A stretch of DNA of 64,000 nt from Acetobacter lovaniensis (lineage in GTDB: Bacteria; Pseudomonadota; Alphaproteobacteria; Acetobacterales; Acetobacteraceae): NCBI RefSeq assembly GCF_014207635.1, contig NZ_JACHIE010000003.1, forward strand, positions 62,001-126,000, in the 5' to 3' direction. The position numbers were made by a program, and so were the translations under genes. Each line of letters begins with the position of its first letter. Within the stretch, counting starts at the first letter, position 1. A model generated the notes under the pieces. That model had not been told where the DNA came from. It did not search any database and saw only the letters and a list, made by a program, of their open reading frames with translations. Below, one piece after another: positions 1-64,000 of the stretch.

Positions 1-1793
1 TTCATACCTTCACGGAAGCAGGCCTTCGCAGCGATTTCAAACGCCAGCGCGGACGAGTCAACGTCATGGTATTTGCCGTCAAGCAGGGTGAACTTGAAGT
101 CAACCGTGGGGAAGCCAGCCAGAACACCTGTGGAAGACTGCATGCGGATCCCTTTTTCCACCGCAGGAATGTATTCCTTCGGCACGGTACCGCCAACAAC
201 CTTGTTCTCGAACGAAATGCCAGCGTTCCGATCAACCGGTTCAAAGGAAATCTTCACTTCAGCGAACTGGCCCGAACCACCAGACTGCTTCTTGTGGGTA
301 TAGGTTTCCGTGTGCGGCTTGGAAATGGTTTCGCGGTATGCAACCTGCGGCGCACCCACGTTTGCATCCACACCATATTCACGACGCAGACGGTCGATGA
401 TGATGTCCAGATGCAGCTCGCCCATGCCGGACAGAATGATCTGGCCCGTTTCCTGGTCGGTCTTGAGGTGCAGGGAGGGATCTTCACCAGCCAGCTTCTG
501 CAGGGCCAGTGTCATCTTTTCCACTGCGTCCTTGGTTTTCGGTTCGACGGAAATGTCGATAACCGGAACCGGGAAGGACATACGTTCCAGCACAACCGGA
601 TCGGCAGCATCGGCCAGCGTGTCACCCGTCTGGGAGTCTTTCAGACCCACGAACGCAGCGATATCACCAGCGTGCACTTCGCTCAGTTCCACGCGCTTGT
701 CAGCGTGCATCTGATAGATGCGACCAATACGTTCCTTGTGGCCCTTGGTGGTGTTCAGAACGGTGTCACCGGTCTTGAGAACGCCACGATAGACGCGCAC
801 AAAGGTCAGCGTGCCATACTTGTCGTTGATGATCTTGAAGGCCAGACCGGCAAACTTGCCATCGGGATCAACCGGCAGAATGGGCTGGGATGCTTCGTCT
901 TCGTCCTCACCTTCGGGGGGGGCGCAGCGAATGCCTTCAACGTCGTTAGGAGCAGGCAGGTAGTCAACAATCCCGTCGAGCAGAGGCTGCACGCCCTTGT
1001 TCTTGAAGGCCGTACCGCACAGAACCGGACGGAACTCGCCCGAAATGGTGCCTTTTTTGATGCAGCGCTTCAGGGTTTCGACAGAAACGTCACCCTTTTC
1101 GAAGTATTCTTCCATGGCGGTTTCATCAACAGCCAGGGCCGTGTCCAGCAGGTTCTGGCGTGCTTCGGCAGCCTTTTCCTTCAGGTCGGCAGGAATTTCT
1201 TCGTCGTGGAACTTCGCACCCAGTTCACCACCTTCCCAGATGATGGCCTTCATTTCCACCAGATCGACAACGCCGAGGAACTGGTCTTCCACACCGATGG
1301 GCAGCTGAAGGGGGATAGCAACGATGTCCAGCTTTTCCTTCAGCGTGTCGAATGCACGGTAGAAGTCTGCGCCGGTACGGTCGAGCTTGTTGATGAAGAT
1401 GATGCGCGGAACGTTGTAACGGTCAGCCAGACGCCAGTTGGTTTCAGACTGCGGCTGAACACCGGCAACACCTTCAATGATGAACACGGCACCATCGAGC
1501 ACGCGCAGCGAGCGGTTCACTTCGATGTTGAAGTCGATGTGTCCGGGGGTGTCGATGATGTTGATCCGGTGCTCTTTCCAGTCACAGGTCACGGCGGCGG
1601 AGGTGATGGTAATACCACGCTCACGTTCCTGGGCCATGTAGTCTGTGGTGGTGTTACCTTCGTGCACTTCACCAATCTTGTGGGACACGCCGGTGTAGTA
1701 CAGAATGCGTTCGGTCGTGGTTGTCTTACCCGCGTCAATGTGCGCGGTGATACCGATATTACGGATCTTGGACAGATCAGTTGTGGCGGACAC
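1..1793 (-). CDS. fusA: Elongation factor G, C-terminus cut off by the window edge
   Basis: Translational GTPase that drives ribosome translocation and, with RRF, ribosome recycling in the cytoplasm. The first residues carry the G1 loop [12 protein letters not shown], followed by switch motif [16 protein letters not shown] and NKLDRTGAD. The last visible residues belong to domain IV ([16 protein letters not shown]). About 597 of the usual ~695 residues are present, so domain V lies outside. I chose the GTG at 1793: GGAGG sits 6 bases upstream and translation from it gives the canonical N-terminus ([20 protein letters not shown]). Its upstream neighbour here is rpmB rather than rpsG, so the usual str-operon partner is missing on this side. 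A short hairpin (1870-1893) lies in its leader. Identity is certain; whether another fusA copy exists elsewhere cannot be seen. Confidence 0.96.
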
Positions 1794-1869
1794 GAAAACC
1801 TCCAGAAAACAGGTAAGGCGCGACAGGAACAAACCTTCGCGCCTGTGGCCGCCGAACGCCTTGAACGCC

Positions 1870-1893
1870 TTCTGAAAATTATTGCTTTCAGAA
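1870..1893 (-). promoter_or_regulatory. Hairpin in the fusA 5' leader
   Basis: An 8-bp perfect inverted repeat (TTCTGAAA / TTTCAGAA) with a loop of about 8 bases lies about 77 bases upstream of the fusA start, in a leader that otherwise has no gene. No T-run follows it in the fusA direction, so it is not an obvious terminator. A role in RNA stability or as a protein site is possible but unsupported. Confidence 0.3.
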
Positions 1894-1920
1894 AGCTGGC
1901 TGCCGGACACCGGCCGATAG

Positions 1921-1951
1921 ACAAAAGCGCCTGACAAGGAGTGGCAGGCGC
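1921..1951 (-). terminator. Rho-independent terminator after rpmB
   Basis: On the minus strand a 7-bp perfect stem (GCGCCTG / CAGGCGC, loop of 11) is followed by TTTTGT. It lies about 75 bases downstream of the rpmB stop and upstream of fusA, separating the two transcripts. Confidence 0.65.
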
Positions 1952-1961
1952 CTGAACCGCA

Positions 1962-2002
1962 GAAACCGGGTTCTGTCACCTAACGTGGCAGACCCCGGTT
2001 CC
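1962..2002 (-). terminator. Long hairpin directly after rpmB
   Basis: Positions 1962-1979 and 1985-2002 form an 18-bp nearly complete stem (15 Watson-Crick pairs, the rest mostly G-U) around a 5-base loop. It starts 23 bases after the rpmB stop. It has no T-run of its own and stands in tandem with the terminator at 1921-1951, so the pair may work together or the long stem may protect the rpmB 3' end. Confidence 0.5.
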
Positions 2003-2025
2003 TACGGAATAGACAAAGCCCTGAA

Positions 2026-2331
2026 TCAGACGCCTGCGGCGGCCTGCTTCTTGGCCTGCACGCGCAGAACGCGACGCTTGATGACCTGTGCTTCCGTGGG
2101 GAGCTTGCGGTTAGGCGTGCTCAGCAGGAAGGAATCCAGACCACCATTGTGTTCAATGGTGCGCAGGCCACGTGCGCTAACGCGCATATGGACGGCGGAG
2201 CCCAGAATTTCGGACGTCAGAGACGCTTCCTGCAGGTTGGGCAGAAAGCGACGACGGGACTTGTTGTTGGCATGACTGACGTTATTTCCGGTCAGCACGC
2301 CTTTGCCGGTGATCTGGCAACGACGGGACAT
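2026..2331 (-). CDS. rpmB: 50S ribosomal protein L28
   Basis: Structural protein of the large ribosomal subunit. The 101-residue product begins [20 protein letters not shown] and continues with [13 protein letters not shown], the conserved L28 N-terminus, then [16 protein letters not shown]. It is longer than the 78-residue E. coli protein because of a basic C-terminal tail, as is usual in alphaproteobacteria. It appears monocistronic: a good promoter lies upstream (2413-2441) and two hairpins follow it. Confidence 0.96.
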
Positions 2332-2412
2332 TGTCTCATCCTTGTCTTAAACAAAAAAGGAACTAGAGGGCCGAGACAAACGCCCGGCGACCACATTCAG
2401 GATTGGCGCGGC

Positions 2413-2441
2413 TTATGACATCAGCCATCGCCTTCAGTCAA
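2413..2441 (-). promoter_or_regulatory. Predicted sigma-70 promoter for rpmB
   Basis: Reading the minus strand, TTGACT (2441-2436) is followed after exactly 17 bases by TCATAA (2418-2413). The box lies about 80 bases upstream of the rpmB start in an otherwise empty gap. Identified by eye only. Confidence 0.5.
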
Positions 2442-2451
2442 GGGTTGAAGC

Positions 2452-2766
2452 TCAGGCTTTCTCGCTTTCCTCACCACCATCGGCCATGACGGAGGCGTGA
2501 ACATCACCCAGACGCACGCTTTGCGCGGCAGAGTCGAGAATGCGCAGGATGGTTTCCTTGTCCATGCTGCGGGCCATCACACCCAGCGATCCGCCAAGCA
2601 ATGCCGAGGCCACAGCCAGTGGCGGGAACTTCTCATTCCGCAAATGGTCAATGGCGTGTTCGATCACCATTGCGCAGCGGGCAAGGTCTTCGGGCACTTC
2701 GGGGCGCTGCCCGGCATGTGCTGCATTTTCCGCCCCTGTCGTGGCGTGTGCGTGGGTATCCGCCAT
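2452..2766 (-). CDS. Uncharacterised small protein (104 aa)
   Basis: I do not recognise a family. The protein begins MADTHAHA, has a low-complexity His/Ala/Glu-rich stretch, then a more ordered part (DLARCAMVIEHAIDHL, then a short Ala/Leu/Gly-rich stretch SALLGGSLGVMARSM, then KETILRILDSAAQSVRL) and an acidic tail. There is no clear signal peptide. I placed the start at 2766 because GGAG lies 8 bases upstream; an in-frame ATG further out would run into the ABC gene. It follows the ABC exporter on the same strand with a 65-base gap and may be cotranscribed with it. Conserved Gly/Ala/Leu patterning suggests a helical cytosolic protein. Confidence 0.7.
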   Translation of the reverse strand: MADTHAHATTGAENAAHAGQRPEVPEDLARCAMVIEHAIDHLRNEKFPPLAVASALLGGSLGVMARSMDKETILRILDSAAQSVRLGDVHASVMADGGEESEKA

Positions 2767-2831
2767 GTTTTTACTCCTTAACGTTCTTTGCAGCATCTGC
2801 CGGATTCGGCGGGATGGCAACAATCGGCAGG

Positions 2832-4637
2832 TCAGCTCTCCCCCGTGGCCTGCGCGGCCCACATGGCTGCGTACTGGCCCTGTGCCGCCAGCAACTGCGC
2901 ATGTGTGCCACGCTCCACAACCAGCCCCTGCCCCATGACCAGAATTTCGTCCGCATCCACAATCGTGGAGAGCCGGTGAGCGATCACAAGGGTTGTCCGG
3001 TGGGCGGAAACGGTTTTAAGCGCTGCCTGAATTTCTTTTTCCGTATGTGTGTCCAACGCGCTGGTGGCCTCGTCAAGCACAAGAACGCGTGGGTCTTTCA
3101 AAATCGTGCGGGCTATGGCCACGCGCTGTTTTTCCCCACCTGAGAGCTTGAGCCCACGCTCGCCCACCTGTGTTTCGTACCCTTCGGGCAGGGTCATGAT
3201 AAAATCATGGATCTGGGCCAGCCGGGCAGCCTCCTCCACCTGTTCGGGAGTAGCCCCCAGACGCCCGTAGGCGATGTTGTAGCCTATGCTGTCATTGAAC
3301 AGCACGGTATCCTGCGGGACAACGCCTATGGCCGCACGCAGGTCCGCCTGACGGTATGAGCGCACGTCATGCCCATCCACCATGACCGCCCCGGACCATG
3401 TATCGTAAAAACGGAACAGCAGGCGGCTTATGGTGGATTTACCCGCCCCCGTACTCCCCACAATAGCCACCTTGTGCCCCGGCTGCACATCAAAACTGAC
3501 GCCGTGCAGGATCTCCCGCTCGGGGCGGTAGCCAAAATGCACATCACGGAACGCCACCTGTGCCGGAGCAGAGCCCGCCAGCCGCGTGGCAATGGGGAGC
3601 GGGCTGGCCGGGTCTGCCACCTCCACCACCTCTTCCGTCAGGCTGAGCATATGCTCCAGATCGACCAGAGCGGTGCGGATACCCGAATACACGGAACCCA
3701 GAAAATTGAGCGGGCCATAAAGCTGGAGCAGGTAGGTGTTGACCATGACAAACTCACCCACCGTAATGCGCCCCACCTCCACATCATGCCCGCCCAGCAG
3801 CATGATTGCGGCAAGAGATATGGCAATAATGGCCGCCTGACCAAAGTTGAGCACCCCTAGGGAGTACTGGGTTTTCATGGCCGCTTTTTCGTACCGGGCC
3901 TGCGCGTTGTCGTACCGCCGGGCCTCATGCTCCTCGTTGCCAAAATATTTTACGGTTTCGTAATTGAGCAGACTATCCAGCGCCCGGCCGGACGCCTCGG
4001 TGTTGGTGTCGTTCATACGGCGGCGAATACCCAGCCGCCACGAGGTAAACCGAACCGTAAACACAATATAGGCCGTGATCATGAGCGCGATCATGAGCAC
4101 ATAGGTCCAGTTGAACAGCCGCCAGATCACCCCCATCACCAGCAGGGCCTGCAAAATTGTCGGCGAGAGGGACATGAGCATGCGCAAAAGCGTTTCCACC
4201 GCTTCCGTGCCGCGCTCTATGGCGCGCGTAACACCCCCTGTGCGTCTGTCCAGATGGAAGCGCAGGGAAAGCTTATGCATATGCGCAAAACTGCGATAGG
4301 CCGCCTGCCGCGCCACACGGAAGCGCACGGGCGCGAACAGGGAATCCCGCAGGTTGGTCAACGCACCGGACACAAGGCGCACCAGACCGTAGCACAGGAT
4401 AAGTAACGCCGGTGCCATGGCCAGACTGCCGGGGTGTACAAACCTGTCCACCACCTTGCTATACACAATGGGCACTGACAGCGTTGCCAGTTCCCCGGCC
4501 ACAAGAACAACCAGCACCAGCGCCATACGCCAGCGCAGGGCCTTGTTCTCCTGCGGCCACAGATAGGGCAACAAACGGGCAAAAGTATAGGAAACCGGCC
4601 TATTGAGTGGGCCAGACACTGCTCTACGGGGGGACAT
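2832..4637 (-). CDS. Atm1/ABCB7/HMT1-type ABC exporter
   Basis: Half-transporter with a fused membrane and ATPase domain (601 aa). Relatives export glutathione-linked sulfur species or heavy-metal-glutathione conjugates across the inner membrane. Residues 1-330 hold about six helices and include the Atm1 subfamily hallmark NYETVKYFGNEEHE. The ATPase domain has Walker A GSTGAGKST, Q-loop VPQDTVLFND, signature LSGGEKQRVAIARTI, Walker B VLVLDEATSALD and the H-loop IAHRLST. Start ATG at 4637. It is divergent from the Nudix gene, with a 119-base gap. Substrate is inferred from the family; two glutathione-synthesis genes elsewhere in the window fit a GSH-dependent role. Confidence 0.92.
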   Translation of the reverse strand: MSPRRAVSGPLNRPVSYTFARLLPYLWPQENKALRWRMALVLVVLVAGELATLSVPIVYSKVVDRFVHPGSLAMAPALLILCYGLVRLVSGALTNLRDSLFAPVRFRVARQAAYRSFAHMHKLSLRFHLDRRTGGVTRAIERGTEAVETLLRMLMSLSPTILQALLVMGVIWRLFNWTYVLMIALMITAYIVFTVRFTSWRLGIRRRMNDTNTEASGRALDSLLNYETVKYFGNEEHEARRYDNAQARYEKAAMKTQYSLGVLNFGQAAIIAISLAAIMLLGGHDVEVGRITVGEFVMVNTYLLQLYGPLNFLGSVYSGIRTALVDLEHMLSLTEEVVEVADPASPLPIATRLAGSAPAQVAFRDVHFGYRPEREILHGVSFDVQPGHKVAIVGSTGAGKSTISRLLFRFYDTWSGAVMVDGHDVRSYRQADLRAAIGVVPQDTVLFNDSIGYNIAYGRLGATPEQVEEAARLAQIHDFIMTLPEGYETQVGERGLKLSGGEKQRVAIARTILKDPRVLVLDEATSALDTHTEKEIQAALKTVSAHRTTLVIAHRLSTIVDADEILVMGQGLVVERGTHAQLLAAQGQYAAMWAAQATGES

Positions 4638-4756
4638 GCCCCCGGATGTGGCACGTCAGGCAGTTTTTGCAACCCCCCCGCCACCTTGCCATGCCCCTTT
4701 TATGCCCCGATAACAGCATTCGTGTCTGGCACAGCAAGAACAGGACCTTTGCCCTT

Positions 4757-5629
4757 ATGCCTTCCCATGCCAACCCGTTCCTCCGCCATCTGACGGACTG
4801 CAACACGGCTACTCTTCCGGGTGGGCGCGCCCCCCTTGCCCTTGATGGCACGCCCTCTGGCTGGCTGGCGCCAGAATTGTTCACCCGCATGGAGCAGGCT
4901 GGCTTTGGCACGCCAGACAAAGGCTTTAACGTTCCCCACCCCAAGGGGCTTGAAGCACTGGGGGAAGACCTTGCCAGAGAGGGATTTTACAAATCCCACC
5001 ACGAACTGTTTGACGTTTACCCCGACATGGACCAGCCCGTTGTGGGCCGTATAGACCGCGGAGCGCTCCCCCTGTTCGGGTTTGTAGCAACGGGTGTGCA
5101 CATGAACGGCCTTGTCCGCAAGGCGGACGGGTTGCACCTGTGGACCGGGCGGAGGGCAGCCAACAAACGGCTGGACCCTTCCAAACTGGACCATCTGGTG
5201 GCAGGCGGCATGCCCACAGGCCACACCCCGCGTGAGGCACTGATCAAGGAAGCGGCAGAAGAAGCCAGCATACCCGACTCACTGGCGGAGCAGGCCGTGC
5301 AGGTCGGGCGACTTGTCTACGCTCTGAACCGCCCCGAAGGGCTGCGGCGCGATATTTTATACTGCTACGACCTGTACCTGCCCGAAAGCTTTGAGCCGAC
5401 CGCCGCCGATGGCGAGGTGGAAAGCTTTGCCCTGCTCCCGCTCAGCGAAGCTTACCGCATTGTGCGGGACACGGATGAGTTCAAGTTCAACGTCAATCTG
5501 GTACTGATCGACCTGTTCCTGCGCACCGGGCTGATTGACCCCACCAGCCCGCAGGGCATGGAACTGCGTACCGGGCTGGACAAAGGACTATCGCCCGCCA
5601 GCCCGGGCCGGAGCGTGACTTCAGGCTGA
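4757..5629 (+). CDS. Nudix hydrolase with DUF4743-type N-terminal domain
   Basis: The 290-residue protein has an N-terminal part typical of the DUF4743 group (FLRHLTDCNTA, then GWLAPELF) and a C-terminal Nudix fold. Relatives include plant and yeast Nudix proteins; the yeast member acts on oxidised thiamine diphosphate derivatives. The Nudix box is GGMPTGHTPREALIKEAAEE: the core KE..EE is kept, but the first Glu of the consensus (GGxxE) is replaced by Thr, as is common in this subgroup. I chose the ATG at 4757 because earlier in-frame ATGs overlap the divergent ABC gene. Its 3' end overlaps the convergent glnD gene by 9 bases. Substrate unknown. Confidence 0.85.
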   Translation: MPSHANPFLRHLTDCNTATLPGGRAPLALDGTPSGWLAPELFTRMEQAGFGTPDKGFNVPHPKGLEALGEDLAREGFYKSHHELFDVYPDMDQPVVGRIDRGALPLFGFVATGVHMNGLVRKADGLHLWTGRRAANKRLDPSKLDHLVAGGMPTGHTPREALIKEAAEEASIPDSLAEQAVQVGRLVYALNRPEGLRRDILYCYDLYLPESFEPTAADGEVESFALLPLSEAYRIVRDTDEFKFNVNLVLIDLFLRTGLIDPTSPQGMELRTGLDKGLSPASPGRSVTSG

Positions 5630-8572
5630 GTAACGGGCGTTAGCACAGGCGGATGCCTCGGCCTCCGCCTCCTTCAACCCGGCCAGCAGGCGTTCACGGA
5701 TTTCCTCCAGTCGCTTCTTGTCCGTAATCTTCAGGCCGAACAGGTCCTTGACGTAGAACACGTCCACCGCCCGCACACCGTAGGTGGTAATATGGGCAGA
5801 AGCGATCTGGAGGTTCTCCCGGCTCATGGCCGCGGTAACGTCATGCAGCAGGCCGGGGCGGTCACGCCCATTGACCTCGATAACCGTGTAGGTGTTGGAC
5901 ACGCCATTATCCACCACCACCCGTGGGGGCACATGGATGGCCCGCATGCGCAGCGGCATATGGCCAAAGCCTGCCCGCGCAATTTCGGCCCCAATATCAA
6001 GCTGCCCGCTCAACCCCTGCTCGATCAGGGATGTCAGGCGTGCCAGACGATGTGTTTCCTCATACGCCTGACCCGATGTGTCCTGAATCCAGAACGTATC
6101 GAGCGCCATGCCGTGGGTCATGGTATGGATGCGTGCGTCCACAATGGAGGCCCCGGCCAGCGCCAGCGCCCCCGCGATTTTGGAAAACAGGCCCGGCACG
6201 TCCACCGTATAGACGGTAACCTCGGTCACGCCCCGCGCGGGCAGAGGCAGAACCTCCACCGTAAGGGGGGCCCCGCGCGCATCCGCCTCACGGATCAGGC
6301 GGGCATGGCGGCTGTGGGTCTCGTAATCGAACGACAGCCAGTACCCCGCGTAACCCAGCCCCAGAAAATGCTCGATGTCACGCTGGGGTACACCCTCTTC
6401 ACCCAGAATTTCGGCGGTTACATTCTTGGCATGGCGCACGCGCACGTCGCGCTCGGTGGTGGACAGGCCACCGGCCAGAACTTCCGCCACACGCAGGTAC
6501 AGCTCCCGCAGCAGGGTTGCCTTCCACGCGTTCCACACGCGCGAGCTTACCGCGCGCATGTCCACAATGGTCAGCAGCAGCAGCAGACGCAGACGCTCGG
6601 GGGACTGCACGATATCCGCAACGTCCAGAATGGTTTTGGGGTCGTCAATATCGCGCTGGAAGGCGGTATGGCTGAGCAGGAGGTGGTGCAGAACCAGCCA
6701 TGAGACTGTTTCCGTCTCTTCCCCCGACATGCCTAGACGGGGGCAGAGTTCGGCGGCAATTTCGGCCCCGATTTCCGAATGGTCCCCGCCACGCCCCTTG
6801 GCCACATCATGCAGGAGCACGGCCATATACAGCGCGCGGCGCGAATGCAGGCCCTTGATCAGTTCATACGCAATGGGAATTTCGTCCGCCATGCGCCCGG
6901 CGGCCACTTCGTCCAGAATGCGAATGGCTTCTACCGTATGCTCATCCACCGTGAACACATGGTAGGTGTCAAACTGCATCTGCCCGACAATACGCGCCCA
7001 GTCGGGAATAAGGCGGCCAAAAATCCCTGTCTCGTTCAGGATATGGAGCCAGTAGGAATGGCCCGATGGCGGATGGCTGCCATACGCGGCGGAATAGACC
7101 GGCGAGGTCTCCTCCGTAGGAACTGGCGGCGGCAGGGCCACACCACGCCTGCGCGGGCGCTGTTCCTCCTCTGCCGTGTCTCCACATAGCAGATCGAGGA
7201 AGATGCGCGCGGCCTCGGGGTTGTCGCGCAGGGTAATGGCCCGGCGCTCCCACCGGATAAGCTGGTGCCGTGCCAGCGGGTGCAGTGGACGGCGGCGCAG
7301 GCGCGCCCAGTCCAGAATCTGCATCATTTTAATGGGGTCCTGATCAAAGGACACGCCCCGGTCGGGCAGGATCTGCCCATCAAGCAGGGTAAAGCCTGCC
7401 TCACGCATGGCTTCATCCGGCTTGGCGGCATTGGCCACCGGGCCCTGCGCCTGCCGCAGCACGGCGGGTTCAAGCACATGGGTCAGACGCATGACTTCCC
7501 GCGCGGTCAGGAAGTAATGGCGCATGAACCGCTCCACCCCGTTCTGGCGGCCGTGGCGGGTGTAGCCCATACGCGCGCCAATAACGGGCTGCATGTCAAA
7601 GGTCAGGCGTTCTTCTGCCCGCCCGGCCACGTAATGCAGATGCAGGCGCACGGTCCACAGGAAGTCCCACGACCGACGGGCGCGGGCGGCTTCCTGCTCG
7701 GTCAGCAGGCCCATCCATATAAACTCCGGGGCCAGCAGGTCCCGCACATGGCGCGTGCCAAAAGTGTTGCGACACATCCAGTACAGGGTTTGCAGGTCCC
7801 GCAGGCCGCCCCGGCCTTCCTTTATGTTGGGTTCGACCAGATAGGGGCTATCCCCGAACTTGCGGTGCCGTTCCAGCCGCTCACGCCGTTTGTCATGAAT
7901 AAAGCCCGCAGCCCCCGCCTCCACGCAGGAGAGGATGTAGCGGGCCTCGAACATGGCGAACAGCGCCATGTCCCCTTCCAGCAGGCGCGCGTCCAGCAGG
8001 GCGGTACGGACTGTTGTATCCTTGGATGCCTCGGCAATACATTCATCTATCGTGCGCGTGGCGTGGCCGACCTTGACCCCCAGGTCCCACAGAAAATACA
8101 GCACATACTCAACTACGGGATGAGCACGCTCACCCGCGTCCTGCGCAATCAGGAACAGCAGATCAATATCACTGAACGGGGCCAGCAGCCCGCGCCCGTA
8201 GCCACCCGTTGCGGCAACGGCAAACCCCGAACGCCCCCCCACGGCGGATGGCGCATCCACCGTAGTCGCCCGCACGGCCAGGTCCACAATGGCGCGCAGC
8301 ATGACATCGGCAAAAGTGGCGAGCGTTTTGGCCGCAGCCGCCCCCTTGAGTTCATACTGCTCAAAACGCTTGCGGACATCCGCCTGATAACGCCCCAGAT
8401 GCCGCCGGAAAATGGCCACGGCCTCATCCCGCGGGGGGATGGCGGCATCATCTGGTGTGGCGTCCCGCAACTCCCGCGTCAGGCACGCGGCAAGGGCTTC
8501 TGGCGTCAGGGTCGCCAGAACGGACATGTCGGTCTGCTGCCGGGCGGCAGCCTGTGCGGAAGAGGTGGGCAT
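5621..8572 (-). CDS. glnD: [Protein-PII] uridylyltransferase/uridylyl-removing enzyme
   Basis: Nitrogen sensor that uridylylates PII when glutamine is low and removes UMP when it is high. The 983-residue protein has a nucleotidyltransferase domain with GGYGRGLLAPFSDIDLLFL (residues ~105-125), a GlnD-specific linker with NIKEGRGGLRDLQTLYWM, an HD domain with LLHDVAKGRGGDHS (~600), and two C-terminal ACT domains that sense glutamine (VTVYTVDVPGLFSKIAGAL and NGRDRPGLLHDVTAAMS). An alternative start at 8527 (MSVLATL) is possible because the Shine-Dalgarno for 8572 is distant. It follows mutS by 46 bases on the same strand. Confidence 0.95.
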   Translation of the reverse strand: MPTSSAQAAARQQTDMSVLATLTPEALAACLTRELRDATPDDAAIPPRDEAVAIFRRHLGRYQADVRKRFEQYELKGAAAAKTLATFADVMLRAIVDLAVRATTVDAPSAVGGRSGFAVAATGGYGRGLLAPFSDIDLLFLIAQDAGERAHPVVEYVLYFLWDLGVKVGHATRTIDECIAEASKDTTVRTALLDARLLEGDMALFAMFEARYILSCVEAGAAGFIHDKRRERLERHRKFGDSPYLVEPNIKEGRGGLRDLQTLYWMCRNTFGTRHVRDLLAPEFIWMGLLTEQEAARARRSWDFLWTVRLHLHYVAGRAEERLTFDMQPVIGARMGYTRHGRQNGVERFMRHYFLTAREVMRLTHVLEPAVLRQAQGPVANAAKPDEAMREAGFTLLDGQILPDRGVSFDQDPIKMMQILDWARLRRRPLHPLARHQLIRWERRAITLRDNPEAARIFLDLLCGDTAEEEQRPRRRGVALPPPVPTEETSPVYSAAYGSHPPSGHSYWLHILNETGIFGRLIPDWARIVGQMQFDTYHVFTVDEHTVEAIRILDEVAAGRMADEIPIAYELIKGLHSRRALYMAVLLHDVAKGRGGDHSEIGAEIAAELCPRLGMSGEETETVSWLVLHHLLLSHTAFQRDIDDPKTILDVADIVQSPERLRLLLLLTIVDMRAVSSRVWNAWKATLLRELYLRVAEVLAGGLSTTERDVRVRHAKNVTAEILGEEGVPQRDIEHFLGLGYAGYWLSFDYETHSRHARLIREADARGAPLTVEVLPLPARGVTEVTVYTVDVPGLFSKIAGALALAGASIVDARIHTMTHGMALDTFWIQDTSGQAYEETHRLARLTSLIEQGLSGQLDIGAEIARAGFGHMPLRMRAIHVPPRVVVDNGVSNTYTVIEVNGRDRPGLLHDVTAAMSRENLQIASAHITTYGVRAVDVFYVKDLFGLKITDKKRLEEIRERLLAGLKEAEAEASACANARYSA

Positions 8573-8618
8573 AGGGTTACGGGTTCAGCTCCTGAGAACA
8601 GTCGGGGATTGGACGGGA

Positions 8619-11285
8619 TCAGCCAGTAGCAGGTGTGTCTGTCTCCTGCCCGGCCTGCCTGCGCAGGTCGTACAGAATGTCCAGCGCAGCTCTGGGGGTC
8701 AGGCTATCCGGGTCAATCTCCATCAATCGTTTCTTTAGCGTATTTTCGCATGGTGGAGGTAATGTCTTCTGTGTGTCAAAAAGCGGTAAGGGTTCAGGTA
8801 TGGTATTTTCAGCACGTTCAAGTTCACGCAGCAGCCGACCAGCCCGCTCCACCACGCCTGCGGGCACGCCAGCCAGCCGCGCCACATGTACACCCCAGCT
8901 TTTTTTTGCTGATCCTGCAAGCACTTCGTGCAAAAAAACGATCTGCCCACGCCACTCACGCACCGCCATTGTATGCAGGCACAAACGGGGCAGAGTATCG
9001 ACCAGCCGCGAAAGTTCGTGGAAGTGGGTTGCAAAAATTGCACGACAGCGCACCGTTGAATGCAGGGCCTCCAGCACCGACCAGGCAATAGCCAGCCCGT
9101 CCAGCGTTGCGGTCCCCCGCCCGATTTCATCCACCACCACAAGCGAGCGCGGACCAGCCTGATTGAGAATGGCGGCTGTTTCGGTCATTTCCACCATAAA
9201 GGTGGAACGCCCGCGCGCCAGATCATCCGATGCGCCAACACGGGAGAACAACTGGTCCACCACCCCGATGCGCGCGGAATCCGCCGCTACGGGAAAGCCT
9301 CCCTGCGCCAGAATGACCGCCAGCGCCGTCTGCCGCAAAAAGGTGGACTTACCGGCCATGTTCGGCCCGGTCAGCAGCATGACACGCCGCTCTGGGGCCA
9401 GTACGCAGCCATTGGGGGTAAAACGCGCCCCCCGTGGCAGGGCCGCCTCCACCACAGGGTGGCGGCAGCCTTGCAGGTCAAACGCCGTATCCTCACGCAC
9501 GTCGGGCCTGCACCATGTTCCACCCGTGGCCAGTGCCGCGCAGGACTGCAACACATCCAGCATCGCCAGTGCCTGTGCCAGTTCGGGCAGTTCCCGCTCG
9601 GCCAGGACTTTGGCCGTCAGTTCCGCGAACACCTGCTTTTCGCGCAGGGCGGCTTTTTCCGCCGCCTCGGTAATGCGCATGTTCAGGCTGGCCAGTTCCT
9701 CCGTTGCGAACCGCGCCATGCTGGCCGTACCCTGCCGCAGAATAAGGTCCGGATTGTCCTTGAGCCGCGCACTGGCCCCCACAGGCACTTCCATCACGTA
9801 ACCAAGTTGGGCGTGGTGACGGATCTTAAGGTTGGAAACCTCAAACCGGGTTGCGTACTCCGTCTGCAAGGCGGCAATCAGGCGGCGCGAGTTATCACGC
9901 AGGACACGGTGTTCATCCAGTTCCCGGTCATAGCCCGCGGCAATCACGCCGCCATCATCCAGCCGGGCGGGCAGTTCTTCCGCCAGTGCCGTGTGCAACT
10001 CGGCCTCCAGCGCACGGGCCGCACCCAGCCAGCCCATGCCATGGGCCAGAACCGCAGGAAGCCGGGCAGCATCCCCTCCGTCTGGCCCTGCCAGAATACG
10101 GGCAGCCTCACGCGCGGCATGCAGCCCATCACGTATGCCTGCCATATCACGCGGAAGCCCCCGACCGAGCGAGAGCCTGCCCAGCGCACGGGCAATATCG
10201 GGCGCTTTTTTCAGCGCATCGCGCAGGGCTGCACAACGGGCCGCGTGGTCCTTGAGCCACCACCAGCCCTCCTGCCGGGCGGCAATAGCCGCTACCTCCG
10301 TGAGCGGAGAGGCCAGCCATTCCGCCAGCATGCGCGCCCCTGCAGCGCTGACCGTGCGGTTGATGGCTGTAAACAGGGTATGTTCCACCCCGCCATCACG
10401 CGCGCGCAGAATGTCCAGACTGGCGCGGGTAGCCGGGTCTATGCCCAGTACGCCATTCTGGCTTTGTGCAATGGGGTGGGCCAGCCGGGGCAGCTTGCCC
10501 GCCTGCGAGCGGCGCACATAGTCCACCGCCATGGCAGCCGCCACGCTCTCCTCGTCCGAAAACGTGCCAAAGGCTTCAATACTCGCCACATCAAAGGCTG
10601 CGGCCAGACGCTGGCGGGCACTGCCGGGAGCGGGCAATGTGGCCTCGGGCGCGCGGCGGGCTTCGTAATCGCCCAGTTCCACGGCGGCACCAGCCAGAAT
10701 TTCCGCCGGGTCCAAACGCCCCAGCAGGGCGGGCAAGGCTGTGGCGGGCAGGCTTGCGGTTTCAAACAGGCCGGTGGACACATCAATCCACGCAGCGCCA
10801 AACAGGGCTGCACCCTCCGCTGGCGCATCCTTGCGGCGTTTGCCTTTATCTGCCCCAGCGGGGCAGACCAGTGCGAGTAGCAGGTTGGAGCGGCCGGGCT
10901 CCAGCAGTTCATCCTCCGTGAGCGTTCCGGGCGTTACCACCCGCACAATGCCACGCGCCAGCGGCCCCTTGCTGGCGGGGCGCCCCTTGCTCGGCACCTC
11001 GGTCTGCTCGGCCACCGCAACCCGGAACCCCCGACGGATCAGGCGCGACAGATAGGCCGGAGCCGCAGCCACGGGCACACCGCACATGGCTATGGGCTCG
11101 CCCCCATGGTTGCCACGGGCGGTCAGGGCAATATCCAGCGCGGCGGCGGCTGCCGTGGCGTCATCAAAAAACAGTTCGTAAAAATCGCCCATGCGGAAGA
11201 ACAGAAGGGCTTCGGGATTTTCCGCCTTGAGCGTAAACCACTGCGCCATGGCTGGCGTAGCGCCATCGGGAGAGATACGTGTCAT
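8619..11285 (-). CDS. mutS: DNA mismatch repair protein MutS
   Basis: Recognises mismatches and small loops and starts methyl-independent repair with MutL. The 888-residue protein has the mismatch-reading domain I with FFRMGDFYELFFDDA (Phe-X-Glu wedge), connector and core domains, then the ABC-type ATPase with Walker A GPNMAGKSTFLRQ, Walker B VVVDEIGRGTATLDG and FATHFHEL. The Walker B region reads ATLDG where many MutS have STFDG, a mild variation. It lies between the TPR-glycosyltransferase gene and glnD, all on the minus strand with gaps under 50 bases. Confidence 0.96.
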   Translation of the reverse strand: MTRISPDGATPAMAQWFTLKAENPEALLFFRMGDFYELFFDDATAAAAALDIALTARGNHGGEPIAMCGVPVAAAPAYLSRLIRRGFRVAVAEQTEVPSKGRPASKGPLARGIVRVVTPGTLTEDELLEPGRSNLLLALVCPAGADKGKRRKDAPAEGAALFGAAWIDVSTGLFETASLPATALPALLGRLDPAEILAGAAVELGDYEARRAPEATLPAPGSARQRLAAAFDVASIEAFGTFSDEESVAAAMAVDYVRRSQAGKLPRLAHPIAQSQNGVLGIDPATRASLDILRARDGGVEHTLFTAINRTVSAAGARMLAEWLASPLTEVAAIAARQEGWWWLKDHAARCAALRDALKKAPDIARALGRLSLGRGLPRDMAGIRDGLHAAREAARILAGPDGGDAARLPAVLAHGMGWLGAARALEAELHTALAEELPARLDDGGVIAAGYDRELDEHRVLRDNSRRLIAALQTEYATRFEVSNLKIRHHAQLGYVMEVPVGASARLKDNPDLILRQGTASMARFATEELASLNMRITEAAEKAALREKQVFAELTAKVLAERELPELAQALAMLDVLQSCAALATGGTWCRPDVREDTAFDLQGCRHPVVEAALPRGARFTPNGCVLAPERRVMLLTGPNMAGKSTFLRQTALAVILAQGGFPVAADSARIGVVDQLFSRVGASDDLARGRSTFMVEMTETAAILNQAGPRSLVVVDEIGRGTATLDGLAIAWSVLEALHSTVRCRAIFATHFHELSRLVDTLPRLCLHTMAVREWRGQIVFLHEVLAGSAKKSWGVHVARLAGVPAGVVERAGRLLRELERAENTIPEPLPLFDTQKTLPPPCENTLKKRLMEIDPDSLTPRAALDILYDLRRQAGQETDTPATG

Positions 11286-11300
11286 GCCTGCATCATAAAG

Positions 11301-13229
11301 CTACAATTCGTGGGAGCAACCGCCCTGCTCTTTGCATAGCACTGCCTGCTCCAGCCAGCGTGCGGCCGTTGCAAGCGGGTGGTGCCAACTGGGAACATCC
11401 CCCTCCGGGGCAGGCTGCCGGACAATCCGGACCGAAGGGTACCACACACTGCGCTCCAGCGCACAGGGGGAAGCCCCAGCCCCTGCGGGAAAGACAGAGG
11501 CCGCTGCCCAGCGCCAGTCCCCTGCATACCGGTTCAAGAGCAGGGTGGGTTTACCCAGTAAGCCCGCCAGATGAACAACCATGGTGTCCACACTCACCAC
11601 CACATCCAGCCCGGCTATGATCCGGGCCGTGGCCAGCAGGTCCCCCGCTGGCAGGGGGCTAAGGGGTAGCGGCACATCCTCCAGCCGCGAACAGGGCTGC
11701 AAAGCCTGAAAACTCACGCCTTTTACAGCAGCCAGCCCACCCAGCAGGGCCGGAGCGAGCGAGCGCCTGCGGTCAAACTGGTAGCCAGAATTGCCCGACC
11801 AGCACAGCCCCACCCGTAACCCCTCCCCCACACATGGCGGAACTGGCCCTGCAAAACACGCAGGATCAGGCTGCCAGGCAAAAGGGCTTGCCACCCCAAG
11901 CCTTTGGGGCAGGCTTAACAGGCTGCAACATGCCTCCGCATGGCCTGCCTGTTCCGGCAGGTAAAGCTGCACACGCCCACCCCATTGGGGGAGCAGGCAG
12001 CGCACAAGCGCGTGCATACTCTGGGGCACCAGCAGGCTAACCCGTGCCCTTTGGGCCGCCAGCCCCACATAGCGCAGGAACTGCAAGGCATCGCCCAGCC
12101 CCTGCTCGGCATAGAGCAGCACGGCACCTGTTGTGGTGCGCCCATCCCACTGCGCCATGCTGGCTACACAATGTGGGGGTACCAGCAGGTCCCGGCGTGC
12201 TTCAAACAGCGCCCACCCCTGCGCAAACTCCCCGACAGACAAGCAAAGACCGGCAAGGTCCAGCGTTGCACGCGCCCGGTCCTGTAGCGTGGTGGCGTGC
12301 TGCATGGCCTGTGTAAACAGGTCCCGCGCGGTTTGTGTATGGCCAAGGTCCATCAGCACCGTGCCGTAATTAAGTGCTAGCCGGGCATCATCCGGTTGCT
12401 GCCTGTAGGCGGCTTCCAGCGCTTGCCCGGCACTGTGCAACCGGCCCTGCGCCATAAGCACAAGCCCCAGATTTGTCAGGGTTTCCGCCACATCCGGGGC
12501 CAGTGCGGCTGACAGGCGCAGGGCCTGCTCCGCTCCCTCATAATCCCGTATGGCAAACAGGGCTGCCCCGTGATTTGCCAGAGCCTGCGGGTTATCCGGC
12601 ATGGCCTGCGCCACATACCGGAAATACGGTTCCGCCTCCCCCATACGCCCGGCACGCTCAAGCAGCATGGCATGCAGGTTATGGGCGGCAACATCCTCCC
12701 CCGCCAGCCTTAGTGCGCGGGCGGACAGGCTGATTGCCTCCTCCACCCGCCCATACCGGGCCAGAAAGGCCGCCAGCGCCATGTGCCGCTCCGGCTCCAG
12801 CGGGCGCAGGGAGAGTGCTTTTTTCAAGGCCTGTTCAGCCTCGGGCAGGCGGCCCGCTTTTTCCAGTATCTGGCCCATGGCGTCATGCGCGCGGGGGTCC
12901 GCGGGCGTTGCAAGCACGGCCACACTGGCCGCCGCACGCGCCTGCTCCACATGCCCCACTTCCAGCAGGGCCAACCCCAGCGTGATATAAAAAAACGGCT
13001 CCCCCGCCAGCTCCACTGCCTTGCCCGCAAGGGCTACCGCGGCCGCTGCATTCCCCCCGGCACGGGCAATGCAGGCCATGGCGTGCCAGCCCTGTGCATC
13101 CGCAGGGTTGAGCCGCAAATGCGCGCGCAAAAGGGATTCGGCCTGCTCGGCATCCCCCCGTGCCAGACAGGCCAGCGCCATATCCGCCGGAGCCAGCGGA
13201 GGATCCTGATCCGTTTTTTTCCCGTTCAC
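11301..13229 (-). CDS. TPR protein with C-terminal GT9-like glycosyltransferase domain
   Basis: The 642-residue protein has about eight to nine tetratricopeptide repeats over residues ~15-340 (for example AQGWHAMACIARAGGNAAAA, DPRAHDAMGQILEKAGRLPE). The C-terminal half carries LLYAEQGLGDALQFLRYVGL, VGLCWSGN and DVVVSVDTMVVHLAGLLGKP, which resemble GT-B enzymes of the heptosyltransferase/OGT superfamily. There is no signal peptide. Relatives in alphaproteobacteria are often near polysaccharide or flagellar loci; here the gene stands before mutS, so context says little about the acceptor. Catalytic activity is inferred from fold motifs only. Confidence 0.8.
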   Translation of the reverse strand: MNGKKTDQDPPLAPADMALACLARGDAEQAESLLRAHLRLNPADAQGWHAMACIARAGGNAAAAVALAGKAVELAGEPFFYITLGLALLEVGHVEQARAAASVAVLATPADPRAHDAMGQILEKAGRLPEAEQALKKALSLRPLEPERHMALAAFLARYGRVEEAISLSARALRLAGEDVAAHNLHAMLLERAGRMGEAEPYFRYVAQAMPDNPQALANHGAALFAIRDYEGAEQALRLSAALAPDVAETLTNLGLVLMAQGRLHSAGQALEAAYRQQPDDARLALNYGTVLMDLGHTQTARDLFTQAMQHATTLQDRARATLDLAGLCLSVGEFAQGWALFEARRDLLVPPHCVASMAQWDGRTTTGAVLLYAEQGLGDALQFLRYVGLAAQRARVSLLVPQSMHALVRCLLPQWGGRVQLYLPEQAGHAEACCSLLSLPQRLGVASPFAWQPDPACFAGPVPPCVGEGLRVGLCWSGNSGYQFDRRRSLAPALLGGLAAVKGVSFQALQPCSRLEDVPLPLSPLPAGDLLATARIIAGLDVVVSVDTMVVHLAGLLGKPTLLLNRYAGDWRWAAASVFPAGAGASPCALERSVWYPSVRIVRQPAPEGDVPSWHHPLATAARWLEQAVLCKEQGGCSHEL

Positions 13230-13331
13230 GCGGTCTGCCCCTTTAATTTTGCAGCCAAACCCGGCCTGAAAGGTGGATATGCCCGATCAGACACATTTTG
13301 TTTGCGGACATGATGCTGTAGCATCCCCTGC

Positions 13332-14837
13332 ATGAACAAAGCCTATCTTTCCCTCGAGCGCCACTTTGCGCGTCTTTCCTCCCTCAATGATGCCCTTGGT
13401 ATTTTGGGGTGGGACAAGGAAGTTATGATGCCATCGGGCGCTGCCGAGCGCCGGGCCGACAATCTGGCCATGCTGGAAGGGCTGCGCCACGAAATCCTGA
13501 CCGCTCCGGTTATGGCGGACCTGCTGGCCGAGGCCGAAGCAGGGGATGATCCGTGGCGTGCTGCCAATCTGGAGCAGATGCGCAGGCAGCACACTCAGGC
13601 CACCGCCCTGCCGGGTGAGCTGGTGGAAGCCAGCGCACAGGCCACGGCACGGTGCGAAATGGCATGGCGCACCGCCCGTGAGGAAAGTGACTTTAAAAGC
13701 CTTGAGCCGCATCTGGCAGAAGTGCTGCGCCTGACGCGTGAGACCGCCGTCGCCACGGGCGAGGCCATGGGGCTGACTGACTACGACGCCCTGCTCGACA
13801 GTTTTGACCCCGGCACACGGCAGGCGGACATTGACCCTGTTTTTACGTCTCTGGCCGCAGAACTGCCTGAACTGATTGGCTCCGTGCTGGAACAGCAGGC
13901 CAGCCTGCCAGCCCTTCAGCCCCCCGCAGGTCCATTCCCCATTGCACGGCAGGAAGCTCTGGGCCGCCGCCTGATGCACCATATGGGGTTTGACGTAACA
14001 CGCGGCAGGCTGGACGTAAGCGCGCACCCGTTCTGCGGTGGTGCGACCCACGACGTACGCCTGACCACCCGCTACGTGGAGGCCGATTTTATTCCCGCCA
14101 TGATGGGTGTGCTGCACGAAACAGGCCACGCCCTGTATGAAATGGGGCTCCCAGCCGAATGGGCCAGCCAGCCTGTTGGCCAGTCCGGCGGCATGACCCT
14201 GCATGAAAGCCAGTCCCTGCTGATGGAAATGCAGTTCTGCCGCTCCCTCACCTTTGCAAACTGGCTGGCTCCGCAGGTTCGCAACAGTTTTGGCGTGGCG
14301 GACAACACCCCCGGATGGGACGCAGCCAGCCTGCACCGGCACCTGACGCATGTTGAACCCGGCTTTATTCGTGTGGATGCGGATGAGGTCACATACCCCG
14401 CCCATATTCTGGTCCGCTACGAGCTGGAAAAAGCCCTGATTTCGGGCGATCTGGCACTGGCCGACCTGCCCGGAGCCTTCAATGACCGCCTGCACGCCCT
14501 GCTGGGCCTGCGCGTGCCAGATGACCGGCGCGGCTGTTTGCAGGATATCCACTGGCCTGCGGGGCTGTTCGGCTACTTCCCCTGCTATGCCCTTGGTGCC
14601 ATGACCGCAGCGCAGTTGCGCAACGCCGCCTGCAAAGCCAATCCGGCCATCCTGCCCGCCATTGGTCAGGGGGATTTTGCTCCCCTGCTGGCATGGCTGC
14701 GCCAGAATGTTCATGGCCGCGCGCGCAGTGCCAGCATGCCCCGGATCATACAGGATGCCACCGGCAAACCGCTGGACGCCACGGCCTATCTGACCCATAT
14801 CCGCCGCCGTTACCTTGAACGCGCGCCCGATGCGTAA
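13332..14837 (+). CDS. Carboxypeptidase of family M32 (Taq-type)
   Basis: Zinc metallocarboxypeptidase that removes C-terminal residues from peptides in the cytoplasm. The 501-residue length matches the family. The active site HETGHALYE is the HExxH helix, followed by the third-ligand region LHESQSLLMEMQF; SAHPFCGGATHDVRLTTRY upstream is also M32-specific. No signal peptide. Start ATG at 13332, about 100 bases from the divergent TPR-glycosyltransferase gene, so the gap holds both promoters. It is probably monocistronic; the next gene on the same strand starts about 130 bases downstream. Confidence 0.93.
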   Translation: MNKAYLSLERHFARLSSLNDALGILGWDKEVMMPSGAAERRADNLAMLEGLRHEILTAPVMADLLAEAEAGDDPWRAANLEQMRRQHTQATALPGELVEASAQATARCEMAWRTAREESDFKSLEPHLAEVLRLTRETAVATGEAMGLTDYDALLDSFDPGTRQADIDPVFTSLAAELPELIGSVLEQQASLPALQPPAGPFPIARQEALGRRLMHHMGFDVTRGRLDVSAHPFCGGATHDVRLTTRYVEADFIPAMMGVLHETGHALYEMGLPAEWASQPVGQSGGMTLHESQSLLMEMQFCRSLTFANWLAPQVRNSFGVADNTPGWDAASLHRHLTHVEPGFIRVDADEVTYPAHILVRYELEKALISGDLALADLPGAFNDRLHALLGLRVPDDRRGCLQDIHWPAGLFGYFPCYALGAMTAAQLRNAACKANPAILPAIGQGDFAPLLAWLRQNVHGRARSASMPRIIQDATGKPLDATAYLTHIRRRYLERAPDA

Positions 14838-14964
14838 AAGGCAGCGTACCACACCCACAACAAACCGGCCCTGCACACAAGGCGTTTGCAAGGCCCGCCT
14901 GTGGGGCGGAAACTCCTGCCTACGTTTTTATGCCTAAACCTCCACCAACCGGGTGCCCGCGCGC

Positions 14965-16116
14965 ATGACTGTCCTTTTCCCCCGCTCCTACGCCCCCAGT
15001 CGCCGCGCGGCTTTTGGCCTGCTGGCAGCGTTGTTTGTTCTTCCGCTGGCCAGCGCCCCGGCATGGGCGCTGCACATGCCCAAGATTGCGGAACTGCCTG
15101 CCAGTGCGCTCCAGCCCTTCATGCAGTCCAGCAGCCAGATATGGGATGCAGTACTCCCCCTGCCTGACGGGCGCATGCTGCTGGAAGCCCCGGCATGGGT
15201 TGGCAACACCGGCCCGCAGCTTTTTGTGCGGGACACAAACGGGCAACTGGCCGCATGGCCCAATGCTGCATGGAACGCGCCCGAAGGGGAGGCACAAACC
15301 CGGTTTGTAGCCCTTGGCGGGCTGACCAGAACCGCGGACGGCCACATATGGGTGCTCGACAGCGGCGTGACAAACCGCAAGAACCCGCCCGTAGCCGCCC
15401 CCAAACTGGTGGAAATTGACCCTGGCACCAACACCGTACTCCGCACGGTACCCGTACAGGCCAGCGCCTTGCGGCCGGGGAGCATTCTGTCGGGCATTGC
15501 CGTGCATGGCACTACGGCTTACGTGCCCGATTCAGGCGTTGCGGGCCTGCTGGTGATTGACATTGCCACCGCCACAGCCCGGCGCTTTCTGGACCACCAC
15601 CCCGACCTTATTGCCAGCCGCCCGATTGTAACGCCCACCGGCCCGGTGCGGGACAACACAGGCCGTTACGCAGCCGTGGATGCCAGCATGGTTGCGGTCA
15701 GCCCCGATGGCACGTGGATTGTGCTTCAGGCTCCGGGGCAATACCTCTCCCGCGTGTCCACCGCCATTTTTACCGACCCCGACATAACCCCCGCCGCGTT
15801 TGAGGAAAGCGTGACACAATGGTTCAAAACCCCATCGCTTGGCGGCATGACCATTGATAATGACGGCACGCTTTACTGGGCCGACATCACAACATCGAGC
15901 ATTCTCAGCTACACCACCGGACGGGTGCCACGCAGGCTGATCACCGACCCGCGCCTGCAATGGCCCACCACACCGGGGCTGGACGGGCACGGGCACCTGT
16001 ATGTTTCCGCCAGTCAGCTCAACCACAGCACGGCTTTTGGCGCGCCCTCGGCCACCATTACATGGCCGATCACCATTTACGAGCTGACCCTGCCCACAAC
16101 ACCCCCGCCGGGCTAG
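14965..16116 (+). CDS. Secreted MRJP/yellow-family beta-propeller protein
   Basis: A 383-residue exported protein related to the major royal jelly/yellow family, which has a six-bladed propeller. Residues 1-35 form a signal peptide (Arg-rich start, hydrophobic AAFGLLAALFVLPLASA, cleavage near AWA). The mature part has propeller-like repeats such as GGLTRTADGHIWVLDSG, SGIAVHGTTAYVPDSG and GGMTIDNDGTLYWADITT. Bacterial members are described as L-dopachrome-tautomerase-related or gluconolactonase-like, but enzymatic function is not established. A GTG at 14953 is an alternative start; neither has a clear Shine-Dalgarno. It precedes thrC by 64 bases on the same strand with no evident functional link. 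Confidence 0.8.
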   Translation: MTVLFPRSYAPSRRAAFGLLAALFVLPLASAPAWALHMPKIAELPASALQPFMQSSSQIWDAVLPLPDGRMLLEAPAWVGNTGPQLFVRDTNGQLAAWPNAAWNAPEGEAQTRFVALGGLTRTADGHIWVLDSGVTNRKNPPVAAPKLVEIDPGTNTVLRTVPVQASALRPGSILSGIAVHGTTAYVPDSGVAGLLVIDIATATARRFLDHHPDLIASRPIVTPTGPVRDNTGRYAAVDASMVAVSPDGTWIVLQAPGQYLSRVSTAIFTDPDITPAAFEESVTQWFKTPSLGGMTIDNDGTLYWADITTSSILSYTTGRVPRRLITDPRLQWPTTPGLDGHGHLYVSASQLNHSTAFGAPSATITWPITIYELTLPTTPPPG

Positions 16117-16180
16117 GCGCTGCCGAAATTATCGTACAAGCCACTTCGCGGCATCCGTCATTCAGGATATAAACGCCCTC

Positions 16181-17581
16181 ATGCGCTACATTTCCACACG
16201 CGGGAATGCTCCCGTTCTTTCTTTTTCCGATGTTCTGCTGAGTGGTCTTGCCGAAGATGGCGGGCTGTATCTGCCACAGACATGGCCCGAATTCTCGCTA
16301 GCCGAGTGGCAGGCCATGCGTGCCCTGCCCTACCCGGAGCTGGCCGCCCATATTCTGGCCCGCTTTACCGGCTCCGACATTGACGAAGACACGCTCAAAA
16401 CCCTGTGCGCCAAAGCCTATGCCGGTTTTGACCACCCCGCCATTGTGCCGCTGACACAGGTGGAGGACGGACTGTTCGTGCAGGAACTGTTCCACGGCCC
16501 GACCCTTGCCTTCAAGGACATGGCCATGCAGGTGCTTGGCCAGCTTTTTGAACATGTTCTGACCCAGCGTAACGAGCACGTCACCATTGTCGGCGCCACC
16601 TCGGGGGATACGGGCTCCGCTGCCATTGAAGCCTGCCGGGGTCGCAAACGCCTGTCCGTGATCATTCTGCACCCCAAGGGCCGCACATCGGAAGTCCAGC
16701 GCAGGCAGATGACCACCGTGCGCGAACCCAACGTGACCAACCTTGCGGTTGAAGGCACGTTTGATGATTGTCAGGATCTGGTAAAAAGCCTGTTTGCGGA
16801 TCTTCCCTTCCGCCGGGAAATGCACCTTTCCGCCGTCAACTCCATCAACTGGGCACGTATTGCCGCGCAAATCCCGTACTATGTGCATGCCGCACTTGCT
16901 CTGGGCGCGCCGGAGCGTGAAGTCTCCTTTGCCGTGCCCACGGGCAACTTCGGCAATATTCTGGCGGCATGGGCTGCGCGCAAGATGGGCCTGCCCATCC
17001 GCCAGCTTTGCGTTGGCTCCAACCGGAACGACATTCTCACCCGCTTCCTCAACGCCAATGACATGACCATCAAAGGAGTGGTGCCCAGCCTCTCCCCCTC
17101 CATGGACATTCAGGTTTCTTCCAACTTCGAGCGCCTGCTGTTTGAACTGCTCGGGCGGGATGCCCCGGCCTGCGCCCGCATCATGACCGGCTTCCGCAGC
17201 ACGGGGCATATGGACGTACCAGCCGAAGTCTGGGAGAACGCCCGCACCCTGTTCTCCGGTCTGGCGCTGGATGATGCCCAGACCGAGGCCGAAATCCGCA
17301 CCCTGCACCAGCGGTCCAGCTATATGGCCGACCCGCATTCCGCCATTGGCATTGCCGCTGGCCGCCGCTTCCGCCAGCCGGGTATTCCCATGGTGGCCGA
17401 AGCCACGGCGCACCCGGCCAAGTTCCCCGACGCCATGGTAGCCGCTACGGGTATTCATCCCGCGCTCCCCGTGCATCTGGCGGACCTGTTCGAGCGGGAG
17501 GAGCGTTACCGCACGGTCCCCGCGACCGAAGGCGCGATCAAGGATGCAGTCCGCGCGGCGGTCCTTTCCAACGCAGGCTAA
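16181..17581 (+). CDS. thrC: Threonine synthase
   Basis: PLP enzyme converting O-phosphohomoserine to threonine, the last step of the pathway. The 466-residue protein starts MRYISTRGNAPVLSF, has the PLP lysine in HGPTLAFKDMAMQ, the phosphate-binding GATSGDTGSAAIEA, and VPTGNFGNILAAWAARKMG; this is the longer proteobacterial/fungal type. A strong intrinsic terminator follows the stop and precedes the M16 gene by only about 10 bases, so threonine synthesis and the protease may be only partly cotranscribed. Confidence 0.96.
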   Translation: MRYISTRGNAPVLSFSDVLLSGLAEDGGLYLPQTWPEFSLAEWQAMRALPYPELAAHILARFTGSDIDEDTLKTLCAKAYAGFDHPAIVPLTQVEDGLFVQELFHGPTLAFKDMAMQVLGQLFEHVLTQRNEHVTIVGATSGDTGSAAIEACRGRKRLSVIILHPKGRTSEVQRRQMTTVREPNVTNLAVEGTFDDCQDLVKSLFADLPFRREMHLSAVNSINWARIAAQIPYYVHAALALGAPEREVSFAVPTGNFGNILAAWAARKMGLPIRQLCVGSNRNDILTRFLNANDMTIKGVVPSLSPSMDIQVSSNFERLLFELLGRDAPACARIMTGFRSTGHMDVPAEVWENARTLFSGLALDDAQTEAEIRTLHQRSSYMADPHSAIGIAAGRRFRQPGIPMVAEATAHPAKFPDAMVAATGIHPALPVHLADLFEREERYRTVPATEGAIKDAVRAAVLSNAG

Positions 17582-17601
17582 GTAAAACACCCTCCCCCAT
17601 T

Positions 17602-17635
17602 GCAGGGCTGCCCACGCGGCAGCCCTGCTGTTTTT
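17602..17635 (+). terminator. Intrinsic terminator between thrC and the M16 protease gene
   Basis: A perfect 11-bp stem (GCAGGGCTGCC / GGCAGCCCTGC, 5-base loop) is followed by TGTTTTT. It begins 20 bases after the thrC stop and ends about 10 bases before the next start codon, overlapping the place where a leader and ribosome site must lie. Confidence 0.8.
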
Positions 17636-17645
17636 CAGGACAAGA

Positions 17646-18911
17646 ATGACAGACCCCATCCAGCTCACCCGCCTGCCCTCCGGCCTGACCGTTGTGACCG
17701 AACGTATGGACCGTGTGGAAACCGTTTCCTTTGGAGCCTATATTTCCGCTGGCACCCGGAACGAAACCGCGGCGGAAAATGGCGTATCCCATTTTCTGGA
17801 ACACATGGCCTTCAAAGGCACGACCAGCCGCTCTGCCCTGCGCATTGCAGAAGAGATTGAAAACGTGGGTGGGCATATCAACGCCTACACCGCCCGTGAG
17901 CAGACGGTTTTTTACGTCAAGCTTCTCAAGGAAAATCTTGGGCTGGGGATCGACATTATTGGCGATATTCTCACCCACTCCACGTTTGATGCCGCCGAGC
18001 TTGAACGCGAGCGGGGCGTGATCTTGCAAGAAATCGGTCAGGCAAACGACACGCCGGATGACGTTGTTTTTGACCATTTTCAGGAAACTGCTTTTCCCAA
18101 CCAGCCCATGGGGCGCCCCATTCTGGGCACCGAGGCGCTGATCAAGGGCATGCAGCGCGATACGCTCACCTCATATATGCGCACGCACTACAACCCTGCG
18201 AACATGATTGTGGCTGCTGCTGGCAATCTGGAGCATCAGGCTGTTGTTACGCAGGTTGAGCAGCATTTTGCGCACCTGCCCACCACCAAAGCGCCAGCCA
18301 TGGAGACCGCACACTACGCCGGGGGCGAGTTCCGCCAGATCAAGGAACTGGATCAGGCGCATATTGTGCTTGGCTTCCCTTCCACCGGGTACCATGACCC
18401 CGACTATTACGCTGCCCTGCTGCTTTCCACCCTGCTGGGTGGGGGCATGTCCTCACGTCTTTTTCAGGAAATCCGGGAAAAACGCGGGCTGGTGTACTCG
18501 GTCTATTCCTTTAACGCCCCGTTTGAAGGCGGCGGCGTGTTTGGCATTTACGCAGGTACGGGGGAAAAGGAATGCGCAGAGCTTATTCCCGTAACACTGG
18601 AAGAACTCCGCAAGGTCCAGCTGGAAGTGAGCATGGACGAACTGGTGCGGGCCCGCGCGCAGCTTAAATCCTCCCTGCTCATGTCGCTCGAAAGCACGGG
18701 CAGCCGCTGCGAGCAGATTGCACGGCAACTCCAGATTTTTGGCCGCGTCATCCCCACGCATGAAACGGTCGCCAAGATCGAGGCCGTCACGCGTGAGGAT
18801 ATCTGCCGTGCGGCAGCCCGCATTTTTGCTGGAACGCCAACGCTTGCGGCCCTTGGCCCCATCGGCCACATTCCTTCCCTGCAAAGCATCAAGGAGACAC
18901 TGGCAGCATGA
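17646..18911 (+). CDS. M16 family zinc protease, mitochondrial processing peptidase-like
   Basis: A 421-residue protease with inverted zinc motif in HFLEHMAFKGT (HxxEH), a sequence identical in form to mitochondrial beta-MPP, and the distal Glu in ENVGGHINAYTAREQTVFYV. The C-terminal half has RGLVYSVYSF, the usual partner-domain motif. No signal peptide, so it is likely cytoplasmic. AGGA lies upstream of ATG 17646. Its last four bases overlap the pmbA start (ATGA), giving translational coupling to another peptidase-type gene. The substrate is unknown in bacteria; presequence processing is the mitochondrial role only. Confidence 0.93.
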   Translation: MTDPIQLTRLPSGLTVVTERMDRVETVSFGAYISAGTRNETAAENGVSHFLEHMAFKGTTSRSALRIAEEIENVGGHINAYTAREQTVFYVKLLKENLGLGIDIIGDILTHSTFDAAELERERGVILQEIGQANDTPDDVVFDHFQETAFPNQPMGRPILGTEALIKGMQRDTLTSYMRTHYNPANMIVAAAGNLEHQAVVTQVEQHFAHLPTTKAPAMETAHYAGGEFRQIKELDQAHIVLGFPSTGYHDPDYYAALLLSTLLGGGMSSRLFQEIREKRGLVYSVYSFNAPFEGGGVFGIYAGTGEKECAELIPVTLEELRKVQLEVSMDELVRARAQLKSSLLMSLESTGSRCEQIARQLQIFGRVIPTHETVAKIEAVTREDICRAAARIFAGTPTLAALGPIGHIPSLQSIKETLAA

Positions 18912-20248
18912 CGCAACAGCCCCTCGACCTTATTGCCGATCTGGTTAAACTTGCCCGCACCAGTGGGGCGGATGCCGCCGATGCCGTTTTTGTCAGCAGT
19001 ACCGCTGTAGGCGCTGGTGTGCGCAATGGCGTGACAGAAGAACTGGAACGCTCGGAAACAACCGATCTGGGGTTGAGGGTTTTTGTTGGCAACAAAAATG
19101 CCATTGTCTCCACCACAACTCCGGACCGGGCCAAGTTCGGCGCGCTGGTCGAGCAGGCTCTGGCCATGGCCCGCGTGCTCCCCGACGACCAGTATGCGGG
19201 CCTTGCGCCCAACGCCATGCAAGGCACATTCCAGACCAATGCTCTGGAACTGGCGGACCCGGCCGAGCCCGATACAGCCGCCCTGCTTGCACGCGCTCAG
19301 GCGGGGGAAGAAGCCGCACTGGCCATAACAGGCGTGACCAACAGCGCGGGGAGCAGTGCGTCATGGGGGCGCACCGACATTACTCTGGCAACCTCCGCCG
19401 GGTTTGCGGGCACTTACAGCCGCACCAGCCATTCCAACTCTGTCTGTGTTCTGGCAGGTACGGGGGATGGCATGCAGCGTGATTACGACTACCACGGCAC
19501 AGTCTGGCTGCATGACCTGAAGGACCCGGCAGAACTGGGCCGCAATGCCGGGCAAAAAGCAGTTGCACGCCTGAACCCGAGCCGCCCTAAAACGGGGCGC
19601 TACCCTGTTGTGTTTGATCCGCGGGTTGCTGGCAGCTTTCTGGGGCATTTTGTGGGGGCCATTACGGGCACCGCCATTGCCCGTGGCACATCCTTCCTTA
19701 AAGACAAAATGGGGCAGGCCATTTTTGCCAGCTCGGTTGGCATTACCGATGACCCGACCCGCATAAAGGGCCTGCGCTCCCGCCCGTTTGACGGAGAGGG
19801 CATGGCCGTCGCCCCGCTTTCGCTCGTACAGGGTGGCGTTTTACAAACCTGGGTGCTGGACAGCCGGAGCGCGCGCCAGCTTGGCCTGCAAAGCAATGCC
19901 CGCGCAGCCCGCGGCACGGCCAGCCCGCCCGGTCCCTCGGCAAGCAACCTATTCTTTGAGCCCGGTCATCTTTCCCCCTCAGCCCTGATGGCCGACATTC
20001 GGGAAGGGCTGTACATTACGGAAATGATGGGCTCCTCCATTAACGGCCTGACCGGGGATTACAGCCGTGGTGCCTCGGGCTTCATGATCCGTGATGGTCA
20101 GATAGCCGAGCCTGTAGCGGGCTTTACGCTTGCGGGGAATCTGCTGGAAATTTTTGCTTCCATCACATTAGCGGATGATCTGGTATTCCGTTTTGGCACC
20201 GACGCCCCCACATTACGCACAGATGTCCTGAATACTGCCGGGGCATAA
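18908..20248 (+). CDS. pmbA: TldD/PmbA family metalloprotease subunit PmbA (TldE)
   Basis: The 446-residue protein matches PmbA/TldE, the partner of the TldD protease that degrades small peptides and trims certain modified peptides. Visible family features are ERSETTDLGLRVFVGNKNA near the N-terminus, PVVFDPRVAGSFLGHFVGAI in the middle and GDYSRGASGFMIRDGQIAEPV near the C-terminus. PmbA lacks the zinc motif HExxxH found in TldD, and none is seen here. A tldD gene is not in the window. Start overlaps the M16 stop by four bases. Confidence 0.9.
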   Translation: MTQQPLDLIADLVKLARTSGADAADAVFVSSTAVGAGVRNGVTEELERSETTDLGLRVFVGNKNAIVSTTTPDRAKFGALVEQALAMARVLPDDQYAGLAPNAMQGTFQTNALELADPAEPDTAALLARAQAGEEAALAITGVTNSAGSSASWGRTDITLATSAGFAGTYSRTSHSNSVCVLAGTGDGMQRDYDYHGTVWLHDLKDPAELGRNAGQKAVARLNPSRPKTGRYPVVFDPRVAGSFLGHFVGAITGTAIARGTSFLKDKMGQAIFASSVGITDDPTRIKGLRSRPFDGEGMAVAPLSLVQGGVLQTWVLDSRSARQLGLQSNARAARGTASPPGPSASNLFFEPGHLSPSALMADIREGLYITEMMGSSINGLTGDYSRGASGFMIRDGQIAEPVAGFTLAGNLLEIFASITLADDLVFRFGTDAPTLRTDVLNTAGA

Positions 20249-20272
20249 CTGTTAGCCGGAGACCCAAAACCA

Positions 20273-21226
20273 GTGAAATCACGTCTGCTGCGATCAACCC
20301 TTCATGCCTTGCTGGCTGCCAGCCTGCTGGCCGGACCATTGGCCATACAGGCCGATGCACGGCCCGGTCAGGGTGGGTCCATGGGGAGCCGTGGTAGCCG
20401 CACATGGAGTGCCCCCCCTGTTACGCGCACAACGCCGTACAGTACCGCCCCCATGGACCGCTCCATTACGCCGCGCACTGCGCCCACCCCTGGCTATGGC
20501 GCACCACAGATGGCAGCTCCCTTTGCCCGCCCCATGGGCTCTCCCAACCGCCACCCATTCCTGACCGGTCTGGCCGGTGGTTTTCTGGGGGCCGGGCTGT
20601 TTGGTATGTTGAGCGGCCATGGCTTTATGGGCGGGATGCACGGCTTCTTCAGCTTTCTGGGGCTTCTGGTCCAGATCGGGCTGGTGGTCATGTTTGTCCT
20701 GTGGCTGATCCGCCGTTTCGGGCGTTCCAGTCAGGGCATTAACGGGTTTGGCATGTCCTCTCCGCGCGGTATGCCCGGCGCGGCTCCTGTCGCCCCTACC
20801 CCATCCGCAGGGGGAGCGCCCGTGCAGATTACCACGGCGGATTACCAGTCCTTCCAGCAAACGCTGATGGATATTCAGAGTGCGTGGAACCAGCAGAACA
20901 TTCCGGCCATGCAGCAGATGGCCACGCCGGAAATGGTCTCCTACTTCAATGAGCAACTGGCAACTCTGGCCAGTCAGGGTGCGCGCAACGTTGTCTCGGA
21001 TGTGCGTTTCCTTCAGGGGGATCTGGCCGAAGCATGGCGCGAGAACAACATGGATTACGCAAGTGTTGCCATGCGTTACAGCCTAATCGACCTGACAACC
21101 AATGCCACCGGTCAGGTGATTGATGGCAGTTCCACCACCCCCGTAACCATTACCGAAGTCTGGACATTCGTCCGTCCTTCCCGCGGGGGACGCTGGCTGC
21201 TTTCAGCCATTCAGCAGGCCCGCTAA
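20273..21226 (+). CDS. Exported TIM44-like domain protein
   Basis: The 317-residue protein starts at GTG 20273 with GGAG upstream, 24 bases after pmbA. Residues 1-30 form a signal peptide or anchor (RSTLHALLAASLLAGPLAIQ, then A-DARPGQG). A Pro/Ser/Met-rich stretch follows, then a Gly/Phe/Leu-rich hydrophobic region (GLLVQIGLVVMFVLWLIRRF) that is a membrane helix. The C-terminal ~120 residues have the TIM44-like fold (TADYQSFQQTLMDIQSAWNQ, then VTITEVWTFVRPS...WLLSAIQQA). Bacterial members are membrane proteins of unknown role. A strong terminator follows at 21253. Confidence 0.85.
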   Translation: MKSRLLRSTLHALLAASLLAGPLAIQADARPGQGGSMGSRGSRTWSAPPVTRTTPYSTAPMDRSITPRTAPTPGYGAPQMAAPFARPMGSPNRHPFLTGLAGGFLGAGLFGMLSGHGFMGGMHGFFSFLGLLVQIGLVVMFVLWLIRRFGRSSQGINGFGMSSPRGMPGAAPVAPTPSAGGAPVQITTADYQSFQQTLMDIQSAWNQQNIPAMQQMATPEMVSYFNEQLATLASQGARNVVSDVRFLQGDLAEAWRENNMDYASVAMRYSLIDLTTNATGQVIDGSSTTPVTITEVWTFVRPSRGGRWLLSAIQQAR

Positions 21227-21252
21227 ACCTCGGGTCAACTGTAGTGTAATAG

Positions 21253-21287
21253 AAAACCCCGCCTTCCTTATGGAAGGCGGGGTTTTT
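21253..21287. terminator. Bidirectional terminator between the TIM44-like gene and the ctaB cluster
   Basis: A perfect 15-bp stem (AAAACCCCGCCTTCC / GGAAGGCGGGGTTTT, 4-base loop) is flanked by A-run and T-run. It serves the plus-strand TIM44-like gene (27 bases after its stop) and the converging minus-strand COX1-like/ctaB transcript. Confidence 0.9.
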
Positions 21288-21338
21288 GTATGCGTTCACT
21301 ACAGGAAGCACCGCTAGTGGCCCATACCGGGCATGGCA

Positions 21339-21476
21339 TTACGGGTGGAACACTGTCAGCCCGAACATAATACCAGCCAGAACAAGCATGAACACAAGCA
21401 TGCTCCGTACCCGCTGGCTCTGCCGCTTCTGCCGTTCAAGCTGCTCTGGGGGCTGCTCCATTGGAAGAGTGGTCAT
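21339..21476 (-). CDS. Small single-helix membrane protein after ctaB (CoxF-like)
   Basis: A 45-codon gene. Its ATG overlaps the ctaB stop (ATGA at 21476-21473), so it is translationally coupled. The product is a polar, charged N-terminus (MEQPPEQLERQKRQSQRVR) followed by one hydrophobic helix (SMLVFMLVLAGIMFGLTVF) and stop. This layout (basic stretch, one helix, immediately after ctaB) is that of the short CoxF-type proteins of alphaproteobacterial cytochrome oxidase operons. Family assignment is by size, topology and position, not by strong sequence identity. It may assist heme O/A delivery or CtaB stability, but that is inference. Confidence 0.7.
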   Translation of the reverse strand: MTTLPMEQPPEQLERQKRQSQRVRSMLVFMLVLAGIMFGLTVFHP

Positions 21477-22438
21477 GCTGAGTGCATCCATATCTGAAAG
21501 AAGTGGTCACCAAGAAGGCCACAGAACAGAAAGAACAGATAAGCCAGAGAAAACCGGAACGAGATCCGCGCAGCCTTATCGCCCTTCTGGCTGACGCCGT
21601 TTTCGTCCTGCGGTTCCAGAAGCACGCGCACAGCACAGGCAACAAAACCAAGCCCCAGCACCACGGCAGTCACCGTGTAGATCAGCCCGCTCTCCCCCAC
21701 AAAAGACGGGATAAGCGAAACAGCGAGCAGAACCAGTGTGTAAGAGAATATCTGCCACCGCGTATGGCGCATGCCACGCACAACCGGCAACATGGGAATA
21801 CCCGCGCGCCCGTAATCCTTGCAGGCGTACAACGCCAGAGACCAGAAATGCGGCGGTGTCCAGAAGAACACAATACCGAACATGACCACCGGCATAAGCG
21901 CCATATGGCCCGTAGCAGCCGCCCAGCCGATCATGGGGGGGAAGGCGCCCGCCGCCCCACCGATAACAATGTTCTGCGGCGTGGAGCGCTTGAGCCACAT
22001 GGTGTAAATAACGGAATAGAAGAAAATGGAAAACGCCAGAATAGCGGCAGCCAGTGTATTGGTTGCAATCCACATAAGGCAGACGGACAGACAGGAAAGA
22101 CCAACCCCGTAGGCCAGAGCCTCGTTCTGGGGAATACGCCCCGAGGGCACCGGCCGTGTAATGGTCCGCTGCATGACCGCGTCAATATCCCGGTCGTACC
22201 ACATGTTAATGGCCCCGGCAGCGCCCGAGGCCAGACAGATGCAGAAGATGGTAACCAGCCCCACAAACGGGTCAAGGTGCCCGGGTGCCATGAACATGCC
22301 CGCAGCACCCGTAAACACGACCAGTGAAATAACCCGGGGCTTGAGCAAGGCCAGCCAGTCACGCGCCTGCGTACCAACCTGCTCCGTTTTAAAACGTGGC
22401 CGTCTGGCCTGCGGCTCGGAAAGACTGGCTTCGCTCAT
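21473..22438 (-). CDS. ctaB: Protoheme IX farnesyltransferase (heme O synthase)
   Basis: UbiA-superfamily membrane enzyme that attaches farnesyl to heme b to make heme O, needed by bo3 and aa3/ba3 oxidases. The 321-residue protein has the prenyl-diphosphate motif NMWYDRDIDAVMQRTITRPV, WLKRSTPQNIVIGGAAGAFPP and FFWTPPHFWSLALYACKDY, all characteristic of CtaB/CyoE, with about nine helices. Both ends overlap its neighbours by four bases (ATGA with the COX1-like gene upstream and with the small gene downstream), so the three form a coupled set. ctaC, ctaE and ctaG, the usual partners, are absent here. In acetic acid bacteria the product probably supplies a quinol oxidase encoded elsewhere. Confidence 0.95.
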   Translation of the reverse strand: MSEASLSEPQARRPRFKTEQVGTQARDWLALLKPRVISLVVFTGAAGMFMAPGHLDPFVGLVTIFCICLASGAAGAINMWYDRDIDAVMQRTITRPVPSGRIPQNEALAYGVGLSCLSVCLMWIATNTLAAAILAFSIFFYSVIYTMWLKRSTPQNIVIGGAAGAFPPMIGWAAATGHMALMPVVMFGIVFFWTPPHFWSLALYACKDYGRAGIPMLPVVRGMRHTRWQIFSYTLVLLAVSLIPSFVGESGLIYTVTAVVLGLGFVACAVRVLLEPQDENGVSQKGDKAARISFRFSLAYLFFLFCGLLGDHFFQIWMHSA

Positions 22439-23700
22439 AGGGCAGCCCCTCCGGCCACACCCGCTGCCGCATTTGCATGACCAGCAACCATGGGAATATC
22501 ACGCTGGAAGCTGATCACTGCTGCCAGCACAAATACCAGTGCGGCCATGCCAAACAGGGCACAACCCAGCACCTGCATGCCAGAAACAAACAGGCAGAGC
22601 GTTGCCGCCGCCGTTAATACAAAGTGCAGGCGGGCCAGCTTTTGTGGGTACCAGAACCCGCAGGCCTCACCCCGCCAGAGGTAAAAGCCACCGCAAACGG
22701 CATAAAGCGCGCCAAGCTGCAAAGCCGGGTGCAGACCTGTGCCCTGCACAAGCTGGACAACCCAGCCACCGGCCACAACGGCCAGAAAACCCATGCCCCA
22801 CAGCAGCGGCGTACGCAACGAAACCCGGGCTTTCCATGTGCCCGCAAGCCACAGACCAGCAAGGCATACGGCGGAAAGGGAGCACAACGCCAGCAGGCTG
22901 TTGCCAACCATTTGCGCCGTCTGGCTATCGGCTCCATGCGCCAGACTGCTCTTGGCCCATGCCACAACGCCCGAAGCTGCGGTAGCCGCCATAATGTAGG
23001 CAACAGGGCGTGTTTTAACCTGCCCGATGCGGGCGGCCATTTCAAACACGATCCCGAACCCGGCCAGCAGGACAATCAACCCGATGGGGGCTGCAAAATA
23101 CTCAGCGCCGATCACAGGGTTGGTCGCAGGCCACAGCCATGTCCGCAGCGTGGCAGCCGCAAAAACCGGAACACTCAGCAACAGCACGGCAGCAGACAGC
23201 ATTTCCCCCCACACGAAGGGGGAGAAAGACGTCTGTTCCAGACTATCGGCACAACTGTCAAAAATAGTGCTCAACAGCACCATGGCGGACATAAGCGTAC
23301 CCAGTGACCACAGAATATGGGCAATACGCACATCGGGCAGAGTGCAGGTCAGCACCGCAGCCAGAGCAAACACGCCAACGGCTGCCAGATTAAGCCGCCC
23401 CAGCAGCATGCTCCCCCGCCCAAGGGCGCGGGGCAGCCAGAGCGTGCCAAAACCACTAACCAGTGCGGGAACAACAACATACAGGAGCATCAGGGCCGGA
23501 TGGGCCTGTGCAAGCCTGCCCCACAGCCCGGTTGCAGGCAGCATGCCCATGCCTGCCAGAACGGAAACACCCCCACCGACAAGAGCGGCAGAAGCAGCAA
23601 GCAGCAGATAGGCTGTTCCAGCAGCGGCATCCTGCCGTTGGCTGGCGGTTTTATCCACCGGAGCCGAATACTGGTGAGACAGGCTGTGAGCCGAGATCAT
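22435..23700 (-). CDS. Heme-copper oxidase subunit I-like protein lacking the catalytic centre
   Basis: A 421-residue membrane protein that aligns by eye with COX1/CtaD. Compared with aa3 enzymes: helix II keeps AHPALMLLYVVVPALVSGFG (the heme a His), and helix V matches SPFVWGEMLSAAVLLLSVPV. Helix VI reads FAAPIGLIVLLAGFGIV, where COX1 has GHPEVYI..LPGFGI: the CuB His, proton-channel Glu and catalytic Tyr are gone. Helix VII reads VVAWAKSSLAHG in place of VVWAHHMYTAG, so both other CuB His are lost. Helix X reads GLHPALQLGALYAVCGGFYLW in place of HFHYVMSLGAVFGIFAG: the a3 His becomes Gly and the second low-spin heme His stays. It is about 100 residues shorter than COX1. Frame is intact; a promoter lies upstream; ctaB overlaps. 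It could bind one heme but cannot reduce oxygen. Confidence 0.82.
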   Translation of the reverse strand: MISAHSLSHQYSAPVDKTASQRQDAAAGTAYLLLAASAALVGGGVSVLAGMGMLPATGLWGRLAQAHPALMLLYVVVPALVSGFGTLWLPRALGRGSMLLGRLNLAAVGVFALAAVLTCTLPDVRIAHILWSLGTLMSAMVLLSTIFDSCADSLEQTSFSPFVWGEMLSAAVLLLSVPVFAAATLRTWLWPATNPVIGAEYFAAPIGLIVLLAGFGIVFEMAARIGQVKTRPVAYIMAATAASGVVAWAKSSLAHGADSQTAQMVGNSLLALCSLSAVCLAGLWLAGTWKARVSLRTPLLWGMGFLAVVAGGWVVQLVQGTGLHPALQLGALYAVCGGFYLWRGEACGFWYPQKLARLHFVLTAAATLCLFVSGMQVLGCALFGMAALVFVLAAVISFQRDIPMVAGHANAAAGVAGGAAL

Positions 23701-23778
23701 GCTCCATGTTCCATATTCTGTGCAGGTCCGTAATGGAGAACAGTAAACCCGCTAGACAAAAAACGACCATATTCTAGT

Positions 23779-23806
23779 GTTTTATGGCACAAAAGCATTC
23801 TGCCAA
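23779..23806 (-). promoter_or_regulatory. Predicted promoter for the COX1-like/ctaB cluster
   Basis: On the minus strand TTGGCA (23806-23801) is followed after 16 bases by TAAAAC (23784-23779), about 80 bases upstream of the COX1-like start. It suggests the cluster is transcribed independently of the methyltransferase gene upstream. Assigned by eye. Confidence 0.4.
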
Positions 23807-23853
23807 GCCACGCATGTCTAGCGCCCCAGCCAACACTGGAGCGCACATGTTTA

Positions 23854-24549
23854 TTAATCCGGCAGATTTTCCAGAGTAACCAGCGTGAAAAGGCCAAAAG
23901 GCCGCACTGGCTGAATAGTCGCCCGCGCGATGTCTGCCTGCGGGAGAAGCGATTCCATGGCAAAATCGGGGTGCCAGCCCAGCGAGTGGGAGGCGCGCGC
24001 CATGGCGTGTTCCACTGCACCGCGGATACCGCCGGGGGCCAGAAAATGGTTGATGAACAGGATATGCCCGCCCGGACGGACAACACGCTTAAGCTCACAC
24101 AGCAGCTTGCGCGGGTGCGGCACAACGGATGCAACAAACATGGCAACGGCGGCATCAAACGAGTTGTCTTCGAACGTGGTGTCCTCTGCATCCATTTCCA
24201 GCAGGGCCGTCACATTGCTCAGGTTATCGCGTTTGACGCGTTCGCGCGCCTTGGCCAGCATGTCGGTTGACAGGTCGATACCGGTAATGGCCTTGCTGCG
24301 GTTGTAATGCGGGAGCGCAAGCCCGGTCCCCACACCCACTTCGAGCACATCCCTGCCGGGCAGGGCATTGATCGTGTTGACCGCCTTGAGGCGGCCGAAA
24401 CGCGAAATACCACCGAATCCCAGATCATAGACATTGGCCCAACGCCGATAGGCCTGTTTGACGGCCTCCGCATCAAGCGCGGAACGCGAGGGAGGGGGTA
24501 CGGGGCTTTCCCCTCCGCTGGAGGGGTATTCTTGGAGAACGTCACTCAT
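23854..24549 (-). CDS. pmtA: PmtA-type SAM-dependent methyltransferase (probable phosphatidylethanolamine N-methyltransferase)
   Basis: Class I methyltransferase with VKQAYRRWANVYDLGFG at the start of the fold, SAM motif I VLEVGVGTGLALPHY, motif II GIDLSTDMLAKARERV and ELKRVVRPGGHILFINHF. The opening motif resembles the Rhodobacter-type PmtA enzymes that make phosphatidylcholine from phosphatidylethanolamine, a lipid abundant in acetic acid bacteria. UbiE-like quinone methyltransferases are the alternative. I placed the start at 24549 (MSDVLQE, 231 aa) because the ORF's earlier ATG (24627) adds a poorly conserved-looking extension and family members are about 205 residues; this is uncertain. 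Confidence 0.75.
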   Translation of the reverse strand: MSDVLQEYPSSGGESPVPPPSRSALDAEAVKQAYRRWANVYDLGFGGISRFGRLKAVNTINALPGRDVLEVGVGTGLALPHYNRSKAITGIDLSTDMLAKARERVKRDNLSNVTALLEMDAEDTTFEDNSFDAAVAMFVASVVPHPRKLLCELKRVVRPGGHILFINHFLAPGGIRGAVEHAMARASHSLGWHPDFAMESLLPQADIARATIQPVRPFGLFTLVTLENLPD

Positions 24550-24684
24550 GTTCTCTCTCTGCCCGCTGACGGACATTTCTTCAAGAGCCACTATACTCTC
24601 ATCCTTCCTGCTTGCGGCATGCACCACAAAAGTGCCCTTGTGTGGCAGCCCGGCATGATACCGCCCAACAGGGTCTGACTGCTT

Positions 24685-25680
24685 TTATTGGACAGACAAC
24701 TTACGTTCAATACAATCCCATATGCTGGCGGCACCATTTATGCCATCAAACCGTTCCAGCTCCTGCAAACCGGTGGGAGATGTCACATTGATTTCCGTCA
24801 GATACTGCCCAATAACATCAATCCCCACAAAAATCAGGCCATGTTCTTTAAGAAACGGCCCGATCGCCTCACAAATCTCGCGGTCACGGGCACTCAGCTC
24901 CACTTTGCAGGCCACGCCCCCCACATGCATGTTGGAGCGGTGGTCATCCCCCGATGGCACGCGGTTGATCGCACCAATCGGCTGACCATCCACCAGAATA
25001 ATGCGCTTGTCCCCCGCAGTTACGGCGGGTTCGTACCGCTGGATCATGAGGGGTTCGCGCGAGCGGGCAAAGTGCATTTCCAGCAGGGCGTTCAGGTTCT
25101 GGTCATCCGCTTTAATCCGGAAAACGCCACTCCCGCCGTTACCAAACAGGGGTTTGACAATAATGTCTTTCCATTTGGCGCGAAATGCCCGAATCTGCTC
25201 GATATCCCATGTCACCAGTGTTGGCGGCATAAGCTGGGGAAAATGCGTGACCAGCAGTTTTTCCGGGCTGTCACGCACCCAGCGCGGGTCATTGACCACG
25301 AGCGCGCGGCCGGGACCAACGCCGTGGATATGGTCCAGCATATGCGTGGCGGTAATATAAGCCATGTCAAACGGTGGGTCCTGGCGCATGAGCACCACAT
25401 CCATCGTACGCAGCGAGCGGCGCCCGGCATCGCCGAATGTGGCGTGTCGCCCTTTTTCCCGCCGCACGGTAACCGGGCGCATCAGGGCCGTCACATCGGT
25501 ACGGGTTGCGCCACGCGCTTCGTGCACACCTTCATCCAGAGCCATGGACCCTACTTCGTACACAAACAGGCTATGCCCGCGGGCCTGTGCTTCGAGCATC
25601 AGGGCGAAGGTTGAATCCCCATCAATATTAACATGCTCAAGTGGGTCCATCTGGACCGCCACAAGCCGTGGAGAAGCCAT
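24685..25680 (-). CDS. gshB: Glutathione synthetase
   Basis: ATP-grasp ligase joining gamma-glutamylcysteine and glycine. The 331-residue protein starts MASPRLVAVQMDPLEHVNID, typical of GshB, and has VLMRQDPPFDMAYITATHML, the ATP-grasp loop KPLFGNGGSGVFRI, EPLMIQRYEPAV and the C-terminal FVGIDVIGQYLTEINVTSPTG. The first-step gene, gshA, is about 37 kb away in the same window, so the pathway is not an operon. It lies 81 bases downstream of the GT39 gene on the same strand. Confidence 0.96.
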   Translation of the reverse strand: MASPRLVAVQMDPLEHVNIDGDSTFALMLEAQARGHSLFVYEVGSMALDEGVHEARGATRTDVTALMRPVTVRREKGRHATFGDAGRRSLRTMDVVLMRQDPPFDMAYITATHMLDHIHGVGPGRALVVNDPRWVRDSPEKLLVTHFPQLMPPTLVTWDIEQIRAFRAKWKDIIVKPLFGNGGSGVFRIKADDQNLNALLEMHFARSREPLMIQRYEPAVTAGDKRIILVDGQPIGAINRVPSGDDHRSNMHVGGVACKVELSARDREICEAIGPFLKEHGLIFVGIDVIGQYLTEINVTSPTGLQELERFDGINGAASIWDCIERKLSVQ

Positions 25681-25761
25681 AAACTCGGGTTCCTGTTTCT
25701 GCTGGCGAAGCGATTGCCTGCCATCCTGCCTTTTTTCACATCAACACGCAAACACCGCCCG

Positions 25762-27231
25762 CTAGCGCGCATTGCCAGAAAGCAAAGCGGCATCACGCAT
25801 AAGACCCGGCGCCGGACAGCGCAGCCTTACATGGAAGAGCGAATACGTGTCCGCCACCACACCCCGCCGCGCGCGCACCTGCTCTGGCAATACGTCCAGC
25901 ACTTCAAAAAAACGGGTATCTGGCGGCCCCTGCCGCCGGTGGCTGAGAACGAGGTAGGCCTGCGCACCACAGGCTGGCCGGGGCAACGCAAACAGCGCCC
26001 AGCGCGGCTCAACCCCGGCAACCACGCGCTCCGGCGCATAGAATGCCAGTTCGGACGCCAGACCATACTCATCCGCAACCAGCGGAAAACCCTGCGGCAC
26101 CTGCGCTGAGACAGCGCGCGCAAAAGCGGGCCACCCCCCGACCTGCCGCAAGGTGACATCCAGATGAGGGGACAGGCGGAGCGGCATAAACGCAGCCTGC
26201 ACACACACGATCCCCGTAAGCCCCAGCCCCAGAAAACCTGCGATCTTCCACCATGGCCAAAGCACCCAAGCCGCCGCAAGCGCCACGGCGGGGTACAGCA
26301 CGACTGGCCAGTTAGCCTGCACCCGCGCCCCCAGAGCATGCTGCACAAACACGGCCACGGGCAGCACGATCATACACAGCAGCAATACGGAAAAACTATC
26401 CCGCCGCCGCCAGAGCAACCAGACACCACCAGCAAAAAACAGAAAAATCAGCGGGCTTGCCAGCCCGGCCTGTCCACCCAGCAACTCGCCCATAAAGCCA
26501 AGGGCGCGTGCGGAATTCCAGTCTCCCAGCCGCCCGCCCTGCTTGAAGAAACTGACCCATCCATGCTGGGCGTTCCACCAGATTACCGGAATAACGCAGA
26601 CAACCGCAACACAGGCCGCCCCAAAAGGCCACGGCGTCCGCAGCCATACCCGCCCCGCTCTGGTCGCAAACAGCCACACGGCAAGCCCGCCCAGAGGAAG
26701 CAGCATGGTATATTTACTCTCAAACCCCAGCCCGGCTGCCAGCCCTACAACCAGCCACATCCAGCGCTGCCGCCCCACACAGGCATGCACCAAACCCCAG
26801 AGCATCAGGGCCACAAACAGAAGCAGAGGTGCATCCGGGGTCATGACCAGAGCGCCAAGCCCGATGCTCAGAGTGCCATTCAGCAAAACGCCTGCACGAA
26901 TGGCCCCAATACGGGCCTGCTCCGGCGTAAGCTGCGTGCGCAACCAGCAGGACGCGGCCTGAACAACCAGCACAGTGCCCAGACAGGCGGAAAGCGGGCC
27001 CATAAGGCGCACACCCAAAGGGGTATCCCCTGCCAGGAACATCCCCATACGTGCCCAAACGGCCACCATGGGAGGATGGTCCAGATACCCGCCCGCCGGA
27101 GCCAGAGCCCATATACGATAATAAGCCTCATCCGGCGCAAGCGGGATAAACGCCGCCAGCACAAGGCGGAGAGCGGTCACAAGACCCAGCCCCCACACCC
27201 AGTATCCGTACTGTGCCAGACCGCTGCGCAA
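25762..27231 (-). CDS. GT39-type membrane glycosyltransferase (ArnT-like)
   Basis: The 489-residue protein has about eleven to twelve hydrophobic helices and the first periplasmic loop motif PDEAYYRIWALAPAGGYLDHPP, with the acidic pair expected of GT-C enzymes that use polyprenyl-phosphate sugars. The start is probably TTG at 27231: it lies two bases after the GT2 stop, GGAG stands 12 bases upstream, and earlier in-frame codons would overlap GT2 by 180 bases. Together with the GT2-GtrA fusion upstream it forms a likely lipid-linked sugar transfer pair that decorates an envelope glycolipid or glycan. Acceptor unknown. Confidence 0.82.
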   Translation of the reverse strand: MRSGLAQYGYWVWGLGLVTALRLVLAAFIPLAPDEAYYRIWALAPAGGYLDHPPMVAVWARMGMFLAGDTPLGVRLMGPLSACLGTVLVVQAASCWLRTQLTPEQARIGAIRAGVLLNGTLSIGLGALVMTPDAPLLLFVALMLWGLVHACVGRQRWMWLVVGLAAGLGFESKYTMLLPLGGLAVWLFATRAGRVWLRTPWPFGAACVAVVCVIPVIWWNAQHGWVSFFKQGGRLGDWNSARALGFMGELLGGQAGLASPLIFLFFAGGVWLLWRRRDSFSVLLLCMIVLPVAVFVQHALGARVQANWPVVLYPAVALAAAWVLWPWWKIAGFLGLGLTGIVCVQAAFMPLRLSPHLDVTLRQVGGWPAFARAVSAQVPQGFPLVADEYGLASELAFYAPERVVAGVEPRWALFALPRPACGAQAYLVLSHRRQGPPDTRFFEVLDVLPEQVRARRGVVADTYSLFHVRLRCPAPGLMRDAALLSGNAR

Positions 27232-27233
27232 GA

Positions 27234-28355
27234 TTACCGGGTTCTCCAGACAATTGTAGAAGACATGGCATAATTCCAGACCACGGCCAGCACGGCCCCG
27301 GCCAGACTGGCCTCGTTCACCCTGTAACTTTGCGCATACATCAGATGCGCCACACCCACATCGGCCAGAGCCCCAACGGAACAGACCAGCATAAACAGGA
27401 CCAGCCCCCACACACAGCGCCGACCGTGCAGACGCCGGTCCCGATAGGTGAAGTTATTATCCAGCGAAAAATTCACAACCATGGCGGCAATGGTGCCTAT
27501 GGCCTGCGCGGTAGAAAAATGCACCCCGCACAGCCAGACCAGATGCATGACCCCCAGATTGGCAACTATACCCGCAAGCCCCACGGCGCAGAAAGCCACA
27601 AAGCGCAAAGGCACCAACCCGCGTGACACTTTTTCTACCAGAAGTGCGGCAAACTGGAGCATGACCACAGCATCCAGCTTACTCTCCCCCGCCACACGGG
27701 GTTTGAAGCCGCAGTCTATCTCACGCACAGTGAGTGGCTTTCTGGATGAGAGCAGCAGATCAAGCAGGATTTTAAACCCGGCTCCCGACAGGTGCGGCGC
27801 AATGGCCACAAAAGTATCCCGGCGCAAGGCAAAAAAGCCGCTCATGGGGTCTGTCAGCCTGACCGGTAAAAACCGCTGCGCCAGCCATATTCCACTATCC
27901 GACAAGGCATGCCGCCACGCATTGGCAAGCCCCGCATTGCTACCGCCCTCAACATGGCGGCTGCCGACGGCAATATCGCACGTACCGGCAGCTACGGCGT
28001 CTATCAGGGCGATCAGGCGGCTTTCATCATGCTGGAGGTCACCATCCATGACGGCCACGACCTGCGCGGAGGAGGACAGAACCCCTTCTATCACCGCGGA
28101 GGAAAGGCCCCTGCGGCCAATACGGCAGATGCCGCGCACATAGCTTTTGCGCCTTGCCTGAGCACATATTGTTTCTGTTGTGCCATCGGGTGAATTGTCA
28201 TCGACAAAAATCACTTCCCAGCGGCGGCCCGCCATAACGGATTCCAGCATGGCAACAAGGGGCGCCACGTTGGCCGCCTCATTATAACACGGTACAATAA
28301 TGCTGATTAGGGGACCACCTGCCATACCGCCCTCGGGCGCATCCGTGGCTGGCAT
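27234..28355 (-). CDS. GT2 glycosyltransferase fused to a GtrA-like membrane domain
   Basis: Residues ~15-235 are a dolichol-phosphate mannosyltransferase-like GT2 domain (SIIVPCYNEAANV, FVDDNSPDGTTE, AVMDGDLQHDE, GSRHVEGG). Residues ~245-373 are a GtrA domain with four helices (RFVAFCAVGLAGIVANLGVM, MVVNFSLDNNFTYRDR). The enzyme likely makes polyprenyl-phosphate-sugar, which the downstream GT39 protein would use. The start ATG overlaps the stop of the Lrp-type regulator by one base (TAATG), so regulator and glycosyltransferase are coupled. Confidence 0.9.
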   Translation of the reverse strand: MPATDAPEGGMAGGPLISIIVPCYNEAANVAPLVAMLESVMAGRRWEVIFVDDNSPDGTTETICAQARRKSYVRGICRIGRRGLSSAVIEGVLSSSAQVVAVMDGDLQHDESRLIALIDAVAAGTCDIAVGSRHVEGGSNAGLANAWRHALSDSGIWLAQRFLPVRLTDPMSGFFALRRDTFVAIAPHLSGAGFKILLDLLLSSRKPLTVREIDCGFKPRVAGESKLDAVVMLQFAALLVEKVSRGLVPLRFVAFCAVGLAGIVANLGVMHLVWLCGVHFSTAQAIGTIAAMVVNFSLDNNFTYRDRRLHGRRCVWGLVLFMLVCSVGALADVGVAHLMYAQSYRVNEASLAGAVLAVVWNYAMSSTIVWRTR

Positions 28356-28840
28356 TACTCCGCGGTTCCTTCCCGGGCGCCGGGCAACGGCACACCCTTG
28401 CGCTCCAGACTGGTGCGGATGGTCTGCAATGTCTGCACCCGAATAACGTGTGCGGCTTCGGTCAACTGCCGGGTCAGTGCGTTTTCATGCGCTGCGTCAC
28501 GCGCGATCAGGCGGACCAGAAAATCCCCACCGCCGCGAATCATGTGGCATTCGCGCACTTCAGGCCATTCGGCAAGCTGGCGTTCAAAAGCGGAGAGCAC
28601 GGTTTCTTTCTGGCTATCCAGACCGATCAGCGCAAAAAAGATGATTGGCCACCCAAGGGCCGTTGCATCCGGCTGGGCGTGATAACCACGGATAACACCT
28701 TCCTCCTCCAGCCGCCGGACACGGCGAAGGCAGGGAGGAGCGGAAATACCCACACGCCGCGCCAGTTCGACATTGGTCATGCGACCGTCATCCTGCAATT
28801 CGGCTACGATACGAAGATCAACAGCGTCCAGATCCGTCAC
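28355..28840 (-). CDS. Lrp/AsnC family transcriptional regulator
   Basis: The 161-residue protein has an N-terminal winged-helix DNA-binding domain ([18 protein letters not shown], then [20 protein letters not shown]) and a C-terminal RAM domain ([20 protein letters not shown]). Members sense amino acids and form dimers or octamers. I chose GTG 28840 because the family begins just before LDxxD and AGGATAGG stands upstream; the in-frame ATGs farther out add 24 non-homologous-looking residues. It is the first gene of a coupled set with the two glycosyltransferases and is divergent from trxB (203-base gap). Confidence 0.9.
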
Positions 28841-29043
28841 CTTATCCGACCTATCCTGTGCAAGATGCCACTCCCATGAAGAGTGGGGAGTATATGCCAT
28901 GCTCCCCGCCATGCCGCAAACTGATCTCTCAACACTTGCTCAACGCCAAGTCACCCGTCATATCCTTTTATCCAACACATTCTGGACCATGCTTGCGCGG
29001 CACAACTGCACCCGCACTTCTTGCTTTGGGGAATTCTTCTGGC

Positions 29044-29997
29044 ATGACTGAGACCATCACAACCGATCTGCTTGTTATTGGCGCAGGCCCCGCAGGCTAT
29101 ACGGCGGCTATTTACGCTGCACGCGCCAACCTCTCCCCCGTTCTGGTGGCAGGACTGCAACCCGGCGGGCAATTAACCATTACAACGGATGTGGAAAACT
29201 ACCCCGGCTTTGCCAAGGCCGTGCAGGGTCCGTGGCTGATGGAGCAGATGGCCGAACAGGCCCTTAATGTTGGCACCCGCATTGAATACGACATTATTAC
29301 CGAGGTGGACTTCACCACGGGCTCTCCCTTCCGGCTGGTCGGGGATTCCGGCAGCGTCTACATAGCAAAGGCCATTATTGTTGCGACAGGTGCCCAGGCA
29401 CGCTGGCTTGGCCTGCCGAACGAAAAACGCCTGCAGGGTGCTGGTGTTTCCGCCTGCGCCACATGTGATGGGTTTTTCTACCGGGGCAAAAAGGTGGCTG
29501 TGGTTGGCGGTGGCAATACCGCAGTGGAAGAAGCCCTGTACCTGACCCACCACGCAGCCCACGTGACCCTGATCCACCGCCGCGACTCCCTGCGGGCTGA
29601 AAAAATTCTTCAGGACCGGCTGTTCAGCCACCCCAAGATTTCGGTCATCTGGGATAGCGAAGTGGAAGATATTCTCTCCACCGGAACGCCAGAGGTGGTC
29701 AGCGCCGTACGCCTGCGCAACCTCAAGGACCAGAGCACAACCACGCTCGAAACCGACGGACTGTTCATTGCCATTGGCCATGCCCCCACGACCGGGATTT
29801 TCAAGGGCCAGCTCGCACTCGATACCGACGGATATATTCAGACCGTACCCGGAACGACCCGGACATCTGTTCCCGGCGTGTTTGCCGCAGGAGATGTACA
29901 GGACAAGATATACCGGCAGGCTGTCACAGCCGCGGGCACAGGCTGCATGGCAGCACTGGATGCGGAACGATATTTGGCAGAACTGCCCAAACCGTAA
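29044..29997 (+). CDS. trxB: Thioredoxin reductase
   Basis: NADPH-dependent flavoenzyme that reduces thioredoxin. The 317-residue protein has the FAD motif [18 protein letters not shown], the redox-active CATCDG, the NADPH motif [13 protein letters not shown] and the second FAD motif [11 protein letters not shown] chose the ATG at 29044 because it yields the usual length; upstream in-frame codons would add 62 unrelated residues. The LsrB-like regulator follows on the same strand after 103 bases, an arrangement kept in many alphaproteobacteria. Confidence 0.95.
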
Positions 29998-30016
29998 CGC
30001 TGCCCATACCTTGACC

Positions 30017-30038
30017 ACGTGCGGTAATTACTGCACGT
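30017..30038. promoter_or_regulatory. 22-bp palindrome upstream of the LysR-type gene (candidate operator)
   Basis: ACGTGCGGTAATTACTGCAC (then GT) is an inverted repeat with only one mismatched base pair, centred on GTAATTAC and with the outer arms TGC...GCA spaced as in LysR-type T-N11-A sites. It stands about 30 bases upstream of a perfect TATAAT (30069-30074), so it could be the autoregulatory site of the LsrB-like protein. Confidence 0.45.
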
Positions 30039-30068
30039 AGTAGCTTCGAAAGCATGGCATTGTGCTTT

Positions 30069-30074
30069 TATAAT
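30069..30074 (+). promoter_or_regulatory. -10 element for the LysR-type gene
   Basis: A perfect TATAAT lies 27 bases upstream of the GTG start. No good -35 hexamer is present at the usual distance, as is common for activator-dependent promoters. Confidence 0.5.
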
Positions 30075-30100
30075 TTCAGTCAATTTAGCAGGAGGCGTGC

Positions 30101-30982
30101 GTGGACTGGGACAAACTCCGGGTTTTCCATGCCGTAGCGGAAGCCGGTTCCTTTACCCACGCGGGGGATGTGCTTAACCTAAGCCAGTCTGCCGTATCCA
30201 GACAGATTTCTGCTCTGGAAGATGTTCTTCAGGTCCCCCTATTCCATCGCCATGCGCGTGGGTTGATCCTGACTGAGCAGGGGGAAACCTTGCATAAAAC
30301 AGTGCGGGAGGTGTTCTCCAAACTGGAGATGACACAGACCCTGCTGACAGAGAGCAAGGAAAAAGCCGCAGGCCGCCTACGGGTTACAACCACAACAGGC
30401 TTTGGCAACTGCTGGCTTATGCCACGACTCCATAAGTTTATGGAAGCCAACCCCGAAATTGATATCTGCCTTATTCTGGAAGATAACGATCTGGACCTTG
30501 GCATGCGCGAAGCGGATGTGGCCGTGCGGATGCATGCCCCGCGCCAGCCGGACCTGATCCAGCGGCATCTGGCGGACTTCAGCCTGCCCATTTTTGCCGC
30601 ATCGCAGTATATTGAACGCCACGGTGCGCCTTCTTCTCTGGAAGACATCAAGAATCACCAACTGGTTCTGTTTGGTGAACACCACCCCCCTGTTGCCCAC
30701 ATTAACTGGCTGGCAGAAGCCGGACAGACCAACAGCCACGCACGCCCTGCACGGCTGGAGGTCAACAGCATGGCTGCCATGGCCTCAGCCATTGCCGCAG
30801 GACTGGGCCTTGGCTCCATTCCGTCTTATGCCGCAAGCAAGTTTCCCGATCTGATACAGATTTTGCCTGAAATCACGACCCCGACGGTTGACGCCTATTT
30901 TGTCTATCCTGAGGAATTGCGCAGCTCCAAACGTGTTGCCGTATTCCGTGACTTTCTCATGAGCGAACTCGGCATTCGTTAA
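30101..30982 (+). CDS. lsrB: LysR-family regulator, LsrB/VtlR-like
   Basis: The 293-residue protein starts at GTG 30101 with AGGAGG upstream. Its N-terminus (MDWDKLRVFHAVAEAGSFTH, LNLSQSAVSRQISALE, VPLFHRHARGLILTEQGE) closely matches the LsrB/VtlR group of rhizobia and Brucella, which control oxidative-stress, glutathione and envelope genes and small RNAs, and which are also found next to trxB. The effector domain holds two cysteines (about residues 104 and 123); in Sinorhizobium LsrB cysteines are reported to take part in redox sensing, so a similar role is possible. A terminator follows at 31002. Confidence 0.85.
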   Translation: MDWDKLRVFHAVAEAGSFTHAGDVLNLSQSAVSRQISALEDVLQVPLFHRHARGLILTEQGETLHKTVREVFSKLEMTQTLLTESKEKAAGRLRVTTTTGFGNCWLMPRLHKFMEANPEIDICLILEDNDLDLGMREADVAVRMHAPRQPDLIQRHLADFSLPIFAASQYIERHGAPSSLEDIKNHQLVLFGEHHPPVAHINWLAEAGQTNSHARPARLEVNSMAAMASAIAAGLGLGSIPSYAASKFPDLIQILPEITTPTVDAYFVYPEELRSSKRVAVFRDFLMSELGIR

Positions 30983-31001
30983 AACTGAAGGCACGACTTT
31001 T

Positions 31002-31043
31002 AAAATCCCGGCTTTTCCTTAATACGGAAGGCCGGGATTTTTT
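31002..31043 (+). terminator. Intrinsic terminator after the LysR-type gene
   Basis: AAAATCCCGGC-TTTTCC pairs with GGAAG-GCCGGGATTTT around a short loop, followed by T6. It begins 20 bases after the lsrB stop. Confidence 0.85.
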
Positions 31044-31472
31044 ATTTCAAAATCAATAATGCCAACCAAAGCACTTCAGATATTCCAAAAATGCAGTCCT
31101 TTTTTGTGCTTGGAAAATACTAAATAGCTGAATTGTCGTTTTTTATCGCCTCTTCATTCTGGAAATACATCCGTTATCAAAAATATTATAATATCCTCAA
31201 GCAAGTTTCATAAAATACCAAGATAATCGTCAGAACAAGGACATACGGCAGCGCCTCCCTGTCCGCCTGTATAATTATTGAGTATTATTAAACAAAATAT
31301 TACGGATAATTTATGCAAATTCCCTCAAATACTAAAAAAATCAACCGACCGTTCCAACGTTATATACCAATGCAGCCTTATTTTTGCTTTTTTGTATATT
31401 TGGTAGTTCACAAAGATTAAATAATTGGGTATGGTTCTTATTATTCACACTGAATTTTTAATTAGGCCTGTC
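31044..31472. other. AT-rich noncoding gap upstream of mucR
   Basis: About 430 bases with no credible gene and base composition strikingly more AT-rich than anything else in the window. It contains many TpA steps and A/T tracts and a perfect 12-bp palindrome ATATTATAATAT at 31183-31194. MucR/Ros proteins bind AT-rich DNA with TpA steps and repress their own genes, so this is a plausible autoregulatory region. No promoter hexamers stand out strongly enough to name. Confidence 0.6.
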
Positions 31473-31937
31473 ATGAGTGAGATCCAGAACTATTCGCCTC
31501 TCCTAGATCTTGTAGCCGAGATCGTGTCTGCGCACGTCTCCAACAACCAGACGGACCCTGCCGTCATTCCGGTTTTGATCAAGGACGTTTTTCAGGCTCT
31601 CAAAACGGCTGACCAGCCGCAGAGCGAACCGGAAAAACTGCAGCCAGCCGTCCCCGTCAAACGGTCAGTCTTCCCTGACTACATCGTTTGCCTTGAAGAT
31701 GGTAAAAAGCTGAAAATGCTCAAGCGCCATCTTCAGAGCGCGTATGGCATGTCCCCCGAACAGTACCGTGAACGCTGGAACCTTCCTGCGGATTACCCCA
31801 TGGTTGCCCCCAACTATGCGGAACGCCGTTCCACTCTGGCGCGGGAAATCGGTCTTGGCCGTAAAATCCATGCTGCCGGGGATGAAGACGATACGTCTGG
31901 CCGTGCAAAGCGCGGCAAAAAGGCAACGACCGCCTAA
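31473..31937 (+). CDS. mucR: MucR/Ros family transcriptional regulator
   Basis: The 154-residue protein has an N-terminal helical oligomerisation region (SEIQNYSPLLDLVAEIVSAH) and the family's DNA-binding domain (FPDYIVCLEDGKKLKMLKRHL, then MSPEQYRERWNLPADYPMVA and PNYAERRSTLAREIGLGRK), with a basic tail. MucR proteins act as H-NS-like global regulators of AT-rich genes. The zinc site is incomplete: Cys, Asp and one His are present, but the last His is replaced (HLQSAYG). I chose ATG 31473; the longer form at 31425 adds 16 hydrophobic residues not typical of the family. A weak hairpin with a T-run (about 31958-31996) follows the gene. Confidence 0.92.
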   Translation: MSEIQNYSPLLDLVAEIVSAHVSNNQTDPAVIPVLIKDVFQALKTADQPQSEPEKLQPAVPVKRSVFPDYIVCLEDGKKLKMLKRHLQSAYGMSPEQYRERWNLPADYPMVAPNYAERRSTLAREIGLGRKIHAAGDEDDTSGRAKRGKKATTA

Positions 31938-32091
31938 GATAGGCACATATGCTACGGCGGTCCGGGCCTAAGCGTCCGACCGTCATGCATTTTTTATCTT
32001 GACGCTTGCCCATAGAGAACGGAATGCTTGTATGTGTCTGGCACAGATCTGGTCAGACCTTACTTCTCTACCCTAATCGGGAGGGGGCTCA

Positions 32092-32382
32092 ATGACGCGG
32101 TCTGAACTTATTGCCATTCTCATAGAAAAAAACCCGCACTTGCAGCTCAGAGAGGCAACGCTGCTGGTCAATACGGTTTTTGGCGGCATTACAAGCAGTC
32201 TGGCAGCAGGTAACCGCGTTGAGTTGCGCGGGTTCGGTGCTTTTTCCGTCAAGGAAAGAGAGCCACGTCTGGGCCGCAACCCCAAGACCGGGGAACAGGT
32301 CAAGGTCAGCAAAAAGCTGGTACCTTTTTTCAAAACAGGTAAAGAGCTTCACCAACGCCTTAATAAGGCGGATGCAGGCTAA
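32092..32382 (+). CDS. ihfB: Integration host factor subunit beta
   Basis: A 96-residue HU/IHF-fold DNA-bending protein. [18 protein letters not shown] is the IhfB N-terminus; [20 protein letters not shown] and [20 protein letters not shown] form the DNA-intercalating arm and its base. GGGAGGGGG lies upstream of ATG 32092. The alpha subunit gene is also in the window (37367-37684), so both halves of IHF are encoded here but in separate transcripts. Confidence 0.95.
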
Positions 32383-32394
32383 CTCCTCCCCTCC

Positions 32395-33669
32395 CTATTC
32401 CTGTTCTGCGTTTTGATGCTGTGCCACGTAGTGGGCCGCTAGCCGCAAATCTTCTACAAAATGGGCATACTCGCGCTGTTTGCTGTCCTCATCGCGCAAT
32501 CGTAGCAGATAGGACGGATGAACCGTCACCAGTCCCTGTGTCTGCTCTTCCAGCGGGAACAGGCGTGAACGGGTGCGAGAGATTGTAACGGGTTGTTGCA
32601 GCACACTCTGCGCGGCCGTTGCCCCCAGCATCACCAGTAACGCGGGGCGGACTAGCCGACGTTCCGCATCCAGCCACACATGGCAGGCAGCGACGTGCTC
32701 GGCTTCGGGCTTATGGTGCAGGCGGCGCGTTCCGTTCCAGGTGAAATGGAAATGCTTGACGGCGTTGGTCACATAAATCTGATCACGACGTAACCCGGCA
32801 TCCTGCAAGGCGCGGTCCAGAAGCTGGCCCGCTGGCCCCACAAAAGGGCGCCCCTGAAGGTCTTCCTGATCCCCCGGCTGTTCCCCCACAAGCATAATGC
32901 GGGCATACTCCGGCCCTTCGCCAAAAACGGTACGGGATGCGGGCTGCCACAACGCGCAGGCCCGGCAGTCCATCGCACGGGCTGCCAGCGCGGCAAGGGT
33001 GGGGGCGGTGTCCACATCCTTACGCTGCGGGGGAAAAACGCTCAGGCCGTACCCCTGCCAGATGCCGGTGCCATCAGCCTGCCAGTGCACGGATTCGTCC
33101 TCAGCCACCGTATCCGTTCCCGCCGCAAAGCGTATGCCACCGGCCCATTCCATCCGCCGGTAAGGGGCTACAACCCGCCACGGCCGCACATTCCGTTCCA
33201 TGCAGTAATGGGAATTGGCTTCCAGAATATAATGCTCTGGTACGCAATGCAGCACGTCCCCATCTCCGTGCGCCGTAAACGTGGAAAAAGCGTCGCGAAA
33301 GCGCAGCGTATCTGCCCTGACAGCAGCCGAGGCCTGCCGGAGCCACAGCAGGTCGGGGTCAGTCGTATCTGTTAATACCAGTCCGGCATACGCCAGACGG
33401 TAAACAATGCGATAAAGTGTCGCAAACCGTTCGGGATCATGCGCCTGTAATGCCTGGGCCAGCACACCCACAAACCGGCGGGAAAGGTTGAGGCCAGACG
33501 GAGCATCTGGCGGATTCTGCGCAGGCTCGGCAGACCAGACTGCGTCCTGCCCGGCTCCTGCCACCCGCCAGACTACGGATTCCGGTAATGCACCGGCGCG
33601 CACAAAATGGCTACTCGCCTTACGCCACGTTGCAAAATCGACCTGATGCGCAAGAACAACCTCTGGCAT
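32395..33669 (-). CDS. udgX: UdgX-type uracil-DNA binding protein fused to a DUF4130-like domain
   Basis: The 424-residue protein has an N-terminal ~230-residue domain of the type found beside radical-SAM putative DNA-repair proteins (RFVGVLAQALQAHD, then VPEHYILEANSHYCMERN) and a C-terminal uracil-DNA glycosylase superfamily domain. The latter has the FeS-type cysteines (CRACALW and later C), VGEQPGDQEDLQGRPFVGPAG and the UdgX loop VKHFHFTW..RRLHHKP. In UdgX the loop His forms a covalent bond with the deoxyribose at uracil sites; the expected His is present. The usual radical-SAM partner gene is not adjacent. It is convergent with ihfB (12 bases apart) and 15 bases downstream of murJ. Confidence 0.88.
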   Translation of the reverse strand: MPEVVLAHQVDFATWRKASSHFVRAGALPESVVWRVAGAGQDAVWSAEPAQNPPDAPSGLNLSRRFVGVLAQALQAHDPERFATLYRIVYRLAYAGLVLTDTTDPDLLWLRQASAAVRADTLRFRDAFSTFTAHGDGDVLHCVPEHYILEANSHYCMERNVRPWRVVAPYRRMEWAGGIRFAAGTDTVAEDESVHWQADGTGIWQGYGLSVFPPQRKDVDTAPTLAALAARAMDCRACALWQPASRTVFGEGPEYARIMLVGEQPGDQEDLQGRPFVGPAGQLLDRALQDAGLRRDQIYVTNAVKHFHFTWNGTRRLHHKPEAEHVAACHVWLDAERRLVRPALLVMLGATAAQSVLQQPVTISRTRSRLFPLEEQTQGLVTVHPSYLLRLRDEDSKQREYAHFVEDLRLAAHYVAQHQNAEQE

Positions 33670-33684
33670 GCACCGCTCCCCTGC

Positions 33685-35235
33685 TTATCCCGCCTTGCGC
33701 CGTAGCCGCCCCCGTATGCGCACAACCACATCAGGCAGATTGATGACTCCCACCCCATGCAGGAGTGCTGCATAAAACATGACTCCACCCATAACCATAC
33801 CAACCAGCCAGAGCGCTCTGGTTACAAAAACCGCTGGCAGAGAGACAAAACTTTCAAGCCCCAGCAGGCCCAGCCCCATAATCAGCGCCGCAACACCTAC
33901 CCGCCCCATATGAGATAAGGTTGAACCGTACACGAGCAACGCATTTTTACGCAGCAGCAGCAGCACCAGAAAAGCAACATTCACGCAGGCAGTCACACTA
34001 CTGGCCAGCGGCGGCCCCATATGTGCCAGAGGCTTCATAAACAGCAGGTTGAGAATAAAATTGAGCACAAGCACCCCAATCCCAACGTAAACGGGGGTGC
34101 GTGTATCGCCCCGTGCAAAAAATGCGGGGGATAGCACTTTAACCAGAATAAAAGCGGGTAACCCCACAGCATAAGCCCGCAGGGATTGGGCGGATAACAG
34201 CGCATCATGCTCGGTAAAAGACCCATGCCCGAACAGCACAATCATGATCGGGCCAGCCAGAACCAGCAGTCCGGCAACGGCAGGCAGGGTCAGCAGCACC
34301 ACGTATTCAATCGAACGATTCTGGGCTGCATGCGCGCCCTGTACATCCCCAGCACTCAGATGCCTTGTGAGCACAGGCAGCAGCGTTGTTCCGGCTGCTG
34401 CCCCCAGCACACCAAGCGGCAACTGGTTGATCCGGTCTGCAAAATACATGAGCGACACACTACCTGCGGGCAGCAGGGTAGCAATAATGGTATCCACCGT
34501 TAAATTGATCTGGCCAACACCGCTCCCGATCAGCCCCGGCAGCATGCGGCGCAGCAAAAGGCGGATACGCGGCGTTAACATGGGCCATAGCGGCATAAGA
34601 CCGAACTCGGCTTTTTCACACGCCCATGCCAGCAGGCCCAGTTGCACCACGCCAGAGGCCGTAACCCCCCATGCCGCAGCATAGGCAACACTGGGGAAAA
34701 AGGGAGACGCCCCAACAATGGCCAGAATACCCACCACGTTGAACGCCAGATAGGCAGCAGACGCCACACCAAAGCGGTGCAGGCCATTCAGCACCCCAGC
34801 CAGCAATGCCGCAGCACAGATCATGACCAGATAGGGAAACGTAATGCGGCTCAGGCTGAGCGCCAGAGCGTAGCGGTCTCCATTTTGCAGGAAACCCGGC
34901 GCTATCACGCGCAGCACCTGCGGCATGAACACTTCGCCCAGCACGCACAAAAACACCAGCCACGCCAGCATGACCCCGAGCGCACGGCGGGCAAACAGGC
35001 GTGCCTCATCCCGCCCATCCTGCACCATAACTTTCGAGAACATGGGCACGAAGGCTGCATTAAACGCGCCCTCCCCAAACAGACGGCGAAACATGTTGGG
35101 AAGGCGAAACGCAACCTGATAAGCATCCTGCAACGGCCCGGCCCCCATAAAGGCCGCCAGAAGCTGGTCGCGTATCAATCCAAGAATGCGGCTGAGCATG
35201 GTCCAGCCACCAACCGTCAGAAAACTTCTGAGCAT
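33685..35235 (-). CDS. murJ: Lipid II flippase MurJ
   Basis: Inner-membrane MOP-superfamily transporter that moves the peptidoglycan precursor lipid II to the periplasm. The 516-residue protein has about 14 helices, with the conserved opening TVGGWTMLSRILGLIRDQLLA, then DAYQVAFRLPNMFRRLFGEG and AFNAAFVPMF, all typical of MurJ/MviN. It probably shares a transcript with udgX downstream and is divergent from the AI-2E-family gene (206-base gap). Confidence 0.94.
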   Translation of the reverse strand: MLRSFLTVGGWTMLSRILGLIRDQLLAAFMGAGPLQDAYQVAFRLPNMFRRLFGEGAFNAAFVPMFSKVMVQDGRDEARLFARRALGVMLAWLVFLCVLGEVFMPQVLRVIAPGFLQNGDRYALALSLSRITFPYLVMICAAALLAGVLNGLHRFGVASAAYLAFNVVGILAIVGASPFFPSVAYAAAWGVTASGVVQLGLLAWACEKAEFGLMPLWPMLTPRIRLLLRRMLPGLIGSGVGQINLTVDTIIATLLPAGSVSLMYFADRINQLPLGVLGAAAGTTLLPVLTRHLSAGDVQGAHAAQNRSIEYVVLLTLPAVAGLLVLAGPIMIVLFGHGSFTEHDALLSAQSLRAYAVGLPAFILVKVLSPAFFARGDTRTPVYVGIGVLVLNFILNLLFMKPLAHMGPPLASSVTACVNVAFLVLLLLRKNALLVYGSTLSHMGRVGVAALIMGLGLLGLESFVSLPAVFVTRALWLVGMVMGGVMFYAALLHGVGVINLPDVVVRIRGRLRRKAG

Positions 35236-35441
35236 GGGGTATCCGCTTCAATGTGCAGGCAGGCAGCGGAACACTAGAGATAAATTCAGAAAAAGATACT
35301 GCCAATCCACCCCATTCCGGACTGTGTGCATACTCCGTACTCCCTCGTGCGCTGTATTATTCACCCACAACACAGTATGCTGTGCGCAGCACGGAAAGAG
35401 CGCTCTGTATTCAGCGGAATTTTTGGAAAGACATCTCGCGC

Positions 35442-36560
35442 ATGCCCAATACGCCTCCATCTTCGTTAGTGCCCGCTCACCAGCGTTGCGGCCTTATCAA
35501 GGCCAGCCAGCGCTCCAAGCGGGGACAGGAAATGGCACGCAGTCTGCTTGCGCTCTTTATTGTAGCCGTAGCCCTTTACACCATACAGGGTTTTCTGCCC
35601 GCTCTGGCCTGGGGTGGCGTGTTTGCCATTGCCACATGGCCCCTTTACAGCCGCGCATGCCGGATGTGGCCCAATGCAGCCCGCGGCACACTGTTACCGC
35701 TACTGTTTACGGTTGTTATGGCGCTGCTTTTTGTCATCCCGCTGACACTGATAACGCTTGAAGCTATTGGAGAGGCCCAGAGTGCGCTGGAATGGCTGGT
35801 TCATGCCCGTAAATTTGGTGTTCCCGTGCCAGATGTTATCCAGCGATTACCTGTGGGAGCCACAAGTATTGCGCATCTGTGGGAAACGCATCTGTCCAAC
35901 CCGCGCGATCTTTCCGGCCTGCTGGGCGCTCTGGACAGCAAGGGGGTCATGGTCACGCGCGCTCTTGGCAGCCAGATAGCACACCGGGGCACCCTGTTCT
36001 GCTTTTCCATTCTCACCCTGTTTTTTCTGTACAAGGACGGAATTTCCGTCATTCGTCAGTGCCGTGTTGCATCCTGCCGGGCCTTTGGCCGCAGGGGGGA
36101 AAGCATAGCGCGCCAGATTGTTGCCTCCATCCATGGTTCCGTGCAGGGGCTTGTTCTGGTCGGGATTGGTGAAGGCATGCTGATGGGGCTTGTCTATCTC
36201 TTTGCCCAGGCACCACACCCTGCCCTGTTTGGGGTTATTACTGCCGTAGCAGCCATGATCCCTTTTTGCGCCATGATCGCGATTGGGCTGGTCTCGCTCC
36301 TGATCCTGATTTCAGGCGCATCCGTGGCTGCCATTGTCACATTCTGCATTGGAGCCACCGTTATTTTTGTGGCGGACCATTTTGTGCGCCCAACCCTGAT
36401 TGGCGGCACAACAAAGCTCCCCTTCCTGTGGGTGCTGCTTGGTATTCTGGGTGGAGCAGAAATGTGGGGGTTGATCGGCCTGTTTATCGGACCTGCCGCA
36501 ATGGCCGCACTCAATCTGATCTGGCGGCGTTGGGCATACGGAAACAATGCAGAAGTCTGA
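35442..36560 (+). CDS. AI-2E family (PerM-type) membrane permease
   Basis: The 372-residue protein has about eight helices in the PerM arrangement: two early helix pairs, a soluble middle segment and four C-terminal helices with HGSVQGLVLVGIGEGMLMGL and DHFVRPTLIGGTTKLPFLWV, the signature of the family. Members transport varied substrates or ions; AI-2 export is only one reported role. ATG 35442 was chosen over 35532 because the latter leaves almost nothing before the first helix; both have weak ribosome sites. Confidence 0.82.
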   Translation: MPNTPPSSLVPAHQRCGLIKASQRSKRGQEMARSLLALFIVAVALYTIQGFLPALAWGGVFAIATWPLYSRACRMWPNAARGTLLPLLFTVVMALLFVIPLTLITLEAIGEAQSALEWLVHARKFGVPVPDVIQRLPVGATSIAHLWETHLSNPRDLSGLLGALDSKGVMVTRALGSQIAHRGTLFCFSILTLFFLYKDGISVIRQCRVASCRAFGRRGESIARQIVASIHGSVQGLVLVGIGEGMLMGLVYLFAQAPHPALFGVITAVAAMIPFCAMIAIGLVSLLILISGASVAAIVTFCIGATVIFVADHFVRPTLIGGTTKLPFLWVLLGILGGAEMWGLIGLFIGPAAMAALNLIWRRWAYGNNAEV

Positions 36561-36620
36561 AAAGACTTTTGCATTTCCCCCCGAGGGTGGGGTTAATTAG
36601 CAATTTCATTTGAAAAAATA

Positions 36621-36694
36621 TCGGGCAGGCGGGATTCGAACCCACGACCCCCAGTCCCCCAGACTGATGCGCTACCAGACTGCGCTACTGCCCG
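36621..36694 (-). tRNA. tRNA-Pro (anticodon GGG)
   Basis: On the minus strand CGGGCAG (36694-36688) pairs with CTGCCCG (36628-36622), with discriminator A. The D arm is GCGC/GCGC with loop AGTCTGGTA, the anticodon stem TCAGT/ACTGG encloses CTGGGGG (anticodon GGG), and the T arm has GTGGGTTCGAATCCCGC. The CCA end is not encoded. It lies between the converging AI-2E-family gene and merR. Confidence 0.95.
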
Positions 36695-36771
36695 TTAAGT
36701 GTGAGTGGTGTTTAGCAATACCTTGCGGGGAGCACAACCCACTCTACCCGTTATTTTTATCTTTTTTTCAA

Positions 36772-37377
36772 TCAGACCAAAATCTTGCGTCGGATGGCTT
36801 CCAACTCAACCAGCACATCGGCCAGATCCGAGCGCAGACGCACATTTTGTCCCATAAGCTGCACCAGCGCCTGTTCCAGCCCGGCTTCTACCGCTGCGGG
36901 CAGTTCGGCCACAACAGCCTCTACCTGCTGGTAGTCCGCAATCAATGCCACATCCTGTGTCTGCATCTCTTCCACCAGTTCGGCGTCAGCCATGCTGTTT
37001 CCGTCTGATGTCACAATGTCTACAGACTGCGGAACTGCGGCCATCTGTAGCACGGCCTTTTCCTGCAACAGACGTTGCACACCTTTTACGGTATAGCCCT
37101 GATTATAAAGCAGGTCCGCAATCCGGGTGAGCAGGACCACATCCTCCGGCCTGTAATACCGACGCCCGCCCCCTCTTTTCAAGGGACGGACCTGATGGAA
37201 CTGTGTCTCCCACAGCCGCAGGGTGTGCTGGGGCACATGCAACTCGTCCGCCACTTCACTAATCGTGCGGAAAGCGTGAGGGCCTTTTTCACAGGAACCC
37301 GACTCCGAAACATCCATCTCGGCATCAGGCACGTCATGCGCGGATTCCCTATGGGGGACTGTGCCATCAATCGTCAT
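36772..37377 (-). CDS. MerR-family transcriptional regulator
   Basis: The 201-residue protein carries a MerR HTH ([67 protein letters not shown]) starting at about residue 35, then a long poorly conserved C-terminal half with a helical end. It has no metal-binding cysteine pattern. It follows ihfA with an 11-base overlap; this ihfA-merR pair is widely conserved in alphaproteobacteria although its target is unknown. Start at 37377 (MTIDGTV) is chosen over 37404. Confidence 0.88.
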
Positions 37378-37684
37378 GATCGACTCCCGGCTCTGCCTCC
37401 TCATGGTTGACTTCCGCCCTCAGCAACTGGCTGGAGCGGAACACCAGAACGGAGCGGGGAAGAATAGGCACTTCCTCCCCGGTTTTAGGGTTACGCCCGC
37501 AGCGCTGCCCCTTTTTTCGGACTGAGAACGTGCCAAAACCGCTGATTTTGACACTTTCGCCGCGTTCGAGCGCCTGCATGACTGTCTCCAGAACATCTTC
37601 TAGGAGCACAGACGACTCTTTACGAGACAACCCTACCTGCTGATAGATCTGCTCTATCAAAGATGCACGTGTGACAGTTTCCAT
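37367..37684 (-). CDS. ihfA: Integration host factor subunit alpha
   Basis: The 105-residue DNA-bending protein has [40 protein letters not shown] and [20 protein letters not shown], the IhfA pattern. It lies downstream of fabH on the same strand (73-base gap) and overlaps the MerR-type gene. Its partner, IhfB, is at 32092-32382. Confidence 0.95.
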
Positions 37685-37757
37685 GTGCAGAAAGGTAACA
37701 CGCCTGTGCGGCGCGTCAATTCATTCACAATGATGTCACTTGTCTGTTATCGCCAGA

Positions 37758-38726
37758 TCACAGACGCGCCAGCACCGAACCCCATGTCAGCCCACCCCCC
37801 AGTGCTTCCATCAGCACCAGTTCACCTTTTTGAATACGGCCATCCCGCACGGCTTCGTCCAGTGCCAGAGGAATGGAGGCGGCTGAGGTATTGGCGTGCC
37901 GGTCAACGGTCACAACTACGCGATCAGCTGGAAGGGCCAGCTTTTTGGCCACGCCTTCAATAATCCGGATATTGGCCTGATGGGGCACAAGCCAGTCCAC
38001 ATCCGCGTAGGTCAGCCCTTCGGCTTCCAGAGCTTCGTCCACGGAGGATGACAGTTTGGCCACGGCATGGCGGAACACATCACGCCCGTTCATTTTCAGA
38101 TGCCCGGTTTTATCGGGTTGCCCCACCGCGCCGTCCACGTACAGCAGGTCGCCTGTTGTGCCATCGGAATGCAGATGGGTGGACAGAATACCGCGCGCAT
38201 CGGATTCGCTCTCTGATGCAGACAGCACAACAGCCCCTGCGCCATCCCCGAACAGGACGCATGTGCCGCGGTCTTCCCAGTCCACAATACGGGAGTAAAC
38301 CTCACTCCCGATCACCAGAGCCTTGCGCACCTGCCCGGAACGGATGAAGGAATCCGCGGTAGCCAGCGCAAAAACAAAGCCGGAGCAGGCTGCTGCAATA
38401 TCAAAGCCAAACCCGCGGGTCATGCCCAGAGCGGCCTGAATCCGAACCGCCGTTGCGGGAAAAGCCTGATCCGGAGTGGATGTCGCGACCAGCACAACAT
38501 CAATATCATCAGCGCTCAGGCCCGCATAATCCAGCGCCCTGCGAGCGGCTTCCGCCCCCATGCTGGTTGCGCTGTCATCGGGGCCAGCAATGTGGCGGCG
38601 GGTAATGCCGGTGCGGGTTCTGATCCAGTCATCCGAAGTGGCAAGCCGGGTCGCCAGCTCTTCGTTCGTGACAACTCTTTCTGGCAGAAATCCACCAAAA
38701 CCTACCAGAAGCGAACGTTTCGCCAT
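37758..38726 (-). CDS. fabH: Beta-ketoacyl-ACP synthase III
   Basis: Starts fatty-acid synthesis by condensing acetyl-CoA with malonyl-ACP. The 322-residue protein has the catalytic Cys in FDIAAACSGFVFALA, the His in VPHQANIRIIEG and the Asn in RHANTSAASIPLALDEAV. Start at 38726 (MAKRSLLVGFGGFLPER) gives the usual length. It follows plsX by 72 bases in the conserved lipid-ribosome cluster. Confidence 0.95.
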   Translation of the reverse strand: MAKRSLLVGFGGFLPERVVTNEELATRLATSDDWIRTRTGITRRHIAGPDDSATSMGAEAARRALDYAGLSADDIDVVLVATSTPDQAFPATAVRIQAALGMTRGFGFDIAAACSGFVFALATADSFIRSGQVRKALVIGSEVYSRIVDWEDRGTCVLFGDGAGAVVLSASESESDARGILSTHLHSDGTTGDLLYVDGAVGQPDKTGHLKMNGRDVFRHAVAKLSSSVDEALEAEGLTYADVDWLVPHQANIRIIEGVAKKLALPADRVVVTVDRHANTSAASIPLALDEAVRDGRIQKGELVLMEALGGGLTWGSVLARL

Positions 38727-38798
38727 GACCGTTCTTTCATTATCCGCCAGCGCAGGCAGCTCGAAGGCTTGCACGCGCAATACATTCGTCCCGTTTGC

Positions 38799-39905
38799 TC
38801 AGGTCACCGGGAGGGCTGGTTCACATGCCTCCTCCGTCTGCGGGCGCATTAACAGCGCCCCCATATGAGAAAGACGCTCACGAATGCTTTCGTTAAAACC
38901 ATGCGTGACCATATCCATGGCCACATCGACTGCGGCGGCAAAGCCCTCGGCATCTGTGCCGCCATGGGATTTTACCACCACACCATTCAGGCCCACAAAA
39001 ACAGCGCCATTGTAACGGCGGGGGTCCAGCCACTCCTTCATCCGCTCCAGACCGGGGCGAACAAGCAGATAGCCAAGGCGGGAGATGATCCCACGCTGGA
39101 AAACACGGCGCAAAAGGGTGGTGGCCATTTTAAGCACACCCTCGCCGGTCTTAAGCGCAACATTTCCGGTAAACCCGTCAGTTACAACCACATCCGTGGT
39201 GCCTGCGGTAATATCATGCCCTTCCACAAAACCGTGGAACTGGGCAGCCAGAGGACTCTCACGCAGGGTTTCAGCCGCCACGCGCAGTTTTTCGTCCCCT
39301 TTGAGTTCTTCCGCGCCAATATTGAGCAGGCCAATGGTCGGTGCGGGCAGACCCAGAACAGATTTGGCAAAGGCTTCGCCCATAACGGCGAACTCGACCA
39401 GATTACGCCAGTCGCACGCAACATTGGCGCCAAGGTCAAGCATGACCACGTCGCCCTTGATGGTGGGACTGATGGCCGCCATGGCCGGGCGGGAAATACC
39501 CGGCAGGGTTTTGACCACAATCTTGGCCAGAGCCAGCATGGCACCACTGTTACCGGCGGACACAACCCCCTGGGCGCGTCCACTGGCCACGGCGTCCATG
39601 GCAAGCCGCATGGAGGACTGACGCATCCGCAGAGCGGATGTTGGCTTCATGTCCATAGAAACAGACACATCCGTATGCCACACCGTGCATATGGACGCAG
39701 CCTTGGGATACTTCGCCAGCAAAGGCAGCAGGCGCGCCTCATCCCCGATCAGCAGCACCTTGATATTGCGGTGCCGTTCGGCAGCAATGGCAAGCCCGGC
39801 AACAACCACTTCTGGAGCCCCATCGCCCCCCATTCCGTCCACGGCGAGGTTGAACACCTCGTTAGGGTCGGAAGGAAAACTTTCTGGAATCTCGGTCTTG
39901 CTCAT
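38799..39905 (-). CDS. plsX: Phosphate acyltransferase PlsX
   Basis: Converts acyl-ACP to acyl-phosphate, feeding PlsY in phospholipid synthesis. The 368-residue protein has NLAVDGMGGDGAPEVVVAGL near the N-terminus, VVSAGNSGAMLALAKIVVKT, MLDLGANVACDW and VVTDGFTGNVALKTGEGV, all PlsX motifs. I chose ATG 39905, since the ORF's earlier ATG at 40031 overlaps rpmF and AGAAGCAGG is upstream of 39905. It is part of the yceD-rpmF-plsX-fabH cluster. Confidence 0.95.
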   Translation of the reverse strand: MSKTEIPESFPSDPNEVFNLAVDGMGGDGAPEVVVAGLAIAAERHRNIKVLLIGDEARLLPLLAKYPKAASICTVWHTDVSVSMDMKPTSALRMRQSSMRLAMDAVASGRAQGVVSAGNSGAMLALAKIVVKTLPGISRPAMAAISPTIKGDVVMLDLGANVACDWRNLVEFAVMGEAFAKSVLGLPAPTIGLLNIGAEELKGDEKLRVAAETLRESPLAAQFHGFVEGHDITAGTTDVVVTDGFTGNVALKTGEGVLKMATTLLRRVFQRGIISRLGYLLVRPGLERMKEWLDPRRYNGAVFVGLNGVVVKSHGGTDAEGFAAAVDVAMDMVTHGFNESIRERLSHMGALLMRPQTEEACEPALPVT

Positions 39906-39990
39906 GCCTGCTTCTCTGCCATGCCGCAGATGCCTTACCCCCATTACCCCGCGTGCTACGGATGCAGCACGCGTTTCCACGCCTGAAAAA

Positions 39991-40194
39991 TCAGGCGCGA
40001 ACGGCGACCTTGAGTGCCTTGCCTGCGGCAATCACTTCACGGCCATCGTAATGACCGCAATGACTGCAGACATTGTGAGGACGCTTCAGTTCGCCACAGT
40101 TGGAGCATTCAGCATGAGCTTCTGCACGCAGAGCTTCATGGCTGCGACGCATGCCACGACGTGAAGGCGAGGTTTTCTTTTTGGGTACAGCCAT
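39991..40194 (-). CDS. rpmF: 50S ribosomal protein L32
   Basis: A 67-residue protein beginning [20 protein letters not shown] and with the four-cysteine zinc ribbon [17 protein letters not shown] intact. Downstream is plsX, the classic arrangement. The 171-base gap upstream to yceD probably holds its promoter; I see no further gene in it. Confidence 0.97.
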
Positions 40195-40365
40195 AAGCCC
40201 AGCCCCTTCTCATAAATAACGGTTAGAACAACACGCCCGGTCACGCGCTAACGCAGCCAGACGCCATAACAGGTTTATCACCAGCACTGAGCCGCGGCCT
40301 CTAGCAGACAGCAAGCGTTTTCGCAAGCAATCCTACAAGAAAACCCCACACCCACACTTGGGCAA

Positions 40366-40920
40366 TTACGCGTTTCCACCCCGCCAGCGGGCCAGACCAG
40401 CAAACGGGCTGGCCTTTTTTTCCGGCTCTTCCTCAAGACCGCGCTGTTCCACCTCTTCCTCATCCATGATCAGGCCGGGAGGGAGAGCAACATCCGGCGC
40501 ATGCGGATAAGGCTCGAGATCGAGCGCAAACTGCTCAACAACAGCCTCGCCCAGATCAACGTCCTGCCCCTCATACGGAATTTCATCAATCGCGTCCATA
40601 TCCGGCGCGTCGCCTTCCACAAACTGGCTGGCCGGAACAAAGCGGACAACGAACGATCCCGCCATCATATCCTCAAACGCCTCCATGCTCACAACACAGG
40701 TCTGCGTGTAACGGACAGCCAGAGCCCCTTCGGCCGTCACAACACCACGCCCGTCATCCCTGAGCCGGTAGCGGCAGCGCAGCATGCTCACATCCTGCAG
40801 ACCCAGACGTCTGGCTATCCGCTTACACTCGTCCGGCGTGGCCTCCACCGTCATGTCCGTTCCCAGCATTCCGATTCGGCGCACGGCCAGAGGGCGAGAG
40901 AATTCTGGCTTTTCGGTCAT
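40366..40920 (-). CDS. yceD: YceD/DUF177 family protein
   Basis: The 184-residue protein is of the DUF177 family, nearly always encoded just before rpmF and linked to 23S rRNA/L32 biogenesis. Visible features are TQTCVVSMEAFEDMMAGSFV (the family CVVTLEP-like core) and an acidic stretch DEIPYEGQDVDLGEAVVEQF followed by LDLEPYPHAP. Start at 40920 is supported by AGGAG 7 bases upstream; the 41070 start would add 50 residues. A 256-base gap separates it from the divergent bamE. Confidence 0.9.
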   Translation of the reverse strand: MTEKPEFSRPLAVRRIGMLGTDMTVEATPDECKRIARRLGLQDVSMLRCRYRLRDDGRGVVTAEGALAVRYTQTCVVSMEAFEDMMAGSFVVRFVPASQFVEGDAPDMDAIDEIPYEGQDVDLGEAVVEQFALDLEPYPHAPDVALPPGLIMDEEEVEQRGLEEEPEKKASPFAGLARWRGGNA

Positions 40921-41176
40921 GGAAGTCTCCTGAAGTAACGCTGAAACAAGCAGGCGGGATGCGCTCGGGACAAAGCTTTCTGACCACCGCCTGAACAATC
41001 TACCACACAAGCGGAATTTTATGGAGTAATGTCCGGGCACGAGCGGCATAAAGCGTGCTCTTTTTGCCATTCAGCGATTGACGCCCCGCACGCGTTGGGG
41101 CATCGGACAGACATGGCCGTTGCCAGTTGGATGACGATCATGGATCACAATCTTACGCTTGGGACACCCTGACCAG

Positions 41177-41737
41177 ATGACGCCGCCACGCAAAAACAGG
41201 ATATCGCGCCTTAAAAGTGCCTGCGGGGCGCTCGCCACGGTTCTTGTCCTGTCAGGCTGTCAGACTTTTGGTCCTACCCTCACCTCCAGAGGTTCCCTGC
41301 TTGAGCCGGAAGAATACAGCCAGCTTGTCCCCGGTACCAGCACCCGCGCAGACGCCATTGACCTGATGGGGTCCCCCACCACCAAGGGCGCGTTTGACGA
41401 TAATACCTGGATCTATATTTCCATGACCACCCATCTGGTGCCCATGGACTTCCCCGGCGTGTCGAAACAGGATCTTGTTGTGCTCAGGTTCAACAATACT
41501 GGCACGCTGGAAAGCATGCGTACGCTCAACATCAAGGACGCCAGACACGTGGCCATGATCAATGAGATCACGCCAACGCCGGGCACCAAGATTAACGCCC
41601 TCCAGCAGATTCTGGGCAATGTCGGCCGGTATAACCCCATGCAGAACATGATGGGGTCAGGTGCTGCGGGCGGACAGGGCGGAATGTTCAACAACAGCTC
41701 CGGCCCCGGCCACTTCGGCTCGGGTAACTCGCTGTAA
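41177..41737 (+). CDS. bamE: BamE/SmpA-type outer-membrane assembly lipoprotein
   Basis: Lipoprotein subunit of the beta-barrel assembly complex. The 186-residue precursor has a basic start, a hydrophobic stretch and the lipobox LVLSGC with Cys at residue 28. The SmpA/OmlA core is QLVPGTSTRADAIDLMGSPT and DNTWIYISMTTH. The Gly/Met/Asn-rich C-terminal tail is an alphaproteobacterial extension. ATG 41177 gives a compact signal peptide; a TTG at 41159 is less likely. A GCCCC/GGGGC hairpin lies upstream at 41083-41101. Confidence 0.9.
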   Translation: MTPPRKNRISRLKSACGALATVLVLSGCQTFGPTLTSRGSLLEPEEYSQLVPGTSTRADAIDLMGSPTTKGAFDDNTWIYISMTTHLVPMDFPGVSKQDLVVLRFNNTGTLESMRTLNIKDARHVAMINEITPTPGTKINALQQILGNVGRYNPMQNMMGSGAAGGQGGMFNNSSGPGHFGSGNSL

Positions 41738-41770
41738 AATCCCTTCGCCTGCTCTCATGGCAGGGTATTG

Positions 41771-43156
41771 CTAGTTTGGCAGATACAGCCTTACGCGCAG
41801 CCCGCCCTCTGGCGCACGTTCCAGTGTCATGTCGCCTCCATGCGCACGAATAATATCGCGCGCAATGGTCAGCCCCAGCCCGGTGCCACCGTCCTGCCCG
41901 CTCTCGAACGCGCGCAGCACATGAGCCCGGCGATCAGGCGGAATACCCGGCCCGTCATCATCCACCAGAATGCTGACCCCACCCCCTACGCGGCGCGCAC
42001 TCAGCGCAACGCTTGCATCGTGCCTACGGGCGTTATCAAACAGATTGCCTAAAACGCGACGCATGGCGTCGGGGCGCATATGTGCCCGCAGGTCCGGCTC
42101 CACCTCAAGCGCGCGAATATGCACACCCGCACGCCGGGCTGCTGCCACCACATCCTCCAGAAACGGCAGCACCTCAACCTGCTGGACACTCTCCGAACCT
42201 TCCCCCCGCGCGAAGGAAAGATAGCTGTCGATCATATGTTCCATTTCGGCAATGTCACCGACCATTTCATCTATGTCTTCGGTCATGACGCTGGCGCATA
42301 TGCTGCCTTCACGCGGCATCATGGCCAGAGAAAGCCGCAGGCGGGTCAGGGGGGTGCGCAGATCGTGCGAAACACCGGCCAGAACGCCGGTACGCTGTGC
42401 TACAAAGCGGGTTATCCTGTCCTGCATGCGGTTGAAGGCGACAGCCGCCTTACGCACCTCCTGCGCGCCTACGGGGCGGATGGGGCCAATATCACGCCCC
42501 ATGCCAAACTGCTCCGCAGCCTGAGCCAACTGGCGGATGGCCCGCACCTGATTGCGCATGAACAGGCTCGCAATAGTGAACAGCAGCAAAGTACTGCCCA
42601 CGGTCCATGCAACAAACAGCCAGATCTGCCCCATATCCAGCCGCTTGCGAGGGGTGTCGATTTCCAGCACACCATCGGGAAGCTGGATGTAAATACGCAC
42701 CACGTGATGAAAATGCCGCCATTTGACAAAAAACGGGTAGCTAATGGCTTCATGCAGGGCATGCACAAGGTCATCATCCATAGGCCCCAGCACATGGGTG
42801 GACCCTACGCGGGTCAGTTTTTCCCCCGGCCGCCAGATTTCTATGAGCTGGAGCTGTTCACGGGCCTGCGCAATAAACCATTCCTTGTCCGCCGGGTTTT
42901 TAAGACGCTCCAGCGCATTGAGGGACAGAACAATTTCCGCCGTAACAGACCCGGTCAGGCGCCGCGACACCACCTTGAGAAAATTACCGTAATAAAGCTC
43001 AAGTGCGATTCCCTGCGTGATCAGCAGCGGGAACAGGACAATCAGCAGGGAACGCCCCAGCAGGGAACGCGGCAGTACACGTCTGACCGATTTTTCCACC
43101 TTGAGCGCGGACCATCCCCCACGCGGAAAAAGACGGAAGCCCCTGCGGCCTGTCAT
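41771..43156 (-). CDS. Two-component sensor histidine kinase (EnvZ-like)
   Basis: The 461-residue kinase has two N-terminal helices (LLIVLFPLLITQGIALELYY and LFVAWTVGSTLLLFTIASLF) flanking a periplasmic domain of about 130 residues, a HAMP linker, the H-box AGVSHDLRTPLTRLRLSLAM, N-box LGNLFDNARRHD, and G-boxes DDDGPGIPPDRR and GGTGLGLTIA. It follows its response regulator by 5 bases on the same strand, so the pair is cotranscribed. The periplasmic domain has no recognisable fold for me; the signal is unknown. Confidence 0.93.
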   Translation of the reverse strand: MTGRRGFRLFPRGGWSALKVEKSVRRVLPRSLLGRSLLIVLFPLLITQGIALELYYGNFLKVVSRRLTGSVTAEIVLSLNALERLKNPADKEWFIAQAREQLQLIEIWRPGEKLTRVGSTHVLGPMDDDLVHALHEAISYPFFVKWRHFHHVVRIYIQLPDGVLEIDTPRKRLDMGQIWLFVAWTVGSTLLLFTIASLFMRNQVRAIRQLAQAAEQFGMGRDIGPIRPVGAQEVRKAAVAFNRMQDRITRFVAQRTGVLAGVSHDLRTPLTRLRLSLAMMPREGSICASVMTEDIDEMVGDIAEMEHMIDSYLSFARGEGSESVQQVEVLPFLEDVVAAARRAGVHIRALEVEPDLRAHMRPDAMRRVLGNLFDNARRHDASVALSARRVGGGVSILVDDDGPGIPPDRRAHVLRAFESGQDGGTGLGLTIARDIIRAHGGDMTLERAPEGGLRVRLYLPN

Positions 43157-43161
43157 GTGCT

Positions 43162-43890
43162 CTAAAGCCCCGGCTTGAGCACATATCCCCGCCCGCGCAC
43201 CGTATGCAGAAAGCGCGGCTCACGCGGGTCCGGCTCTATGCAACGGCGCAGGCGCGTCACCTGCACATCAACTGCGCGCTCGCCAATTTCGGTCATGTCC
43301 ATGGCTTTGGCAATATCCTCCCGCGTGAAGGTTTCATTCGGCCTGCGGGCCAGAACGCACAGCAGGGCAGCTTCCCCCCCGGTCAGGTGGATATTGCCGT
43401 CCGGCCCGCTGAGCAGAAGCCGGACCGGATCGAACTCCTTGTCTCCCAGCCGGACAATCCGCAGGTTATCTGTTGGCGGTGGGGGCTGATGCCGCCGGAG
43501 ATGGGCCTTGAGCCGCAACAAAAGCTCGCGCGGCTCAAAGGGTTTGCCCAGATAGTCGTCCGCCCCGGCTTCCAGCCCGGTAATGCGGTCCTCCGGTGCG
43601 CCACGCGCGGTCAGGAGCAGAATGGGCAGGTCCTGCCCGGCATCCCGCAGGGAGCGGGTTAATTCCAGCCCGTTCTCCCCCGGCATGGTCACGTCCAGCA
43701 CCAGAGCATCGGGCTGGATACCTTCCAGCGTGTGCCGGGCCTCGGTCGCATTGGCGGCAACACTCACACGGAACCCATGCTCAAACAGGTAACGCTGCAA
43801 CAGGCGGCGCAGGCGCGGGTCGTCATCCACCACCATTACGTGGGCGGCCACGTCTCCTTCAGCGGTTGTTATCTGCTCAGACATGTTCAC
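43162..43890 (-). CDS. petR: OmpR-family response regulator (PetR-like)
   Basis: The 242-residue regulator has a receiver domain with VVDDDPRLRRLL, the phosphoacceptor in ALVLDVTMPGENG and LGKPFEPRELLLRL, and a winged-helix output domain ending FLHTVRGRGYVLKPG. The preceding gene is a MarR-type protein; in Rhodobacter the petP (MarR-like) and petR pair regulates cytochrome bc1 expression, so I call it PetR-like by order and family. The bc1 genes are not here. Overlaps the MarR gene by 14 bases (start 43890; 43884 is the alternative). Confidence 0.88.
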   Translation of the reverse strand: MNMSEQITTAEGDVAAHVMVVDDDPRLRRLLQRYLFEHGFRVSVAANATEARHTLEGIQPDALVLDVTMPGENGLELTRSLRDAGQDLPILLLTARGAPEDRITGLEAGADDYLGKPFEPRELLLRLKAHLRRHQPPPPTDNLRIVRLGDKEFDPVRLLLSGPDGNIHLTGGEAALLCVLARRPNETFTREDIAKAMDMTEIGERAVDVQVTRLRRCIEPDPREPRFLHTVRGRGYVLKPGL

Positions 43891-44404
43891 GCCCTTCCCT
43901 TCGCCCTGCGCTCTCTTCGCTCAGCAGGGCACGACTATGCTCGGACAGCATACCATTGATAACACGGCGGAAACCCTCCACCGCAGCCCCCCCGGCCTCG
44001 CGGTAGGCAGCGACCAGCCTTTGCCGGATGACAGCAAACAGACGGGCCTCCGCGGCTTTACCGGTCGGGCTTAAAAACAGCAGCTTCTGCCGCCTGTCCT
44101 GCCGCCCTGCCCGGCTTTGCAGGTATGCCCGCGCATCCAGCTCGTGCAGTGTGCGGCCAAGGCTTTGCTTGGTCACACCCAGAATGTCCTGCAACCGGCT
44201 AACAGGGATACCCGGACTAAACGCCAGCACCTGCAACACACGGTAATGCGCGCGGCCCAGCCCATCCTCCTCCAGCACGGGGGCCACAGCCTCGGCCATG
44301 TCCCGCGCGGCCAAAAACATAAGGGTCTGAGCCAGTCTTAAACTTTCTTCACGCAAAAAGAGCAGGTCTGAGCCTGCGCGCTCATGGGGAGTGGGCATGA
44401 CCAT
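43877..44404 (-). CDS. MarR-family regulator (PetP-like)
   Basis: The 175-residue protein has a MarR winged-helix fold: LGRAHYRVLQVLAFSPGIPV, LQDILGVTKQSLGRTLHEL and RQDRRQKLLFLSPTGKAAEA. It heads a marR-ompR-kinase cluster, as petP does for petR in Rhodobacter capsulatus. It follows the COQ9 gene by 8 bases on the same strand, so it may be transcribed together with def and coq9. Confidence 0.87.
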   Translation of the reverse strand: MVMPTPHERAGSDLLFLREESLRLAQTLMFLAARDMAEAVAPVLEEDGLGRAHYRVLQVLAFSPGIPVSRLQDILGVTKQSLGRTLHELDARAYLQSRAGRQDRRQKLLFLSPTGKAAEARLFAVIRQRLVAAYREAGGAAVEGFRRVINGMLSEHSRALLSEESAGRREGREHV

Positions 44405-44412
44405 GCGTGTAT

Positions 44413-45078
44413 TTACCCTGCGGCTGGTGCCGGGGTGCCTGCCTGTACGCCAAAGCGGGCCTTAAGGCGGCCTATGCGCAGCACATCGGCCAGACGCCTG
44501 TCTACAAACGCTTCGAATGCTGCTTCATCCTGCCCACGGCTCAGCCAGAACAGAAAGACCGAGGCATACAGCCCGCCCAGAGTCAGCCGTTTGCTTACAT
44601 AGGTCAGGCCTGTCGCATCGTCCTGCGCAGCCTGCCATATGGCATTAACCGTGCGCAGCCATGCGCGGCGGAAAGCCTTTTGTCCCCCGCAGGATAAAAA
44701 GACACGCATCCCCCGCAGGGCAGCCGTGCGGCGCTGCTCATCGGGCGGCAGACGTAGCAGAATAGCCTGACGCACCCGCTGGCTCAGCCGGGGTTCCTGC
44801 GTGTCCTGCATGGCGTCCACCATGGCGCGGTCACACAGGTCGGACCAAGCTTCCACCATTTCCACCACCCCTGCGGGAAAAAGCAGGTCTGCATCGGCCC
44901 CTGCCACGGATCTGAGTGTGGCCATGCTCCACCCGCGCTCCCCGGCAACAGATGCCAGCTTGCGCAATGCGGCATCCCGGTCCGCATCCCGCTCCATGGG
45001 GGCGGGCATAATACCCGCAGCCAGCCCTGCCACGGCCAAAGACAGGGCCTGTTCCATTTTTCCCGGCAGCATGCTCAT
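44413..45078 (-). CDS. COQ9 family protein
   Basis: The 221-residue protein matches the COQ9 family, lipid-binding proteins that present ubiquinone intermediates to COQ7 in mitochondria. The N-terminal helix-turn-helix-like part has ERGWSMATLRSVAGADADLL, the middle LSQRVRQAILLRL and the C-terminal FLFWLSRGQDEAAFEAFVDR with RLADVLRIGRLK corresponds to the lipid-binding fold. It starts on the stop of def (ATGA). No coq7 is nearby, so an assistant role in quinone synthesis is inferred from the family. Confidence 0.86.
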   Translation of the reverse strand: MSMLPGKMEQALSLAVAGLAAGIMPAPMERDADRDAALRKLASVAGERGWSMATLRSVAGADADLLFPAGVVEMVEAWSDLCDRAMVDAMQDTQEPRLSQRVRQAILLRLPPDEQRRTAALRGMRVFLSCGGQKAFRRAWLRTVNAIWQAAQDDATGLTYVSKRLTLGGLYASVFLFWLSRGQDEAAFEAFVDRRLADVLRIGRLKARFGVQAGTPAPAAG

Positions 45079-45605
45079 GCCTGTACCCCATACCGTGTGA
45101 TTTCCGCCTCAAAACCAAAGCGGGCCATATCCGTCATACGCATGGGATAGAGGATTCCGTCCAGATGATCCATTTCATGCTGCATGACATTGGCGCAAAA
45201 TCCCGAGGCTATGCCTTCCACCCGCGCACCGTGCTCGTCCCAGCCACTATAGCGCACACGGCGGTAACGCGGCACTTCCCCCCTGAAGCCGGGAATGGAC
45301 AGGCATCCTTCAAGTCGCGGCATCATATCCGCCCCATCAGGTTCGATGACCGGGTTAATCAGGGCCTGTACCGGGCGTGGTGGGTCGTCCTCCCCTTCGC
45401 TGCGCGTTGGGGGTACCGAATACAGGAACAGCCGGAGCGGCACATGCACCTGTGGTGCCGCCAGACCCACGCCCCCACTATCGGTCAGGGTTTCCCGCAT
45501 GTTCTGCAGCAGTTCCCTGATCCGGGGAGCACTGATATCCTCCACCTCAACCGCGCGTTGCAGCAGAACCGGGTGGCCCATACGGGCAATAGCAAGAACC
45601 GACAT
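45075..45605 (-). CDS. def: Peptide deformylase
   Basis: Removes the formyl group from nascent protein N-termini. The 176-residue protein has the three PDF motifs: GVGLAAPQ, EGCLSIPG and QHEMDHLDG (metal-binding HExxH form). The start at 45605 (MSVLAIARMGHPVL) is chosen because the family starts there; the in-frame ATG at 45650 adds 15 unrelated residues. Another def with fmt may be elsewhere. It is coupled to the COQ9 gene by a 4-base overlap. Confidence 0.94.
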   Translation of the reverse strand: MSVLAIARMGHPVLLQRAVEVEDISAPRIRELLQNMRETLTDSGGVGLAAPQVHVPLRLFLYSVPPTRSEGEDDPPRPVQALINPVIEPDGADMMPRLEGCLSIPGFRGEVPRYRRVRYSGWDEHGARVEGIASGFCANVMQHEMDHLDGILYPMRMTDMARFGFEAEITRYGVQA

Positions 45606-45680
45606 GCTTTTTGTTGTCCTGTTTTTTTGCACATCCACAATAAAACACACGGAAGTGCGGGTCTGATACGCAAGAACGAA

Positions 45681-45710
45681 TTGTATCTTGTCTTAAGGCC
45701 GTGTTATAGA
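45681..45710 (+). promoter_or_regulatory. Possible promoter for rpsU
   Basis: TTGTAT (45681-45686) and TATAGA (45705-45710) are separated by 18 bases, about 110 bases upstream of the rpsU start. The matches are modest. Confidence 0.35.
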
Positions 45711-45737
45711 GACCGCCAACAGTGGAATCGGCAGCCC

Positions 45738-45800
45738 GGAAGGGTAACGCGGATCTCCTTCCATAATGGCTTCCCAAAAACCGGTTTGCCGGATTTTTTT
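45738..45800 (+). promoter_or_regulatory. Structured rpsU leader with terminator-like hairpin
   Basis: Two hairpins lie between the possible promoter and rpsU. The first is GGAAGG/CCTTCC (45738-45743 and 45757-45762). The second, CCGG-TTTG-CCGG (45781-45792), is preceded by A5 and followed by ATTTTTTT, the layout of an intrinsic terminator, and ends about 20 bases before the start codon. It may be an attenuator, or the end of a separate small RNA of about 85 bases. The stem is short, so certainty is low. Confidence 0.4.
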
Positions 45801-45820
45801 GAACAGGGGTTAGTGACCAA

Positions 45821-46024
45821 GTGCACGTTCTAGTCCGTGACAACAATGTCGATCAGGCTCTTAAAGCGCTCAAGAAAAAAATGCAGCGCGAAGGCATCTT
45901 CCGTGAAATGAAACTGCGTCGGCACTTTGAAAAGCCGTCCGAACGCAAAGCGCGTGAAGCGGCAGAAGCCGTACGTCGCGCACGCAAAATGGAACGGAAG
46001 CGTCTGGAACGCGAAGGCTTCTAA
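45821..46024 (+). CDS. rpsU: 30S ribosomal protein S21
   Basis: A 67-residue basic protein starting at GTG 45821 ([20 protein letters not shown]), with the canonical [20 protein letters not shown] and a Lys/Arg-rich tail. AGGGG is upstream. It stands alone between def (divergent) and leuB, with its own leader and terminator. S21 is needed for initiation in many bacteria. Confidence 0.96.
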
Positions 46025-46052
46025 GCCAGCCTCCTCCTGTTTTGCAGGCATT

Positions 46053-46088
46053 AAAGGTCGGTTGCCCCTACGGGCTCCGGCCTTTTTG
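46053..46088 (+). terminator. Intrinsic terminator after rpsU
   Basis: AAAGGTCGG pairs with CCGGCCTTT (one G-U) and is followed by T-run TTTTTG. It begins 29 bases after the rpsU stop. Confidence 0.75.
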
Positions 46089-46124
46089 TTTGCCCGGATG
46101 CACGCCAGAACCCGCTTGAACCTG

Positions 46125-46171
46125 CCCACAAAAAAGCCGCCTCACAATGCTGTGGGCGGCTTTTTTGTGGG
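46125..46171. terminator. Bidirectional terminator between rpsU and leuB
   Basis: A perfect 17-bp inverted repeat (CCCACAAAAAAGCCGCC / GGCGGCTTTTTTGTGGG) around a 13-base loop, with T-runs on both strands. It lies 15 bases after the leuB stop on the minus strand and is a second stop for plus-strand transcripts from rpsU. Confidence 0.9.
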
Positions 46172-46185
46172 CGTATACTCCAGCT

Positions 46186-47310
46186 TTAGCTGTTCTGGAG
46201 CTTGTCCAGTTCGCGCACAATGGCTTCGCCCATAACGGACGTACCAACGCGGGCCATGCCTTCGGCCATAATGTCCGCCGTACGCAAGCCGCTGGCCAGA
46301 ACGTTGGAAACTGCCTGTTCGATCATATCCGCTTCGGTCTGGAGGTTGAGCGAATACCGCAGCAGCATGGCAAACGAGAGAATCTGGGCAATCGGGTTGG
46401 CAATACCCTGCCCTGCAATGTCGGGCGCGCTGCCATGGATGGGCTCATACAGAGCCGGGCGGCGACCATCGGCCTGTTCTGCCCCCAGCGTGGCAGATGG
46501 CAGCATGCCAAGGCTACCTGTCAGCATGGAGGCAAGGTCGGACAGAATATCGCCAAACAGGTTGCCGGTTACCAGCACATCAAACTGGCGCGGGTTGCGC
46601 ACAAGCTGCATGGCGCAGTTGTCGGCCAGCATGTGCGACAGCGTCACATCGGGGAACTCGCGGGCGTGCACATCGGTCACGACCTCTTTCCACAGCAGGC
46701 CGCTTTCCATCACGTTGCATTTTTCCACCGAGCATACGCGGTTATCGCGCTTGCGGGCCAGATCGAACGCAACGCGGGCCACGCGCTGGATTTCCGACGT
46801 GGTGTAAACCTCGGTGTTAATGCCGCGCTTGGACCCATCGGGCAGGGTTTCGATCCCGCGCGGATCACCAAAGTAAATGCCGCCCACGGTTTCACGCACG
46901 ATCATGATATCCAGACCACGCACAACTTCGGGCTTGAGCGTGCTGCTCTCTACCAGCGCATCAAACACCTTGGCGGGGCGCAGGTTGGCAAACAGCCCCA
47001 GTTCCTGCCGCAGCTTGAGAATGGCGACTTCCGGCCGCTTGTCAAAGCTGACATGCCCCCATTTGGGGTCCCCCACCGAGCCGAACAGAACAGCATCGGC
47101 GGCCCAGGCCTTCTCGATCACCTCATCACGGATCGGTACGCCGTATTCCGCCAGAGAGGCACCACCCACAAGGTCTTCGGTCAGTTCAAATGTCAGGCCG
47201 CGCTTTTTTTCCAGCCATGCCATAATCCGGCCGACTTCGCGCATAACTTCGGGGCCGATCCCATCTCCGGGCAGGACAAGAAGTTTAACGGGCTGCTTGG
47301 GGTCTGTCAT
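46186..47310 (-). CDS. leuB: 3-Isopropylmalate dehydrogenase
   Basis: NAD-dependent oxidative decarboxylase of leucine synthesis. The 374-residue protein has [20 protein letters not shown], the substrate-loop [31 protein letters not shown] and the metal-binding region [20 protein letters not shown]. It is the last gene of leuCDB, 23 bases downstream of leuD. A perfect bidirectional terminator follows. Confidence 0.96.
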
Positions 47311-47333
47311 CGCGGTGCTCCGTAGGGATCTGT

Positions 47334-47957
47334 TCAGTCAAAATGAATGGTGGGCAGCCAGGATTTATCCCGGTCCTGCCGTTTTTCGTATGTGGTAATC
47401 GTTGCTTCGTGCTTGAGAGTCTGGCCGATGTCATCCAGCCCTTCGAGCAGGAGATGCTTGCGGAAGGCATCAATCTCGAACGGGACTTCTTCGCCATTGG
47501 GGCGAATAACAACCTGACGCGGCAGGTCCACCGTCAGGCGGGCATTGCTGCCCATCTGTGCGTCCCCCATCAGCTCATCACACACTTCACGCGGGAGGCG
47601 GATGGGCAGAATGCCGTTCTTGAAGCAGTTGTTGAAGAAAATATCGGCAAAGGACGGCGCAATAACGCAGCGGATACCAAAATCCAGCAGCGCCCACGGC
47701 GCATGCTCGCGCGAGGAACCGCACCCCAGATTGTCATACGTAATCAGGATTTCGGCTTTACGCCAGGGCTGCTGATTGAGCACAAAATCCGGGTTTTCAG
47801 CACCATCGGGCAGGTAGCGCATGGCATCAAACGCGTGCTTGCCAAGGCCGGTACGCTGGGTGGTTTTCAAAAACCGCGCCGGTATAATCTTGTCCGTGTC
47901 AATATTAGCCTGCGGCAGAGCCGCTGCAATGGCGGACAGCGTAACGAACTTTTCCAT
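47334..47957 (-). CDS. leuD: 3-Isopropylmalate dehydratase small subunit
   Basis: Small subunit of isopropylmalate isomerase. The 207-residue protein has [20 protein letters not shown], the substrate loop [17 protein letters not shown] and [14 protein letters not shown]. Its ATG overlaps the leuC stop by one base (TAATG), the usual coupling of this pair. Confidence 0.96.
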
Positions 47958-49360
47958 TATGCCAGTTCCCTCACATCGGTCAGGCAGCCAGTGACCGCAG
48001 CAGCCGCAGCCATGGCCGGAGAAAGCAGATGCGTGCGCCCACCCGGCCCCTGCCGCCCTTCAAAATTACGATTGGAGGTGGATGCGCAACGCTGGCCGGG
48101 GGTCAGACGGTCGGGGTTCATGCCAAGGCACATGGAGCACCCGGCCTCACGCCATTCAAAACCGGCATCCAGAAAAATACGGTCCAGACCTTCTTCCTCA
48201 GCCTGCCGTTTGACGTTGCCCGAACCGGGAACAATCATGGCGCGCACGCCCGGAGCAACCTTGCGCCCGGCGGCAACCTGAGCGGCCATACGCAGGTCCT
48301 CGATCCGGCTGTTGGTGCATGAGCCAATAAAGACCACATCCACCGGCGTTCCGGCAATTTTCTGCCCGGCTTCAAGGCCCATATAATCCAGCATGCGCTG
48401 CAACTGGGCTTTTACGGCCTCGTCCTTTTCCTGTGCCGGGTCGGGCACGGTATCGGTAATGGCCAGAACTGTTTCGGGGCTTGTGCCCCATGTCAGGGTC
48501 GGGCCAATGTCCTCAGCGCGCAGGGTGACTTCGCGGTCAAAATGCGCGCCTTCGTCCGATGCAAGGGTTTTCCAGTAGGCAACGGCCTGCTCAAACCCCT
48601 CACCCTTGGGGGCAAACGGGCGGTTGCGCACGTACTCGAACGTGGTCTCATCCGGGGCAACAAGCCCTGCGCGGGCACCCGCCTCGATCGCCATGTTGCA
48701 GATGGTCATGCGGCCTGCCATGTCCAGCCCACGAATGGCGGACCCGGCAAATTCGATCACATGCCCCGTGCCACCGGCCGTGCCGATATGCCCGATAATG
48801 GCCAGCATGATGTCCTTGGCGGAAACACCCGCTCCGGGGGTTCCTTCCACGTTGACACGCATGTTTTTGGCAGGGCGTTGCAGAATGGTCTGCGTGGCCA
48901 TGACATGCTCAACTTCGGACGTACCAATACCAAACGCCAGCGAGCCAAGTGCTCCATGCGTGGAGGTGTGCGAATCACCGCACACAATGGTCATGCCCGG
49001 CAGGGAAATCCCCTGTTCCGGCCCAACCACATGCACAATTCCCTGATTGGCGGACAGAAGCGGAAAATAGGGAACGCCAAATTCCTTGACGTTGCGTTCG
49101 AGCGTTTCAATCTGGTTGCGGCTGTCCGCTTCCTCGATCGGCAGGCTCCGGTCGGATGTGGGCACGTTGTGGTCCACAACAGCCACGGTTCTTTCCGGGT
49201 GGCGGAGCTTGCGCCCGGCCAGACGCAGGCCTTCGAACGCCTGCGGACTGGTCACCTCATGGACGAGGTGGCGGTCGATATAAAGAATGGAGGTGCCGTC
49301 CGGAAGGGTTTCCACGACATGATCGTCCCAGATCTTGTCGAACAACGTACGCGCAGCCAT
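47957..49360 (-). CDS. leuC: 3-Isopropylmalate dehydratase large subunit
   Basis: Aconitase-type 4Fe-4S enzyme that isomerises 2- to 3-isopropylmalate with LeuD. The 467-residue protein has [20 protein letters not shown] at the start, the HNVPTSD segment, [20 protein letters not shown] and the cluster cysteines in [18 protein letters not shown] and [10 protein letters not shown]. Start at 49360 is set by AGGAGG 8 bases upstream. The 74-base leader after the rplS terminator can fold a GTGTG-CAGC hairpin, but I see no leucine-rich leader peptide. Confidence 0.96.
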
Positions 49361-49430
49361 GCGCATCCTCCTTACCTTTATATCCGTGTGAACAGCCTTG
49401 AATGAACGCTGCACACACCCTGTTTTATCA

Positions 49431-49463
49431 CAAAGACCCGACTGGCCACAGACCAGTCGGGTT
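49431..49463 (-). terminator. Terminator after the ffh-rplS operon
   Basis: On the minus strand AACCCGACTGG pairs with CCAGTCGGGT(C) around a 7-base loop, followed by TTTG. The T-run is short. It lies 45 bases after the rplS stop and before leuC. Confidence 0.65.
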
Positions 49464-49507
49464 CACACAAGCCATGTCTGGCGTCGTGCCCAAAAGCCTT
49501 GTGGCTT

Positions 49508-49894
49508 TTAGCCTGCTGCTGCCGGGGCAACAACGTCACGCGGGCGTTCTGCAATACGTGCAGACTTGCCGCTACGGCCGCGCAGGTAATACAGCTTTGC
49601 GCGACGCACCTTACCACGACGCACGACCTTGATTTCGGCCACAGTCGGAGCATACAGCGGGAACACACGTTCCACGCCTTCACCGTTGGAGATCTTGCGC
49701 ACGGTGAAGTTGCTGTTCAGGCCCTTGTTGGAGCGGGCGATCACAACGCCTTCAAACGCCTGAAGACGAACGCGCTCGCCTTCCTTGACCTGCACGGAAA
49801 CACGCACGGTGTCACCGGCATCAAATACGGGCACTGCGCGTGCAGCGGTCAGACGTTCAATTTCGGCAGCTTCGTACTGCTGGATAATGTTCAT
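49508..49894 (-). CDS. rplS: 50S ribosomal protein L19
   Basis: Protein at the 30S-50S interface. The 128-residue product has [60 protein letters not shown] and [20 protein letters not shown]; the last is the family hallmark. It overlaps trmD by four bases, as usual for rpsP-rimM-trmD-rplS. The C-terminal Lys/Arg/Ala tail is longer than in E. coli. Confidence 0.97.
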
Positions 49895-50658
49895 GTCGGT
49901 ATCCTTCTCAAACCCCTAAGGTCTGCCTGTGCGGCCCCGCCCACAGCTGCAGTCCTGTTTTCATTCTTGCGAGCCAGCCAGGCAGACCACAGATCCGGCC
50001 TTCTTTCCCGCGTTGTCTCTTCAGCCTTAGCCTGCCGCCACTGCGCTATGGCAGCATGGTTACCCGAAAGCAGAACCTCGGGTACCTCATGCCCATCCCA
50101 TACAGCCGGGCGGGTGTAATGTGGGTATTCGAGCAGCCCGTCGGAAAAACTTTCCTCCACACCGCTCTGCTCACTCCCCATGACACCGGGGAGCAGACGA
50201 ACACACGCATCCAGCAGAACCAGAGCCGCAGTTTCCCCACCCGAGAGAACATAATCCCCGATGGAAACCTGCTCGACACCCCTCGCCTGCAAAAAGCGCT
50301 CGTCCACCCCTTCAAACCGGCCACACAGCAGCATAACGCCTGGACCCGCCGCGTAACGCCGCACATCCGCCTGTGTAAGCGGACGCCCCCGTGGCGTAAG
50401 ATACACACACGGGATTGTGGCGTCAGCCTGCGTTGCGGCAAGTGCCGCATCGGCCACGTCCGGGCGGATAACCATGCCTGCGCCACCACCAAACGGCGTA
50501 TCATCAACAGCACGATGGCGACCAAGACCATGCTCGCGCAGGTCTTCGGTACGGCAGGACCACACCCCGTTCTCCAGCGCACGCCCCGCAAGGGACTGCC
50601 CCAAAGGCCCCGGAAACATCTCCGGGAAGAGTGTTACAACGGTGGCCTGCCAGCTCAT
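49891..50658 (-). CDS. trmD: tRNA (guanine-N1)-methyltransferase
   Basis: SPOUT-class enzyme that makes m1G37 and prevents frameshifting. The 255-residue protein has [54 protein letters not shown] and [20 protein letters not shown], the knot that binds SAM. It overlaps rimM and rplS by four bases on each side. Confidence 0.97.
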
Positions 50659-51194
50659 GCTGGCGCCCCCGCCTGCCGCTTGCCAACGCCGCGCCCTTCT
50701 TCCCCCGAAACTTCATCGGGACGAACAATGGTTATGGTACGCTCATCCAGCCTGACCTCTGGCACACAGGCCTTGGTAAAGGGAACAAGCGAGCCATCAC
50801 CCAGTTCAAGGCTGGCACCAGCACCGTAATCGTGAACCATGAGGACGCGCCCCAGAGAAAGACCTTTTTCAAACGCTTCCATGCCGATCAGATCAGCATG
50901 ATAGAATTCTTCTTCCTCTGGCTCCGGCAGGCAGGAGCGCGGCACATACAGGCGGGTATTCACCAGCGCCTGTGCCGCAGTCCGATCCGCCAGTGGCTTG
51001 CCATCTGCGTCTTTAAGCTCGGCAACGCTATCCGCACCGCACCAGCGCAAGGACCATTGACGCCCCTGCGCATCCTGCAGAACCGCATAATCTTCCAGCG
51101 TTGCGGCATCCGCCGCATAGGAATGCACGCGCACAAGGCCGCGCACTCCATGCGGTTTACCCACAACACCCACGAGGATCAGGTCAGACTGCAT
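50655..51194 (-). CDS. rimM: Ribosome maturation factor RimM
   Basis: Helps assemble the 30S head near S19. The 179-residue protein has the N-terminal RimM domain ([20 protein letters not shown]) and a PRC-barrel domain with [20 protein letters not shown] and [20 protein letters not shown]. Operon position between rpsP (17-base gap) and trmD fits exactly. Confidence 0.94.
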
Positions 51195-51211
51195 GGCTGG
51201 CTTGGCTTAGC

Positions 51212-51562
51212 TCAGGCTGCGGCTTCTGCTGCTTTGGCGGCAGCGGCTGCACGTTCCTGTGCCTTCTTCTTCGGAGCAGACTGCTTGGGCTGCTCGTTAA
51301 AGTTCGGCTTGGCGATCAGGCCAGCATTGCCAAGGAAGCGGGCAACACGATCGGTCGGCTGCGCACCCTGGGAAAGCCAGTGCGTGATGCGTTCGTTTAC
51401 CAGACGCACGCGTTCAGCGTGGTCGGAAGGCAGCATCGGGTTGTAGGCACCCACTTTTTCAATAAAGCGGCCATCACGCGGGCTGCGGCTGTCTGCCACA
51501 ACGATGTGGTAGTAAGGACGCTTCTTGGCACCTGCGCGGGCAAGACGAATTTTAACACTCAT
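51212..51562 (-). CDS. rpsP: 30S ribosomal protein S16
   Basis: The 116-residue protein starts [20 protein letters not shown] and continues [20 protein letters not shown], the S16 core, followed by [20 protein letters not shown]. An Ala/Lys-rich tail ([17 protein letters not shown]) extends it, common in alphaproteobacteria. Start at 51562, since earlier in-frame codons overlap ffh. The first gene of the S16-operon block after ffh (58-base gap). Confidence 0.96.
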
Positions 51563-51620
51563 TCGGAATACTCCAGACCGAAAAACAAAACCCGGAAAAC
51601 TTAAGCAGAAACAGGCCGCA

Positions 51621-53021
51621 TCAGCGGAAGGGAGAACCGCCAGGACCACCCGGCGGGCCTCCACCCATTCCCTTAGGCATGAGCGCAGACATTCCCTGGC
51701 GCATGAGACCTTTCACGCCCAGTTTGTTAAAACGCTTCATCATGGTGGACATCATGTCGAACTGCTTGAGCAGCTTGTTGACGTCCTGAACTGTTGTTCC
51801 AGACCCTGCGGCAATACGTTTCTTGCGCGAGGCCTTGATAATCCCCGGCGCACGACGTTCGCCCCGGGTCATGGAACCGATAATGGCAAGGTGCTTTTTA
51901 AGGACGGACGTATCAAGGTCCTTGTCCCCCAGCGCTTCCTTGACCTTACCCATACCCGGCAACATCCCCAGAATACCGGAAATGGAACCAAGCTTATTGA
52001 TCTGGCGGATCTGGGATGCGTAGTCATCCAGATCAAACTTGCCAGCCATCATGCGCTGGGCCAGACGCTCACCTTCCTCGTGGTCCAGCGTATCCGCTGC
52101 TTTTTCCACAAGACCGGCAATATCACCCAGACCCAGAATACGGCCCGCCACACGCTCGGGATGGAACTCATCCAGCGCGTCCAGCTTTTCGCCCGAGCCT
52201 GTCAGCTTGATGGGCGCGCCGGTAATGGCCTTCATGGACAGGGCCGCACCACCGCGCGCATCACCATCCATACGGGTCATGACAACACCGGTCACACCCA
52301 CGGCCTCGTTAAACGCCTTGGCGGTATTGACCGCGTCCTGCCCGGTCATGGCGTCCACAACCAGCAGCGTTTCCGCCGGGTGTGTTACGTCCCTGATCTG
52401 GCGGACTTCCTCCATCAGCGCTTCGTCAATGGACAGACGACCCGCCGTATCGAGGATAACGACGTCATACCCTTCCTTGCGCCCGACATCGAGTGCGCGC
52501 TGGGCAATCTCAACTGGCGTCTGCCCCGCAATAATGGGCAGGGAGGTTACACCCGCCTGCTGGGCAAGCTGAGCCAACTGCAACTGGGCGGCTGGGCGTT
52601 GCGTATCGAGCGAGGCCAGCAGCACTTTTTTACGCTCACGCGTAGCAAGGCGCAGGGCCAGCTTGCCCGATGTGGTGGTTTTACCCGAACCCTGAAGCCC
52701 GACCATAAGCACCGGCACGGGTGGGGTGGCATTCAGGTTAAGGGGAGCAACACCTGCACCGCCGAGCGCGTCGATCAGCGCATCGTTAACAATTTTTGCA
52801 ACGGCCTGACCGGGAGAAATGCTTTCCAGCACCTCCTGCCCAACCGCGCGTTCCTTAACCCTGTTAACAAAGTCTTTAACAACGGGCAGCGCAACGTCCG
52901 CATCCAGCATGGCCAGACGGACTTCGCGCATGGCCTCCATCACATCGGCTTCAGATAGCGCGCCACGTTTGGCGAGACCATCAAAAACCCCGGAAAGCTT
53001 GCCTGAAAGAGCTTCGAACAA
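51621..53021 (-). CDS. ffh: Signal recognition particle protein Ffh
   Basis: GTPase of SRP that targets membrane proteins to FtsY and SecYEG. The 466-residue protein has an N domain ([20 protein letters not shown]), G domain with [29 protein letters not shown] and [13 protein letters not shown], and a Met-rich M domain with [16 protein letters not shown], then [14 protein letters not shown]. The start is probably TTG at 53021: it gives the family N-terminus (FEALSGKL) with GGGG 8 bases upstream. The in-frame ATG at 53063 lacks support. Confidence 0.95.
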
Positions 53022-53137
53022 GTGCAACACACCCCATAACGAGACGCGCCACTGCGCGAACACTCGCGGAGTGGCGGTCCTGATTTGTTGCAGGGCTTAC
53101 GGTACGACCGGGCCCTGAGTCAAGGAACTTCTGGTTT

Positions 53138-53656
53138 TTACTTCTTCTGGCTGTCGGAAGAAATCTGCTGGGTGGGATGCTGCAGGGCATTCAGCTGGTT
53201 CAGCAGATCATGGATCCTGTGCTGCCGCTCACGCATCTGGGTCAGTTGCTCTGGTGTCAGCACGTCATGAATCCGGCTGGCGGTCTGGAGGTGCCGCGCC
53301 TCGCGCTCTGCGCGCAGGGCAGCCATTTTCTGCTGCAACTGAGCGATCTGGTTCTGATCCAGCGGGCCGGGCACGCTTAGCAGGTCCTCTATCTGCTCAT
53401 GCAGTTTTTCAAACTCTTCCTGCGTGTCCTGCGCCTGATCCTGATCATGCGCTTCCTTGAGGATGGCTGTGATCTGGTTGCGCTGCTTGTGGGTCAGGTC
53501 CAGCCCGTCCAGCAGATTACCGCCCGGACCGCCAAAGGTGGAGCCAACGCCCATGCCGCCACCCCAGCCACCCGGCCCCGCCGCATGCGCCGATAGACCG
53601 GAGAGAGAAAGCCCCGCGGCCATTGCCGCAGCCAAGACACCGTTGCTGATCTTCAT
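53138..53656 (-). CDS. Spy/CpxP-like periplasmic protein
   Basis: The 172-residue precursor has a signal peptide (MKISNGVLAAAMAAGLSLSG, cleavage after AHA), a Gly-rich stretch and a long helical body with two LTxxQ motifs (LTHKQ and LTPEQ), the mark of Spy/CpxP family chaperones or metal sensors. The body is rich in Gln, Glu and His. AGGT and GGGGAG lie upstream of ATG 53656. It follows atp12 on the same strand; the link is not obvious. Confidence 0.8.
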   Translation of the reverse strand: MKISNGVLAAAMAAGLSLSGLSAHAAGPGGWGGGMGVGSTFGGPGGNLLDGLDLTHKQRNQITAILKEAHDQDQAQDTQEEFEKLHEQIEDLLSVPGPLDQNQIAQLQQKMAALRAEREARHLQTASRIHDVLTPEQLTQMRERQHRIHDLLNQLNALQHPTQQISSDSQKK

Positions 53657-53778
53657 GACCTGAAATACTCCCCTGCAAAAACGGGCGCCACTGTTTGACA
53701 GTAACCACAAAAACACCAAAACACCCTGCACGCAAACACACCACACCCTGCCTTTGCGGCAGCATGGGCGAGCAGTGC

Positions 53779-54531
53779 TCAGGTCTGGTGCATTAACGCT
53801 TCAAACCGGGCGGCTGTTTCCAGTTCCATCTGCATCCGGGCAATGCGGTCCGTCACCTCCGTATCCTGCCCCCAGACCGCCATCTGCTGGCGCTCATCCA
53901 CCGTAGCGCAGGCAACCAGTTCCTCCACCGACGCGCCACCAAGCAAGGCCAGCCCCAGCACCAGACTCCCCAGTGCCGGAACAGCCACCCCCAGCACGGC
54001 AAGCTGCCCGTCTGTCATGCCTTCCATAACCGTGCCGAGAACCTGCAAGGCCTGATCGGACTGGCAGATAGGCATAACCCCGAGCGTGGTCCGGAAGGTT
54101 GCGCCGTAGGTTTTATCCAGCCATGTCAGCCACGGGTCCCACAGGGCTGCCTGCTGTTGCGCCAGCTTGCCGCCAGCGCCGTCGCGGTAACAGATCAGGT
54201 CGCTGTTGGCATAAGCCAGAAGGCTTTGCACCACTCCCTCCCGCGCCTGCGGAATGCGCTCGAGCATGGAGCCTGCAATGCCGGTTAATGGCAGGTCATC
54301 GGGGGTAAAATAGCCCTCTGCGGTTTGCCCGGCAGCCTGCCATTCGGCCACCAGTGCCTCGGCCAGCGCGCGGGATGGCACACACAGGACCGTTTTGCCC
54401 GGCAAACGTACGCTGCGCCCGTCCAGATTGACAGCAAACCCCCCATCATGTGGGACAAGCTGGACCTGCTTCCAGAACCGCTTGCGCCCCGCCGGGGTAC
54501 GCCCGGGCATACCCGCTCCGGTCGCGCTCAC
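53779..54531 (-). CDS. ATP12 family chaperone
   Basis: The 250-residue protein belongs to the ATP12 family; the mitochondrial member helps F1-ATPase alpha-subunit assembly. Visible landmarks are KRFWKQVQLVPHDGGFAVNL, DGRSVRLPGKTVLCVPSRAL, AEALVAEWQAAG and YRDGAGGKLAQQQAALWDPW. Alphaproteobacteria often keep this gene outside the atp operon, as here. It overlaps the AsmA-like gene by four bases and is likely cotranscribed. Confidence 0.9.
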   Translation of the reverse strand: MSATGAGMPGRTPAGRKRFWKQVQLVPHDGGFAVNLDGRSVRLPGKTVLCVPSRALAEALVAEWQAAGQTAEGYFTPDDLPLTGIAGSMLERIPQAREGVVQSLLAYANSDLICYRDGAGGKLAQQQAALWDPWLTWLDKTYGATFRTTLGVMPICQSDQALQVLGTVMEGMTDGQLAVLGVAVPALGSLVLGLALLGGASVEELVACATVDERQQMAVWGQDTEVTDRIARMQMELETAARFEALMHQT

Positions 54532-56684
54532 CGGAACAGCCCCAGACCATGCAGCATGTTCATGATCTTTTCCTCCTTACTGGCTTTTTTTGTCACCACG
54601 GTCGGGCTTGGGCCATCGGCTCCCTCACGCGCAGTCGCCAGAAGGGGCGCGCAGGAGGTTGCCTCGCCCCCCTCCCCGCCAATGGTAATGCCAACGCGCC
54701 CATCCTGCGCGGCAGCCATGCTCACCTGCGGGTTATTCCACGGCCCCGTGACCCGCAGGGAGGACGAAGCCGAAGCCCCACCCAGCAGCACCTGCGGTGC
54801 CAGTTCCATGTTGAGCTCATGCGTATCCAGAGTAACCGTTCCCTGCCCGCGCAGGTGCAAAAAGGCGCTTTCCAGCCCGACCTGATCAATATGGGCCACG
54901 CCGTTGGCAAACTGTGTATGCACGCCAAAACAGCGCACAGGCATCTGCCCCTTGACCGGCACCTGCGGCCCCAGCAAACGGCGTATCAGCCCTCCGCCCA
55001 CGCTCCCGTCCACCACGGATGCGCCCAGATGCCCCGCAAGAGAACTGCTCCGCGCTGCCGCCGTATCGCCCTGAGCAGAGAGCGCACCCACAAGCTGGAC
55101 CGTGCCCTGCATATCCGGTGCAACCTGCATCCACGCCTGTACAACCGCCAGAGGCAGGAACACCGAGCGGGCAGACGCCTCCACCTGTGGCTGCGGGCCA
55201 GACAGGTCATACACAAACCGGGCAACCTGCTGCTGGCCATTCCCCACAGCATGGATGGGGTCCAGCACCAGACGGGCGTTGGCAAGTACTCCATGTGTCT
55301 GCACCTGCGACCAGGCAACACCCTGCCAGCTTACGGCCTGCACCTGCATGTCCCCCGCCAGCGCAAGGTTGTGCATGACATCCGCAACCGTATGGTTTTT
55401 ATACAGAAATTCCGTTTTATCGGTTTCAACATGCCCGATAACCGTCAGCCCGGTGGCATCCGGCCATTGCCCGCCAAACGCCAGATGGTCCAGCGTGCCC
55501 TGCACATCCAGCGCGGAGTGGGCGGCACTGAGCGCGCCCTTGACCTGCACGGACGACTGCCCCTGCGTAAGCGCCAGATCCACGGATGCGGGGGTTTGCT
55601 CCTGCATCTGCACAAGTTGCGCCAGAGTGCCCGCGGACCCGTTAAGACCCACAGACTGGCTGCCCAGTTGCCCTTCCACATGCAGGCTGAGCGGGTCCGT
55701 TGGGGTGGGAGCATCCACCACAGCACGGACAAGTGCTGCCTGTGGCAGCCAGCGCCCCAGATCCACACGCCCCGTGCGGATATGCAGGCTCTGGATCTGC
55801 GGGGCATCACCACTCCCTGCCACGCTCAGATCCACCGAGAGGTTTTGCCCGTCAGGCAGATTGGCATGAGGGAAAAAGGTATTCAGGTCCTGTAACTGCC
55901 CGACCGAGCCGCCCATATGCAGGTTATACACACGCTCGGCCTGTGGTGCGTTGATCACGCCATCCACATGCGCAAGGCCTATGGAATGCCCGCCATTGTT
56001 CAAACTCAGGCGGAGTTGCAGGGGCAGTTGCGCACCAAGGGGCCAGAAGGGGCCAGTCTGCCCGGTCAGGCTGAAGCTGGCGAGGTCCTTCTGACCCTGT
56101 ATGTCCAGATCGGGGGCTGTGCCATCCAACCCACGCAACGTGGCCTTGCGCAGGCCAAACGTGCCCGAATAATGGGTAAGCGCGTCATCCCACACCACAT
56201 CCGCCTGCACGATGTTCAGGTCCGATGCGCTGACATTCCAGTGCATCCGCACGGCAGGTGCAGGGCTTGCCGCCTGCTCCGTGGCGGCCGGTGGGGTCAG
56301 CAGCCAGTCCGCCCGGCCATCGCTCAGGCGGCGCAGGGTGATTTTGGGGGCAATAACACTCACGTCCCGGAACGCAATGCGGTGGGAAAACAGCGGTATG
56401 ATAGAGAGCCGCGCCCGCACCTGCCTGACGGCCAGCACGTCCGGGCCCCCCTCCTCCACGCCGGAAAGGCGCACATTCTGCGCCTCCACCCAAGGGAAAG
56501 GCAGCACCCACACATGCAGCGTGCCAATGCTCAGGTGTCGCCCCGTGCCCTGCTCCACCGCATCACTCAGCCGGGTTTTCAGCCACGTGGCATCCTGCGT
56601 TGCGGAAAAAATTGTCCCGCCACCCGCGACCACAGCCACAACACCCGCAAGCAGGCCAATTTTCCACTTAAACCGCATTGTCAC
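54528..56684 (-). CDS. AsmA family protein
   Basis: The 718-residue protein has an N-terminal membrane anchor (KIGLLAGVVAVVAGGGTIF) and a large periplasmic domain with the AsmA N-terminal fold (RHLSIGTLHVWVLPFPWVEA, then ARLSIIPLFSHRIAFRDVSV) and a beta-rich body typical of this family of lipid-transport-type bridge proteins. C-terminal motif HIDQVGLESAFLHLRGQGTV resembles the AsmA-C domain. Family members influence outer-membrane lipid homeostasis, but the exact role here is unknown. 30 bases from rluC. Confidence 0.88.
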   Translation of the reverse strand: MTMRFKWKIGLLAGVVAVVAGGGTIFSATQDATWLKTRLSDAVEQGTGRHLSIGTLHVWVLPFPWVEAQNVRLSGVEEGGPDVLAVRQVRARLSIIPLFSHRIAFRDVSVIAPKITLRRLSDGRADWLLTPPAATEQAASPAPAVRMHWNVSASDLNIVQADVVWDDALTHYSGTFGLRKATLRGLDGTAPDLDIQGQKDLASFSLTGQTGPFWPLGAQLPLQLRLSLNNGGHSIGLAHVDGVINAPQAERVYNLHMGGSVGQLQDLNTFFPHANLPDGQNLSVDLSVAGSGDAPQIQSLHIRTGRVDLGRWLPQAALVRAVVDAPTPTDPLSLHVEGQLGSQSVGLNGSAGTLAQLVQMQEQTPASVDLALTQGQSSVQVKGALSAAHSALDVQGTLDHLAFGGQWPDATGLTVIGHVETDKTEFLYKNHTVADVMHNLALAGDMQVQAVSWQGVAWSQVQTHGVLANARLVLDPIHAVGNGQQQVARFVYDLSGPQPQVEASARSVFLPLAVVQAWMQVAPDMQGTVQLVGALSAQGDTAAARSSSLAGHLGASVVDGSVGGGLIRRLLGPQVPVKGQMPVRCFGVHTQFANGVAHIDQVGLESAFLHLRGQGTVTLDTHELNMELAPQVLLGGASASSSLRVTGPWNNPQVSMAAAQDGRVGITIGGEGGEATSCAPLLATAREGADGPSPTVVTKKASKEEKIMNMLHGLGLFR

Positions 56685-56713
56685 GTTTTCTCCCGCGCGA
56701 GGTCGGTTGCCGC

Positions 56714-57697
56714 TCAGCCGCCCTTGCGCGCAGGGGGCGGCGTTGTTCCGGGTGTAAAGCCAAGAGCGCGGAAGGTCTCGCGCATATGCGCGGGGAGTTC
56801 AGCACTTACAACAAGGCGGCCACCTGCGGGGTGGGGCATGTCCAGCTCCCGCGCATGGAGGTGCAACTGGTCCGTAAAGCCGGAGGGATGCGCTGTGGCC
56901 CCACCATATTTGGGGTCACCCAGAATGGGGGTGCCAAGGGATTCGCAATGCACGCGCAACTGGTGCGTGCGCCCCGTAAGGGGGGAAAGCCCAAGCCATG
57001 AGAACTTGCGGGCTGCCGAATCCAGCACTTCGTACACAGTACGGGCGGACTGGGCATCCTCATCCTTGCGGTCGGCGGCAACGGTAATGGCACCCGGCCC
57101 GACACCCAGACGGGCAAGCGGCTGGTCGATCTCGCCCGAAAGCGGGTCTGGCCTGCCCACAACAACAGCCCAGTATGTCTTTTTAACGTCCCGCCCACGG
57201 AAGGAGGCCGCAAGTTTGGCGGCCACGCCGGGGGTTCTGGCCAGCAGCAGCAGGCCCGATGTATCGCGGTCAATCCGGTGGACCAGCCTTGGGCGCGGGT
57301 CATCGGGGTTTTCACGCAGGCCATCGAGCATCATGTCCACATGGCGGGTAATGCCCGGACCACCCTGCACGGCCAGGCCGGAGGGTTTGTTCAGCACGAT
57401 CAGGTGCTTGTCCTGATAAACGACCATACGCTGGATTTCGCGCACCAGCTTGTCGTCCAGCGGGCGCGGCACATCACGCGCGGGCTTGGCAGCCATGGGA
57501 ATGGGCGGCACGCGCACGCTCTGCCCCGGCTCGAGCCGGGTGGAGGCCTCCACCCTTTTGCCCTCAACGCGAATCTGGCCGGTGCGGCACAGTTTTTGCA
57601 GCGCGCCCTGGGTCAGATGCGGGTAATGGCGACGGAAATAACGGTCGAGGCGGATACCGGCCTCGTCCTCGCTCACGGTAAGATTGACAACACTCAT
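56714..57697 (-). CDS. rluC: RluA/RluC-family 23S rRNA pseudouridine synthase
   Basis: The 327-residue protein has an N-terminal S4 domain (AGIRLDRYFRRHYPHLTQGA) and the catalytic core with VHRIDRDTSGLLLLARTPGV (catalytic Asp), GRTHQLRVHCESLGTPILGD and TDQLHLHARELDMPHP. Among members, length and S4 domain fit RluC, which modifies 23S positions 955, 2504 and 2580; RluD is the alternative. Start at 57697 lies 10 bases after rarA's stop, indicating an operon. Confidence 0.88.
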   Translation of the reverse strand: MSVVNLTVSEDEAGIRLDRYFRRHYPHLTQGALQKLCRTGQIRVEGKRVEASTRLEPGQSVRVPPIPMAAKPARDVPRPLDDKLVREIQRMVVYQDKHLIVLNKPSGLAVQGGPGITRHVDMMLDGLRENPDDPRPRLVHRIDRDTSGLLLLARTPGVAAKLAASFRGRDVKKTYWAVVVGRPDPLSGEIDQPLARLGVGPGAITVAADRKDEDAQSARTVYEVLDSAARKFSWLGLSPLTGRTHQLRVHCESLGTPILGDPKYGGATAHPSGFTDQLHLHARELDMPHPAGGRLVVSAELPAHMRETFRALGFTPGTTPPPARKGG

Positions 57698-57707
57698 GCG
57701 CTGATAT

Positions 57708-59057
57708 TCACGACTGGCGCCGTTCCCGCAAGCGGGACCATGTTTCCAGCCTGTGTTTGACCTCCCGTTCGTAGCCTCTACCCGTTGGATTATAAAAGGT
57801 CTGGCGGCGCATACCATCGGGGAAATAATTCTGCCCCGAAAAACCTTCCTCCGCGTCGTGGTCGTATTCATACCCCTTGCCGTAGCCAATATCCTGCATC
57901 AGCCGCGTGGGCGCGTTCAGGATATGCGCGGGCGGGATAAGGCTGCCCGTGGCCTTGGCGGCGCGGCGTGCAGCCCCATACGCCTTGTAGGCCGCGTTGG
58001 ATTTGGGGGCTGTCGCCAGATGCACCACAAGCTGGGCCAGAGCCAGCTCACCCTCGGGCGAGCCAAGCCGCTCATATGTCTCCCACGCAGCCACGGCCAG
58101 AGGCAGGGCATTGGGGTCGGCCATGCCTACATCCTCGGTGGCAAAGCGGGTCAGGCGGCGGGCCAGATAACGCGGGTCCTCGCCCCCTTCGAGCATACGC
58201 GCAAACCAGTACAGCGCGGCATCGGGGTCCGAGCCACGGAGCGATTTGTGCAGGGCGGAAATAAGGTTGTAATGCTCCTCCCGGTCCCGGTCATACAGAA
58301 TGGCTCTTTTGGCCAGCAACCGGGCCAGACCCTGCGCATCCAGCGGTTTTGTATTTTTCAGGCTCAGAACCTGCTCAACCATGTTCAGCAGGTAGCGCCC
58401 ATCCCCATCGGCCATGGCGCGCAGGGTGGCGCGCCCGTCCTCCGTAAGCGGCAGGGGGTGGCCTGTCTCCTCCTCCGCGCGGGCCAGCAGGGCTTCCAGT
58501 GCCGGGTCATCCAGCCGGTTAAGCACCATAACCTGACAGCGCGAGAGCAGGGCCGAGTTCAGGGCGAAGGAAGGGTTCTCGGTCGTGGCCCCTACCAGCA
58601 CCACGGTTCCGTCCTCCACCACGGGCAGAAAGCCATCCTGCTGCGCGCGGTTGAAGCGGTGGATCTCGTCCACAAACAAAAGTGTGCCCACGCCCCCTGC
58701 CGCCAGCTTGCGCGCGGCGTCGAACGCTTTTTTCAGGTCCGCCACCCCGGAAAACACGGCCGAAATCTGCATGAACCGCAACCCCGCAGCCTGTGCCAGC
58801 AGGCGGGCTATGGTGGTTTTGCCCACCCCCGGCCCACCCCACAGGATCAGGCTGGGCAGGGTGCCACGTTCAAGCATGAGCGTAAGCGTACCCTCCGGCC
58901 CCAGCAGGTGCCCCTGCCCTACCACATCGGCCAGACAGGCCGGGCGCAGGCGGTCCGCCAGCGGTTGGGTTGGAGCGGGCCTGCCCCCCGTGCGCGCCGG
59001 AGCGGCATCGGCACCCGGCGCGGGGGAGGCCCCGCCAAACAGGTCTTCCCCCGTCAT
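57708..59057 (-). CDS. rarA: Replication-associated recombination protein A (RarA/MgsA)
   Basis: AAA+ ATPase acting at stalled forks. The 449-residue protein has PLADRLRPACLADVVGQGHL, Walker A GGPGVGKTTIARLLA, Walker B LLFVDEIHRFNRAQQDGFLP, ATTENPSFALNSALLSRCQV and the C-terminal SALHKSLRGSDPDAALYWFA. All family landmarks are present and it has full length. It is first in a set with rluC, AsmA and atp12. Confidence 0.95.
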   Translation of the reverse strand: MTGEDLFGGASPAPGADAAPARTGGRPAPTQPLADRLRPACLADVVGQGHLLGPEGTLTLMLERGTLPSLILWGGPGVGKTTIARLLAQAAGLRFMQISAVFSGVADLKKAFDAARKLAAGGVGTLLFVDEIHRFNRAQQDGFLPVVEDGTVVLVGATTENPSFALNSALLSRCQVMVLNRLDDPALEALLARAEEETGHPLPLTEDGRATLRAMADGDGRYLLNMVEQVLSLKNTKPLDAQGLARLLAKRAILYDRDREEHYNLISALHKSLRGSDPDAALYWFARMLEGGEDPRYLARRLTRFATEDVGMADPNALPLAVAAWETYERLGSPEGELALAQLVVHLATAPKSNAAYKAYGAARRAAKATGSLIPPAHILNAPTRLMQDIGYGKGYEYDHDAEEGFSGQNYFPDGMRRQTFYNPTGRGYEREVKHRLETWSRLRERRQS

Positions 59058-59201
59058 GGTGCTGCGTGCCGTGTGGTCATGGCGTTCATACCTTCAGTCT
59101 CAAAATCTGTCCTGTTCGCCGTATATATCGCCATGCGCGGCCTGTTTTTCCAGTAGCTGCGCAAACCGGGCCGTGCTGGGCCGACCCCGTCGGGGACGAT
59201 G

Positions 59202-59867
59202 TTATTCTTCCGGCTGGGCGGGCAGGTCGAACGTGCTGGCCGGAATATCCGCCCCCGGATGCACGTCAAACAGGGTCACGCGGGTCTCATGCCCCTGTGC
59301 ATCCAGCACACTCCATGAGCGCAGGGCCAGCGGGGTTTCGTAAAACACCAGTGTCAGGCTGCCATCTCCGGGCGATGCCGTGCGCACCAGCTTGACCGCA
59401 AGCAGCCCGGCCTCGTGGCGGAAGGCGGTCAATGTAACCCCGTCAGACAGGCTGACATGCTGGGCCAGCAGAAGCCCAAGCGGGGTCCGGTCCATGGGTA
59501 TGACCGTTGTCTGGTCCAGCTGGCTGTCGCGGAACACGACCTTGCCCTGATTGGCAACCAGCAGCAAAGGAGATGGCGGGTCGTAGGCCAGACGCATCTG
59601 GCCGGGGCGCTTCATCCATACCGTGCCGGTTGTGCGTTTGCCCTCCGCATCTATCTGCTGGATGCGGGCCTTGAAGGTGAGAGCATGGTTAAGCTCCTGC
59701 TCAATCCGGGCAACCCATACCTTGTCCGCAGCACTCAGGCGTGCGGGCTGCACGGTGCTGGCAGCTGCGGTATCAGCACCACCTTCGGCATCCTGCGCAT
59801 GAGCAGCCCCCGCCAGCAGGAGCAGACCGGCACATAATGGCGCAACAGCACGAAAAACTCTTATCAT
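59202..59867 (-). CDS. lolA: LolA-like outer-membrane lipoprotein carrier
   Basis: The 221-residue precursor has a signal peptide (RAVAPLCAGLLLLAGAAHA-QD) and the LolA fold that shuttles lipoproteins through the periplasm: FKARIQQIDAEGKRTTGTVW, KRPGQMRLAYDPPSPLLLVA and a mid-protein segment with DGVTLTAFRHEAGLLAV. It precedes rarA after a 144-base gap that holds only a short GC-rich hairpin. lolB is not in the window. Confidence 0.88.
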   Translation of the reverse strand: MIRVFRAVAPLCAGLLLLAGAAHAQDAEGGADTAAASTVQPARLSAADKVWVARIEQELNHALTFKARIQQIDAEGKRTTGTVWMKRPGQMRLAYDPPSPLLLVANQGKVVFRDSQLDQTTVIPMDRTPLGLLLAQHVSLSDGVTLTAFRHEAGLLAVKLVRTASPGDGSLTLVFYETPLALRSWSVLDAQGHETRVTLFDVHPGADIPASTFDLPAQPEE

Positions 59868-59939
59868 GAACAGGGCATCTCACTTTGACTGCCAGCTATT
59901 ACAGCCAGCCATTAGCGCCAGCAAAAAACGCAGATACTC

Positions 59940-60857
59940 TCAGACCACCAGCAACCCGAGCGCCAGAGCCAGCGCAATGGTCAGTCCAATTTTGCGGTTG
60001 GCATAAAACTGCGCAAGGCACAAAGCCGGTCTGGCCGGGTTAACCGCCACAGCCTGCCGCCAGAACAGCACACCGGGCAGCAGCAGCGCGGGCCAGAACA
60101 GCCAGCCAGAACCGGCCAACAGGCCAGCCCCCGCCAGCAGCACAAGGGTCAGCCCATAGCACACACCAATAAACGCCCGTGCCCGCCCGGCCATAAGGCG
60201 CGAGGTGGATTTAACGCCAATCCGCGCATCATCCTCCATGTCCTGAAAGCCATAGATCGTATCAAACCCAAGCTGCCAGACAATCGTGGCAGCATAAAGG
60301 GCGGCCTGTGCCCATGTCAGCTGTCCCGCAGCCGCCGCATACCCCATGGGTGCGCCAAAGCCGAACGTAAACCCCATGACAAGCTGCGGCCACCACGTGA
60401 ACCGCTTGGCCAGAGGGTAAAGCCCCACCAGCACAAGGGAGGATACCCCCAGTATCCATGACAGGGGGTTAAGCTGCACCAGCACCCCAAGCCCCATAAC
60501 CAGCAACAGCGCCAGAAAGGCCGTGGCCTGCCGCATACCCAGCGCGCCGGACGCCAGTGGCCGACCTGCCGTGCGCGTAACCTGCCGGTCAATATCGCGG
60601 TCCCACATGTCGTTTACAACACAGCCCGCCGCCCGCATGACCAGACTGCCAATGCCAAACAGCACAATCAGCCTGACCCGCTCCATAGGAGCCACGCCCT
60701 GAGGGAGCAGAATGCCCCATACGCCGGGCAGCCACAAAAGCCATGTTCCCACCGGCCGGTCCAGCCGGGCCAGCAGAGCATAAGCCTGTAGGGAGGGAGG
60801 GAGGCGGGCAATCCATCCCGTAACCCGGATGTCGGTATGGCTGGTGGAAGCAGACAC
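59940..60857 (-). CDS. ubiA: 4-Hydroxybenzoate polyprenyltransferase
   Basis: Membrane prenyltransferase of ubiquinone synthesis. The 305-residue protein has about nine helices and both aspartate motifs: NDMWDRDIDRQVTRTAGRP and DTIYGFQDMEDDARIGVKST. The GTG at 60857 (RIVSASTSHTDI) is the best start because it gives the usual length; the in-frame ATG at 61190 would add 111 residues overlapping rsmE. The gap to rsmE (about 170 bases) holds divergent promoters. Rubs next to no other ubi gene, but COQ9 is also in the window. Confidence 0.92.
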   Translation of the reverse strand: MSASTSHTDIRVTGWIARLPPSLQAYALLARLDRPVGTWLLWLPGVWGILLPQGVAPMERVRLIVLFGIGSLVMRAAGCVVNDMWDRDIDRQVTRTAGRPLASGALGMRQATAFLALLLVMGLGVLVQLNPLSWILGVSSLVLVGLYPLAKRFTWWPQLVMGFTFGFGAPMGYAAAAGQLTWAQAALYAATIVWQLGFDTIYGFQDMEDDARIGVKSTSRLMAGRARAFIGVCYGLTLVLLAGAGLLAGSGWLFWPALLLPGVLFWRQAVAVNPARPALCLAQFYANRKIGLTIALALALGLLVV

Positions 60858-61025
60858 GATTCTGATAAGGCCTCTGGTCAGGAACAACGGGCACCGTTTT
60901 GCGCCCTTCCCTATGCCACAAACTGGTGCGGACCATAACCTCCCCCCGCCATCTCCTTTGCAAAACAGGGTATTTCGTGCGTAAACCGGGCCTGTTCCAC
61001 CCTCACCCGAGCAGATGCAGGATAA

Positions 61026-61799
61026 ATGACCGGCATGAATGGCCTCTCCCGCCTCCCCCGCCTGTATATGGACCCCGCCCTTGTGCCCATGCCGCAGGAG
61101 GGTGCCCCCTGCCCGATCGCCCCCGAGCAGGCGCGCTACCTTGGCACTGTCCTGCGCAAAGCGCCCGGGGAGCAGGTGCGTGTGTTCCATGCAGGCATGG
61201 GGGAATGGCTGGCCAGCATAGCCGAAATCCGCAAGGACCGGGGTGGGCTAACCCTTGAGCGCCAGCTACGCGCCCCGCAGCCCTGCCCGCCCCTGCGCCT
61301 GGCCTTTGCCCTACTCAAGCGTGACGCCACCGATCTGGTCCTGCGCATGGGCACCGAACTGGGCGTGACGGAATTTCTGCCACTTGTCACCGAACGCACC
61401 AACACCCACCGCATTAACCCCGAGCGCCTGCACGCCATAGCCGTGGAAGCTGCCGAACAATGCGAAAGGCTGGACATACCGGCCATAGCGCAGGTGCAGA
61501 CCCTGCCCGCCTTGCTGGGGAACTGGCCGCAGCAGGCAAGCCTGTTTGCCGCGATAGAACGGCTGGACGCGCGCGAGAATTCACCCCACTCCACCACGCG
61601 ACTGGTGCAGGAGGGAGATGGACTCCTGATCGGGCCGGAAGGCGGCTTGAGCGATAGTGAGTGCCAGACCCTGCTCAAGCGCCCTTTTGTTGCCCCAATT
61701 TCCCTTGGTTCACTGGTGCTGCGGGCCGATACTGCGGTGGTGGCGGGGCTTGCGCTACTGGGCAATGGCTTGCGCTCTGCCCCTGTTTCATCACAATAA
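61026..61799 (+). CDS. rsmE: 16S rRNA (uracil1498-N3)-methyltransferase
   Basis: The 257-residue SPOUT enzyme has an N-terminal PUA-like part (PEQARYLGTVLRKAPGEQVR) and the methyltransferase knot with ATDLVLRMGTELGVTEFLPL, LIGPEGGLSDSECQTLLKRP and SLGSLVLRADTAVVAGLAL. The last segment is the RsmE signature. It is divergent from ubiA and stands about 60 bases before gshA, with which it may be cotranscribed. The start could be ATG 61038. Confidence 0.94.
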   Translation: MTGMNGLSRLPRLYMDPALVPMPQEGAPCPIAPEQARYLGTVLRKAPGEQVRVFHAGMGEWLASIAEIRKDRGGLTLERQLRAPQPCPPLRLAFALLKRDATDLVLRMGTELGVTEFLPLVTERTNTHRINPERLHAIAVEAAEQCERLDIPAIAQVQTLPALLGNWPQQASLFAAIERLDARENSPHSTTRLVQEGDGLLIGPEGGLSDSECQTLLKRPFVAPISLGSLVLRADTAVVAGLALLGNGLRSAPVSSQ

Positions 61800-61859
61800 G
61801 GCAATTGCTCCTGTCTTGCCGTGCGACCGCAAGGCTGTTTTTGGGATACAGAAAACCTC

Positions 61860-63290
61860 ATGTCCAACCCCGGTGCTTCCGACACAACGCCCATCCATTC
61901 CATTACGCAGTTGGCCGAACTGCTTGCGCAGGGCTGCAAACCGCGTGATGCGTGGCGCATAGGTACCGAGCATGAAAAATTCGGCTTTGTGCGCCCCGAA
62001 GCTACCGTGGGCGCAGACGCACCTCAGGCAGGCAAAGCAGCCTACGCAACACCCCCCTATGCCCCACAGGGCATAGAAACCCTGCTGCGGAACCTCCACA
62101 AATCCGAACCCGATGACTGGACCTCCGTGCTGGATGATGGGCGCATTATCGGGCTCAAAGGTCAGGGAGAAGCTGCGGGGGCTGCCATATCGCTCGAACC
62201 GGCCGGGCAGTTCGAACTTTCCGGCGCGCCCTTGCGCACCCTGCATGACACGGCGGAAGAACTGAGCAACCATTTTGATGCCGTGCGCCCGCTGGCACGC
62301 AAGCTGGGGCTGGGCTTTGCGCCGCTGGGCTTCCACCCCACCGCAACCCGTGCTGACCAGCCATGGATGCCCAAAACACGCTACGGCATCATGCGCGACT
62401 ACATGCCCAAGGTCGGCACCATGGGGCTGGACATGATGCAGCGCACCTGCACCGTGCAGGTTAATCTGGACTTCGGCTCCGAGCAGGACATGGTGCGCAA
62501 GATGCAGGTTTCCATGGCGCTGCAACCCGTGGCCACGGCCCTGTTCGCCAACTCTCCCTTTGTGGAGGGCAAGCCCAACAACTTCCTTTCCAACCGCGCA
62601 CGGGTCTGGACCGATACGGACAATGCCCGCTCGGGCATGCCTGCCTGCGTGTTTGAAAAAGACTTTAGCTTTGAACGCTATGTGGACTGGGCGCTGGACG
62701 TGCCCATGTACTTCATCATGCGTGAGGGCCGGATGCACAACGTGGCTGGCCGCTCCTTCCGTGCATGGCTGAATGGGGAGCGGCAGGATGGGCTGGAAGG
62801 CTTTACCCCCACGCTGGGTGATTTTGAAGACCACCTGACAACCGCCTTCCCCGATGTGCGGCTCAAACAGTTTCTGGAAATGCGCGGGGCCGATGCGGGC
62901 TCGCCCGAAATGATGATGGCCCTGCCCGCCCTGTGGACCGGCCTGCTGTATGATGACTCCGCACTCGAAGCCGCATGGGAACTGGTGCGCGCCCGCCCGT
63001 GGGAAGACTACGTGAAACTGCGTGAACTGGTACCCATGATGGGACTGGACACCCCATGGGGTGAAGGCACAGTGCGTGACCTTGCCGCCCATATGCTCTC
63101 CATTTCCATGGATGGCCTGCAAAACCGGGATATGGTGGACGAACAGAGCCAAACGAGCGAATGGGTGTATCTGGCCCCGCTCACGGCCCTTGCCGCGGGT
63201 GCCCCCACACAGGCCGAACACTGGCTGGAACGCTATTACGGCCCGTGGATGGGTGATGCCTCGCGCATTTTCCTTGAAAGCGAAATCTGA
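61860..63290 (+). CDS. gshA: Glutamate-cysteine ligase, plant/proteobacterial type
   Basis: Makes gamma-glutamylcysteine, the first step of glutathione synthesis. The 476-residue protein belongs to the plant-type GSH1 group of alphaproteobacteria: WRIGTEHEKFGFVRPEA, ISLEPAGQFELSGAPLRTLH, YMPKVGTMGLDMMQRTCTVQ and NLDFGSEQDMVRKMQVSMAL are typical. ATG 61860 is chosen; its ribosome site is weak. gshB is at 24685-25680. Its stop abuts the convergent GT4 gene with no spacer. Confidence 0.93.
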   Translation: MSNPGASDTTPIHSITQLAELLAQGCKPRDAWRIGTEHEKFGFVRPEATVGADAPQAGKAAYATPPYAPQGIETLLRNLHKSEPDDWTSVLDDGRIIGLKGQGEAAGAAISLEPAGQFELSGAPLRTLHDTAEELSNHFDAVRPLARKLGLGFAPLGFHPTATRADQPWMPKTRYGIMRDYMPKVGTMGLDMMQRTCTVQVNLDFGSEQDMVRKMQVSMALQPVATALFANSPFVEGKPNNFLSNRARVWTDTDNARSGMPACVFEKDFSFERYVDWALDVPMYFIMREGRMHNVAGRSFRAWLNGERQDGLEGFTPTLGDFEDHLTTAFPDVRLKQFLEMRGADAGSPEMMMALPALWTGLLYDDSALEAAWELVRARPWEDYVKLRELVPMMGLDTPWGEGTVRDLAAHMLSISMDGLQNRDMVDEQSQTSEWVYLAPLTALAAGAPTQAEHWLERYYGPWMGDASRIFLESEI

Positions 63291-64000
63291 TTACAAAACA
63301 GACAAGAGGCGTTGTTCCAGCCGGGCCGACTGGACCGACGCCCTAAGCTGCTCCCGCGCCACCATACGCGCCGCCTGCCCCATGCCTGTGCGCACACCCG
63401 CCTGAAGAACATGGGCCAGTGCCTGCGCCAGTGCCTGCGCATCCCCCGCTGGCACCACCAGCCCCCCTCCATCAAGCAGGGTTGCCTCCAGCCCGGCCTC
63501 GCTGGAGGCCACAACCGGCACGCCATACATCATGGCTTCAGCCGCCACACTGGGCAGGCCCTCCCGGTCCCCCCCAGTGGCCCGCACACTGGGCACAACC
63601 AGTGCTACCGCGTGTTCAAGCTGCTGGCGGAGCTGCCCGGCACTTAACCAGCCAGCAAAACAGACATGCTCAAGCCCTGCGGCATACTGCTCCATGGCCG
63701 CGCGCATTGGCCCATCGCCCGCCAGCACCACAGGGGGTGTTAATCCCTGCCCGGCCAGAATACGCAGGGCATCAAGCAGAACAGGCAGTCCTTTTTTTTC
63801 CACAAACCGTCCGGCAAAGACCAAGCGGTCAAACGGCCCTCGGACTGGCGGCACATCCTCTGTACCAATATGCAGCACCTCAAGCTTGCGGGCGGGCACA
63901 CCGCGCTCCAGCAGCCTGTCCCGCACCCCGTCGGACACGCACACGAACATGGCGCTGTAATCCAGCAGACTTTGCCACCGGCGCTGAAAAATAGGGGGCG
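63291..64000 (-). CDS. GT4 glycosyltransferase, N-terminus beyond the window
   Basis: The frame is open to the window edge; about 236 C-terminal residues are visible. It has the GT-B fold of family 4: VFAGRFVEKKGLPVLLDALR, VLAGDGPMRAAMEQY, and the sugar-nucleotide EX7E region REGLPSVAAEAMMYGVPVVA followed by SSEAGLEATLLDGGGLVVP. Such enzymes build cell-surface polysaccharides. Its stop meets the gshA stop directly, so the two genes converge. Donor and acceptor are unknown. Confidence 0.88.
   Translation of the reverse strand, partial: PPIFQRRWQSLLDYSAMFVCVSDGVRDRLLERGVPARKLEVLHIGTEDVPPVRGPFDRLVFAGRFVEKKGLPVLLDALRILAGQGLTPPVVLAGDGPMRAAMEQYAAGLEHVCFAGWLSAGQLRQQLEHAVALVVPSVRATGGDREGLPSVAAEAMMYGVPVVASSEAGLEATLLDGGGLVVPAGDAQALAQALAHVLQAGVRTGMGQAARMVAREQLRASVQSARLEQRLLSVL

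Follow-up and report, generated by a model that had tools for sequence, protein, structure and literature searches.

A COX1-derived pseudo-oxidase encoded next to ctaB in acetic acid bacteria keeps the low-spin heme ligand positions and is a candidate heme-holding partner of CtaB

The closest described relative of the protein studied here is CtaD (COX1), the A-type subunit I of cytochrome c oxidase (PF00115), and a derived form of its gene has already been noticed in acetic acid bacteria. In Acetobacter, a deranged COX1-like gene clustered with ctaB was described by Degli Esposti et al. (2023; PMC10715153) with reference to Matsutani et al. (2014), and its product was stated to have lost all the metal ligands. 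In A. pasteurianus, the gene was listed as ctaD (PMC5158111), and ctaB and ctaA were regarded as remnants of the oxidase cluster that still function (PMC6915089). The aa3 oxidase was reported to be absent from acetic acid bacteria (Chouaia et al. 2014; PMC4007555), and in A. aceti a bo3/ba3 oxidase ranks among the main terminal oxidases (PMC9171043). According to PMC10588857, the route by which heme enters a bo3 oxidase has yet to be worked out, and the same is said of the insertion of heme A into aa3 oxidases after its synthesis (PMC9145763). SURF1 (Surf1q), a membrane heme binder serving an oxidase (PMC9145763, PMC10588857), could have only a role in common with our protein: it has an extracytoplasmic domain with a helix on either side (PMC9145763), whereas the protein described here has another architecture and gave no SURF1 match in Pfam. 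CtaA is likewise a multi-helix membrane protein, able to associate with CtaB in a complex (PMC9145763), but it is encoded by a separate gene, found in 42 of the 80 genomes searched below.

By its description and its clustering with ctaB, the "deranged COX1-like protein" corresponds to the gene analyzed here, and the gene itself is already known. In print, all its metal-binding residues are lost (PMC10715153); in our alignment, both low-spin heme ligands are present in 73 of 73 relatives, which contradicts the published "all." In the open-licence papers searched, we came across no mention of retained low-spin heme ligands. As far as the literature searched goes, the novelty thus lies in the kept heme site, the spread of the gene, the selection acting on it, the pattern of its loops, and its co-occurrence with other genes.

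We analyzed a window of 64,000 nucleotides from Acetobacter lovaniensis, in which the gene, hereafter the relic, lies directly upstream of ctaB (Table 1).

Table 1. Coordinates of the relic, its conserved residues, and its neighbors in the window
Feature	Position	Strand	Basis
COX1-derived pseudo-oxidase (relic of ctaD), 421 aa	22435..23700	-	PF00115, PDB profile match, tree
Codon of His67, helix II low-spin heme ligand position	23500..23502	-	Aligns with P. denitrificans His94; His in 73/73
Codon of His324, helix X low-spin heme ligand position	22729..22731	-	Aligns with P. denitrificans His413; His in 73/73
Codon of invariant Trp164, helix V	23209..23211	-	Trp in 73/73 relatives and 10/10 real COX1
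Codon of invariant Trp248, helix VII	22957..22959	-	Trp in 73/73 relatives and 10/10 real COX1
ATGA overlap of relic stop and ctaB start	22435..22438	-	Sequence; ATGA at 57/75 relic loci
ctaB, heme O synthase	21473..22438	-	NF003349, 342.2 bits; sole one found in window genome
Methyltransferase, conserved flank	23854..24627	-	Pfam, synteny; in L155 ctaC separates its homologue from ctaD
Glutathione synthetase, conserved flank	24685..25680	-	Pfam, synteny
Tim44-domain protein, conserved flank on ctaB side	20273..21226	+	Pfam, synteny
PmbA/TldD peptidase, conserved flank	18908..20248	+	Pfam, synteny

The 421-codon frame is intact, as an earlier note made from the sequence alone had claimed, with an ATG start and no internal stop. 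Its product matched PF00115 with an E value of 2.6e-13 and 50.1 bits, above the curated cut-off of 34.8, and reached only 49.9 bits against the CtaD equivalog TIGR02891, far below the cut-off of 670.75, so that the relic is a COX1 homologue distant from ordinary CtaD. In the PDB, the single sequence matched 7jro_a (E 1.3e-17), and a profile built from 47 family members matched two A-type subunit I chains over nearly the full length, 7jro_a at 2.2e-79 and 3ehb_A (P. denitrificans subunit I) at 3.9e-75; on the former value, a chance similarity to COX1 was rejected. The alignment to subunit I that the earlier note had made by eye is confirmed by these profile comparisons, but not its extent from helix I to helix X, since the near-full-length profile alignment carries the homology past helix X. 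Among seven other relics scanned with PF00115, three passed the cut-off (L138, L125, and L106), one fell just under it (L134, 31.2), and three gave no match (L110, L103, and L105). Many public records label relic proteins "cbb3-type cytochrome c oxidase subunit I," an identity that we rejected: only PF00115, CtaD, an aa3 model, and CyoB were matched, and no cbb3-named chain occurred among the PDB matches listed. Such labels can mislead reconstructions of respiratory chains.

Residues were counted in an alignment of 73 relatives (25 rows from the genus of the window and 48 from 18 other genera) with 10 real COX1 proteins of Acetobacteraceae, the family to whose genera, 19 in the alignment, the survey was restricted. 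From 61 first matches, 7 were left out, and 19 were added from a second set of 20 genomes that have ctaB and had been missed by the first relic profile. The rows left out were the frameshifted L108 and L024; L115, a real COX1 truncated by its contig; L121, interrupted at a contig end; L021; and L117 and L118, whose proteins are identical to L017 and L016. L157, which repeats the L101 region, was unused. Pairwise identity among the 73 rows has a median of 26% and a minimum of 16%; the rows fall into 66 clusters at 90% identity and 37 at 60% and are thus not independent.

Four residues are universal in this alignment, His67, Trp164, Trp248, and His324, and the same four columns were the sole invariant ones in the 47-row alignment. 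His67 sits in AHPALM, and His324, in GLHPAL, is the second His of the HFH motif; counted by hand on the profile alignment, they are equivalent to His94 and His413 of P. denitrificans, which we take to be the low-spin heme a ligands. The low-spin pair read by the earlier note in AHPALM and GLHPALQLGA therefore holds as in CtaD, and in every aligned relative. The probability that both named His would fall within four random invariant columns of 411 is ~7e-5, a rough figure because His and Trp change slowly in general. When inspected later, the rows left out of the alignment also had both His in L117, L118, and L021; as for the fragments, the helix II His was present in L121, the helix X His in L024, and both, in separate frames, in genome G327 (L108 and L168).

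The catalytic side, by contrast with these ligands, has been lost. The first, second, and third CuB His are present in 0, 23, and 1 of the 73 relics; the catalytic Tyr, the K-channel Lys, and each Arg of the heme-propionate pair are present in none; the high-spin heme a3 His of helix X occurs once (L123, the other g61 member, L102, being without it); and the channel Glu is kept in 28. In the window protein, the CuB His, the heme a3 ligand, and the catalytic Tyr are all missing, and the changes from HPEVY to APIGL, HH to KS, and HFH to GLH are visible as previously described. The relic does not show the features expected of a functional heme-copper oxygen reductase (the three CuB His with the cross-linked Tyr, the high-spin His, and the K-channel Lys with the propionate Arg pair), and all 73 rows have the two low-spin His in helices II and X that were taken as a mark of PF00115 membership by descent. 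The loss on the catalytic side with the low-spin ligands spared, first noted in one protein, extends to the whole alignment. We consider it probable from these residues that the relic binds heme; any heme would sit differently, since the propionate Arg pair is gone. As side observations, the second CuB His position, in contrast to the remaining CuB ligands, is retained across several genera (g42, g60, g73, g85, and others); Trp131 (window numbering), found in 69 of the 73 relics at a position that is Ala or Ser in all 10 real COX1, arrived with the relic; and Trp301, also in 69 of 73, stands where real COX1 has Trp or Phe.

The length differences are not spread evenly over the protein. Comparing medians in real COX1 and in the relic, the shortened segments were those between helices III and IV (64 versus 37 residues), V and VI (54 versus 42), IX and X (42 versus 28), XI and XII (40 versus 18), and I and II (47 versus 40), whereas those between II and III (34 in both), IV and V (26 in both), VI and VII (47 versus 45), VII and IX (48 in both), and X and XI (34 in both) were little or not changed. 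The equal length of the segments that follow the two His indicates that their match is not a gap artefact. In COX1, the shortened segments hold the periplasmic loops that bear the subunit II surface, and the unchanged ones comprise the short loop VII-VIII and those on the cytoplasmic side. The periplasmic and not the cytoplasmic loops were thus trimmed: the parts for electron entry and for oxygen chemistry are gone, and a membrane core with one heme site remains. This bears on a first alternative, that of a one-heme membrane electron carrier, i.e., a b- or o-type cytochrome passing electrons for example from quinol to a partner. Bis-His low-spin sites are typical of electron-carrying cytochromes, and the ligands of such a site are kept here, but a single heme hardly spans the membrane, the periplasmic loops are cut together with what we take to be the Mg-site His, and no redox partner was found among the conserved neighbors tested (ctaB, methyltransferase, glutathione synthetase, Tim44, and PmbA). 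We regard electron transfer as a quite improbable function.

The relic is immediately upstream of ctaB at 78 loci (59 of 61 in the first set and 19 of 20 in the second), where the fetched stretch also holds the methyltransferase at all 78, glutathione synthetase at 77, Tim44 at 70, and PmbA at 68. In the window genome, the only other heme O synthase match scored 78.6 bits, under the cut-off. Both the ATGA coupling and the tie to ctaB proposed in the earlier note are therefore sustained, whereas its plausible promoter is not: a scan of 21380-23900 for sigma-70 type sites returned a single site, located inside ctaB, versus a mean of 1.0 in shuffled sequences, and we dropped the idea of a special relic promoter. 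Since a membrane protein with a His pair overlaps the only heme O synthase gene found in the genome, a heme-holding partner of CtaB is suggested. The overlap could also be read as the sign of a heme sensor or titrator, the heme-bound relic tuning the level or activity of CtaB; such overlaps are nevertheless frequent in operons without any need for sensing, and no regulatory domain was found in Pfam, which makes this reading highly unlikely. Another explanation, suggested in PMC10715153, is an empty scaffold that steadies CtaB in the membrane, heme being irrelevant. Adjacency to and overlap with ctaB, as well as the fold kept according to the profile match, fit such a stabilizer, but it gives no reason why two heme ligands should be among four invariant residues at 26% median identity, and we hold it to be unlikely.

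The origin of the relic was addressed with a maximum-likelihood tree of 60 proteins, which places 30 of 30 relics to the same side of a 100/100-supported branch, beside Acetobacteraceae ctaD. The tree was midpoint-rooted, its relic branches are long and its composition is uneven, and the inner relic branching was not used; a single origin of the relic is thus valid only with the root among the real oxidases. At locus L155, the methyltransferase, Tim44, and PmbA flank a complete ctaC-ctaD-ctaB, a locus that the relic shares, except that no ctaC lies between methyltransferase and relic. Judged from sequence comparisons, the relic is ctaD left in place, ctaC having been lost there. Import of an odd COX1 from elsewhere was rejected on account of the grouping next to Acetobacteraceae ctaD and of the common flanks.

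The relic is under purifying selection. Of 17 pairs picked among 19 Acetobacter sequences (Nei-Gojobori method), 13 gave a dN/dS of 0.06 to 0.14, and the 4 most distant ones, for which dS exceeds 1.4 and is partly saturated, gave 0.17 to 0.24; ctaB ranged from 0.01 to 0.09 and was slower than the relic in 17 of 17 pairs. An open frame occupies the relic position at 76 of 78 loci, the two frameshifted ones being A. papayae JCM 25143 (L024) and G327, a draft that is 85% complete; other A. papayae proteins are full length, and stop-flagged matches in G030, G214, and G218 proved to have intact frames on inspection. A recent pseudogene was rejected on the basis of dN/dS and of the tree. The COX1-like gene has reportedly been viewed by Matsutani et al. 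in 2014 as having "accumulated mutations," and one may ask whether it is a functionless, decaying remnant, retained merely by its position upstream of ctaB. The lost catalytic ligands, the two frameshifted loci, and the faster evolution compared to ctaB would agree with decay; however, dN/dS values of 0.06 to 0.24, the frames still open at nearly all loci, the invariant His pair, and an old origin in the tree with 388 to 520 residues still present across the 73 rows all argue against it, and we consider decay a very remote explanation. None of the three outcomes that the earlier note named as refuting its reading was observed (no profile homology to COX1, a His pair that varies among orthologues, and neutral dN/dS or many frameshifts signaling decay alone), and the repurposing that it suggested is in part borne out, by the catalytic-side loss with low-spin ligands kept, by purifying selection, and by the tie to ctaB.

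Co-occurrence of the relic with CyoB was searched in 80 genomes of the 113 listed as belonging to the acetous side or without a match, a draw and not every species. A CyoB match was found in 74 (68 above the curated cut-off) and the relic in 73, namely, in 73 of the 74 CyoB genomes and in none of the 6 CyoB-less ones (G210, G029, G116, G066, G070, and G031). A second homology search found few further, distant members. Five of the six CyoB-less genomes have no ctaB above the cut-off: G210, G029, G116, G066, and G070, of 1.7 to 2.1 Mb, have neither relic, ctaB above the cut-off, nor CyoB, and seem to live without this quinol oxidase. In the sixth, G031, ctaB lies at a contig end with SURF1 on the same contig, and neither relic nor CyoB was found; it probably carries an ordinary oxidase operon and is uninformative rather than in support of co-absence, which amounts to 5 informative genomes from 4 genera, all small. 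The exception among CyoB genomes, G001, has two CyoB, no relic, and no SURF1, and its methyltransferase adjoins ctaB without a COX1 between them (L141, about 3137-4853), showing that the bo3 oxidase can manage without the relic. To our knowledge, E. coli has no such protein and yet makes bo3 oxidase.

CtaA was not found in 32 of the 73 relic genomes, and in 11 relic genera as sampled (g9, g23, g26, g32, g37, g46, g54, g61, g79, g85, and g101) it was not found at all, for which reason a dependence of the relic on heme A was rejected. The Arg that is presumably the binder of the heme a formyl group is kept in only 5 of 73 relics. As the relic tracks CtaB and CyoB and not CtaA, and this Arg is mostly gone, heme O or B is favored over heme A; the low-spin fold suits a farnesylated heme, although sequence alone does not separate B, O, and A. 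SURF1 was found in 1 of the 80 genomes (G031) versus 40 of 40 sampled from the rest of Acetobacteraceae, each of which has a COX1-type match and one of which (G045) has a SURF1 match carrying stops; its loss is confounded with that of the aa3 operon.

We propose a model in which the relic is a conserved one-heme pseudo-oxidase, a membrane partner of CtaB that may hold or hand over heme, to which we give a probability of about 0.5. It stems, at the original location, from the ctaD of an aa3 cytochrome c oxidase operon that has been lost. Membrane core, cytoplasmic loops, and the bis-His low-spin site persist in it; the binuclear centre and the K pathway are gone, as is most of the periplasmic face to which subunit II docked. 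The product would contact CtaB and bind one heme, most plausibly heme O or else the heme B substrate, which would be held for, or passed to, the bo3/ba3 quinol oxidase; that the role in heme handling is linked to CtaB is in our view an even bet. The former client of CtaB would then have been kept as an adaptor once the client enzyme was replaced. More tentatively, we put forward that acetic acid bacteria came to depend on a quinol oxidase fed by the heme O synthase of the old oxidase, and that ctaD, stripped to its low-spin site, may have survived as a CtaB-coupled acceptor of heme O, replacing the insertion role that SURF1 has in sister groups. If so, a heme chaperone would have been built from the enzyme once loaded with that very heme. 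Here a pseudoenzyme has arisen from a respiratory complex's catalytic subunit, and if the relic holds heme for CtaB, it would offer a single, small, and genetically accessible component for the heme-insertion step.

Other COX1-family proteins were encountered in these genomes. A separate and apparently real oxidase with HPAVY in place of HPEVY is found in some acetous genera (g42, g56, g60, g71, and g73); by best protein matches, g60 and g42 are Komagataeibacter and Gluconacetobacter, and g73 is probably Novacetimonas. These oxidases lie at their own loci (L158-L164 and L166), and all 8 of them form one group in the tree. The genome of the window itself encodes a 780-aa COX1-family protein (G000:C33:4255-5613; L002 1366-3708, minus strand), whose size and appearance might make it a quinol-dependent nitric oxide reductase.
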